NCBI GenBank assembly: GCA_004347685.1
Contig: SLTJ01000024.1
Span: forward strand, 1 to 40,621
Length of the DNA: 40,621 bases
Direction of reading: 5' to 3'
Source of the DNA: Clostridia bacterium
GTDB lineage: Bacteria; Bacillota; DSM-521; Neomoorellales; SLTJ01
Positions 1 to 40,621 of the stretch are shown in pieces. Every line of letters starts with the position of its first letter. Positions within the stretch are counted from its first letter, which is position 1. The position numbers and the translations under genes are program-made. The notes under the pieces were generated by a model, which was not told where the DNA came from, made no database searches, and saw nothing but the letters and a program-made list of their open reading frames with translations.

Positions 1-729
1 ATAAGCAGAGCCGAGTCCAGTACTATTTTTCAAGCTGGCACAGGGTGGCTGAGTAGTTACTCCGTCTCCATCATCTAGCATGAATGATGCCAGGGCGGCC
101 AGGTCGGAAAAGCAATGGGGATACTCTGCCAGGAAGTTTTTCATTTCCTTCCGGCTGTAACCCAGATGGGCAATATTAAATTTCACTTCCGGGAAATCTT
201 CCAGGAGTTTACGGGCAAAACTACCGTCTCGTGTAAGGTCTACATGTATCAGCACCGGCCACCCAAGGGAGGCCGCCTGGACTACGGCTTCGTAGTATAC
301 CCTTTGAAACCTTTCCTTAGAAATGCCCAGGGTCCTGGGGATGCTGCTTATTTCCACAGCCCTGTCGCCGACAGGAATATAAAGAAGCTTTAACCCGCCA
401 AAGCCCTGCTTTGCATACTCTTCCAGGCAGAGAGAATCGGGATCAGTAGCGCTGCGAATATCCAGGAAAGGTATTATCCGGCACCGGGTGTCCTCTTGCA
501 GCAGCTTCATCGTTACCGGGACCCGGCTGAGCTCCAATCTTGCCAGCCATTTCCATCCCCATGGCGGCACCAGTTTGGACATGGTTTCCCTGTCCTGTCC
601 GAAGTTGTCCATAATACATGTTACCGCGGCTGTTATCCCGCCCCGGCCACATTCATTGACCTGTTGGACAGCCTCCTGGCACGTGTCCATCCCGGCAACC
701 AGGTGCCAGTGCACATCTATAACCGGCAA
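1..729 (-). CDS. Amidohydrolase-family (TIM-barrel) metal-dependent hydrolase, 3' end outside window
   Basis: The 243 visible residues read through to the window edge without a stop. The N-terminus IDVHWH gives the first metal-binding HxH pair of the amidohydrolase-2 barrel. FLDIR, GGLKLL, LIHVDL and NIAHLG follow in the order of the barrel strands, with the His residues of the last two in typical metal-ligand positions, then SDLAAL. The family hydrolyses or decarboxylates small ring or amide substrates; the substrate here cannot be read. I chose TTG at 729 because it follows a GGGGAGG ribosome site, while the ATG further upstream is out of frame. A sigma-A-like promoter lies just upstream. 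The last 20 codons coincide with a repeat terminus (44-60) and do not look like the family's C-terminus, so the gene may be truncated there. Confidence 0.72.
   Translation of the reverse strand, partial: MPVIDVHWHLVAGMDTCQEAVQQVNECGRGGITAAVTCIMDNFGQDRETMSKLVPPWGWKWLARLELSRVPVTMKLLQEDTRCRIIPFLDIRSATDPDSLCLEEYAKQGFGGLKLLYIPVGDRAVEISSIPRTLGISKERFQRVYYEAVVQAASLGWPVLIHVDLTRDGSFARKLLEDFPEVKFNIAHLGYSRKEMKNFLAEYPHCFSDLAALASFMLDDGDGVTTQPPCASLKNSTGLGSAY
44..60. repeat. Repeat terminus shared with the element at 25951-26085
   Basis: Read on the minus strand this is GTAACTACTCAGCCACC. It matches 16 of 17 bases with the left end of the inverted-repeat element at 25951. The rest of this copy would lie at positions below 44 and beyond the window. 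Confidence 0.5.
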
Positions 730-773
730 TCTTCCTCCCCCCGCCGCGTATGGTCAGCATAAGTACAAGGTTT

Positions 774-802
774 AGCATAATACTGTTGCGGCCAATTTGC
801 AA
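774..802 (-). promoter_or_regulatory. Sigma-A-like promoter for the amidohydrolase
   Basis: On the minus strand, TTGCAA (797-802) and TATGCT (774-779) are separated by exactly 17 bases. They lie about 45 bases upstream of the TTG start at 729. Confidence 0.5.
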
Positions 803-910
803 TGGTGAGATTGGGGTGAGAACTACATTCATGCCGCCTCGTTCTTGCGTGGAGCTGCTTTCCGGCCTTTTGCTTTGATCTGCTGCCGGTGAGGGCCGGA
901 GAGTAGAAAG

Positions 911-938
911 AAAAAAGCGCGGCCAGGAGCCGGCCGCG
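911..938 (-). terminator. Rho-independent terminator, minus strand
   Basis: A 7-bp GC stem (918-924 pairing with 932-938) is followed on the minus strand by six U residues and further pyrimidines. No intact minus-strand gene ends directly before it. The nearest is the cotE-like gene ending at 1423, so it may close that transcript or a lost gene. Confidence 0.7.
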
Positions 939-1116
939 TTACGGATATTATTTTGTCGGGCGAAGCTTATAGCCTGATAACCGGCCTGGTTGGCCTGGCG
1001 TCAGGCCACGAGCCGTACCATTCGAGAATCTCAGGGTGAGGGGCTGGCCTCCCGGGTGCTGGCGGGGGACTATCTTTATATACAAAGTTCTTTGTCTTCC
1101 TCTGTCATTACGATGT

Positions 1117-1370
1117 GCTGCGCTTTTTGTTATCACGACTTCGATCACCTGGTGCCCCTGCTGGGGCGGCTCGGGATCGAGCAGGACGGGCCCTACAGCT
1201 ACCTGCCCAACTCCCTGAAGGATTTCCCGCACCAGGAGGAAGTGCGGCGCTTATTTGCGGAGGCGGGGCTACGGGACGCCAGGTACATCGAGTTAACAGG
1301 CGGGATCGTGGCCGTGCACGTAGGCAGTAAGCAAAATGAGTCGCGGGTGAATGGAAGGGGGATAGCGTGA
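1117..1370 (+). pseudogene. ubiE: 3' fragment of a UbiE-type menaquinone methyltransferase
   Basis: The last ~75 codons match the C-terminal end of UbiE/MenG, the SAM-dependent methylase that finishes menaquinone. Segments HLVPLLGRL, YSYLP, FPHQEE and LTGGIVAVHVG occur in the right order and spacing. The N-terminal two thirds, including the SAM-binding fold, is absent, and the sequence before about 1130 has no resemblance to the family, so this is a remnant. It reads against the neighbouring cotE. An intact copy probably exists elsewhere in a cell that also makes polyprenyl side chains (see 20347-21312). Confidence 0.7.
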
Positions 1371-1422
1371 TGCTGTCCCCCCTTTTGTTACCAGCCGGGC
1401 CGGTCCCGTAACAGGGCCTACG

Positions 1423-2004
1423 CTAATCATCGGGGTCCTTCGCGCTTTCCACTCCCGGCCAAACCTTGCGCGGCTTACCTGGCCAGGCCGGCTGTGCGGC
1501 TGGGTATCCGGCATAGACCAGCAGGTTGGCCTCCCCGTAAACTTCGGCGGAAAGTCCCATTTCCACCTGAACCTGCGCTGTTTGCCCCCCCGTGGCCTGG
1601 GCAAACACCGCATTGTGGCAGGAGGGTGGCTGGTGGAACCTCACCCGCGCCTTCAGGTTGGAGAAGGCGATATTGGCGGGTCCTCTAACCGGTATGTCCT
1701 CCTCGAAGTGAACCGGCGTCCTAACCACGAAGCTATCTCGTGCGCCCATGCACCAGATGTGCAGGTCATACTTGCCGGTAACCTTGACAACCTTTTCTTC
1801 CGGGGTGCGCTCGATGACCAAGACTGTTTCCAGGACCGGATTGTTTACGTGGCTGCCCAGCACCTGCGTGGCCTGCTCCCGCGCCTCAAGGGCTACCTCG
1901 ACATTTCGCCGGAAAGGGGCACTGGTCTTTCCAAAGACTGCCTGGGTGATGGTCTCAATTACAAGCGGCTCGCTGCTTTGCTTGGGAAGGGCACCCTCAC
2001 TCAT
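1423..2004 (-). CDS. cotE: CotE-like outer spore coat morphogenetic protein
   Basis: The 193-residue product resembles CotE, which directs assembly of the outer spore coat. Shared features are an N-terminal ITQAVFGK helix, a central beta-rich stretch with KVTGKYDLHIWCMGARDSF (compare the G.YDINVWYSY segment of Bacillus CotE), and a second half with a QPPSC motif and a repeated VEVE-like strand. It is slightly longer than Bacillus CotE (about 181 residues) through a Pro/Lys-rich acidic tail. I start at the ATG at 2004 because AAGGAGGG sits 8 bases before it; an in-frame upstream ATG at 2052 has no such site. Its presence with the CotS-like genes at 2.6-4.6 kb supports an endospore former. Confidence 0.75.
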   Translation of the reverse strand: MSEGALPKQSSEPLVIETITQAVFGKTSAPFRRNVEVALEAREQATQVLGSHVNNPVLETVLVIERTPEEKVVKVTGKYDLHIWCMGARDSFVVRTPVHFEEDIPVRGPANIAFSNLKARVRFHQPPSCHNAVFAQATGGQTAQVQVEMGLSAEVYGEANLLVYAGYPAAQPAWPGKPRKVWPGVESAKDPDD

Positions 2005-2101
2005 ACTTATCCCTCCTTGTACAGTATTGCCAGCCAGTATGGTTTGCTTCAAATTATGCGCCTCAGGTCTGCTGCGTTCACTGGTGCACTCATGTTATAT
2101 A

Positions 2102-2123
2102 GGCGCGGGGTACACCCCGCGCC
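2102..2123. terminator. Perfect 9-bp hairpin downstream of the amphi-Trp gene
   Basis: Arms GGCGCGGGG and CCCCGCGCC enclose a four-base loop. The U tract on the minus strand is poor (UAUAUAAC), so termination may be weak. The right arm belongs to a 27-base direct repeat. Confidence 0.5.
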
Positions 2124-2201
2124 TTATTCCTCCTCTTCCTGGAAACGCCCTCCGCAGACGGGGCACACAACCGAGGTACACCCCGCGCCTTATTCCTCCT
2201 C
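2109..2201. repeat. 27-bp direct repeat, two copies 66 bp apart
   Basis: The 27 bases at 2109-2135 recur at 2175-2201. The spacing is 22 codons, so the reading frame is kept. Each copy contains a run of Glu codons followed by TAA on the minus strand. The first copy in the coding direction carries the real stop of the amphi-Trp gene. Confidence 0.8.
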
Positions 2202-2432
2202 ATCTTCCTCCGTCCCGTCCACACCGCCTTCCAGCGGCCACTGCAGCTTGATGGTCAGTTTACACTCGTCTACGTCTTCCTGGTATTTGACGGAGCACTC
2301 CACTTCGCCATCCGGGAACTGGATACCCTTCCCTTCGACGCTCAAGCTGTTCTTGCCAATGCGGGAGGCAAGCTTCTTGAGGTAATCGGAGACTTCCGCC
2401 AAACTGCCGGCGTATTCATCGGTCCACTTCAC
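2190..2432 (-). CDS. Amphi-Trp domain protein
   Basis: This small acidic protein (about 80 residues) is an almost complete amphi-Trp domain: a helix with LAEVSDYLKKLA, the strand pattern SLSVEGKGIQFPDGEVECSV, then KLTIKLQWPLE ending in the conserved Trp. The domain is short and of unknown biochemical role. The tail is a run of Asp/Glu. Two GTG starts are possible; I prefer 2432 because a GAGGGGG site lies 8 bases upstream, whereas the start at 2441 abuts it. Beyond the stop the same frame continues for 22 codons with a CPVCGG motif and a second Glu-rich end, made by the 27-bp direct repeat. Confidence 0.7.
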   Translation of the reverse strand: MKWTDEYAGSLAEVSDYLKKLASRIGKNSLSVEGKGIQFPDGEVECSVKYQEDVDECKLTIKLQWPLEGGVDGTEEDEEE

Positions 2433-2584
2433 ATGATACACCCCCTCTCTTTGGATTGCACTGCATCATATGCACGTGAAGCACCGGTGGTAAGTATTTA
2501 CACTAAAAAAAATTAATGGCAGGCCATGCACCTTCAAACCATTGCTGGCAGTATTATGTATTAGTTCCTGGAAAGGAGTGTCCC

Positions 2585-3592
2585 TTGCCGATGGGTGACC
2601 TGCTGTCCCGGGTGCTGGGTAGCTATGACCTGGTCATTTCCGGCATCCGGCAGGAAAACCTGAAAGCCAAAAAGGGCGTCTGGTTTATCGATACAGATCA
2701 AGGGCTATTGGTGCTGAAGAAAATGCCGGTGGACAGCGTCGAAAGGCTACGCTTCCTCCTGGCCGCGGTCAGGCACCTGCAGGAAAGGGGGATCAAGATT
2801 CCGCCTCTGGTGCCCACCCGGAGCGGGGAAGCTTACGTGATGGCAGACGGTTTCTATTTTATTGTAAGCCAGGCGGTGAGGGGTTTTCCGCCCCATTATG
2901 AAAGGGAGCGGGAACTGGCGGCCATGGTAAAGGCTCTGGCCGCCTTTCACAAGGCATCTATTGGGTTCGTGGCGCCCCCCGGCAGCAAAGAAAGGTCGCA
3001 CCTGGGCAAGTGGCCGGAGAGTTATGCGGGGCAGGCTGTCGCCCTCGCGGAAATGGCCGGCTCGGCGAGGCTGGGGGACTTTTGGCAGAAAGCGGGGCCA
3101 TACTTGCGGATCTTCCGGGACAGGTGCCTGCAGCTGCGGGAGGAACTGCTCCAGTCCGGTTACTGGAGCTGGGTGGAGAAAGTGCGGCAGGGGGGAGGAC
3201 TGTGCCATCAGGATTTTGCCGCGGGTAACCTTGTCATCGACGCCTGCGGGGAAATCAACGTTTTGGACATAGATTCGCTCACCATGGACATCCCGGCCCG
3301 TGACCTACGCAAGGTCATGAACAAGGTGATGAAAAAGCGCGGCTCTTTTGACGCGGATCTGGGCGCCAGGATGCTGGATTGGTATTGCCAGGTCAACCCG
3401 CTATCCCGGGATGAGTTGAACGTCGTCCGCATTGACCTGGAATTCCCCCACATCTTCTGCGGGCTGGTGGGCAAGTACCACCAGGGGAGGGGGGAGGACT
3501 GGAGTGAAGGTAAGTTCCTGAGGAAACTGGAGGAAATAATCGCCTATGAAAGCTCCAAGCACGCGGGGCTGCGCAAGGCCCTGGGCCGTTAG
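2585..3592 (+). CDS. CotS-family spore coat kinase-like protein (first copy)
   Basis: The protein belongs to the CotS/CotI/YutH group, which has a protein-kinase/aminoglycoside-phosphotransferase fold. The N-lobe contains LVLKKM with the probable ATP-contacting Lys. The catalytic loop is LCHQDFAAGN (HxDxxxxN) and the metal-binding strand is LDIDSLTMDIPARDLRK. This is the typical CotS C-lobe, so the residues needed for phosphotransfer are present. In Bacillus such proteins sit in the coat. I start at TTG 2585, six bases after AAAGGAG; the frame is open further upstream but without a ribosome site. The next gene is an equally sized paralogue 10 bases downstream, and a glycosyltransferase follows, so the three probably form one sporulation operon. 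Confidence 0.82.
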   Translation: MPMGDLLSRVLGSYDLVISGIRQENLKAKKGVWFIDTDQGLLVLKKMPVDSVERLRFLLAAVRHLQERGIKIPPLVPTRSGEAYVMADGFYFIVSQAVRGFPPHYERERELAAMVKALAAFHKASIGFVAPPGSKERSHLGKWPESYAGQAVALAEMAGSARLGDFWQKAGPYLRIFRDRCLQLREELLQSGYWSWVEKVRQGGGLCHQDFAAGNLVIDACGEINVLDIDSLTMDIPARDLRKVMNKVMKKRGSFDADLGARMLDWYCQVNPLSRDELNVVRIDLEFPHIFCGLVGKYHQGRGEDWSEGKFLRKLEEIIAYESSKHAGLRKALGR

Positions 3593-3602
3593 GAGGGTGG
3601 AG

Positions 3603-4640
3603 ATGGTAACAGCGGGCGATGGCTGTGGCAACCTGGAGGGCCTGGCGGCCCGGGTTCTTTCCCGTTACCCCTTGCACGTGCTTAAAATAAGTACGGTGCA
3701 GGCGAAAGGGAAAAAGGTGGTCTGGCGGGTACGGGCGCGCGAAGGCCATTTTTGCCTGAAACGCCTGGGCAAGCGCATGGATAGCCTGCTTTTCTCCGTC
3801 GGCGCGCAGAAATACATGCAGCAAAAGGGAGCGATTGTGCCTGCCGTGCTGGCCGGCGAAGATGGGGAGATCACCGTGGTGGGAGCGGACGCCTTTGTGG
3901 TTTACCAGTGGGTGGAAGGGCGGCCTGTCTCCTTTGGCACGCCGGAAAGCCTGCGCCAGGCCGTGCGGGGGCTGGCGGCCTTTCACCGCCATAGCAAGGG
4001 ATACGTCCCTCCCCGGGGAGCCAGGGTCTCGCAGAAGTGGGACCGGTGGCCGCAACAATACGCCTCCATCCTGCAAAGGTTGCGCGATTGGCGGGAGGCG
4101 GCCGGGAGGGAAAGCGGGGCCTTCGCCGGGGCCTTCCGGGAGGAAGCGCCGTTTTTCATCAGGAGGGCGGAAAAGGTACTGGCGGCCTTGGGCCAGTCCG
4201 GCTACCAGCGGCTGGCCCGCGACCCGGCCAGCCACCTGGTGCTTTGCCACCAGGATTACGGAGAGGGCAACGCTCTCCTCACCCCGCGGGGGGTCTACGT
4301 ACTGGATCTAGATAACGTCAGCTTCGACTTTCCGGCCCGCGACCTGCGCAAGCTCATCAACAAGATCGCCGCGGCCCCGGGGGGCTGGAAGGTGGACAGG
4401 GCGCGCCAGGTGCTACGGTATTACAACGAGGAAGAACCGCTGAGCGAAGAGATGGAGGAACTGGTGTGGCTGGACCTGGCTTTCCCGCACCTGTTCCACG
4501 ACGTGGCCAAAAACCACTTTAAGAAGGGCAAGGACGAATCGTCCCTTAAACTCCGGGAGGCCGCGCGCGTGGAGAGTGCCAAGTCGCTGGGCTTGTTGGA
4601 AGGAGAGGACGGGAATGCGGGTCGCACTGGTAGCCACTGA
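3603..4640 (+). CDS. CotS-family spore coat kinase-like protein (second copy)
   Basis: This is a paralogue of the gene before it, about 345 residues. It has the same layout: CLKRL in the N-lobe, LCHQDYGEGN as catalytic loop and LDLDNVSFDFPARDLRK as the metal-binding segment, followed by a helical C-terminus. The ATG at 3603 is preceded by a clear AGGAGGG site, so the in-frame ATG inside the previous gene is not used. Its 3' end overlaps the glycosyltransferase start by 26 bases. A tandem pair of CotS-like kinases beside a glycosyltransferase resembles the Bacillus cotS-cotSA arrangement. The acceptor is unknown. Confidence 0.82.
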   Translation: MVTAGDGCGNLEGLAARVLSRYPLHVLKISTVQAKGKKVVWRVRAREGHFCLKRLGKRMDSLLFSVGAQKYMQQKGAIVPAVLAGEDGEITVVGADAFVVYQWVEGRPVSFGTPESLRQAVRGLAAFHRHSKGYVPPRGARVSQKWDRWPQQYASILQRLRDWREAAGRESGAFAGAFREEAPFFIRRAEKVLAALGQSGYQRLARDPASHLVLCHQDYGEGNALLTPRGVYVLDLDNVSFDFPARDLRKLINKIAAAPGGWKVDRARQVLRYYNEEEPLSEEMEELVWLDLAFPHLFHDVAKNHFKKGKDESSLKLREAARVESAKSLGLLEGEDGNAGRTGSH

Positions 4641-5772
4641 AAAACTGCCCGTTCCCGCCCTGCGCGGGGGCGCCATCCAGCTCTATATCCAGGAGGTGCT
4701 GCCTTACCTCAGCCGTTCCCACCGGATTAGCGTGCTGGGGATTGAGGACAAGGAGCTTCCCGCTTACGTGACGGAGGGCGGGGTGAAATTCTTCCGCCTG
4801 CCGGCCCGGTCCACCGAGGCGTACCGCCAGGCGGTGACGGAGGCCTTGGGGCGGGAAAAGCCGGAAGTCATTCACGTCTTTAACCGGCCGGCCTGGATAT
4901 TGCCCGTCCGGGCCGCTTCCCCGGCCAGCGCGCTGGTCTTGAGCGTTCACAACGACATGTTTAACCGGGAGAAGATTGCTCCGGAAATCGCGCACCAGTG
5001 CGTGGACGCGCTGGGCAGAATTATCGCCGTCAGCAACCACACGGCGGCCAAGGTGGCGCTGCAAGTGCCTGCGGCGCGGGCGAAGCTTACCACCGTCTAC
5101 TCGGGAGTAAACCTGAAAGACTATGTGCCCGTCTGGAAAAGCGCCGCCCTCTCCCTGCGCCGGTCTGTATGCAAGCAATGGGGGATCGCCCAGCGGGCCC
5201 CGGTGGTGTTGCACGTCAGCCGGCTATCGCCCAAGAAAGGTACGCACGTGGTCCTGGAGGCCATGGAAACGGTGTGGGAGAAAGTGCCCGCCGCCGTGTT
5301 GCTGGTCGTCGGCAGCAAGTGGTATGGCAGCAACAAGGCGGACGAATACGTGCGTCTCCTGCATAAGAGGGCGGCGGAGGCCAGTGGGAGGGTGATTTTC
5401 ACTGGGTTCGTCCCTCCCGCCGGGGTCTCCCGTTACTACGCCAGCGGGGACGTCTTCGTCTGCGCTTCCCAGTGGGAAGAACCGCTGGCCAGGGTGCACT
5501 ACGAGGCCATGGCGGCCGGACTGCCCATTGTTACCACCGACCGGGGCGGCAACTCCGAGGTGATCCGGGGCTTCGGCAACGGCTTTCTCCTGGAGGAGTA
5601 CGACAACCCGGAAGCCATGGGGCAACTGATCCTTTACTTATTGCAAAATCCGGAACAGGCTCGGCGAATGGGCCGGAGGGGCCGCCAGCTAGCAGAAGAG
5701 AGATTTAGCTGGGAGCGGGTGGCGGGGGACCTCCTGAAGATCTACCACCAGGCCGCCAGGGCACGCGACTGA
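4615..5772 (+). CDS. Family 4 glycosyltransferase, CotSA-like
   Basis: The 386-residue protein has the two Rossmann domains of GT-B family 4 enzymes. The N-terminal RGGAIQLYIQEVLPYLS is the acceptor-side glycine loop. NRPAWILPVR and LSVHND follow, then VSNHTAAKV at the domain junction. The donor site has HVSRLSPKKG, the conserved EEPLARVHYEAMAAGLPIV (E-x7-E) and GGNSEVI. It transfers a sugar from a nucleotide donor and is probably cytoplasmic. I start at ATG 4615 after AAGGAGAGG. Context suggests it decorates a spore coat component, with the next gene supplying an oxidised nucleotide sugar. Confidence 0.83.
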   Translation: MRVALVATEKLPVPALRGGAIQLYIQEVLPYLSRSHRISVLGIEDKELPAYVTEGGVKFFRLPARSTEAYRQAVTEALGREKPEVIHVFNRPAWILPVRAASPASALVLSVHNDMFNREKIAPEIAHQCVDALGRIIAVSNHTAAKVALQVPAARAKLTTVYSGVNLKDYVPVWKSAALSLRRSVCKQWGIAQRAPVVLHVSRLSPKKGTHVVLEAMETVWEKVPAAVLLVVGSKWYGSNKADEYVRLLHKRAAEASGRVIFTGFVPPAGVSRYYASGDVFVCASQWEEPLARVHYEAMAAGLPIVTTDRGGNSEVIRGFGNGFLLEEYDNPEAMGQLILYLLQNPEQARRMGRRGRQLAEERFSWERVAGDLLKIYHQAARARD

Positions 5773-5786
5773 GGGGGGTAAACGGG

Positions 5787-7112
5787 TTGCGAGTGGAAGT
5801 GATTGGCGCCGGTTTCGTTGGCGTGGTGACCGCCGTCACTCTGGCCCGGTTCGGGCACCGGGTCACGGTTTTGGATGTGGACGACAGGAAGATAGGCAAG
5901 CTGTCCGGTGGGACCGCCCCCTTCTACGAGCCGGGGCTGGACAGCTTGCTGCGAGAAGCGCTGGCCAGCGGCTGCCTGGATTTCCGGCTCTTTCCCGCCG
6001 GGTTGGCGAAGGAGGCGCAACTGGCCATGCTTTGCGTCGGCACGCCGAATGACGCCCGGGGGCGGACGGATCTCGCGCAGGTGGACAGCGCGGTGGCGGG
6101 ATTGCTGGCCCACGGGCTGCCCGAAACGATCGTGATCAAGAGCACCGTCCCCGTGGGAACGGGGCGCAGGCTGGCAAAGCAACTCAACGACGCGCGTCCC
6201 GCGTGCCGCCTGGTCGTCAATCCCGAATTCCTGCGGGAAGGTTCCGCGCTGCACGACGCCCTGCACCCGGACCGCATCATCGTGGGGGTGGCGGAGCCGG
6301 CGCAGGCGTCCTGCCTGCTGGAACTGTACCGCGAACTGGAGGCGCCGGTGCTGGTTACCGGTCTCGAGGAGGCGGAATTGATCAAGTACGCCAGCAACGC
6401 CTTCCTGGCCACCAGGGTCTCCTTCATAAATGTGCTATCCCGTCTTTGCGACCACTGGGGGCTGGACGTCAACGTGGTGGCGCGCGGTATGGGCATGGAC
6501 CACCGGATCGGCGGGCAATTCCTGCAAGCCGGGATCGGGTTTGGCGGGTCCTGCCTGCCCAAGGACCTGGATGGCCTCATCAGCCAGGCTGCCGCGTGCG
6601 GGGAGAACGTCAACCTTCTCCGTGCCGTGCGATGGGTGAACGAAACCCAGCCGGCCTGGGTCATGGAGAAAATCGAACGTGCCCTGGGCGGTTTGCAAGG
6701 TAAGCGTGTGGCCGCCTGGGGCCTGAGCTTCAAGGCGGGCACGGACGACCGGAGGGGATCACCGGCGCTGGAACTCCTGGGAAGATTGTTGGAGGCCGGA
6801 GCCAGCGTCATCGCCTATGATCCCACCGCCACGGGTGGCCCGGAATTACCGCCGGGCCTGCAGATGGCTGGCAGCCTCTATGAGCCCCTGTCCCAGGCCG
6901 ACCTGCTGCTGGTGCTTACCGAGTGGCAGGAGTTCCAAGAAGCCGACTGGGACAGGGTGAAGAGCCTGCTCAAGGGGAACGTCGTGCTGGATGGGCGAAA
7001 CTGCCTGGACCCGGACCGTTTGGCCACCGCCGGACTGACCTACCTGGGTGTAGGGCGGGGGAGGCCAGTGGAATTACGGAAGGGGTGCTTCGTATGGCCA
7101 CCTGCGTCGTGA
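5787..7112 (+). CDS. UDP-glucose/GDP-mannose dehydrogenase family protein (probable UDP-glucose 6-dehydrogenase)
   Basis: The 441-residue enzyme oxidises a nucleotide sugar to its uronic acid in two NAD-dependent steps. The N-terminal Rossmann fold starts VIGAGFVGVVTA. NPEFLREGSA is conserved in the family, the central helix has LIKYASNAFLATR, and the catalytic Cys is C256 in GFGGSCLPKDL. The C-terminal half has WGLSFKAGTDDRRGSPA. The start is TTG at 5787 behind a GAGGGGGG site. It lies 14 bases after the glycosyltransferase. Its last 19 bases overlap the start of the broken epimerase, which would have been the next step on the same sugar. Confidence 0.85.
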   Translation: MRVEVIGAGFVGVVTAVTLARFGHRVTVLDVDDRKIGKLSGGTAPFYEPGLDSLLREALASGCLDFRLFPAGLAKEAQLAMLCVGTPNDARGRTDLAQVDSAVAGLLAHGLPETIVIKSTVPVGTGRRLAKQLNDARPACRLVVNPEFLREGSALHDALHPDRIIVGVAEPAQASCLLELYRELEAPVLVTGLEEAELIKYASNAFLATRVSFINVLSRLCDHWGLDVNVVARGMGMDHRIGGQFLQAGIGFGGSCLPKDLDGLISQAAACGENVNLLRAVRWVNETQPAWVMEKIERALGGLQGKRVAAWGLSFKAGTDDRRGSPALELLGRLLEAGASVIAYDPTATGGPELPPGLQMAGSLYEPLSQADLLLVLTEWQEFQEADWDRVKSLLKGNVVLDGRNCLDPDRLATAGLTYLGVGRGRPVELRKGCFVWPPAS

Positions 7113-7712
7113 CCGGCGTGGCGGGATTCATCGGTTCGACCCTGGCGGAGCGGTTGCTGGCGATGGGACACCAGGTCAGGGGCGTGGACTGTTTGAGCCC
7201 CAGTTATGACCCGCTGCTGAAGGAGAGGAGCCTGGCCGACCTTAAAACGCAGGCAGGTTTTCAATTCTTCCGGCTGGACCTGGTGGAAGGTGTATGGACC
7301 GCGACAAAGGCCGGACATGGCCATTTACCGCTTCATGAACCTGATCATGGAGGGGAAACCGCTGCCGGTTTTCGGCGACGGCCAGCAAAAGAGGGACCTT
7401 ACCTACGTGGAGGACGTGGTGAGGGCCAACTGCCTGGCCATGGAAAGGGCGGTAGAAGGCCGGGCCTTCGATATAGGTACCGGCCAGCCGGTCATCCTCC
7501 TGGAACTGGTCGAGGCCATTTAAGCGGTGACCGGGAAAAAGGCCGCAATAAGACACCTTGCCGCGCAGCCTGGGGATGTGCGGGAGACCAGGGCCGAGCT
7601 GGAGGCTTCCGCCCGCTACCTGGGATACGTACCGCAAGTGGAGCTCAGGACGGGACTGGGGCGGCAGTGGGAGTGGATGTGCGAAAGACGGAGCACGCAG
7701 ATCAATTCCTGA
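7094..7712 (+). pseudogene. NAD-dependent sugar epimerase/dehydratase, broken by deletion, frameshift and nonsense codon
   Basis: Three pieces of one extended SDR gene lie in order. From the ATG at 7094 the product has a normal start (VTGVAGFIGSTLAERLL) and reaches FRLDLVEG near 7288. The next recognisable sequence, in another frame, is VYGPRQRPDMAIYRF, which in intact family members lies more than 100 residues later. The catalytic Ser and YxxxK are therefore gone. The frame runs to a TAA at 7521, directly after ELVEAI, and then continues in the same frame with GKKAAIRHLAAQPGDVRET up to 7712. The family epimerises UDP-glucose or UDP-glucuronate. Loss seems recent because both halves remain clearly recognisable. 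Confidence 0.85.
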
Positions 7713-7772
7713 AAGGAACTTTATTCGGCAAACCGTTTTCTGTGCAGGGCGCCGGCCAGGAACGTGTGAAGG

Positions 7773-9047
7773 TCACGCCAGGGATTTTTCCACGGCCGCC
7801 ACTGTCCGGTCAATGTCTTCCGGGGTATGGGCCAGGGAGATGAAGACGCTTTCAAACTGGGAAGGAGGCCAGTAGATTCCCCAGTTCAGGAGGCCACGGA
7901 AGAAGGCGGCAAAACGGTTGGTGTCGCTGGCCGTGGCGGCGGCGTAATCACCGACTGGGCCGGCGTGGAAAAAGAGGGTGAACAGGCTGCCGACGCGGTT
8001 CACCGTGCCTGGAATATTGTTTCGGGCCAGAGCCTGGCTTATCCCCTGCTCCATCCGCTCCCCCAGGGTTTCCAGCTTGTCGTATGTGTCTGGCCGGCGC
8101 AGTTCCTCGAGGGTGGCCAGCCCCGCAGCCACGGCCAGGGGGTTGCCGGAAAGGGTACCGGCTTGGTAGACCGGGCCGGCCGGGGCCACCATCTCCATGA
8201 TGTCCTTGCGGCCGCCGTAGGCTCCTACCGGCAGGCCACCCCCGATGATTTTGCCCAAACAGGTGAGGTCAGGCAGTACGCCATAACGTTCCTGGGCGCC
8301 GCCACGGGCGACGCGGAAGCCGGTTATCACCTCGTCAAATATAAGCAGGCTGCCGTATTCCTGCGTCAGCCGCCGCAGGCCGGGCAGGAACCCGGATGCC
8401 GGGGGGATACAGCCCATGTTGCCGGCCACGGGCTCTACGATGACGGCCGCGATCTCCTCCGGGTATTGGCGGAACAGGGCCTCGACGCTATCCAGATCGT
8501 TGTATTGTGCGGTGAGGGTTTCACGGGCAAAGGCTGCCGGCACGCCAGGACTGGAGGGTACGCCCAGAGTGAGGGCCCCGGAGCCTGCTTCCACCAGCAG
8601 GTAGTCAGCATGGCCGTGGTAGCAGCCGGCAAACTTGACGATCTTGTCCCGGCCGGTGTACGCCCGGGCCAGGCGCAGGGCGCTCATGGTCGCTTCGGTG
8701 CCGGAGTTCACCAGCCGCACCATCTCCACTGAAGGGACGGCCGCGATTATTTCCCCGGCCAGGAGCACTTCCAATTCCGTGGGCGCACCGAAGCTCGTCC
8801 CCACTTCAGCCAGGACCCTCCGTACGGCCTCTACTACCGGCTGCGGCCGGTGGCCGAGGATGAGGGGCCCCCAGGAGCAGACATAGTCAATGTATTCCCG
8901 GCCGTCGGCGTCCACCAGCCGGCTACCCCGACCGCTTTGGATAAACACCGGCTCTGCGCCTACGGCCCGGAAGGCCCGTACCGGGCTGTTGACGCCACCG
9001 GGAATAACTTCTTTTGCCCGGGCAAAAAGCTCACGGGATCTGTCCAT
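7773..9047 (-). CDS. hemL: Glutamate-1-semialdehyde 2,1-aminomutase
   Basis: HemL converts glutamate-1-semialdehyde to 5-aminolevulinate with PLP. The 424 residues match the family's length. The N-terminus has [12 protein letters not shown]. The cofactor pocket is shown by [37 protein letters not shown] and [16 protein letters not shown], whose Lys should form the Schiff base, followed by [12 protein letters not shown]. The ATG at 9047 follows GGAGGG by nine bases. It is the last gene of the haem cluster and is separated from ahbB by about 200 bases, so it may have its own signal. It converges with the broken epimerase. Confidence 0.95.
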
Positions 9048-9190
9048 GCTTATCTTCCCTCCAGACAGAGACGCTTAATTGGGCGCGTTGATTTTTTCGA
9101 GCCGCCCTTCTCAGGGGCACTCCCCGGGCCACCAATGGTGGCACCAACAGAGGATGAAAACGGGTGAAGCGGGAGGCCCGGACTTTCAAT

Positions 9191-9226
9191 TTGGAACTTG
9201 CGCTAGATCGTTCCTACGAGTTCCAA
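9191..9226. other. Inverted repeat in the 205-bp gap between ahbB and hemL
   Basis: TTGGAACT (9191-9198) and AGTTCCAA (9219-9226) can pair around a 20-base loop. It is the clearest structure in the gap. I see no recognisable riboswitch or T-box core and no convincing terminator U tract. Confidence 0.35.
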
Positions 9227-9252
9227 CCTCTAACCTCTGTTTTCAAGCCGGG

Positions 9253-9717
9253 CTAAAAGTATGTCATGCTGGTCTTTTTCAGTTCGGCGGTGCTGAAGAG
9301 CGTCCGGTAGTTGCTTATCCCTACCCGGGCCGCCAGCTTAGCCGCTATTTCCTCACATTCTTCCCTGGCGGTGCCGTGGATCATGGCGTACAGGTTGTAC
9401 GGCCACTCGGGGGTGGCCGGCCGCTCGTAGCAGTGGGTCACCTCGGGGGCCGCTGCCAGTTCCTCACCTACCCTGGCCGCCTGTTCCGGCGGCACATGCC
9501 AGACTACCATGGCATTGGCGGCTATGCCTGCCTCGCGGTGGCGGATGATGCCGGCCAGGCGGCGGATCACCCCGCGGCTCATGAGCTTCCTGGTGGTTTC
9601 GATAAACTCATCTTCGGTCATACCGGCCTGCTCCGCCAGGGCCGCGAAGGGCCTGGGGGTTAAAGGCAGGTTTCCCTGCAGCAAAGAGATGACTTGTTTT
9701 TCCTGCTGGCTAAGCAC
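9253..9717 (-). CDS. ahbB: Sirohaem decarboxylase, AhbB subunit
   Basis: AhbA and AhbB together remove two acetate carboxyls from sirohaem to give 12,18-didecarboxysirohaem. This Lrp/AsnC-like fold protein (about 154 residues) has an N-terminal winged helix with LPLTPRPFAALAEQ and then the AhbB pattern RGVIRRLAGIIRHREAG, NAMVVWHVP, THCYERP and WPYNLYAMIHG. I favour the GTG at 9717: it sits after GGGAAG and its GTGCTTAG overlaps the ahbA stop. A TTG at 9741 is also open but lacks a good site. Separation from ordinary Lrp regulators rests on these core motifs and on the neighbouring ahb genes. Confidence 0.88.
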   Translation of the reverse strand: MLSQQEKQVISLLQGNLPLTPRPFAALAEQAGMTEDEFIETTRKLMSRGVIRRLAGIIRHREAGIAANAMVVWHVPPEQAARVGEELAAAPEVTHCYERPATPEWPYNLYAMIHGTAREECEEIAAKLAARVGISNYRTLFSTAELKKTSMTYF

Positions 9718-10177
9718 GGGCAGCTTCCCTTTCCAGGTCAAAATTAACCACTACCTTAAACAACCGCAGGGCCGGCAGGTTGAGCATCTCCTGAATACCG
9801 GTTTCTTCCTTGATCTGTTCGATAATCCGCTGCGCTTCCCGGGCTGATGGGCAGATCAGGGTAAACCAGACGTTGTACTCCCCTTCCCGGAGGTAATTAT
9901 GGGTTACCCCCGGGTAGCGGTTAATGACGGCCGCTACTTCGGTTACCCGGTCCTCCGGCACCTTCATGGCGCACAGGGTGCTAAAGAAATCCAGCTTCCG
10001 GGAATTAATTATGGCGCCCAGGCGGCGCAGGATGCCGCTTGCCTTCAGGGCTCCCAGGCGGTCGAGGACCTCGTCTTCGCCGATCCCCAGTTGTTCCCCG
10101 ATGGCCGCGTAGGGCCGGGGTACCACGGGAAAGCTTTTCTGCACCAGGGTAAGAAGTTTCCTGTCCAGGGCGTCCAC
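9710..10177 (-). CDS. ahbA: Sirohaem decarboxylase, AhbA subunit
   Basis: This is the partner of AhbB, with the same Lrp-like architecture. An N-terminal winged helix carries FPVVPRPYAAIGEQLG, followed by SGILRRLGAIINSRKL, VTHNYLREGEYNVWFTL and an ACT-like ferredoxin fold. NxWFTL is the AhbA equivalent of the AhbB WPYNLYAMIHG segment. The GTG at 10177 shares its first base with the ahbD stop TAG and has a GGGAGG site upstream, so I prefer it to the GTG at 10207. Overlaps on both sides indicate translational coupling, which suits a heterodimer. Confidence 0.88.
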   Translation of the reverse strand: MDALDRKLLTLVQKSFPVVPRPYAAIGEQLGIGEDEVLDRLGALKASGILRRLGAIINSRKLDFFSTLCAMKVPEDRVTEVAAVINRYPGVTHNYLREGEYNVWFTLICPSAREAQRIIEQIKEETGIQEMLNLPALRLFKVVVNFDLEREAARA

Positions 10178-11172
10178 TAGATCCCCCGCCTCCCGTGGTA
10201 GAGGCACCAGGGCTCCTCGGCCATATAATCCCCATCATGGTAGTAGTAGGCCCGGGCCCGGCAGCCGCCGCAAATTTTCCGGTAGCCGCACCTACCGCAC
10301 TCGCCGCCGTATTCCTGGGTGCGCAGCCTCTGGAAGACTTCGCTTTCCTGCCAGATGCGGCTGAAGGGTGTCTCCCGCACGTTGCCCACGGCGATGTTCA
10401 GGTAGGCGCACGGCTGCACGTCGCCCTTGGGTCCTATGATGCAGTAGGCAGTCCCGGCCAGGCAACCCCGCTCAAAGCGTACCGGGATGTTCAGTTGTTT
10501 GGCGATGCGCATGAACTGGGGCGCGCAGGTGGGCTTGAGCTCAATGTCCACTTCCTGCTGCTTGCGCAGGATGCGTTCCAACAGGCGCTCGTACTGCTCG
10601 GCGCGGAGGGATTCTTCTTCGATATTTACCGCCCGTCCGGTAGGCACCAGGAAGAAAATGTGATGCGCGCCGGCCCCGAGCCTAATGGCCAGGTCGGTGA
10701 TGGCTTCTACTTCGCCGTAATTCCATTCCATCACCGTGGTGTTGAGCTGCACTTTGACTTCAGCCTCGCGCAGGTAATGAACGGCCTGGACCGCCGCCTC
10801 CCAACCGCCGTTGAATTTGCGCAGGCGGTCGTGTTTCTCTGGGTCCACGCTGTCCAGGCTGATGCCCACGGCGGCCGCTCCTACCTGCTTTAGTTCCCTG
10901 GCCACCGCGCGGTCAATGAGGGTGCCGTTGCTGCCGAAGACCGGCCGCAGGCCCCGGGAACGGGCGTGAGCGACCAGGTCGAAAATGTCATCGCGCATGA
11001 AGGGCTCCCCGCCGCTGAAGATCATGATGTGGAAACCGGCCCGGGCGATCTCGTCCAGGAGGTCCTTGCCTTCGGCGGTGGAAAGCTCCTCCGCGGCTCG
11101 CGCTCCGGCGTCCCGGTAACAATGGTCGCAGAACATGTTGCACTGGTTGGTGGTGTTCCAGGAGATTATCAA
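10177..11172 (-). CDS. ahbD: AhbD, radical SAM haem synthase (Fe-coproporphyrin III decarboxylase)
   Basis: AhbD oxidatively decarboxylates two propionates of Fe-coproporphyrin III to vinyls, giving haem b. The N-terminal radical SAM cluster motif is CNMFCDHCY (CxxxCxxC), followed by IFSGGEP for SAM binding and GSNGTLI. The C-terminal SPASM region has nine or so further Cys, including CGRCGYRKICGGC and a last Cys near the end, for an auxiliary 4Fe-4S cluster. Length (331) fits. It begins with a TTG five bases after the hemB stop. It is separated from AhbC by its different N-terminus and by the extra terminal Cys. Confidence 0.88.
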   Translation of the reverse strand: MIISWNTTNQCNMFCDHCYRDAGARAAEELSTAEGKDLLDEIARAGFHIMIFSGGEPFMRDDIFDLVAHARSRGLRPVFGSNGTLIDRAVARELKQVGAAAVGISLDSVDPEKHDRLRKFNGGWEAAVQAVHYLREAEVKVQLNTTVMEWNYGEVEAITDLAIRLGAGAHHIFFLVPTGRAVNIEEESLRAEQYERLLERILRKQQEVDIELKPTCAPQFMRIAKQLNIPVRFERGCLAGTAYCIIGPKGDVQPCAYLNIAVGNVRETPFSRIWQESEVFQRLRTQEYGGECGRCGYRKICGGCRARAYYYHDGDYMAEEPWCLYHGRRGI

Positions 11173-11176
11173 GCTC

Positions 11177-12163
11177 TCAACCCTTTCCAGAATCCTGCAT
11201 CCACCTGGCTACGTCCTTAGCAAAGTAGGTTAGGATGAAATCGGCCCCGGCCCGCTTGATGGCCGTGAGGGTTTCCCAGACGATATTCTGTTCGTCCACG
11301 TAGCCGGCCGCAGCCGCCGCCTTGATCATGGCATATTCACCGCTAACATTGTAGGCGGCTATGGGGCAATTAAAATGCTCCCGGGCCAGATGGATGATGT
11401 CCAGATAGGCCAGGGCCGGCTTGACCATGACCATATCCGCCCCTTCTTCCAGGTCCAGGCTGATCTCCCGCATGGCTTCCCGGGCATTGCCGGGGTCCAT
11501 CTGGTAGGTGCGGCGGTCGCCGAAGGCCGGCGCGGACCCGGCTGCCTCGCGGAAGGGCCCGTAAAAGGCCGAGGCATATTTGGCAGCATAGGTTAAGATG
11601 GGCGTATCAATAAAGCCGTGGGCGTCAAGTTTTTCCCGGATGGCTTTGACCCGGCCGTCCATCATGTCCGAAGGGGCGACCACGTCGGCCCCGGCTTCGG
11701 CGTGGGAAAGGGCCGTGCGGGCAATGAACTCCAGGGTGGGGTCATTCAGCACGCGCTGGCCGTCCACCACGCCACAATGCCCGTGGGCCGTATACTCGCA
11801 CAGGCATACGTCGGTGATCACCAAGATTTCGGGAAAGCGGGCCTTGATGGCCTTGACCGCCTGCTGTACCGGGCCATCAGGATTCCAGGCCTCGGAGCCG
11901 ATATTATCCTTTTTCTCCGGGATGCCGAAGAGGATCACCCCCGGCAGGCGGAGTCCGGCCACTTCCTCCACCTCGTAGAGGAGCTGGTCCACCGAATACT
12001 GGTAGATGCCGGGCATGGCCTGCACCGGGTTTTTAACTCCCTGGCCGAAAATGACAAACAAGGGGTAAATCAGGTCCGCCGGGGTCAGGGTTGTTTCCCG
12101 CACCAGGCGCCGCAGGGTTTCACTTTGCCGCAGGCGCCGGGGCCGGTTAACCGGAAACGGCAC
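11177..12163 (-). CDS. hemB: Porphobilinogen synthase (5-aminolevulinate dehydratase)
   Basis: HemB condenses two 5-aminolevulinates into porphobilinogen. The 328 residues show the full set: PLFVIFG at the N-terminus, [14 protein letters not shown] with the three Cys of a zinc-type active site, the catalytic Lys in [15 protein letters not shown] and the Schiff-base Lys in [13 protein letters not shown], then [13 protein letters not shown]. The GTG at 12163 has AAGGAGGGG six bases before it, and the gene overlaps the end of ahbC by 17 bases. Placement between ahbC and ahbD shows early and late haem steps mixed in one transcript. Confidence 0.96.
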
Positions 12164-13349
12164 GGCTTTCCCCTCCTTCCAGCCCGATTTCGGCGTCGGT
12201 GAGGTAGCAGGCCGGGTCGGATTCCCAGAAATCGCCGCTTACGGCCTCGGCCCGGGCGCGGAAGTTGCCATTGCACAGGTCCAGCCACTGACAGAGGCGG
12301 CAGCGCCCCTTCAAGAGGGGCTTGCGGTCCTTCAGGCCGGCCAGGATGGGGTGGGTGGTATCGGTCCAGATCTCACCAAAGGGCCTTTCCCGCACGTTGC
12401 CCAGGGTGTGGTTCTGGGTAAACTGGTCCGGGTGGACGTTGCCGTACCAGTCCACCTCGGCAATGGCAATGCCGGTGCGGTTGCCGCCGTTGGCCCGCAG
12501 CAACTCCAGCACCTGACTTGCCCGGGCCGGGTTTTCGCGGCTCAACTTGAGATAGGTATACACACCGTCGGCATGGTTGTCCACGGTCAAAATTTCCTTC
12601 TCTAAACCCCGGCGGTGAAAATCCAGGGTGCGCTCCATGATCAGGTCCAGGGCGGCCCTGGTTTCGGCGTGGCTGATATCTTCACGCACCATGGCGCTGC
12701 CCCGGCCGCTGTACACCAGGTGGTAGAAGCAGACCCGGGGAATGCCCTCGGCCTCCACCAGGTCCAGGATGGCCCCCAGTTCGGCGTAGTTGTGGCGGTT
12801 AATGGTGAAGCGGAGGCCCACCCTCTGCCCCACTTCCAGGCAGTTGTGGATGCCCCGCAGGGCCAATTCAAAGGCCCCCTTCCTGCCCCGGAAACGGTCA
12901 TTGTTTTCCCCTATGCCGTCCAGGCTGATGCCGACATAGCCGACGCCGATTTCTTTGAGTTCCCTGGCCACCTGCGGGGTGATCAGGGTGCCGTTGGTGG
13001 AGATGGTAGAGCGAATGCCTTTTTTCCCCGCGTAGGCGGCCAGGTCGAGGAGATCGGGCCGGGTCAGAGGCTCTCCTCCGGAAAAAAGGATCACCGGTAC
13101 CTTGAAGGCCGCCAGGTCGTCAATGAAGGCTTTTGCCTCCTCTGTAGACAGTTCCCCGGCATACTTCTTGGCCTCAGAGTCCGAGTAGCAGTGAATGCAG
13201 TGCAGGTTGCAGGTGCGGGTACAGTTCCACACTACCACCGGCCCGCTGCCGCTGGTGGTTCCGTGGCGGCTCTGGCTAGAGCTGTGGTGGTAGCGCAGGC
13301 TGTCGCCGAAGTAATGGCTGTCGCACAGGAGCTTGGTCACGCTGATCAT
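12147..13349 (-). CDS. ahbC: AhbC, radical SAM 12,18-didecarboxysirohaem deacetylase
   Basis: AhbC removes the two remaining acetate side chains from didecarboxysirohaem to yield Fe-coproporphyrin III. The N-terminus [10 protein letters not shown] with GDSLRY is characteristic of this protein. The radical SAM motif is CNLHCIHCY (Cys 47, 51 and 54), followed by [12 protein letters not shown] and STNGTLI. The C-terminal SPASM part has [12 protein letters not shown] and a final Cys. Length is 400. The ATG at 13349 has only a modest ribosome site, but a promoter-like sequence lies about 90 bases upstream and could allow separate expression. Confidence 0.9.
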
Positions 13350-13435
13350 CTATCTGTTACCCCCGCTTCCAGGTCTGAGGTATCCCCCGTTTATATTGGG
13401 CTGGGCCGCCTGGCCCCGGCTCGCTCAGCCTCCTC

Positions 13436-13464
13436 ATTGTACCAGATCAAACACCCCCGGCCAA
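13436..13464 (-). promoter_or_regulatory. Possible internal promoter before ahbC
   Basis: On the minus strand TTGGCC (13459-13464) and TACAAT (13436-13441) are 17 bases apart. They lie in the 124-base gap between cobA-hemD and ahbC, the only sizeable gap inside the met8-to-ahbB run. Confidence 0.4.
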
Positions 13465-13473
13465 TGACTTACA

Positions 13474-15000
13474 TCACATTCCTTGAAAATAATTCACCAG
13501 GGCCCGGACCAGGCCGGGAATGGTATACTCGCTGGCCTCGACCGTAGGGGCCAGCCCGATGTCTTTCAAAGCCTGGCTGGTGACCGGGCCGATGGAGACC
13601 GCTGCTACCCCCCGCATGAGTTCCTTTACGTCCCCTCCGGCCAGGGCAGCGAAGTTGTAGGCGGTGGAGGAACTGGTAAATGTTACCGCGTCTATCCGGT
13701 GGATGGCCAGCAATTCCCGCAAGGCCGGGGCATTTTCCGCGGCCGGGAGGGTACGGTACACCGGCACTTCGTCCACGGTGGCGCCCAGGGAACGCAGTGA
13801 GTCAGGCAGTACCTCCCGGGCCACCTCGGCCCTGGCCAGCAGCAATTTACGGCCCTCCACACCGAACCGGGCCAGTTCTTCGAATAGACCCTCGGCCCGG
13901 TATTCCCGAGCCTGACAATCCACCCGTAACCCGAGGCGGCGCAGGCAAGCAGCCGTTTGGGGACCGATGGCGGCCAGCCTGGCGGTTCCCAGTTCCCGGA
14001 TGTCCCTTTGCTTTTCTGCCAGGAAGCGGCGGAAAAAGAAGTCTACGCCGTTGGCGCTGGTAAAGATCAACCAGGCATACGTCGCTATCTGTTCCATGGC
14101 CCGGTCTACGGCCGCGTAAGCATCGCCGGGGGCGGTGAATTTGATCACCGGCACCTCCACGGCCTCGGCCCCCAGAGCCTCCAGTTCCCGGGTCAGGATA
14201 CTCGCCTGGTGCCTGGCCCGGGTGACGAGCACGCGGCGGCCGAAGAGTTCCTGGCGTTCGGCCCAGGCCAATTTTTCCCGCAGGCCGGCCACTTCTCCGA
14301 CTATGATGGTGGCCGGATTGGTTATGCCGGCTGCCGCTACCCGGTCGGCGATATCGGCCAGGGTGCCTTCCACCACTCTTTGTTCCGGCGTTGTCCCCCG
14401 GTAAATGACGGCCACCGGCGTCTGCAGGCTTCGGCCGTGGCGCACCAGTTCGGTGGCGATCCGGGGCAGGTTCTGTACCCCCATGAGGAATACCAAGGTG
14501 CCGGCACCAGTAGCGAGCTTATCCCAAGCGATGCTGGAATCTTCCTTGCCCGGCTCCTCATTCCCGGTGATAAAGGCCACGGAAGAGGTGAAATGCCGGT
14601 GGGTGAGAGGGATGCCGGCGTAGGCCGGGGCGGCGATGGCCGAGGTAATACCTGGCACTACCCGGTAGGGTATGCCTGCCTCGGCCAGGGTCTGGATCTC
14701 CTCGCCGCCGCGGCCGAAAACAAAGGGGTCTCCTCCTTTTAACCTTACCACCCGCAAGCCGGCCCGGGCCTTCTCCACCAGCAGGGCGTTGATTTCGTCT
14801 TGGCGGAGGGTATGCCGCTCGGGAGACTTGCCCACATAAATAAGCTCCGCCGCAGGCGGGGCCAGATTAAGCAGCTTCACATTCACCAGACGGTCGTAGA
14901 TTACCACGTCCGCCTGTTCCAGGGCCTCTTTGCCCTTGAGGGTAAGCAGACCCGCGTCGCCCGGGCCGGCTCCCACCAGGTATACGCTTCCTTGCTTCAA
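13474..15000 (-). CDS. cobA-hemD: Fused uroporphyrinogen-III C-methyltransferase and uroporphyrinogen-III synthase
   Basis: One 508-residue chain carries two activities. Residues 1 to about 245 are CobA/SUMT, which methylates uroporphyrinogen III twice to precorrin-2: VYLVGAGPGDAGLLTLKG, VVRLKGGDPFVFGRGGEE, GIPLTHR and the GTLVFLMGV region. Residues from about 255 on are HemD, which closes hydroxymethylbilane to uroporphyrinogen III: VLVTRARHQASILTRELEALGA, FTSANGVDFFF, AIGPQTAA and VTFTSSST. The fusion is common in clostridia. The TTG start overlaps the hemC stop as TTGA. Joining the two steps favours flow to sirohaem rather than protohaem by the classical route. Confidence 0.94.
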   Translation of the reverse strand: MKQGSVYLVGAGPGDAGLLTLKGKEALEQADVVIYDRLVNVKLLNLAPPAAELIYVGKSPERHTLRQDEINALLVEKARAGLRVVRLKGGDPFVFGRGGEEIQTLAEAGIPYRVVPGITSAIAAPAYAGIPLTHRHFTSSVAFITGNEEPGKEDSSIAWDKLATGAGTLVFLMGVQNLPRIATELVRHGRSLQTPVAVIYRGTTPEQRVVEGTLADIADRVAAAGITNPATIIVGEVAGLREKLAWAERQELFGRRVLVTRARHQASILTRELEALGAEAVEVPVIKFTAPGDAYAAVDRAMEQIATYAWLIFTSANGVDFFFRRFLAEKQRDIRELGTARLAAIGPQTAACLRRLGLRVDCQAREYRAEGLFEELARFGVEGRKLLLARAEVAREVLPDSLRSLGATVDEVPVYRTLPAAENAPALRELLAIHRIDAVTFTSSSTAYNFAALAGGDVKELMRGVAAVSIGPVTSQALKDIGLAPTVEASEYTIPGLVRALVNYFQGM

Positions 15001-15935
15001 GCTCCTCCCCCTCCCGCGGCTGTCCTGCCGGCGATGCGGGCCAGGATCTGCCCGCCGCCCCGGGCCACCAGCGTTGCGGCCAGTTGTCGCCCCAGCTCTT
15101 TTGCTTCCGCCACCGGGCCGCGTTTTTCCTCCCGGAGTAATTCACGTCCCTCCAGATCGGCAATAACTCCCTGCAGGCAAAGCTGTCCATGGTCGTCAGC
15201 CTGGGCCAGGGCCCCGATTGGGACCTGACAGCCACCGCCAAGACTGGCCAGAAAGGCCCGCTCGGCCGCCACCATCAGGGCTGTAGCCTCGTGGTGCAGG
15301 GGCTGCAGCATGGTTATGATTTCCCTGTTATCTGCCCGGCCTTCAATGGCCAGTGCCCCCTGTCCAACCGCGGGCAGACAGATCGCGTACGGCAGCGAGT
15401 CTTTGATCCTTTCCTGCCACCCCAGGCGCAAGACCCCCGCGGCCGCCAGGATGATCCCGTCAAGTCCGCTTTTCTGCATCTTTTCCCACCTGGTAGTCAG
15501 GTTACCCCGTAAATCCACCAGTTCCAGGTCCGGCCGCCAGTACCACAATTGAGCCTTGCGCCGGAGGCTGCTGGTACCTATTCTCGCTCCCCGGGGCAAA
15601 CTGGTCAGGGTGAGATTCTGGTCGGACAGCAGCACGTCCTGCGGATCCTCCCTGGCCGTGATGGCCATGACGGTCAGGCCCTCAGGCAGCTCGGTAGGCA
15701 GGTCCTTGAGACTATGGACAGCCATGTCAATCCGCCCGTCCAGCAAGGCTGTTTCCAGCTCCTTGGTAAACAGCCCTTTGCCGCCAATGCGGGCCAGGGG
15801 CACGTCCAGCATCTTATCGCCAGTGGTCTTGATGGTCTCGACGCGCCATGAAAGATCGGGATAAAGCCGGGCCAGCCTTTCCTTGACCCAGTTGGTCTGC
15901 CACAGAGCCAGTTCGCTGCCCCGTGTCCCCAGCAC
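14997..15935 (-). CDS. hemC: Hydroxymethylbilane synthase (porphobilinogen deaminase)
   Basis: HemC polymerises four porphobilinogens on a dipyrromethane cofactor. Typical segments are LGTRGSELALWQTNWV, the KGLFTKELE loop, DMAVHSLKDLPTELPEGL, REDPQDVLLS, IGTSSLRRKAQL and LRGNLTTRWEKM. The cofactor-attaching Cys is in SLGGGCQVPIGA. Length (312) is normal. The GTG start shares one base with the hemA stop TAG, and the stop overlaps cobA-hemD. Confidence 0.96.
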   Translation of the reverse strand: MLGTRGSELALWQTNWVKERLARLYPDLSWRVETIKTTGDKMLDVPLARIGGKGLFTKELETALLDGRIDMAVHSLKDLPTELPEGLTVMAITAREDPQDVLLSDQNLTLTSLPRGARIGTSSLRRKAQLWYWRPDLELVDLRGNLTTRWEKMQKSGLDGIILAAAGVLRLGWQERIKDSLPYAICLPAVGQGALAIEGRADNREIITMLQPLHHEATALMVAAERAFLASLGGGCQVPIGALAQADDHGQLCLQGVIADLEGRELLREEKRGPVAEAKELGRQLAATLVARGGGQILARIAGRTAAGGGGA

Positions 15936-17326
15936 TATGGTTGAGCGCCGCAGTTTTTGCCCCTTCCTTCCGGCAGTGTCTTCTCGCCAGCGGAGGATCC
16001 ACCCCTGCCGGCCTCTTCACCTGCCGCCGGCCCGCTCACCAATTCCTGCTCTGGCTGCGCATTAACCTCCAGGGCAAACACCTTTTGGATTATTTCCGCG
16101 TAGAAATGTCCCTGGTGCTGGCCGGCATAGTCCTTCAGGTTGACTATCGGCGTGTGCAGAAGTTGGTTCACAATGGAGCTGGCCATGGAACTGATGACTT
16201 TCTGTTGCCGTGGTGTCAGCGGGGCCAGTTTATTAAAGGCCTTGGCCAGTTCCGCTTCTTTAATGCTATTGGCCCGCTCCTTCAGGGCTACGATAGTAGG
16301 CACTACTGAAAGTGAGCTCAACCAGTTGAGAAAAACATCAACTTCATCGGCGATAATGGTTTCCGCTACCTCAGCCGCCCTTTTCCTGGCTTCCAGGCTT
16401 TCGCTGACCACGTTCGCCAGGTCGTCAATGTCGTAGAGGCTGACCCCCGGTATTTCCCCTACTTCTGGATCCACATCCCGGGGTACCGCAATGTCAATGA
16501 TGAGCACCGGCCGGTCCGGCCTGTCGCCCATAGCCTTTTTTACCTCAGCGGCGTGCACGACGGTGTGGCTGGCTCCGGTGCAACTGATGACGATGTCAGC
16601 CAGGGCCAGGTGTTCGGACAACCGGTCAAACTTCACGGCCTGGCCGTGAAATTCACGGGCCAATTCCTGGGCCCGGGTAAAGGAGCGGTTGCTCACCAGT
16701 ACGCCGGCAGCCCCACCGTTCACTAAGTATTTTACCGCTAAAGTGCTCATTTTGCCAGCCCCGATGACCAGGACGTTTTTGCCATCAAGCTGGCCGAAGA
16801 TATTGCGGGCCAACTCCACGGCCGCGTAGCTGATGGAAACGGTATTATGGTCAATTTGGGTTTCGGTGCGCACCCTTTTGCCCACGGTGATGGCCTGCTG
16901 GAAAAGGGTATTCAGGATGCCGTTGCTGGCTCCCTGCTCGCGGGCTGTCTGGTAAGCATCGCGTACTTGCGCGAGGATTTGCGCCTCTCCCAGGATCATG
17001 GAATCGAGGCCGGACGCCACCCGGAACAGGTGGTAAACGGCATCATACAAGGAATGAACATACAGGTGCTGCCGGATCTGCCTGGCCGGCAGCCCGCTTT
17101 TTTGAGCGAAAAACCGGTACAGGTGCTCCGTAGCTGCCTTGACATCCCGGGCAGCAGCGTAGATTTCAGTGCGGTTGCAGGTGGAGAGGACCACGCAGCC
17201 TTCCACGGAAGGGTGTCCCCGCAGGAAAATAAAGGCGTTGCTCAAGGCGCTGCCCGAGAGGGCCATTTTCTCGCGCACCTCCACCGGGGCCGTGCGGTGG
17301 TTTAACCCAATGGCGAGGATATACAC
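15935..17326 (-). CDS. hemA: Glutamyl-tRNA reductase
   Basis: HemA reduces glutamyl-tRNA to glutamate-1-semialdehyde, the first committed step. The catalytic domain has LNHRTAPVEVRE and the active Cys in LSTCNRTEIYA. The NADPH domain has LVIGAGKMSTLAVKYL and SNRSFTRAQELA. The dimerisation helices near the C-terminus contain TPRQQKVISSMASSIVNQLLH. The last 50 residues (Gly/Glu/Pro-rich, 463 in total) are an unstructured extension compared with typical 420-450 residue members. It overlaps met8 by 25 bases at its start, a GTG, and hemC at its end. Confidence 0.96.
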   Translation of the reverse strand: MYILAIGLNHRTAPVEVREKMALSGSALSNAFIFLRGHPSVEGCVVLSTCNRTEIYAAARDVKAATEHLYRFFAQKSGLPARQIRQHLYVHSLYDAVYHLFRVASGLDSMILGEAQILAQVRDAYQTAREQGASNGILNTLFQQAITVGKRVRTETQIDHNTVSISYAAVELARNIFGQLDGKNVLVIGAGKMSTLAVKYLVNGGAAGVLVSNRSFTRAQELAREFHGQAVKFDRLSEHLALADIVISCTGASHTVVHAAEVKKAMGDRPDRPVLIIDIAVPRDVDPEVGEIPGVSLYDIDDLANVVSESLEARKRAAEVAETIIADEVDVFLNWLSSLSVVPTIVALKERANSIKEAELAKAFNKLAPLTPRQQKVISSMASSIVNQLLHTPIVNLKDYAGQHQGHFYAEIIQKVFALEVNAQPEQELVSGPAAGEEAGRGGSSAGEKTLPEGRGKNCGAQP

Positions 17327-17946
17327 TCTTGCATACGCTCCTTTGCCCGGGGAATGTTTCCACTTTTGATCAAGTCCAGGAGACCGGCGTTGAGAATCCG
17401 GAGCAAAATCTCCCGTCGCTCTACCTGCTCGTCAACCCCTGACTGGAGCTGCCGGCGGGCCTCACCCAGCATGTCTGCCAGTATGCCGTATTCCGGGCCA
17501 TATCTCTCCTCCAGTTCTTCCCGCAACAGACGGGCCAGCAAGGGGCTTTTCCCCCCGGTAGAAATGCTTATCACCAAATCGCCCCGCCGGACTACCGAGG
17601 GAACAATGAAGTCGCACAGCTCCGGGGCGTCAACCACATTCACTATTATCCCCCTGGCCCGGCAATCCCTGGCTACTAGCGCATTCACCTCCGCCTGATC
17701 GGTGGCGCTTATCACCAAGAAGGCGCCCGCCACGTCCCCCGGCCTATAGGACCTGGGAAGAAGGGCGAGAAGGTCTTGCTGGCACCATTCCCGCAGCCGC
17801 GGCGTGTCGAGGGTGGGACTCACTACCGTAACCCTGGCGCCGCACTCCAGGAGCGATTGTACCTTGCGCTCGGCCACCTGGCCCCCGCCAACCACCGTAC
17901 ACGGCTTGCCTTGGAGATCACAGTAGACTGGATAATAACCACCCAT
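17302..17946 (-). CDS. Precorrin-2 dehydrogenase / sirohydrochlorin ferrochelatase (Met8/CysG N-terminal type)
   Basis: The protein oxidises precorrin-2 to sirohydrochlorin with NAD and may also insert iron to give sirohaem. YYPVYCDLQGKPCTVVGGGQVAERKV is split here as the substrate-side strand and the NAD loop GGGQVAERK. FLVISATDQ and CDFIVPSVVRRGDLVISISTGGKSP follow, the latter with the catalytic Asp and Ser-rich loop, then the helical dimer domain. The ATG at 17946 has GAGGTG six bases upstream; the GTG at 17955 lies inside that site. With CobA it supplies sirohaem, which here is the entry point to haem rather than only a cofactor for sulfite or nitrite reductase. Confidence 0.9.
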   Translation of the reverse strand: MGGYYPVYCDLQGKPCTVVGGGQVAERKVQSLLECGARVTVVSPTLDTPRLREWCQQDLLALLPRSYRPGDVAGAFLVISATDQAEVNALVARDCRARGIIVNVVDAPELCDFIVPSVVRRGDLVISISTGGKSPLLARLLREELEERYGPEYGILADMLGEARRQLQSGVDEQVERREILLRILNAGLLDLIKSGNIPRAKERMQECISSPLG

Positions 17947-17951
17947 GCGCG

Positions 17952-18123
17952 TCACCTCAGGGACGTCAAAAGCCTTTCGGCGTTAACATCATCTTGTACT
18001 AGTACTTCTGCACCGGCAGGCAATTTCCTGCCAGTAAATACGTTGCCCAAAAAACAGATCTTTAGGGCCAAACACGATCAGTTCGTCCTGATCGCCTCCA
18101 GGAATTAAAGAGCGGCAAGGCAT
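17952..18123 (-). pseudogene. Small unidentified reading frame split by a T6 run, upstream of met8
   Basis: The gap between the decahaem cytochrome and met8 has coding-like sequence in two overlapping frames. From ATG 18123 the first frame reads IPGGDQDELIVFGPKDL and then meets six T residues. One frame over, the sequence continues as GNVFTGRKLPAGAEV, then LVQDDVNAERLLTSLR, and stops at 17952, six bases before the met8 start. Removing one T gives a continuous 56-residue protein. I do not recognise it. It may be a decayed gene, a programmed frameshift, or a sequencing error in the homopolymer. Confidence 0.4.
17995..18007. promoter_or_regulatory. Palindromic AAGTACTAGTACA motif before the haem genes
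   Basis: The minus-strand sequence AAGTACTAGTACA contains a perfect 10-base palindrome. Related sequences occur before the decahaem cytochrome (19299-19313) and before the polyprenyl diphosphate synthase (21400-21411). It overlaps the small frameshifted reading frame, so it could also be coding by chance. Confidence 0.3.
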
Positions 18124-18191
18124 GTGGCCTGGATTTCAATCTAAGCTGTCACAGCCAGTTTCAACCGATTTCCGAGCTCCCGCCCCGACCG

Positions 18192-19178
18192 CTAAAATTG
18201 GTGGCATTGATCACAATATACCTTGCTGGCCGGGTTAGGCCGATCATTTTCCTTGATGTTGTGGCAGGTCTTGCAGTAATCCATACCCTTTGCGGCCACC
18301 ACATTCTTATGTTGGCCAGTCCAGCCAGAGGTCTGGTGGTTGGGTGGCCGCTGGCTGTGGCAGGCCCGGCAATCCGCGACACTGGCCGCATAAGCGACCA
18401 CATCCTGAGGCTTTTCCTTGCCTGTCGCCAGGTGACACTGGCTGCAGGTGGAGAAATCCTCCCGGGCCGCTACCCCGTGCTGAAACGACCAGCTCGCCTG
18501 CTGGTGGCTGGCCGGTGGCGATATGTTGCGGTGGCAAGTATTGCAGGAATTACTAACCTTGCGCTCCTGGTGGCACTGCATGCAGGTTTCCATCTGGGGC
18601 TCACCGAATTCCTGCAGTTGCTTGGCCCCGGTGCTTACCGTCCAGGCCGACCAGTTTTTATCTTTGGTTAAACCTCTTTCCGCGACTTTCCCGTGGGCCA
18701 CTCCGGAATGGCAGGCTACACATTCTACCCCGGCTGCTTCGTGCCGGTCGTGGGGGATGATGATGTCTTTATCCACCGTCACTTTACGATTGGGCGAATG
18801 GCAGTCCTGGCAAATATAATTCTTGATCGGCTCTTTGATCTCGATGGGGGTCGCGTAGCTGTCGGTAACATGCTGATAAATCTGTGACAGGGCCCCCACC
18901 TTGTCCTTTAGGAGGTTGCCCAGGCCCGGGCCCACATGGCAATTGATGCAATCCACCTGGCTATGAGAGCTTGCCTGCCAGGTAACATACTCCGGCGTCA
19001 TTTCGTGGCAGCTAGAGCAGAACTTCGATTGCGAGGTGGCATTAACCACTCCCAGACCGGCTGCTCCTACAATCAAGATGATTCCTACCACCAGGATAGC
19101 TAACCGTAATTTACCCTCAACTGTGCCTAAATCGAAGCCGATAAAAAGCCGCTTGATAAAATTCCCTAGTCTCTGCAC
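18192..19178 (-). CDS. Membrane-anchored decahaem cytochrome c (NapC/NirT-type N-terminus)
   Basis: The N-terminus has one transmembrane helix (LRLAILVVGIILIVGAAGLG) that doubles as anchor. It is followed by FCSSCHEM and a NapC/NirT-like first haem region. I count ten CxxCH haem-binding sites spread over the ~330 residues, the last one five residues from the end. Many extra His residues can serve as distal ligands. Proteins of this type take electrons from menaquinol at the membrane and pass them to periplasmic or surface partners. I start at GTG 19178, six bases after GGAGGGG; an upstream in-frame ATG (19226) has no site. It is upstream of met8 on the same strand and may be co-transcribed with the haem genes. 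Confidence 0.85.
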   Translation of the reverse strand: MQRLGNFIKRLFIGFDLGTVEGKLRLAILVVGIILIVGAAGLGVVNATSQSKFCSSCHEMTPEYVTWQASSHSQVDCINCHVGPGLGNLLKDKVGALSQIYQHVTDSYATPIEIKEPIKNYICQDCHSPNRKVTVDKDIIIPHDRHEAAGVECVACHSGVAHGKVAERGLTKDKNWSAWTVSTGAKQLQEFGEPQMETCMQCHQERKVSNSCNTCHRNISPPASHQQASWSFQHGVAAREDFSTCSQCHLATGKEKPQDVVAYAASVADCRACHSQRPPNHQTSGWTGQHKNVVAAKGMDYCKTCHNIKENDRPNPASKVYCDQCHQF

Positions 19179-19298
19179 TCTTGTCCCCTCCCCGAGGAAC
19201 CGGCGTCTGGACTTTACTTTAAACACGCAATTTAATGGTGGCCTGGGCAGGTATACACATTCCTATGAGCACGACAGCCTCCTCTGCACCGCCGCCTC

Positions 19299-19313
19299 AG
19301 TACAAAGTACATC
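19299..19313. promoter_or_regulatory. AGTACAAAGTACA palindrome-like motif upstream of the decahaem cytochrome
   Basis: AGTAC is repeated around AA in the 240-base leader of the cytochrome. It resembles the AAGTACTAGTA motif at 17995 and 21400, so a shared regulator is possible. Confidence 0.25.
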
Positions 19314-19355
19314 AGTGATGTTCGCCCTATATCCTCACCACCCGGGACATTTGTT

Positions 19356-19377
19356 TTTGATCTTATTCTCCATCAAA
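19356..19377. promoter_or_regulatory. TTTGAT-N10-ATCAAA inverted repeat upstream of the decahaem cytochrome
   Basis: The half sites look like those of Crp/Fnr-type regulators (TTGAT and ATCAA), but the 10-base spacer is longer than the four bases of a classic Fnr box. It lies about 180 bases before the cytochrome start. Confidence 0.3.
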
Positions 19378-19419
19378 GCCAGGATTCCTGCAGGAGAGAA
19401 CCGGTTTATCTTAATAAAT

Positions 19420-19458
19420 TAGTACAAAAGGACGCCTGACCAGCGTCCTTTTGTACTA
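19420..19458. terminator. Bidirectional-type terminator after the hexahaem lipoprotein
   Basis: A perfect 16-bp stem (19420-19435 with 19443-19458) has a 7-base loop and contains A4 on one side and T4 on the other. It closes the lipoprotein transcript ten bases after its stop and insulates the decahaem cytochrome downstream. Confidence 0.85.
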
Positions 19459-19467
19459 AAGCTAGAT

Positions 19468-20283
19468 CTACAAGCCCTTCACGGTTATTGTCCCGTCATT
19501 CCCCAGGGTATGGCAGTTGTTACAACTGGCCCCGTAGTTAGCGACGAAGTGATTTTCTTCGCCGGTCAGGTGGGCTGTGTGCAGTTTCTCAGCAAAGTTG
19601 TTGCTGTGGCACTGCAGGCAGTCCTTCGCGGTTTGCACGTCTACCTTGGCGTGTTTACCCTCCTCGGCCATCTTGGCGATTTCGGCGGCGAGGGTGTAGT
19701 CGTGCTCGGCGTCACTCTTGACGTGGCAGCTCGGGCACCCTTCGGTAGCCTTGTCCTCCGTAGTGGTCTCCAGGGTTACCGTGGTCACACCCGCATCGGT
19801 CAGCCCTTTCACCACCACCTTGCCGTCCTGGCCCAGAACATGGCAGTTCACGCACGCCCCGCCGTAATTGGTCACGAAATGATTCTCGGCGCCGCTCAGG
19901 TGGGCCGTATGTAGTTTCTGGGCGAAGTTGTTGGCATGGCACTGGAGACAGTCCTGGGGCCCCTTCACGTCTACCTTGACGTGCTTGCCCTCCCCGGCCA
20001 TTTTGGCGATTTCGTTCGCTAGGCTGTACTCGCCTTGATGGCAACTGTTGCACCCTTCGGGCTTATCCGCTGAAGATACCCGCTGGACTTCACCGGCAGC
20101 CTGCTCAGGCGGTTGGGCTTCTGTTTCTGTCGCACCCTCCTGCTCACTCGTTTGCGGCGCCGTCTGACCTGCCTGTTCTCCTGTCCCGGCGCTCTCCTGC
20201 TGGGCCGTCTGCCCGCAGGCCACGGCGATGAGGGCCAGGAGGGCAACCAGGGCTAGAACCAGCAACCAGTTTTTCCTGGACAA
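19468..20283 (-). CDS. Hexahaem cytochrome c lipoprotein with internal duplication
   Basis: A hydrophobic signal segment (LLVLALVALLALIAV) ends at AC, a lipobox-like Cys, so the protein is probably lipid-anchored outside the membrane. A Gln/Glu/Thr-rich linker of about 50 residues follows, then six CxxCH haem sites in two tandem units of about 110 residues. Both units carry EIAKMA-EGKH-KVDV, DCLQCH-NNFA-KLHTAHL, ENHFV-NYG and a closing VKGL, so the protein arose by duplication. The start is TTG 20283, eleven bases after AAAGGAGG; the GTG at 20295 lies in the ribosome site. It probably shuttles electrons together with the decahaem protein downstream. Confidence 0.85.
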   Translation of the reverse strand: MSRKNWLLVLALVALLALIAVACGQTAQQESAGTGEQAGQTAPQTSEQEGATETEAQPPEQAAGEVQRVSSADKPEGCNSCHQGEYSLANEIAKMAGEGKHVKVDVKGPQDCLQCHANNFAQKLHTAHLSGAENHFVTNYGGACVNCHVLGQDGKVVVKGLTDAGVTTVTLETTTEDKATEGCPSCHVKSDAEHDYTLAAEIAKMAEEGKHAKVDVQTAKDCLQCHSNNFAEKLHTAHLTGEENHFVANYGASCNNCHTLGNDGTITVKGL

Positions 20284-20346
20284 TTCTTGTCTCACCTCCT
20301 TTCTCAGGGAATCTATGTCAACCGGCAGGTGCCGGCTGGCAGCGCC

Positions 20347-21312
20347 CTAAAAATCCCGGTTCCCGACAAAGTCGGCGATCTCACCCAGGACATTAACGTG
20401 TTCGCAGGGAGGCAGCACATGTAAACACGCCTTAGCCTTGGCCACGTAATTCTGCGCCGTCTCCAGGGAATCTTCCACCGCTCCGCTGGCCCGGACCATC
20501 TCCAAGGATTCAGACAAAATTTCACTTTCACTTACCTGGGCCAGCAGTTCCCTCAACCGCTGGCCCCCGCTGTCCCGGCGCAGGGCCAGGATCACCGGCA
20601 GGGTGAATATGCCCTGCTGCAGGTCACTGCCGGTGGGTTTGCCAAGCTGGCTGGCATCCGCTACGATGTCCAAGACATCGTCCGTGATCTGAAAGGCCAT
20701 GCCCAAGAAGTACCCGTAACGGGATAATGCCTGCACCGCTCGGTCCGAAGCCCGGCCCACGGTCGCCCCCAGCTCGCAACTGGCCGAAAGCAGCAAGGCC
20801 GTCTTGTACCTGATCCGCTTGAAATAATCCCTCACCGATTGGTCAGGATCATAGGTCGTCAGGATCTGAGTTATCTCCCCCTGGCTCATTTTGACACTGA
20901 CTTCGGCCAGCACCGAAGCCACGCGTGGGTTTTCTATGGTGGCAATGCACATCAAAGCCCTGGCAAAAATGTGGTCGCCCGCGTGCAGTGATACCTGGTC
21001 ACCCCACACGGCTTTCACCGTGGGCTGGCCACGGCGCAATATAGAGCAGTCAACCACATCGTCATGGACCAGGGTAGCCATATGGACGAGTTCCAGCGCC
21101 GCTCCCAGCCGGACGGCGGGGCCGCGCTGGTAAGCAAACGGGCGAGCGCATAGGATAGCCAGCGCCGGCCTGAGCCTTTTACCGCCGGCGTTTAGCAGGT
21201 GCGAAGACGCCGCACTCAGAAGCGGGCTGGGGGATTTCACCCACTGCTGCAATTCTTCCTCCAGAGCGCTCAGTTCCGGTTTGATATCCTCCAGAATGGT
21301 CAGAAGTGACAT
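20347..21312 (-). CDS. Trans-polyprenyl diphosphate synthase (probable heptaprenyl/octaprenyl, component II)
   Basis: The enzyme adds isopentenyl units to make the side chain of menaquinone. Both aspartate-rich motifs are present: LVHDDVVD (Asp 84, 85 and 88) and ITDDVLD (Asp 211, 212 and 215). GGKRLRPAL, where pyrophosphate binds, the MSQGE helix and a YxxKT segment are also present. Length (321) is normal. I take ATG 21312 rather than the upstream in-frame start because family members begin close to this helix and a CAGAGG site precedes it. Its place next to quinol-oxidising cytochromes suggests coordinated menaquinone and cytochrome synthesis. Chain length cannot be read with confidence. 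Confidence 0.88.
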   Translation of the reverse strand: MSLLTILEDIKPELSALEEELQQWVKSPSPLLSAASSHLLNAGGKRLRPALAILCARPFAYQRGPAVRLGAALELVHMATLVHDDVVDCSILRRGQPTVKAVWGDQVSLHAGDHIFARALMCIATIENPRVASVLAEVSVKMSQGEITQILTTYDPDQSVRDYFKRIRYKTALLLSASCELGATVGRASDRAVQALSRYGYFLGMAFQITDDVLDIVADASQLGKPTGSDLQQGIFTLPVILALRRDSGGQRLRELLAQVSESEILSESLEMVRASGAVEDSLETAQNYVAKAKACLHVLPPCEHVNVLGEIADFVGNRDF

Positions 21313-21399
21313 TGGCCTCTGCCCCCACGGTTTGCACCCACCATAACTTATCACCTATTCGGTACCAGGTCCCAAATTCCTGCAAGCAAGTATTAAAAA

Positions 21400-21415
21400 C
21401 TACTAGTACTTTTAG
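21400..21415. promoter_or_regulatory. Third copy of the AAGTACTAGTA motif, upstream of the polyprenyl synthase
   Basis: On the minus strand the sequence AAAGTACTAGTAG lies about 90 bases before the ATG. It shares AAGTACTAGTA with the site before met8. Confidence 0.3.
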
Positions 21416-21489
21416 GTGGCGGACCCAAGGGGATAGCTCTCGTGCCAGGCCCGGGCCGAGGCGATGCTTTCCTCCCGCCCCGCTTATTT

Positions 21490-22242
21490 TTATTTTTTCG
21501 CCGGTAGGGCCACCGGCGCCGCAGACGTCTGTCTTAGAATCTCCATGGCCTGCCGCATTAGTTCTTCCCTTGTCGGCAGTTCAGCCGTTCTGGGATGGCC
21601 CGCCGTCATATTTCTGATCTGATCGAGCTTCTTGTTGATGGCCTCCACGTACGCGGGCAAGTCGTGTTCTAGATAAAGGTTCAGGTAATTCAAGACATAA
21701 TGCTCGTTAGTGGTGGAAAAGAAAGCCGCCTTCACCGCTCCCCGGCCTCGGTTAGCCAGAGGCAGCCAAGGTGGGGCGAAAACGTCAAAGTGATCCACAT
21801 AAAGGAAGCGGAGGTGCCTGGCCTCGGTTAGATATTTAATTGCCGGCTTGAGCCAAAATCTCTGGGCTCCAGATACCGCAATGACAGTCTGGTTATTGCT
21901 TGAGCGCCGGATTAGCAGCGAAAAAGAGAGGCGGCGCTGGCGATGCAGGGTTTCGTGCAAGCGCTTCTCAGCTTCTTCCTGCTCAATGGCAGCCAGATCC
22001 GCTACCACCGGGGCCATACCCTTCCGGGCTGGTTCTGCTTCACCCCGCGGCGGCCAGAGCACAGACGGGTTTATCGCCCAGTCTTCACCAAGCTTTTGCC
22101 GGATACGGCGCAGGATTGTCTTGACCGTATTCTTCGAGACACCGAGGCTGGCCGCCACTGCGTTCCGGCCGATACCGACGCGGACCAGCATAGCTACTTC
22201 CAGTTCCAGGGGTGCCAGGGAAGTTCGGGCGTCTATGTACAA
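21490..22242 (-). CDS. HTH DNA-binding protein of unknown function, encoded just downstream of rnpB
   Basis: Residues 8 to about 60 form a LuxR/sigma region 4-like helix-turn-helix (LELEVAMLVRVGIGRNAVAASLGVSKNTVKTILRRIRQKLG, broken here into its helices by GIGRNAV and SKNTV). A linker rich in Glu/Arg follows, then an unrecognised domain of about 150 residues with IAVSGAQRFWLK, RFLYVDHFDVF and a C-terminal charged helix. No receiver domain is seen. The TTG start (22242) lies about 25 bases after the 3' end of RNase P RNA, and no terminator is visible between them, so it may be read from the rnpB promoter. Confidence 0.6.
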   Translation of the reverse strand: MYIDARTSLAPLELEVAMLVRVGIGRNAVAASLGVSKNTVKTILRRIRQKLGEDWAINPSVLWPPRGEAEPARKGMAPVVADLAAIEQEEAEKRLHETLHRQRRLSFSLLIRRSSNNQTVIAVSGAQRFWLKPAIKYLTEARHLRFLYVDHFDVFAPPWLPLANRGRGAVKAAFFSTTNEHYVLNYLNLYLEHDLPAYVEAINKKLDQIRNMTAGHPRTAELPTREELMRQAMEILRQTSAAPVALPAKK

Positions 22243-22267
22243 TGTCGTCCCTTACCCTCCCATAAGA

Positions 22268-22806
22268 AGCCTTGAGCAAACCGTAAGCCGAATTCTGTCA
22301 TGGATGGCCATCTATCTGGGACGCCAGTTACCCGGCGCCTCAAGCGACCTTACCCGGGAACGAAGCGGGCCACTTCATGGTTCCCCTATTTGGTCTTGCT
22401 CCAGGTGGGGTTTACCGAGCCAACCCGGTCACCCGGGCTGCTGGTGAGCTCTTACCTCGCCTTTCCACCCTTACCCGGCACTCAGTACAACGTGGAGATG
22501 GCCAAGAAGGCTCTCTTCCTGAGAGGTAAGAGAGCACCTTCTCGGTACGACACCTTCTACACTAAACTGAGTGCCGGGCGGTCTGTTTCTGTGGCACTAG
22601 CCTTGGGGTCACCCCCACTGGGTGTTACCCAGCACCCTGCCCTGCGGAGTTCGGACTTTCCTCAGGCAACCCGGCACTCAATATACCGTAGACTCCATAC
22701 CACCAAGAAAGAGTATTTCCAAAGTGTCAAGGAAGGAGGCCACCGAAGTTATCTCTACGGTATATTGAGTGCTGGGTACCCGTGGCCATCTGGTTTACTC
22801 AAGGCC
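22268..22806 (-). ncRNA. rnpB: RNase P RNA, class A, with very large P3 and P12 helices
   Basis: The catalytic RNA of RNase P processes tRNA 5' ends. Signature blocks on the minus strand are the P4 5' strand GAGGAAAGTCCG (22652-22663), CAGGGTGCTGGGTAACACCC for P7-P9, the GGTAAGGGTGGAAAGG block after P12, AGGTAAGAGC, CGGTAAACCCC, AAATAGGG, and the 3' block ACAGAATTCGGCTTA (22284-22298). P1 pairs CCTTGAGTAAACC with GGTTTGCTCAAGG and sets the ends. Length is about 540 bases against 350-400 for most bacteria. The excess is in P3 (19-bp perfect outer stem, 22674-22692 with 22754-22772) and P12 (11-bp outer stem, 22476-22486 with 22566-22576, with a second hairpin inside). Both use the same CCCGGCACTCA sequence. 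Confidence 0.93.
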
Positions 22807-22823
22807 CATATCTCACGCTCATT

Positions 22824-22852
22824 ATTTTACTCGCAAAAGCCTTTCTTGTCAA
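22824..22852 (-). promoter_or_regulatory. Sigma-A promoter of rnpB
   Basis: On the minus strand TTGACA (22847-22852) and TAAAAT (22824-22829) have the ideal 17-base spacing. They place the start of transcription near 22816, ten bases before P1. Confidence 0.85.
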
Positions 22853-22871
22853 ACCTGGCCCATGTTATAAT
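22846..22871 (+). promoter_or_regulatory. Extended -10 promoter of the M20 peptidase, overlapping the rnpB promoter
   Basis: TGTTATAAT is a perfect extended -10 element (TATAAT at 22866-22871). A TTGTCA at 22846 lies only 14 bases upstream, too close for an ideal -35. It overlaps the rnpB -35 on the other strand, so the two divergent promoters may compete. Confidence 0.55.
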
Positions 22872-22929
22872 AACTCCACCAGGCATGCTTTCAGGTTCGG
22901 AGGCTTTGGTAACGAGGGGGCGAGGGCCA

Positions 22930-24012
22930 ATGGAGAGGCTGGCTCGCGAAGAACTGTTACATCTACTGCATATTCCCAGCCCCAGCGGGGCCGAGGAAAG
23001 GCTGCTGTCCTACCTGGAAACAAGGTTCCGCGCCCTGGGGCTGGAGACCGGACACCTGCCTGTCCCTGGCAGCAGTTACGACCTCCTGGTCAATCCCCTG
23101 ACGGCGCCCAGGCTTCTGATTGACACCCATGTGGATACCGTTCCGGACATCATCGAAGGACAGGATTGCCCAGTGCGGGTACAGGGGGACGCTATCTACG
23201 GCCGGGGCAGTGCCGACGCCAAGGGCAGCCTGGTGGCCGTAATTCTGGCCGTAGAAATGCTGCGACAAAAAGGGAGGCCGGTGCGGAACCTGCCCATGAC
23301 CCTGGCCTTTACCGTGGACGAAGAAAGGGAGGCCCGGGGCTCAGAGGTTCTGGCCGACAGTCTCGCTCCTTTGGAGGCGGTGGTCATGGAGCCAACCGGC
23401 CTGACCGTGGCCGTAGCTGAAGCCGGCTCCCTGGTGGTGGAGGTTACAGTTACCGGTATCCGGGCTCATGGTAGCTGCCCGGATGCCGGAGAGAGCGCCA
23501 TCAGCAGGACTTTGGCTATCTTGGAGAGGATTCACGGTTTACCCTTTGTGCAGGAGAGGCATCCCCTGGTCGGCCCGGCCGATTTCAACGTCCGATATCT
23601 CTGCGGCGGCAGTGAAGAGCTGGCGGTAGCCGGTCTCTGCCGGGCCCTGCTGGATTTCCGTTTGTTGCCCGGACAGGACGTCGAGGCCGTCAAAAGGGAG
23701 TTGGGGGAGTTTTTGGTGGCCAGTGGTGTCACTTACCGGGTGGTGGAGACAAGTCCTCCCTACCAGTTACCGGAGGGGGAACCAGTAGTCAGGCGGCTCC
23801 GGCAGGCCTGTCGCCAGGCCCTGGGCCAGGAGGGACGCATAGGCGGTATGGTGAGCTGGACCGATGCGGAGAACCTTTTTTCCCGGGGTATTCCGGCAGT
23901 TGTCTTCGGGCCCGGCAGGCTGGAAGTGGCCCATACTCCGGACGAAAGCGTCAACATCAGGGAAATAGTGGCCGCGGCCAGGGTCCTGGTCGAGCTGGCC
24001 TTATCCCTTTAA
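22930..24012 (+). CDS. M20 family metallopeptidase/deacetylase
   Basis: The protein (360 residues) belongs to the ArgE/DapE/acetyl-lysine deacetylase group, zinc enzymes that remove an acyl or amino acid from a free carboxylate substrate. Zinc-site residues appear in IDTHVDTVPD (His and the bridging region), YGRGSADAKGSL (Asp), TVDEEREARG (the catalytic Glu pair) and, at the end, VFGPGRLEVAHTPDESV (last His). Between them is the lid domain with VTGIRAHGSCPDAGESAI. I start at ATG 22930 after GAGGGGGCGAGGG; the frame is open far upstream but that sequence is rnpB on the other strand. It overlaps the 3' end of the convergent GNAT gene by four bases. Confidence 0.83.
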   Translation: MERLAREELLHLLHIPSPSGAEERLLSYLETRFRALGLETGHLPVPGSSYDLLVNPLTAPRLLIDTHVDTVPDIIEGQDCPVRVQGDAIYGRGSADAKGSLVAVILAVEMLRQKGRPVRNLPMTLAFTVDEEREARGSEVLADSLAPLEAVVMEPTGLTVAVAEAGSLVVEVTVTGIRAHGSCPDAGESAISRTLAILERIHGLPFVQERHPLVGPADFNVRYLCGGSEELAVAGLCRALLDFRLLPGQDVEAVKRELGEFLVASGVTYRVVETSPPYQLPEGEPVVRRLRQACRQALGQEGRIGGMVSWTDAENLFSRGIPAVVFGPGRLEVAHTPDESVNIREIVAAARVLVELALSL

Positions 24013-24485
24013 TTCTCTTCTCGGACCATCTGGACCCAGCGGCCCCATTTGCCTTTACAGTGAAAACCTAGGCTCTCGTAAAAGGCCCGGGCCCGATCGT
24101 TTTTCTCTCCCACCCACAATTCAAATTTCTTGTGGTCACTGCGGCGGAGGACATCCAGCCCGGCCAGGAATAGCTGCCGGCCGATGCCGCACCCCTGGTA
24201 ATCCGGGTCCACCACGATTTCATGTATTTCCCCCAGGCAGCGGCCGGTCCAGGTCAACCAATTGCTGTCTACGGCCATAAACCCCACCGGTTTTTCCGCC
24301 ACCAGGGCGACGACGAATTCCCCGCCGGCTCTTTTCTTGAGCCAGTGAAGGTAGGTATTGATTTCCCGGTCCCTGCGGTACCCGTAGCGCGGTAACCGCT
24401 GGTACGCGCGGCGATAAATCTCGCGAAATTCCTCCACATGCAGATCCGGGTCCATTAGCGTTATCTCAACTGCGGTTGTTTGCAT
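24009..24485 (-). CDS. GNAT family N-acetyltransferase
   Basis: The 158-residue protein has the GNAT fold. Motif A is EIVVDPDYQGCGIGRQLFLAGLD-like, with the acetyl-CoA pyrophosphate loop QGCGIG. The preceding strand is VGFMAVDSNWL, and motif B is FELWVGEKNDRARAFYESLGF with the usual Tyr. The acceptor is unknown. It is transcribed towards the M20 gene with a four-base overlap at the stops. Confidence 0.85.
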   Translation of the reverse strand: MQTTAVEITLMDPDLHVEEFREIYRRAYQRLPRYGYRRDREINTYLHWLKKRAGGEFVVALVAEKPVGFMAVDSNWLTWTGRCLGEIHEIVVDPDYQGCGIGRQLFLAGLDVLRRSDHKKFELWVGEKNDRARAFYESLGFHCKGKWGRWVQMVREEN

Positions 24486-24605
24486 TACCTTGATCGCCCT
24501 TAGCAGTATACCACGCGCGGTTTCAGGTTATTTAGTCGCCGCACGTGGTCGTGCGGCCCCGGTGGCTGGCTGCTGACGAATCCACGACACCGCTTATGGT
24601 TGTCC

Positions 24606-25910
24606 TCACAGCCATAAATTACTGTGGCGGCCGCTCCGATCAGGCTGGCCATTGCCCAGAAGCACCGCCAGGCCTTCGTCAAGCATGGCGGTCAGGAGAG
24701 GGATATCCACCAGGCGCCTTTTCCCTTCGTGCAGGACCACAGCCACAGCCAGGGCCTGGCGGCTTTCTCTTTCCTCCCCAGTCACGTAAAAAATGTAGGC
24801 TGTCTCTTCCAGCCGCCGGATGAATACCTGGCGAAAATCGCTGTCCATGATTTTCTCCAGGGCATTGGCGCGGATCCTTTCCTCCTGTTCCGCCCTGGCC
24901 AGCTCGTTGATCCAGACCGGGCTGTTTTTCCTTTCCTGCAGTTGTCGGGCGGCATCGGCCAGCGGTTCCCGAGGCAAAGTCCAGCCATACATCAAATCCG
25001 TCTGTAGGAGCTCGCCGGATCCGGACAGCAGCAGGGACATTTGCGCGGTAATTTCTTCGGCAGGCAAATAAGCGTATATCGGGGGGACGAGACGTTCCTC
25101 CCTCTCACCCAGCCAGAGCCGGGCCAGACTAAATTTCCGGGGCAACGGCCTCCCCGACTGCCGGTTCCGGTCTGCGTATTCCCAGATCAACCGGCGGCAG
25201 TATTCGGGGTCAATGTCAACGTAAGCGGTATCGCCAGCGGCCAGCAACATCTCCCTGGTTACCGCGTATTCCTGACGGCTGCCCTTCAGCACCTCACAGT
25301 CCAGGATACCAGTCATATCGTTTACCAGGAGGTTGATGATCTGCAGAGCACCGCCCGGAAGCCTAGCCGCAAAGTAAAGTATCCTTCCGCCAGAGGAATC
25401 GAACTGGGATACCATGGCCGCGTATGGGGATCGGGCACGGGATTTCGTGGTTTCCGGGGAGGTTTTTCTCGGTGGCACGGTAACCGGCGCAAGACCGATA
25501 GATTTGAGGCGGTGGAGGGAGCGGCGTAACTCCTTGGCCACGGCTTTATCCACCTGCCCTTGGGCCAGGACCGCAATGATGGCTTCCCCGGCGGCCTGGC
25601 GGCGACAATCACCCAGGGCCCGGGCCGCTATCAAGGCTAGGTCGCGGTCAAGGCTTGAGACCAAGCGCTGCAGCACTTCCAGCGAAGCCTGATCGCTGCT
25701 GCCGGTCAGGTAACGGATGGCTTCAGTGGCCAGGGCCGGAGAAGTCTTCAATGTTTCTATGGCCGCCTCCGTAGTTGTCTCGTCCAGGTCTTTCAGCCTT
25801 GCAGCCAACTGGCCGGCGCTATCCCCTTCTTCTGCCCTGGCCGTCCAATTACCTGTCTGTCCGGAGTCCTCCGGGGTCCCACAGTTCATGTCTTCGGGGG
25901 TATGGGGCAT
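24606..25910 (-). CDS. HEAT-like repeat protein of unknown function
   Basis: I do not recognise a characterised family. Residues 30 to about 125 look like three or four HEAT/armadillo-type helix pairs (ETLKTSPALATEAIRYLTG, LEVLQRLVSSLDRDLALIAARALG, AGEAIIAVLAQGQVDKAVAKELRRSL, each shown by its helical Leu/Ala spacing). The remaining 280 residues are mixed alpha/beta with GRILYFAARLPGGALQIINLLVND and an acidic helical end. No signal peptide or membrane segment is seen. AAAGGAG lies eight bases before the ATG at 25910. The upstream neighbours are a tRNA and an inverted-repeat element. Confidence 0.6.
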   Translation of the reverse strand: MPHTPEDMNCGTPEDSGQTGNWTARAEEGDSAGQLAARLKDLDETTTEAAIETLKTSPALATEAIRYLTGSSDQASLEVLQRLVSSLDRDLALIAARALGDCRRQAAGEAIIAVLAQGQVDKAVAKELRRSLHRLKSIGLAPVTVPPRKTSPETTKSRARSPYAAMVSQFDSSGGRILYFAARLPGGALQIINLLVNDMTGILDCEVLKGSRQEYAVTREMLLAAGDTAYVDIDPEYCRRLIWEYADRNRQSGRPLPRKFSLARLWLGEREERLVPPIYAYLPAEEITAQMSLLLSGSGELLQTDLMYGWTLPREPLADAARQLQERKNSPVWINELARAEQEERIRANALEKIMDSDFRQVFIRRLEETAYIFYVTGEERESRQALAVAVVLHEGKRRLVDIPLLTAMLDEGLAVLLGNGQPDRSGRHSNLWL

Positions 25911-25950
25911 AGATTACTCTCCTTTTGGCACCCTTGATCTTATCCTAGAC

Positions 25951-26085
25951 GTAACTACTCAGCCTCCATACCGGTCGGAGGTCGGGCGGCGAACGACTGA
26001 AGACGCCAGCCGGGTTATCAGCCTTCGTGAAAGTGACGGGGAGGCCGCTGATAGCGGCTGTGATAGCGGTGGCCTGAGCAGTTAC
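25951..26085. repeat. 135-bp element with terminal inverted repeats (MITE-like or structured RNA)
   Basis: The left end GTAACTACTCAG and the right end CTGAGCAGTTAC are inverted repeats matching at 11 of 12 bases. The interior has a smaller hairpin (GCCGCT with AGCGGC near 26044-26056). The same left end occurs at 44-60 of this window. No transposase lies nearby. It sits between the HEAT-like gene and tRNA-Leu. Confidence 0.5.
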
Positions 26086-26098
26086 TTTTGATTTTCCT

Positions 26099-26183
26099 TG
26101 GTGCGGGTGGGGGGATTTGAACCCCCACGGGGGAAGCCCACCAGATCCTAAGTCTGGCGCGTCTGCCGTTCCGCCACACCCGC
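26099..26183 (-). tRNA. tRNA-Leu, anticodon TAG
   Basis: The 85-base gene has a perfect acceptor stem GCGGGTG/CACCCGC, discriminator A and an encoded CCA. The anticodon stem is CCAGA/TCTGG with loop CTTAGGA, and there is a long variable arm as expected of Leu. It reads CUA codons and others by wobble. Confidence 0.95.
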
Positions 26184-26240
26184 ACTGGGTGCCGTATACT
26201 AAAAAAGCCACAAGCGGCTGCGGCTTCTTCTAGCTTTCTC

Positions 26241-26290
26241 TGGTGAGCCATCGGGGACTAGAACCCCGGACACCAGGATTAAAAGTCCGA
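26241..26290 (-). pseudogene. 3' half of a tRNA-Lys (TTT) gene
   Basis: On the minus strand the sequence runs from the anticodon loop CTTTTAA through the 3' anticodon strand, a proper T arm (CGGGG-TTCTAGT-CCCCG), ATGGCTC, discriminator A and CCA. The matching 5' half (GAGCCAT acceptor and D arm) is absent from the sequence upstream. A displaced tRNA 3' end is the usual scar where an integrative element has recombined into a tRNA gene. The accessory island starts directly on its right. Confidence 0.7.
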
Positions 26291-26834
26291 CGGGAACGCC
26301 GTGCCGGGTCACACCCGCGAAGCCTTGTCACACCTAAACTTGCGGCCCGGCGTTTAAGCCATTTCGTCAGGACCACAGGACTAGCCCCTCTACGTCTTGA
26401 AATGACTTCGACGTCCACCTTTATTTTCCTCCTGTGTCCCAAAAAAATTCAAGTCACGCGCAGAGGGCGGCTGGTGCAAGCCACCTTTCTCCACACCGGA
26501 TGCCACACTCCCGGCAGCCCCGCGAGGCACCGCATACCCGGTGGCCCCGGCGCTATTCCACTCCTTCACGACTTTCTTAGAATAGAGCTTGAAGCCGTTG
26601 ACGGCGTGGTTGAAGGTGTAGATATCAACAAAGTCCAAAGCCCTGATATCCTCGTCCCTTAGAACTACACCACGGATATATATATATTACTACGTTTTCG
26701 GCGTAAAGCAAGTGCCAATTTATGAGGTACGCATAACCGACGTCGTCCACCGAGATGTTGACCATGAGAGCCATCATGATTAACTAGCCACATCGGGATC
26801 AGCCTGTTCGTTAACCGTCAATGCGCACGCATAG
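26291..26834. other. 544-bp stretch without a supportable gene, at the island edge
   Basis: The only coding-like piece is on the minus strand around 26550-26660, with RDEDIRALDFVDIY and FNHAVNGFKLYSKK. It runs from a TAA at about 26695 and loses coding character near 26540. I cannot assign it. It may be the remnant of a gene cut when the island formed. An (AT)n run lies at 26678-26690. Confidence 0.35.
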
Positions 26835-27599
26835 TTACCAGTGCTTCTTATCAATTCGCAGCATTACTAGCTCGTCGTCCAGGCCGTGGCGTAACAGGTC
26901 AAGACGAGGAGACGTTGCCAGCAGACTCTCCTCGGCTAAATGCTTGATACGAAACGGAAACAGGCCCGTACTCTCTACCAAATCCTTCAGTGGTGCACAT
27001 CCATTAGCTCGAGTATGTAAAGATGCTTCAATCAACCACGAGGCAATTTGGGGATTCTCAATGGGCACAGACAGCCCCTGGCTGTAAACTCCTTTTGTAC
27101 CTTTTTCGCTGAGCACGCCCCAATCAATAAAAGATCGTAGCACGCGGCGGGCTGCTCTGGATACCGTCTCCCGCTCCCCGTACTGCTCCTTTATACGACG
27201 TTGGATGTGAGCTGCGGTTGCCGAACCTTGGAGTTTCAGGAAACGGCCAACGTGGCTCGCTATTGACGCCCAAAACGGGTAGACAGCCATGACCATTCCC
27301 CAATGAACCGCTATGCGGTCTGTGCGAGGAATACTCTTGAGCAGTTCAAGGCCGTCAACTCGCAGGGCCTCGAGTTCATGCGGGACATTGAGCCAAACCT
27401 TCATCAGGATCGTAATAATCTTCTCGCGGTTACCGCGCTCGGCTTCGCCACCTATGGACACCTTGTCCTTTAGGAGTTCCTGCAATGTTTCATTGATGGC
27501 GGATTTATCGGCGCCGGCCAGGACGAGGTTCGCGGTCATTTCCAGCCACTCCAGGCGAACTCGCTGACTAAAACCAATCTGTTTTGCCCGGCTGCTCAT
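26835..27599 (-). CDS. Unidentified protein encoded with PglZ (possible BREX-type accessory protein)
   Basis: The 254-residue protein is mostly helical. A segment HIQRRIKEQYGERETVSRAARRVLRSFIDWGVL (seen as HIQRRIKEQYG then VSRAARRVLRSF) looks like a winged-helix region, placed as in the small BrxA-like partners of BREX loci, but I cannot confirm the family. Its ATG overlaps the pglZ stop as ATGA, so the two are translated together. It is the last gene of the pglZ transcript. Its frame is intact although the upstream helicase is broken. Confidence 0.5.
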   Translation of the reverse strand: MSSRAKQIGFSQRVRLEWLEMTANLVLAGADKSAINETLQELLKDKVSIGGEAERGNREKIITILMKVWLNVPHELEALRVDGLELLKSIPRTDRIAVHWGMVMAVYPFWASIASHVGRFLKLQGSATAAHIQRRIKEQYGERETVSRAARRVLRSFIDWGVLSEKGTKGVYSQGLSVPIENPQIASWLIEASLHTRANGCAPLKDLVESTGLFPFRIKHLAEESLLATSPRLDLLRHGLDDELVMLRIDKKHW

Positions 27600-29671
27600 G
27601 TGTTCTTCCTTTCGATCTGTACAAGAGGAACGATAGTTTCCTCAATGGAAATACCGCCGTGACTGACAATACGTTCTCCCTCGCGGACAAATGCCTTCCG
27701 GGCCGGGGCAATAAGAGGAAGGAAGGTATCCGGTAGGCCTACCGGTTCCCATAAAGCGGCTGAAAAACGCTCCTTTACCTTATCCCGAAGAAGCTTATCG
27801 GAATAGACACGAACCCGCTCACCACGCAGATCGGCCACCGCCCCTTCAGCAGGACATCCACAACCTTCAGCTTCAATATTGCCGTGGTCGGAAGTCAAGA
27901 AAACATTAAAACCTCGATCCAGCAAGAGGTCCAAAAGCTCAGCCATGTAAGGTTGCTGTGCCCACTGGCGCACTTGATTATGCATGCCAGCAGTCCCCAG
28001 TTCCATACCATGCATAATTTTATCTACCGTGTCAATAACCAGTCCGGCAACGGTCACCTTGGGACGGGAGATCAGTTCTTCGATGCGCTCTAGGCTACCG
28101 TCACCCAACCCCTTGGCGTAAACGACCTCGTTTAAGGAAAACCCTTGATCCGCCCAGAACTGCGTCCAAAGAGGCTGTTCTTTATCGGTGGTCTGGAGGC
28201 TGTTCGGAAAAAAGATGGGAGGCTTGCCAGCGAAGGCAGCCTGACGCGAGACCGATGTGAGCGATGGGATCCATGCAAACACTGTGTTTTCGCGGAAGCG
28301 GAAATTGGGTCGCCGCGTCGCCAGCGCCTCTCGAACAACAATCCATTGGTCAAGTGAAAGCCCATCCACCACGAGCAGAGCGATCTTTGCTGGTGGTGAT
28401 GAGTAATGAGGACTGAGTAATGAGCGGGCGAGGAAGCGTGGAATGTGGTGGAGCATCACGGGCGGAGTGGCCGGAAGGTTGATCAATCCGGCGTACCGCT
28501 TTACCACCCAAGACAAAAACCGCTTATCGACCATTTCCGTTAGCGGGGTTACGTGTTCTTCGCATCCGGCAAGAACCTCTCTATCGCTCATCACCCATAC
28601 CTCATCACTCATCACTTTCTTGAGTTCCGCCCACCCACGGGCAAAGTGGAACCACTCCCCGTGTCTAGCGTCTTCGGCCGGAACGGAGGACCGGAGGTTC
28701 TCGATGAGTTTAGTCAGGCGACAGCGCCTGTCTTCAGCTTGATCGGTTCGAACACCTATGCTAACCCAGGTCTTAGAAAGCGTGTCCGCATGCTCGTGGG
28801 ATACGGAATGCAAAAGCCCCTCCAGGAACAGATTGTCCATGTAAACCCGAATGTCATGGTGGTCAAAAGGGAGATCAAGGGGACCACCGATTGCTAAGCG
28901 GTATGGCTTTTTGTCCTCCCGCACAGTAGTTTCCTTTTTTTCCGCCACGCGGTCAAGAAAGACCGGCCAGCGCTCTTGGAGAAACGTAAAGAAAGCCTCC
29001 CGGTCCGGGACGATAGTTTCCAGCGGCCAGTCGTCAAAGGTATTGTTATGACGCAGAAGCTGGATGAATCGTTCGTCGAGAACACCCGGTATGCGCTGTG
29101 CACGGTAATGGCGCCGAAGCAGCACACGGAGCAGATCGGTTGGCTGCTTGATGAGCTCGGGTGCAATTTCAAAGACGTGCCGGAGAACGAACTCCTTCGT
29201 GGCGTTGTCCCCGAGCTCTCCAGGCGCGTGTCTTCTCTGGGCATCATATAAGGCATCAAGGTCACCACGGTCCAAGGCTGTTACAACCGGGTAGCTGAGA
29301 TTAGGGAAGATGTCGCCAAGGCTAAAAGAGAGCCTACGGCCCGCTTGCAGCAGATCAAACGGCAAATAGCCCAAATCGCTGGCTTGGGCTCGCATTACAA
29401 CCACCAGGTCTGTCTGTTCGCCCCGATCCCAACGGGAACGGAACTTCGATTCATAGGCATAGCGAAAAGCGACGTGATCTTCGAAGGTAATCAGCTCAAA
29501 GCCCCGCTCCCGAATGCTTTCGAGAATCCTTTCCTCCAGCAGGAGAGCGTCCGGGTCGGCCACAAGGGTGAGCCGTGTGACCTTGGGGGTAAACTCCCGC
29601 AGAATCTGACTGCGCCAGGATTCTGCGGGAAGTGATGAGTGATGAGTAATGGGTGATGAGTTATTGCTCAT
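27596..29671 (-). CDS. pglZ: PglZ-domain phosphatase-like protein of a BREX-like defence locus
   Basis: The 691-residue protein has a helical N-terminal half and a C-terminal alkaline-phosphatase-like PglZ domain. Metal-site segments are ALLVVDGLSLDQW, IPSLTSVSRQAAFAGKPP, FLTSDHGNIEAEGCG and, near the end, SHGGISIEETIVPLVQ. PglZ is the core protein of BREX phage-defence systems. Length and the neighbouring SNF2-type helicase recall BREX type 3. No BrxC, methylase or BrxL is in the window, and the helicase is destroyed, so the system is probably not functional as a whole. The first codons and two internal stretches (near 28396-28424 and 28586-28618) consist of dispersed heptamer repeats translated as SSPITHHSS or VMSDEVWVMSD. 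Confidence 0.8.
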   Translation of the reverse strand: MSNNSSPITHHSSLPAESWRSQILREFTPKVTRLTLVADPDALLLEERILESIRERGFELITFEDHVAFRYAYESKFRSRWDRGEQTDLVVVMRAQASDLGYLPFDLLQAGRRLSFSLGDIFPNLSYPVVTALDRGDLDALYDAQRRHAPGELGDNATKEFVLRHVFEIAPELIKQPTDLLRVLLRRHYRAQRIPGVLDERFIQLLRHNNTFDDWPLETIVPDREAFFTFLQERWPVFLDRVAEKKETTVREDKKPYRLAIGGPLDLPFDHHDIRVYMDNLFLEGLLHSVSHEHADTLSKTWVSIGVRTDQAEDRRCRLTKLIENLRSSVPAEDARHGEWFHFARGWAELKKVMSDEVWVMSDREVLAGCEEHVTPLTEMVDKRFLSWVVKRYAGLINLPATPPVMLHHIPRFLARSLLSPHYSSPPAKIALLVVDGLSLDQWIVVREALATRRPNFRFRENTVFAWIPSLTSVSRQAAFAGKPPIFFPNSLQTTDKEQPLWTQFWADQGFSLNEVVYAKGLGDGSLERIEELISRPKVTVAGLVIDTVDKIMHGMELGTAGMHNQVRQWAQQPYMAELLDLLLDRGFNVFLTSDHGNIEAEGCGCPAEGAVADLRGERVRVYSDKLLRDKVKERFSAALWEPVGLPDTFLPLIAPARKAFVREGERIVSHGGISIEETIVPLVQIERKNT

Positions 29672-30547
29672 TTTGCGTCACGCCTCTTTTCAACGGAAAC
29701 TCGAAGGCCGCCGACAATGCGTCCTGTCTCTATTGCCAGGTTCATCAACTCATCGAAACGCTGTTCGTCTAAATATCCAGCATCCGAGGCAACATAAAGT
29801 TGGGATCGCACTTCAGCGCATGAAGACCCCCTCACTCATTACTCGCAAAATCAGTAAAGGTACCATTTCGGGATAGGCTTGGGCTCTATGTTCCATTTGC
29901 TCCTGAAAGTTTTGTTCTTCCTGGACAAGGAGGTTCAGGCGGTAACTGCGGACCTGCGGCAGGCCGATTCGCTGTATGGCTTTGCGCCGTGCCGCAAAGG
30001 CGTATTCCGCTTTCTCTCGCTCGCGGGCGATGCGAGCCCGGTGTTCTTGCATAAGCGCCTCGTAAATAGGCTTCCCGTGTTCCTCCGCTGCCTCTTGCAG
30101 TTGCGCAAAGGCATCTTGAGAAGACTTGCCGTCAAGAACGGAGTGGACGGTTGGGTCAGCCACCAGTAGCTGATCCCAGATATGCCTGGCTGTAGGGGTA
30201 TAAACCTTGCCGCTGTCAGCAAGGAACAGAGGCATAATCCTCCGACGGCTCCACTCCGAAGTAGCGATAGAGATCCGCCAAAGGGACCAGACCCCTTGAA
30301 TTTCCCGGGCGAGTCCTGGGATCGACACAATAGGAACCGGCTGCCCCGGAACAAAGCGGGGAAGACGCATCGCCAAACCCCGGATGCGGGGCTCTTCGAG
30401 CCCCAAGTGATGAGTTCTGAGTGATGAGGACTGGGTGAAAGAACCTTCCATGGTTTTGCCGTCTGGCCAGGTGAGCCGCCAGACATTGTGAATGCCTTCA
30501 TTCCGGATAAGTTCGGCCTTTGCCTTATACTCATCACTCATCACTTT
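28396..30547. repeat. Six dispersed clusters of an ACTCATC/ACTCATT heptamer repeat
   Basis: Clusters lie at 28396-28424, 28586-28618, 29631-29671, 29829-29845, 30415-30435 and 30529-30547. They occur in either orientation, each 2-5 units long. All are within the pglZ and helicase sequences, where they add in-frame Ser/His or Met/Ser/Asp-rich peptides. I noticed none elsewhere in the window. Confidence 0.65.
29668..29835 (-). pseudogene. C-terminal fragment of a four-helix-bundle (23S rRNA IVP-type) protein
   Basis: The 55-codon frame between the helicase and pglZ reads AEVRSQLYVASDAGYLDEQ, then FDELMNLAIETGRIVGGLRV. This is the last two helices of the TIGR02436-type four-helix bundle family. 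Two stop codons lie directly upstream in frame, inside a heptamer-repeat cluster (29829-29845), so the N-terminal half is lost. Its stop overlaps the pglZ start as ATGA, so the intact gene was once the translational partner of pglZ. Confidence 0.6.
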
Positions 30548-31681
30548 CGCCACATCACTCCTGGATCGAAGCCATGTCACCGTCATGGTTTCGATCCAGT
30601 GGGGTAAGGGATGGGCAAGAAGCCGTTGGGCTTCCCCTGGGTCCAGGTCTTCCGGTATTCCTAGCACCAGTGCAGTCTCACGGGACTCCCTTACCTGTTC
30701 TTGAAGTCGTGTGACCACGTTATCCACGGATTCTTCGACCTTGTCGGGATTTAAAATCGCCTCGATATATAGTTCATCGAACATTCGACCGGCCTGGGCC
30801 GAATCGAGAACATCGCCGGTCTTGTCGATGCCGAACTCTTCGAAGATGACGGCCAGCTTCTGCTCCAGGACCTCTTGTACCCGGTGTTCAACAGAATGCT
30901 CAAATACGAAGTTGATTGCGCGAACCGTATGCGTCTGACCGATACGGTCCACCCGGCCTATCCGCTGCTCGAGCCGCATCGGGTTCCAGGGAATATCGTA
31001 GTTGATTACCACATGGCAAAACTGAAGGTTCAAGCCTTCCCCACCGGCGTCAGTGGAGATGAGGATGCGAGCCTCGTGGGCAAATGCTTCCTGAACCCGT
31101 TTCCGTTCCTCCATATTCATGGAGCCATTGAGACAGACTACCGCGAACCCTCGCTCGCTCAAGAATTGCCGCAGCATCTCCTGCGTGGGAACGAACTCAG
31201 TAAACACGAGCACCTTGAGTTCGGGATCGCCTTACTCAGCCTGAAGGCGGTATATCCACTCGAGCAGCGCCTCCGCCTTCGCATCGGTCCCGGTCTGCTC
31301 GCAGCGAGCCGCGGCTTCCAAAAGCATTTTCACCTCGGCACGCTCGTTCTTGAGCGCCCTGAGGCGGGTGTGTAGCCGCGCTTCCAACTGCTCCTGGCCG
31401 TCCAGTTCGGCCCATTCATCTTCGGAGTAGAGAGAGAAAATGGTTAATTGCTCCTGGGGGTCGGAAAGTGCTTCAAGCCGCTTCTCGAGCGTCATCCGGA
31501 TTGCGCTCGTGCTGGACACCACCAGGCGCTGCATCAGGGTCATCAGGAAGCCAATGTAACTGCGCTTTTCCCTGATGGCCTGGTTATATCCCTCGCGGAC
31601 ATATTCCGTGACGGCCTCGTAAAGGAGTTGCTGAGTACGGTGTCGCGCTTCCCAGGATACCGGGGCAAGCTGCACGTGCAT
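29813..31681 (-). pseudogene. C-terminal two thirds of an SNF2/DEAD-like helicase, interrupted by a TAA codon
   Basis: From 31681 the frame encodes a helical linker (LLYEAVTEYVREGYNQA, IGFLMTLMQRL) and ends at TAA 31232 after YRLQAE. The same frame continues with GDPELKVLVFTEFVPTQEML and the helicase C-terminal motifs: MNMEERKRVQEAF, ISTDAGGEGLNLQF and RLEQRIGRVDRIGQTH. A long C-terminal region follows, to 29813. The Walker A domain is missing on the 5' side, where IS21-type DNA begins. This helicase belongs with pglZ (compare BrxHII-type proteins). Two lesions, loss of the ATPase lobe and the nonsense codon, make it inactive. Heptamer repeats occur inside it. Confidence 0.8.
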
Positions 31682-31689
31682 TCGCTAAA

Positions 31690-32010
31690 ATAAAAGTGAG
31701 CCATTTTGGCTCAGATTGATAATATCAAAGTGAGCCACCCAGGCACCAGAATTGCGCGTAGTGATATTGTCAAACTGAGCCATCTGGGCCGATTTTGCTA
31801 TTGTAAACTGAGCCACTTCCCCAAAACCCCTGTATACTGGAGGAAAAGCTCATAGTAGCAGGGGGTAGGAAAGGGAGTGATCAGCATAAGCCTTTACGAA
31901 CAAATAAGACACCTATATGCGGTAGAAAAGCTTTCTCAACGAGCCATAGCCCGCAAGTTGGGTATTTCCCGCAATACGGTGAAACGTTACTGCCAGGGCG
32001 AGAACATGCC
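31690..32010 (+). mobile_element. Left-end remnant of an IS21-family element
   Basis: Four copies of a TGAGCCA-containing repeat (near 31696, 31730, 31775 and 31808) make the multiple terminal repeats typical of IS21 ends. They are followed by the start of istA. Everything downstream of the first ~45 istA codons is gone. The element lies inside the helicase, between its N-terminal stub and its C-terminal part. Confidence 0.7.
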
Positions 32011-32089
32011 CTGGGAGGACGCGGCAGAAAACCTCACCCCAGAGGCTCTCCACCTCAATGATCTTGCCGGCCTCGCCTCTATTTTGTAG
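31877..32089 (+). pseudogene. istA: Truncated istA (IS21 transposase N-terminus)
   Basis: From the GTG at 31877 the product begins with a helix-turn-helix (YEQIRHLYAVEKLSQRA, ARKLGISRNTVKRYC), the DNA-binding start of IstA. After MPWE, near 32008, the sequence matches the opposite strand of the helicase stub, so the remaining 25 codons are not transposase. The DDE catalytic domain and istB are missing. Confidence 0.7.
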
Positions 32090-32119
32090 CCACACCCAAT
32101 CCCCGTGTCTGTGGATCAA
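32010..32119 (-). pseudogene. N-terminal stub of an SNF2-type helicase (first version)
   Basis: A TTG at 32119 with GGAGG eight bases upstream opens a frame reading HGDWVWLQNRGEAGKIIEV, then ESLWGEVFCRVLPG, before it runs into IS21 DNA. The same kind of N-terminal barrel is seen in the stub at 32880-33215, but the two differ at about half of their residues, so they come from two different helicase genes. Confidence 0.55.
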
Positions 32120-32180
32120 GAAAAGTTCCTCCAGCTCTCCGGCAGTAAAATTATCGCCGCTAGTAATGTAACCGGCGGTT

Positions 32181-32579
32181 CTAACGTTCAGCGACTTTTT
32201 CAGGGTTTAAGGCTATGGAGGCGGGAAAATCTTTGAGATTCGACGTGACTACCTTCTTCCCCTGGACCGCCGCTGTAGCAGCGATGAAGCTATCGGCCAT
32301 GCCCATAACCTTGCCCTTTGCTGCCCATTCCCGCCTTAACGTTGCGGCGGCTTCAGCGATTTCGCGGTTGATAGGGATGATTTCCCAGTTTTCGAGAAGG
32401 GACTTAATTGTATTCTGGGCCTTGGCTGTCCGTGCTGCAGTCAAGAGTTCATGGTATATTATTACATTGGTAAAGGCGGCCCCGGATAATATCGTTTCTT
32501 CCAGCCATGCTGTAACTCTTGACGAAAGCCTTCCGGTGAGGTGGTCAATTAACACACAGGTGTCTATCAAATATCCCAT
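32181..32579 (-). CDS. vapC: VapC-type PIN-domain toxin
   Basis: The 132-residue protein is a PIN-domain ribonuclease. YLIDTCVLIDHLTGR carries the first catalytic Asp, the E of IIYHELL is the second acidic residue, and MGMADSFIAATA gives the third Asp; SNLKDF follows near the end. VapC toxins cut RNA, often tRNA or rRNA. It overlaps the antitoxin gene by 13 bases, as expected of a vapBC operon. The pair sits between two helicase fragments and looks like an insertion into the decayed defence locus. Confidence 0.88.
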   Translation of the reverse strand: MGYLIDTCVLIDHLTGRLSSRVTAWLEETILSGAAFTNVIIYHELLTAARTAKAQNTIKSLLENWEIIPINREIAEAAATLRREWAAKGKVMGMADSFIAATAAVQGKKVVTSNLKDFPASIALNPEKVAER

Positions 32580-32839
32580 GGCAAGACCATCCTATCCTTG
32601 TCGCGTACTTTTTCAACCCATTCCGCTCCTGTGCTTGAGGCCCATTCAGGCGCATCCTCGGGAGCTAAGGCCCCTTGGGTTTCTTTGAAGGATTTCACTT
32701 GCATCTCACGGCGCAATTTTTCAGCCACCGCATCGACAATAAAACTGTTACGGTTGACACCATGGGATTTAAGATATGCGGCCATTTGGTCCACCATTCC
32801 CGCTGGAAACCTGATGTGGAGCATTCTTGTCTCAGACAT
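32567..32839 (-). CDS. vapB: VapB-type antitoxin (ribbon-helix-helix)
   Basis: The 90-residue protein starts with a ribbon-helix-helix domain (MLHIRFPAGMVDQMAAYLK, then NRNSFIVDAVAEKL) and ends with an acidic/aromatic tail that would wrap the toxin. I start at ATG 32839 because AGGGGGTG lies seven bases upstream; an open frame extends to 32923 but covers helicase debris. A perfect palindrome lies 14 bases before the start, probably its own operator. Confidence 0.82.
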   Translation of the reverse strand: MSETRMLHIRFPAGMVDQMAAYLKSHGVNRNSFIVDAVAEKLRREMQVKSFKETQGALAPEDAPEWASSTGAEWVEKVRDKDRMVLPWDI

Positions 32840-32852
32840 ACTGTAACACCCC

Positions 32853-32874
32853 CTGTTATATAAGAATATAACAG
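32853..32874. promoter_or_regulatory. Operator palindrome of vapBC
   Basis: Arms CTGTTATAT and ATATAACAG are perfect inverted repeats around four bases (AAGA). They overlap the likely -10 region (TTATAT) just before vapB, which suits autorepression by a ribbon-helix-helix antitoxin. Confidence 0.65.
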
Positions 32875-32879
32875 ATACC

Positions 32880-33215
32880 TGTTGAGAATACAATTGCGTT
32901 TCTTGAGCTTCCCAGAAGTCCATCGGTACGCCACCTGGAAGAACATTCGCCAGAGATTGGCCGGCAGGTGCTACACATCACGATCCCCATGGTCCTTGTG
33001 GGTAATCCCGAGACCGGCCCGAGTCTCAATGGTCTTACCCAAGCCCACCTCGTCCGCCAGGAGGTAGCGCACGCGGTCGTTGGATGTGGCGCGGGACGCG
33101 GTAGTTAACCTCACCCCAAAGATTTTCCACCACAACGATCTTACCGTTCCACCTATCTCTTACAGCCACCCACTGACCCGTGTTCAACGTCCCTATCCCA
33201 AATGCAAATAGCTAA
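32880..33215 (-). pseudogene. N-terminal stub of a second SNF2-type helicase, frameshifted
   Basis: From a TTG near 33187 the sequence reads NTGQWVAVRDRWNGKIVVV and ENLWGEVNYRV. In another frame it gives YLLADEVGLGKTIE, a clear SNF2 Walker A motif (about 33000-33070). After more drift comes LPANLWRMFFQVAYRW, the motif Ia region. At least two frame changes and a deletion separate these pieces. The gene ends where the vapBC promoter begins. Its C-terminal part may be the one at 29813-31681, but I cannot tell which stub that belonged to. Confidence 0.65.
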
Positions 33216-33230
33216 AGGCGGGGGGGCATC

Positions 33231-33731
33231 TCATTCGCCACGCTCCCACCTCCTGAGCCTGGTCTGGCACTCCTGGTGGGGCAAACGTCTCCCTGAGCTT
33301 ACCATCAATTTTAAAGCTTCGGCGGCACGGCGTGGGGTGACAATTCCGTGTGTGACAAGTTCATCCAGGATCCACAAGGTGCCGCGAATGCTAACGCCTT
33401 CTTTTTCAGCCACTTTCCGTAGTAGCTGATCGCCGGTGAGTAAGGTGGCCTTTAACTCCCTGGCCAGTACCAGGGCAAACAGGTCGTTGGAGGACACCCC
33501 GCGATGCTTTCTAACCAATGCTTGAACCTGGCTAATTTGCTCACCGGAAAATCCATGCTCCTGGAGACCCAAGCTCAGGAGATATGCACCTGAAGGTTCG
33601 CCCAATTCCGCGATGATCACATCGGGGACAATGAACCTACACGGGAGGAGAAAGGCCTCAGCCAGTAGGCCGCCCCGGTATGGGTCTATCCAGATATTGG
33701 TGTCAGTGATGCAGGGTGAGGGGCAGTCCAT
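33231..33731 (-). CDS. PIN-domain toxin paired with an Xre-ImmA antitoxin
   Basis: The protein (166 residues from ATG 33731) has the PIN fold: ITDTNIWIDPY with the first Asp, a helical middle with IIAELGEPS, SSNDLFALVLARELKATLLTGD with the next acidic residues, then RGTLWILDELV. It is longer than VapC because of a C-terminal extension that ends in a basic RRWERGE. The start overlaps the antitoxin gene by 29 bases. PIN proteins with COG2856-type partners are a recognised toxin-antitoxin type. Confidence 0.72.
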   Translation of the reverse strand: MDCPSPCITDTNIWIDPYRGGLLAEAFLLPCRFIVPDVIIAELGEPSGAYLLSLGLQEHGFSGEQISQVQALVRKHRGVSSNDLFALVLARELKATLLTGDQLLRKVAEKEGVSIRGTLWILDELVTHGIVTPRRAAEALKLMVSSGRRLPHQECQTRLRRWERGE

Positions 33732-34767
33732 GGTGCTTCGTTGCGATCTCCTCTCCCAGCTTGCCGTAAGGTATGCCAAGGAGTTCCGCTGCCCGCGTTT
33801 CAGAGATTACACCCTCCGCTAGGGCCTGGGCCACCATGCGGTCAAAGCGATGGCTGACTTCGGCGGGGAACTGGTCCCCTGGTTCCACCCGGTGCCAGCC
33901 ACGTGCTCGGAAATCACGGAAGTAGTGCGCGGCAGCCGCTTGAGAAAGGATTCCCAGGTCCATGGCCCGGTACAGCAGAGCCTGCATGCTCATCCCGTAC
34001 TTGTGCTTGAGAAGGTGGAGTTCCAGGGGACCAATCCGGCATCGTTTCCTGCCTAGCTCCTCATGTGCCCTTGCCGACGGCATCAGAAAAGCCCCAGCAA
34101 AGCGGAAGGCCGCTTTTTCCCCGTCCACGGAACTGACAGGCTTCAATACTAGATGCCCAAGCTCGTGGGCGATACTCAGCCGTTGACGGTCACCAGGGTA
34201 CCCGGCGTTTATAATAAAGACCGGGATGTAGTCGTTGGCCAGGGTCATGCACGCGTCAAACCCCTGATCCGCCTCTACCGGCACTACCAAAACACCGTGT
34301 TCTTCCAACACCTCCACCAGGTTTTCAATGGGGTCCAGACCCAAACCCCACGCCTGGCGCAAGTTCGCGGCAACGTCTTCTACTTCCTCTAATGACTGAA
34401 TCTTACCCTTAAAGCCTTTCGGCACCTTAAAGCTAGGACGGCCCGCCGGGAACAATAGCTCTTCAACTTCCAGATAGCGTTCAAGTTTCTCTTGAACTCG
34501 CGCCCACATGGCCATTTCAGTCTTCTTGACCAGCGAGGTCCTTTTTCGGTAGGCCGGATCGGCAAGATTCACCGTGACCGGGCGCAGAAAATACTCCGTT
34601 TTTACTCCCAAGGCACGTGCCAGCCGAATTAAGACCTCCGAGCCCGGGGTGTCAAGCCCCCGCTCGTACTTGGAGATAGCCTGCGCGCTAACCCCAACCC
34701 GCTCGCTTAGTTCGCGCAGGCTCAACCGGGCAGCGGTACGCCCCCGCTTAATGCGTTCCCCGATCAT
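33703..34767 (-). CDS. Xre-family regulator with ImmA/IrrE metallopeptidase domain (antitoxin)
   Basis: Residues 1-60 are a Cro/CI helix-turn-helix (RLSLRELSERVGVSAQAISKYE-like, with TPGSEVLIRLARALG). The middle is an ImmA/IrrE (COG2856) zinc peptidase domain with the active motif LSIAHELGHLVL (HExxH). The C-terminal 60 residues (VAQALAEGVISETRAAELLG) form a small helical region that also occurs in the relic at 34941-35055. The ATG at 34767 follows AGGAGGTG. An inverted repeat about 20 bases upstream is a likely operator. It probably represses its own operon and neutralises the PIN protein. Confidence 0.85.
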   Translation of the reverse strand: MIGERIKRGRTAARLSLRELSERVGVSAQAISKYERGLDTPGSEVLIRLARALGVKTEYFLRPVTVNLADPAYRKRTSLVKKTEMAMWARVQEKLERYLEVEELLFPAGRPSFKVPKGFKGKIQSLEEVEDVAANLRQAWGLGLDPIENLVEVLEEHGVLVVPVEADQGFDACMTLANDYIPVFIINAGYPGDRQRLSIAHELGHLVLKPVSSVDGEKAAFRFAGAFLMPSARAHEELGRKRCRIGPLELHLLKHKYGMSMQALLYRAMDLGILSQAAAAHYFRDFRARGWHRVEPGDQFPAEVSHRFDRMVAQALAEGVISETRAAELLGIPYGKLGEEIATKHHGLPLTLHH

Positions 34768-34780
34768 CGCTTCACCTCCT

Positions 34781-34818
34781 GGTTTACATTATTCCACATG
34801 GGATCATATTTGTAAACC
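34781..34818. promoter_or_regulatory. Inverted-repeat operator candidate for the Xre-ImmA/PIN operon
   Basis: GGTTTACA (34781-34788) and TGTAAACC (34811-34818) are perfect inverted 8-mers with a 22-base spacer, two DNA turns and a bit. They lie just before the Xre start, next to its ribosome site. Confidence 0.55.
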
Positions 34819-34940
34819 GGAGATAGTGCCCAAACCGCTTCTTGTTACACCCTTAGACGGGCATGTACGCCGACTATAGCCCCGACTCGTAGTATAGCAA
34901 AAAACCCAAGGATGGAGCACTTCTATAATGAATGGCCGCC

Positions 34941-35055
34941 GCAGTCCATGGTGCTGCTTCGCAATTTCCTGTTCCAATTTGCCAGACGGTTTGCCCAGGA
35001 GTGCGCACGCCCGCGTCTCGGAAATCACACCCTCCGCCAGGGCCTGGGCCACCAA
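34941..35055 (-). pseudogene. Relic of a second Xre-ImmA antitoxin 3' end with the first codons of its PIN toxin
   Basis: These 115 bases align without gaps to 33723-33837 at roughly three quarters identity. They encode VAQALAEGVISETRACALLG and then the overlapping toxin start MDC, which here ends after eight codons (TAG). The two copies are direct repeats flanking the intact antitoxin gene. The divergence shows that two different tandem modules once existed and one was deleted. Confidence 0.75.
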
Positions 35056-35144
35056 CAGCCCGGAGTTCCTCCTAACCGGGCTTCCGAACAAAACCGGTAG
35101 GGATCCTGGCCAGGGGCACTATTCGGCCACCCATGCCTCGAGGA

Positions 35145-35680
35145 TCATCCCGCCAGCTGAAGTTCAAGCTTAAAGATGTCCACACCCAAGGCAGTGAACC
35201 GATCACGCTGCCGCAGAATCTGCTCGTAATTGCGTTGCGTCAGTTGCAAGGTGGTCTCCTGGGCGGGGTGGCGTTTTCCCAGGGCGGCGGCAACCGCCGC
35301 ACAGCCCTCGCGGTGGAATATCAATACCATGGTAGGCTGCAAGCCCACGAAGAAAACCACAGCGTAAGCTTCCATATCCGTGTGAACCTGACGGTGTGCC
35401 CGTTGACCCAGGTTCCATCAGGGTTGGCCAGGTACTTCACTTGAACTCTTCCGCTGTCTGGTCGCAAGACATCATAGCCCTTCTCCACCCGACTTTCTGC
35501 CAGACGGCCACCCAGCAGACTGGCTACCAGCCGTTCGCTGAATTCCGCCAAGGGGTCGCGATTAGAATGCGGGCATCCCAGTCTTTCCAGCAAGGCCAGG
35601 CGGGCACGCCAGTACTCCTGGAAGTATTTGATCAGCGAACCAGCATCAGTATTCAATTTTTCCAAATCAATCTTCCCCAC
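35145..35680 (-). pseudogene. Frameshifted accessory gene at the end of the csx11 operon (DUF6998-like)
   Basis: Two overlapping frames make one protein of about 177 residues. From the GTG at 35680 the first part reads EFSERLVASLLGGRLAESR, then KGYDVLRPDSGRVQVKYL, and goes off-frame after VNGHTV near 35375. The other frame continues DMEAYAVVFFVGLQPTMVL to FKLELQLAG at 35145. One missing base restores a continuous chain. The YDVL...VQVKY pattern resembles the D and QxK residues of restriction-endonuclease-like folds, and the whole resembles small DUF6998-type proteins. The start overlaps the RAMP gene by 28 bases, so it belongs to the CRISPR transcript. A sequencing error is a possible alternative to decay. 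Confidence 0.55.
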
Positions 35681-36570
35681 GGATCAAAGCGGACTACACC
35701 GGCGCCTTGCACCCTTGTTCCGGGAACAAAGTAATGCGCTTCGGCGTTAACATGTGCCCCCGGGTTCCTGAAGGGAAGGGTGCTGCCGCGCAAATCATAT
35801 TCTCGTCCCGCCAGGAGTTCAATGTCTCCGAAGAATACGCAGTCCTGCCGATATGGCAAGTGGGCAAGCAGTGGTCGGTCTTTCTCCAGCCTAATATCTT
35901 GGTCGGGAGTTATCTCCCAGAGTTTTCCCGCCCCCTCGACCCAGGTCCCGGTACATGCTATCCTTTTGAGCCTTCCAAAACCGTAGTTTCGTTCACCACC
36001 AACGGTAATTCCTTCAAACATGTCCACGTCACCTACAAATAGTGAACCTTCGCGCGACTGCAACGGCTGCCCCATAATTCTTGCCCCATCAGCAACCCAA
36101 ACGGCGCCAACCATAAACACCTTTTGGCTTGGTTTTTTGGATGAGCCAACGACATGCCGGATGAATTCAAGCTCGTGCAGGCTTTCGTCCGCGGCAGTCC
36201 CCGTAACCTTCTCGATAGTTGTAGAGACGTGGGAACCAAGAAAATGTCCCCGGAATTCTTTATCAGAAAGATTGCCCCACTTTAGCCCTTCGGGAGTATA
36301 ATTTGGGTTAAAGATGCTCTCGCCATCAGAAAGGTAAAAATAAGAAAAGAAAACTTCAAGTTTGATCTCATCGCCAACCTTACGAAAGTCTATGGTGGTA
36401 GGTGTCTTAAAAAGCCTGGGTGTCAATCTCGCCGTGACCGCACCCCACAGGCTTTTGCCCGGAACGTAGCACCGGGTTGACGCCAGGATGGTCCCGGCTT
36501 GGTTTGGCAGAAACCCGATATGAACCGGGCTAAGTAGCTCGAAACAAACCAGCAATCTTTGCCAGCTCAT
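35653..36570 (-). CDS. RAMP-superfamily Cas protein (Cas7/Cmr6- or Cmr1-like)
   Basis: The 305-residue protein has the RAMP pattern. The first strand is LVCFELLSPVHIGF, followed by the YVPGKSLWGAVTARLT helix that follows the first ferredoxin-like unit. Later comes the glycine-rich loop VGGERNYGFGRLKRI. Such proteins form the crRNA-bound backbone or cap of type III complexes. The exact subunit (Cmr1, Cmr6 or another) cannot be fixed from motifs. The ATG overlaps the cmr5 stop as ATGA. Confidence 0.7.
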   Translation of the reverse strand: MSWQRLLVCFELLSPVHIGFLPNQAGTILASTRCYVPGKSLWGAVTARLTPRLFKTPTTIDFRKVGDEIKLEVFFSYFYLSDGESIFNPNYTPEGLKWGNLSDKEFRGHFLGSHVSTTIEKVTGTAADESLHELEFIRHVVGSSKKPSQKVFMVGAVWVADGARIMGQPLQSREGSLFVGDVDMFEGITVGGERNYGFGRLKRIACTGTWVEGAGKLWEITPDQDIRLEKDRPLLAHLPYRQDCVFFGDIELLAGREYDLRGSTLPFRNPGAHVNAEAHYFVPGTRVQGAGVVRFDPWGRLIWKN

Positions 36571-36989
36571 TCTCCTTCCTCCTGCGCTTTACTGGCACCA
36601 GAGGCTCCCCCATCGTCCAGTGCCTTGGCATGGTAGCGAGCATAGGTCAGGCTCTGCTCCCATAAGCCCTTGACAAATAAGTAGCGTTCCAATTCCTGGG
36701 CCAATTCTCTTAGCCATGCCGCGATTTCCTTGAGGTTTTGGCCAGAGGGCGCAGGCTTGCCGAGGTAAATAGCCACGTGTTTTTCCCCGCAAAGGCCAAC
36801 CAGCTCCTTTAAGTAGTGCTTGGCGATGTCCGACTTGGCGGTTTGCAGGTAAAGCATGAGTCCATAGGGTCCGTTCTCCAGCAGCACGCCCAGACCCTTG
36901 GTGGCCACATTTTCTTTATCCTTGACTGGCCCTTTTCCCTCTACCATGGCCTGGCCTGTTTTCATACTGAGGAAATCGAGGTTGGTCAT
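36567..36989 (-). CDS. cmr5: Cmr5-like small subunit (Cas11) of the type III effector
   Basis: The 140-residue, helix-only protein sits between cmr4 and the RAMP gene, with ATGA overlaps on both sides. The segment KGLGVLLENGPYGLMLYLQ resembles the Cmr5 stretch in which a Gly-containing turn joins two helices (IR.NGL..TLAFL), and LRELAQELERYLFVKGLW is a long second helix. Sequence similarity in this family is low, so the call depends on size, helicity and position. The last 20 residues are a Gly/Ser/Glu tail. Confidence 0.68.
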   Translation of the reverse strand: MTNLDFLSMKTGQAMVEGKGPVKDKENVATKGLGVLLENGPYGLMLYLQTAKSDIAKHYLKELVGLCGEKHVAIYLGKPAPSGQNLKEIAAWLRELAQELERYLFVKGLWEQSLTYARYHAKALDDGGASGASKAQEEGE

Positions 36990-37846
36990 CCCTGTTCCCC
37001 CCCATCAACGGCACCGGTTTTCAATATCTCAATGCGACCGAAACCTCGCGTGCCCATGCCCCCAATCCCTAACACCTTTAGTCCGGCGAATGCCTTTTCA
37101 AGAAGCTTCTCCAATTTGTTTTCATTGACACCTCCGTTGCCCCGGCGGGAGTCTATCGCTACTTCAAAGCCCAAGATGGTACCACGGGGAATAGCCTCAT
37201 AGGTAAAGAGTCCCCCGGTTTCAGCCGCCCCAGTTGCATCGTTAATTTTGACCGAGGTCCGTACCTCCAGGTGATCGTTGACCAGGTGGTAAAATAACTT
37301 GTCGGAAACCATCACTAATCGTTTTACAAAGGCGAGGCTTTTGGGCAAAGAAATCTTCACTCCAGGCTGGCTAATATCTTCGCTTTCCACAAGGAGCCAA
37401 CCCATCTGGATGACTTTTTCGCCCGTGATGCCTTTCACTGCAACCACCTTATTTTCAAGCGGCGGTTCTTTAGGGAGGACCAAATCGCCCTCAGAATCAT
37501 GACCATTCATCAACCACGTCTCCAAGCGTTCGGCCGTGCTCACCCATATGGTCCCTAACCCGGAGCTGACCGGAAACAAGACTATTTCCACGTCATAGAA
37601 GCGCAGCATACCCTGGGCTTTGGTGTTTCCAAAAACGGTATCGATCTCGGGCAGGTCAGCGTCCTCTTCCTTGGCCAGTTCGGCATACGCTCGTACCGCA
37701 CCTGCCATGGAGGTGCCAGGTATCTTCGGAATCCCCGTTGCCGGCTCCCGTACAATGCTCATGTCAACCCGTCCCAACCGGTAACCGCCAGTGCCGACAT
37801 GAACCGGATCTAAGCATAAAGCCAAATAACTTTGCGGTTTCCTCAT
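36986..37846 (-). CDS. cmr4: Cmr4-like RAMP backbone protein (Cas7)
   Basis: Cas7 subunits form the filament that holds crRNA and cut target RNA in type III-B/C complexes. The 286-residue protein begins with YLALCLDPVHVGTGGYRLG, followed by IPGTSMAGAVRAYAEL. The Cmr4-type thumb region is RTSVKINDATGAAETGGLF and EAIPRGTILGFEV. A glycine-rich end follows: GIGGMGTRGFGRIEIL. An Asp close to GRVD (around residue 28) could be the RNA-cutting residue. The ATG at 37846 follows GGAGGGTG and overlaps the csx11 stop as ATGA. Confidence 0.82.
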   Translation of the reverse strand: MRKPQSYLALCLDPVHVGTGGYRLGRVDMSIVREPATGIPKIPGTSMAGAVRAYAELAKEEDADLPEIDTVFGNTKAQGMLRFYDVEIVLFPVSSGLGTIWVSTAERLETWLMNGHDSEGDLVLPKEPPLENKVVAVKGITGEKVIQMGWLLVESEDISQPGVKISLPKSLAFVKRLVMVSDKLFYHLVNDHLEVRTSVKINDATGAAETGGLFTYEAIPRGTILGFEVAIDSRRGNGGVNENKLEKLLEKAFAGLKVLGIGGMGTRGFGRIEILKTGAVDGGEQG

Positions 37847-40621
37847 TTTTTCTCACCCTCCTCTTTGATCACATGTTGAAATAGTTCTAAGGTCTCCAAG
37901 AGTAAACCGTCTTTTAAGGAAGCATCCAGCCGGCGCTTCATATTCTCACTCAACGTATCCCAGGAGTTGCCGAAAGAGCGGCATAGCACTGCCTGCCCGA
38001 ACCTTGCAAAAACCGGCAAGGTTTCAAGGCCAGCAGTTTGCCATTCCTCCAGCTTGGTACAAAGCGCATCTTCCAGATTATGACACTGGCTTTGGCTGAG
38101 GTTAGCGGTAAGGTCGTGCCAGATATCAAAGACATCCCTGAGCCGGTGCAAGGGAAACGGGCGAGGATGCATGTCCCCATAGGCGATGGATGGACGAAGC
38201 GGCCGTTGTTGACCATTGGCTTGGTAGCTCAGCCGTCGCGCGTCGGCAGTCGAGCCCAAAAAATCAAAGTCAAAGTAGCCTGGCGTCAACCAAAATTCTT
38301 GCGTAACGTCTACCGGGCTTAAATCGGTAAGTCTGTGCCTCTTGCTTTCTGGCTCTTTCTGCGGGTAAAACCCATAAAAATCATCCTGGGCATGGCTGTC
38401 AGTATTCCACCAAGGAGCCTGGAGCATGCCGCTGCTAAAGCCATCATCATCCAGCAGCCGCTGCCCTGCCTCTAATAAAACATAGAGCGGAAACTTCCGC
38501 TTGGCGACCAGCAGGCCCACATGTAAAGGAAGTTTCCCTAATACTTTTCCAAAACGTTGGTCAAAAAGGTCTAGCAAGTTGCGCAGGGTCTCCGGCGCCT
38601 GGTCGGCTGGGAGTAATACCTGACAGAAGACCGGGGAAAAAGCCAGGACAAGATAAGGCAGATAATGCTCTGCTTTGAAGTAATTCGCGTCTACTGTGGT
38701 AGGGCAAACCGTCTGCGGTAACGCCTGTCCCGTCTCCTCATCAGCCCAGGCCAAAATACCCCTGTTTAGCAGGGCAGATCGCACAACCTCAAAACCTCGT
38801 CGTTCATCCTTGCCCTGCTGCCAACAGAACTTGTCCAGCGTGTCTACCGTAACAAAATCCTGCCCGCTCGCATTGAGGCACAGAACCACCAGTGGCCCGG
38901 GCAACAGGTCAGGAACGGTGACCCGGTAAGTCTGTCCCCGGCGTACACCGTCAACAGGATGGCTCGTGGTAAAGTACAAGCGTTGGGGACGCTGGGCGAA
39001 TGTTTTCTCTTCGATTTCCGAAAGCCAAGTACGTAAGAACCCCTGCGTTTCTTCCCAGATCCGGAAAAGGCGCGCGGGAGATGGGTTTTGGGAAAAGAAG
39101 TAGTGGAGGATGGCATCCTCGTCTCTTCCCCTATATAAACTCTCGATCTCGTCCAACAGCCTGTCCACATCGTCAACTTGCCCACCGGATTCTTCGAAGA
39201 AAGTGTTCAGGATGTTCTTTCTCTCAGTTGCTTTGGGATGTCCGCCAACCCAGTGGGCGAAGCTCTTGGCCGCTTCAAAAGCGCGTGAAGGATGGCTATT
39301 TGGTAGTAGAATTTCACCTCGCGAAATACGATCTTGTAAACCCTTCACTACCTGGCCCGGTTTCGGAAAGAGGCGCTTACCGCGTGCCCAGCCGTCAAAG
39401 GTTTGGGAGTATATGGTCGTAAACCACTCACCGCTCAGCCATCGCGACAGGTCGAAGCGTAGGGTGAGCAACGCCACCTGGTTCCGGGTGTCCGCTACCT
39501 CATCCAACCAGATGGTCCGGCCCGTCCGCGCCCCCTCCCATTTTTCTTGCCTGCCTGAACGTCTTTCCCGGCAGACAGGACAAGTTTGGGCGACTACAGG
39601 CTTACCGCGGAACTGGCAGACGGGGCATATGTCCTGACCACCGACCGGGCCAAGCAGCGGCGGATTGTCGAGCAAAAGGTGGTCTTCCTTTCTGGAGCCG
39701 TCCCTTTGGGCCAGGGAAAGCACTGTCGCCACACGAGGTAAGGCGGCTAGCTTATCGCGGGACTCGATTTCCCGGATGATCATAGTCAGCGTCCTGCTGG
39801 GCTTGCTCAGCGTCAGGAAGGGCCAGAGTTCACCATCCGAGATCTCTCGCACCCGGGGAATGATTTTTTTGGCAAGCTCTTCCACCAAAGGAATCGCCTG
39901 ATCGTCATCTACACCTGGAAAGGTTAAAAAGACCCCATTTAGATCCTGGTAAAAGAGGTTCCCCAGCGGGTACTGGACCTCAATGGCCTGCTGGATTGCC
40001 TCTAGAATTTTCCGCAGGATATCCTGGCGGCGCAGGATGTCCGCCGGCTTGCGGCCACGTTTCACGAAGCCGAGCCCGTTCCAGCCGAAACCCAGCAGCC
40101 TCCAGTTAATCTGGTCGAAATCACGGTTGCCGTCGGGTTTCGTTGGGCAAGGCTCCAGGCCCATGGCTAGTGTCGCCAGGACAGGTTTATAAAGTGACGC
40201 GACACCGTACGATTGTGCCCACAGGGTGACATCGTTGGCCGGTTCGCGTGTTTCACCCAAGGCTTGGGACAACCCTCGTTGCAAGATGCCCACACATTGT
40301 TCGCGTAGCTCCGCAATGCTAATCTCATTTCTTAGGTAGAGGTCAAAGGCCTGGGTAAGTTCTTGGTCCATCCCCTTTCTAAGGTCGTCAAGGTAAGCAG
40401 GGTCGATTTTATCACCAGGTCGGTGATGGCCAAAAGGCGTGACAATGCACATGTCATCTATAGGCTGCTGCCACCGCACAACACCTTTCTCATCGGCGGA
40501 GGTCATGCGGTGGCAGGTATTGAGAATATCCAGCAAAGGGCCGCGTTGATCATCTCTTTGCCTTTTATATCTTTCGGGAATTTCTGCGAAAGAGTTAATC
40601 GTCCAATCCTGCCCGCCACCG
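37843..40621 (-). CDS. csx11: Csx11-family Cas10-like large subunit of a type III-C effector, 5' end outside window
   Basis: The frame is open to the window edge (925 residues visible; an internal TTG at 40536 is probably not the start). Numbering from that TTG, residues 110-230 form a first palm-like domain. The GGDD turn is expected where FYQDLNGVFLTFP (195-207) stands. A zinc finger follows with CPVC at 304 and CPVC at 319. A second palm occupies roughly 354-700, with LAFSPVFCQVLLPADQA (631-647) in the GGDD position and LHVGLLVAKRKFPLYVLLEA (671-690), a well-kept Cas10 segment, after it. Neither palm has GGDD, so cyclic oligoadenylate synthesis is not expected. Size over 900, loss of GGDD and Cmr-type neighbours fit Csx11, the signature of subtype III-C. 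An HD nuclease domain, if present, would be upstream of the window. Confidence 0.72.
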   Translation of the reverse strand, partial: GGGQDWTINSFAEIPERYKRQRDDQRGPLLDILNTCHRMTSADEKGVVRWQQPIDDMCIVTPFGHHRPGDKIDPAYLDDLRKGMDQELTQAFDLYLRNEISIAELREQCVGILQRGLSQALGETREPANDVTLWAQSYGVASLYKPVLATLAMGLEPCPTKPDGNRDFDQINWRLLGFGWNGLGFVKRGRKPADILRRQDILRKILEAIQQAIEVQYPLGNLFYQDLNGVFLTFPGVDDDQAIPLVEELAKKIIPRVREISDGELWPFLTLSKPSRTLTMIIREIESRDKLAALPRVATVLSLAQRDGSRKEDHLLLDNPPLLGPVGGQDICPVCQFRGKPVVAQTCPVCRERRSGRQEKWEGARTGRTIWLDEVADTRNQVALLTLRFDLSRWLSGEWFTTIYSQTFDGWARGKRLFPKPGQVVKGLQDRISRGEILLPNSHPSRAFEAAKSFAHWVGGHPKATERKNILNTFFEESGGQVDDVDRLLDEIESLYRGRDEDAILHYFFSQNPSPARLFRIWEETQGFLRTWLSEIEEKTFAQRPQRLYFTTSHPVDGVRRGQTYRVTVPDLLPGPLVVLCLNASGQDFVTVDTLDKFCWQQGKDERRGFEVVRSALLNRGILAWADEETGQALPQTVCPTTVDANYFKAEHYLPYLVLAFSPVFCQVLLPADQAPETLRNLLDLFDQRFGKVLGKLPLHVGLLVAKRKFPLYVLLEAGQRLLDDDGFSSGMLQAPWWNTDSHAQDDFYGFYPQKEPESKRHRLTDLSPVDVTQEFWLTPGYFDFDFLGSTADARRLSYQANGQQRPLRPSIAYGDMHPRPFPLHRLRDVFDIWHDLTANLSQSQCHNLEDALCTKLEEWQTAGLETLPVFARFGQAVLCRSFGNSWDTLSENMKRRLDASLKDGLLLETLELFQHVIKEEGEKK

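Follow-up and report, generated by a model that had tools for sequence, protein, structure and literature searches.

A dispersed hairpin element probably accounts for the enlarged helices P3 and P12 of a Clostridia RNase P RNA

Introduction

How does an essential catalytic RNA acquire two extra-long helices that begin and end with the same sequence? The RNase P RNA gene (rnpB) in the window, meaning the whole 40,621-nt stretch of DNA that was analysed, raises this question, as its helices P3 and P12 are each enlarged to ~105 nt and share their terminal arms. Variable extra helices in essential RNAs are usually put down to slow accretion or to slippage. In this case their source is directly legible: a dispersed element that lies in P3, P12 and P19 of rnpB, in rRNA of both subunits (16S and 23S), and in two riboswitches. 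We put at roughly four in five the probability of the explanation set out below, namely that a dispersed, non-coding hairpin element is present once in each of P3 and P12 of this rnpB.

Results

An enlarged class A RNase P RNA

The gene encodes a class A RNase P RNA and is the sole rnpB found in a search of the genome (Table 1). The Rfam model RNaseP_bact_a (RF00010, gathering score 100) matched positions 22680 to 22269 of the minus strand; model positions 1-367 were all aligned and the expansions were confined to variable helices, placing the RNA within the class. The alignment starts inside P3 because that helix is expanded, and the true 5′ arm of P1 was located from an inverted repeat in the sequence. 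We found CCCGGCACTCA at 22474 and 22670, with its inverted partner at 22568 and, with one difference, at 22766. The P3 stem consists of 19 contiguous pairs, one mismatch, and 4 further pairs, while the base of P12 has 13 contiguous pairs and encloses a second long hairpin. An earlier sequence-only reading of this DNA had described the shared arms, and its repeat positions, 19-bp P3 stem and inner P12 hairpin proved correct; the Rfam alignment likewise treats the P12 element as an insert in P12. No Rfam intron model, group I or group II, matched over any element, and the insert is ~100 nt long. Elsewhere in the window, positions 26102-26183 of the minus strand hold a tRNA gene whose variable arm is long.

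Table 1. Features of the rnpB locus (window coordinates).
Feature	Position	Strand	Evidence
rnpB, bacterial class A RNase P RNA, ~538 nt	22269..22806	-	RF00010, 278.9 bits; P1 5′ arm by sequence; single copy
P1 5′ arm (partner 22269-22282)	22792..22805	-	14-nt inverted repeat, 93% complementary
P1 3′ arm	22269..22282	-	same inverted repeat as P1 5′ arm
Hairpin element forming expanded P3; arms 22754-22777 and 22669-22692	22669..22777	-	24-nt arms, 96% complementary, 19 contiguous pairs; ends match dispersed family
Hairpin element forming expanded P12; arms 22566-22578 and 22474-22486	22474..22578	-	13-nt arms, 100% complementary; P12 insert in Rfam alignment; ends match dispersed family
Inner second hairpin of P12 element	22504..22545 (approximate limits)	-	minimum-energy fold of P12 element

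The hairpin is dispersed in the genome and in the order

Many places in this genome other than rnpB also carry CCCGGCACTCA together with its inverse, 85-125 bases apart. A search for GCACTCA-(62..92)-TGAGTGC returned 9 exact matches, compared to 1 for the reversed control, and the stem common to P3 and P12 is therefore not due to chance. The element has 13-nt terminal inverted repeats, CCCRGCACTCAAC and GTTGAGTGCYGGG, around a variable interior (~60-100 nt). When degenerate copies are included, this genome carries at least 13, with at least two subfamilies that have conserved interiors; the copies were counted by pattern search, which prefers symmetric ends, so both the counts and the contexts are biased toward such copies. 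Terminal inverted repeats on dispersed copies without coding capacity are features of miniature inverted-repeat transposable elements (MITEs). We observed that in this genome several copies (L212-L216, L218, and L220) were flanked by repeats ending in GGAA on the left and/or starting with TTCC on the right, forming a larger repeat unit. A c-di-GMP-I-GGC riboswitch was also noted in this genome, at L225:5081-5164.

Among 22 genomes of the order, G003 contained 39 pairs (39 or more copies) and G010 contained 23, with none in the controls. The other Moorella-type genomes with any match mostly had exactly one pair, and two in one genome, always including the copy in rnpB P12; the controls were again zero. 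In the same-family relatives G001 and G002, P3 and P12 of rnpB were present without the element. The comparison suggests that two different copies probably entered rnpB after this lineage had split from those relatives. The idea that a hairpin had entered rnpB twice, raised in the sequence-only reading, is thus upheld by the dispersal of the same ends in this genome, by their occurrence in P3, P12 or P19 of many bacteria, and by the lack of both insertions in the relatives. In G003, the flanks of copies on contigs C2, C26, C36, C39 and others were repeated too, so that larger dispersed repeats enclose the hairpin. Downstream of rnpB in one Moorella-type genome, at a distance of a few hundred bases, there is a match to a group II intron domain (L006:2360-2434).

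The family extends over several phyla

We scanned 84,980 species with GCACTCAAC-(59..89)-GTTGAGTGCYGGG and obtained 83 loci, where we estimate that about two would be expected by chance. The loci belonged to Bacillota, Desulfobacterota, KSB1, Acidobacteriota and a few other groups; many of the records come from metagenome assemblies, where misassignment is possible, so single taxonomic labels are not to be trusted alone. Membership of one family was confirmed by the trinucleotide CCC, which lies outside the searched pattern and stands ahead of it in 145 of the 158 match orientations. The consensus of the element ends is CCCRGCACTCAACYY. Three of the 83 loci (L129, L137, and L176) look like chance matches, and there was no match to the element in viral contigs.

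Copies recur in structured RNA genes

About a third of the 83 loci, no fewer than 27, lay in structured RNA genes, although such genes account for very little of a genome's length. Insertions in P3, P12 or P19 of rnpB were found in records of Bacillota, Desulfobacterota, KSB1, and Acidobacteriota. Carriers in P12 include Moorella, Pelotomaculum, Syntrophomonadaceae, Desulfobacterales and Thermoanaerobaculaceae; P3 is occupied in L108, L125, L138, L140, L141, and L147, and P19 in L108, L117, L125, L138, and L155. Most rnpB carriers had one insertion only, while L125 had the element in all three helices. The matched expansion of P3 and P12, which had been regarded as non-standard, is not unique to this rnpB, as both helices also carry the element in L125, L140, and L147. 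On a tree of the rnpB core there were at least 4 changes of state for P3, at least 10 for P12 and at least 5 for P19, values that are lower bounds of events rather than rates given that the sample was chosen for carriers.

Ribosomal and regulatory RNAs were occupied as well. The element was present in the 3′ part of 23S rRNA in L105, L123, and L165, and in 16S rRNA at the tip of helix 44 in L109 and in the 5′ region in L100, the rRNA helix names being our own reading of the sequence. These five are hairpin insertions within an rRNA helix, as are rRNA intervening sequences; the copies in the window sit in rnpB. In L130 the element is carried by P1 of the glmS ribozyme, and in L118 by a loop of a cobalamin riboswitch. 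Outside RNA genes, 88% of copies were intergenic, compared to 21% of random positions. In the 23S carrier Sporotomaculum syntrophicum, the 5S rRNA gene is oversized too, at ~190 nt, and holds a different insert (L105:5726-5915).

Signs of movement or conversion in other bacteria

The P3 and P12 copies of L140 were 89% identical over their whole length, and the P12 and P19 copies of L117 were 86% identical. In two related bacteria, the P12 copies (L147:47-150 and L155:4850-4953) were 96% identical only after one of them was inverted, while the flanking rnpB had the same orientation in both. Since copies have been duplicated between rnpB helices and inverted in place, they evidently move or convert. 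Subfamilies within genomes, such as those in the genome of the window, are a further sign of mobility or conversion.

A search for the means of movement

We looked for the traces that a mobile element might leave. There was no excess of direct repeats of at least 4 bases at the ends of the 83 copies, as target-site duplication would produce, and no palindrome continued outward past the ends beyond chance. No autonomous element with the same ends was present in 20 stretches of G003, where the DNA between candidate pairs was unrelated or consisted of ordinary genes. The gene families most often shared among neighbours of the copies were those around rnpB, and none was mover-like. A Y1 (PF01797)/RAYT transposase was considered as the mover; it had no match in this genome and was present in G003, G010, G007, and G020. 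Lone facing ends were also considered as the limits of a larger element, and were set aside because the ends in L109 lie within 23S rRNA and the pair in L137 encloses ordinary genes. With no target duplication, autonomous copy, recurrent neighbour or Y1 transposase among these results, mobilisation is something that we infer.

Discussion

The ends of the element are strictly conserved and its interiors are free, which suggests that a trans-acting enzyme recognises the ends. Such an enzyme, recognising the terminal repeat, would mobilise the element without target duplication. Insertions into structured RNAs would survive only at variable helix tips, which in rnpB are P3, P12, and P19, and the inserted hairpins would stack there as an added helix, sparing the catalytic core. 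The rnpB of this lineage would have captured two different copies. Selection may be reflected in the helix-tip positions within RNA genes, and the large share of copies in such genes may be due either to retention, in keeping with the longer stems of the rnpB copies, or to targeting. Our widest proposal is a tentative one that we hold with less than even confidence: that one mobile hairpin family with CCCRGCACTCAAC ends, moved by a putative enzyme, crosses phyla and preferentially colonises catalytic and regulatory RNAs at the tips of their helices (RNase P, rRNAs, the glmS ribozyme, and a riboswitch), driving the evolution of expansion segments.

Conserved ends could have another origin. If the hairpin were an intervening sequence that a double-strand-specific nuclease removes from the transcripts of rnpB, rRNA and riboswitches, selection for correct excision would conserve the 13-nt stem. 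The copies at rRNA helix tips resemble known intervening sequences, and rnpB copies have longer stems than the others (16.1 versus 13.3 pairs). However, most intergenic copies keep the same ends though no obvious RNA gene surrounds them, known double-strand-specific nucleases depend on base pairing and not on a particular sequence, and the dispersal would be left unexplained, so we judge excision unlikely to be the source of the conserved ends. We are equally doubtful that the location in RNA genes results from preferential insertion into single-stranded hairpin loops, as by an HUH transposase or an integron integrase. The share of scanned loci in structured RNA genes and the absence of target duplication are what such a mechanism would give, and clear hairpins are seen at a few empty intergenic sites (L098, L134, and L139 among them). 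Yet the trend was not significant overall: hairpin tips were no commoner at empty intergenic sites than with mismatched flanks (0.35 in both), 7% of the sites were at p≤0.05, and this genome has no Y1 transposase. The mean folding energy of the empty sites was slightly lower, at -14.3 versus -13.0±0.4.

It is also conceivable that the P12 element is a duplicated P3 arm, or the reverse, that arose within this rnpB and later diverged with no mobile element involved. A near-identical P3/P12 pair does exist in another bacterium (L140), and copying of arms between helices was seen in L140 and in L117. In the rnpB of the window, however, the two interiors are unrelated: their similarity was matched by 13 of 111 other copies, and neither had a convincing match to any other copy in this genome. 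Two separate captures are for this reason likelier than arm copying, and the suggestion that one arm had been copied onto the other finds no support in this gene. With the same ends at many sites outside rnpB, duplication is strongly weakened and we regard it as very improbable. The common arms could further let P3 and P12 swap partners, as the sequence-only reading proposed, giving an alternative fold that might be regulatory. Cross-pairs of the P3 5′ with the P12 3′ arm and of the P12 5′ with the P3 3′ arm are possible, but the native arms pair at -39.6 and -28.9 kcal/mol and the swapped ones at -20.5 and -26.9 kcal/mol. Because cross-pairing is ~21 kcal/mol weaker in total, and most carriers have a single insertion, we give such a fold almost no credence.

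The reading that we prefer, a dispersed hairpin captured twice, has against it that the two interiors in the window find no convincing counterpart among the other copies of this genome. It has partial parallels among known systems. MITEs are similarly short, non-coding, dispersed and intergenic, with terminal inverted repeats and subfamilies within genomes; the present element differs in lacking target-site duplication, in that no autonomous partner was found in 20 stretches of G003, in having strongly varying interiors with ends common across phyla, and in recurring inside essential structured RNAs. Rickettsia palindromic elements, which also occur within genes, and REP/BIME sequences are likewise dispersed palindromes, but the element has a different sequence and is found in several phyla, and the Y1 (RAYT) transposase is absent from this genome. 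The P12 helix of cyanobacterial RNase P RNA is also expanded by a repeat, in that case by short tandem repeats (STRR), whereas here a single hairpin element is involved that also enters P3 and P19. Integron attC sites form a long imperfect hairpin too, and ACTCAAC / GTTGAGT formally fits RYYYAAC / GTTRRRY; in the element, by contrast, conservation reaches beyond this core (CCCRGC), the copies are dispersed and intergenic, and no cassette arrays were seen. A further parallel is offered by the intervening sequences of 16S and 23S rRNA and the expansion segments of 5S rRNA, where hairpins have likewise been inserted at the tips of rRNA helices in related Firmicutes. Stepanov and Fox (2021, PMC7812874) described expanded 5S rRNAs with hairpin insertions in these bacteria and suggested horizontal spread via mobile elements; RNase P is unmentioned in their text. 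Unlike those insertions, the element described here is defined by one sequence common to RNase P RNA, 16S and 23S rRNA, and riboswitches, with no protein-coding gene inside. No earlier description of it was found in the literature searched, subscription journals not being covered.

Essential RNAs seem to have been repeatedly invaded by one widespread selfish hairpin, and the findings point to an undescribed mobilising enzyme. Recent copies, the inversion in place and short possible remnants make expansion by invasion testable through comparison of strains. The short forms are P12 hairpins on the base of the element in L010 (CCCAGCACTCTAGTGCCGGG), L004, and L019, together with a short version of P3 in L155. 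They look like remnants of internal deletion, and could instead be ancestral. In the record that has a full copy in 16S rRNA (L109), we also noted GCACTCAGCACTCAACTTGTTGAGTCTGAGT at 1070-1100 on the minus strand, within 23S rRNA, which resembles a collapsed copy of the element.
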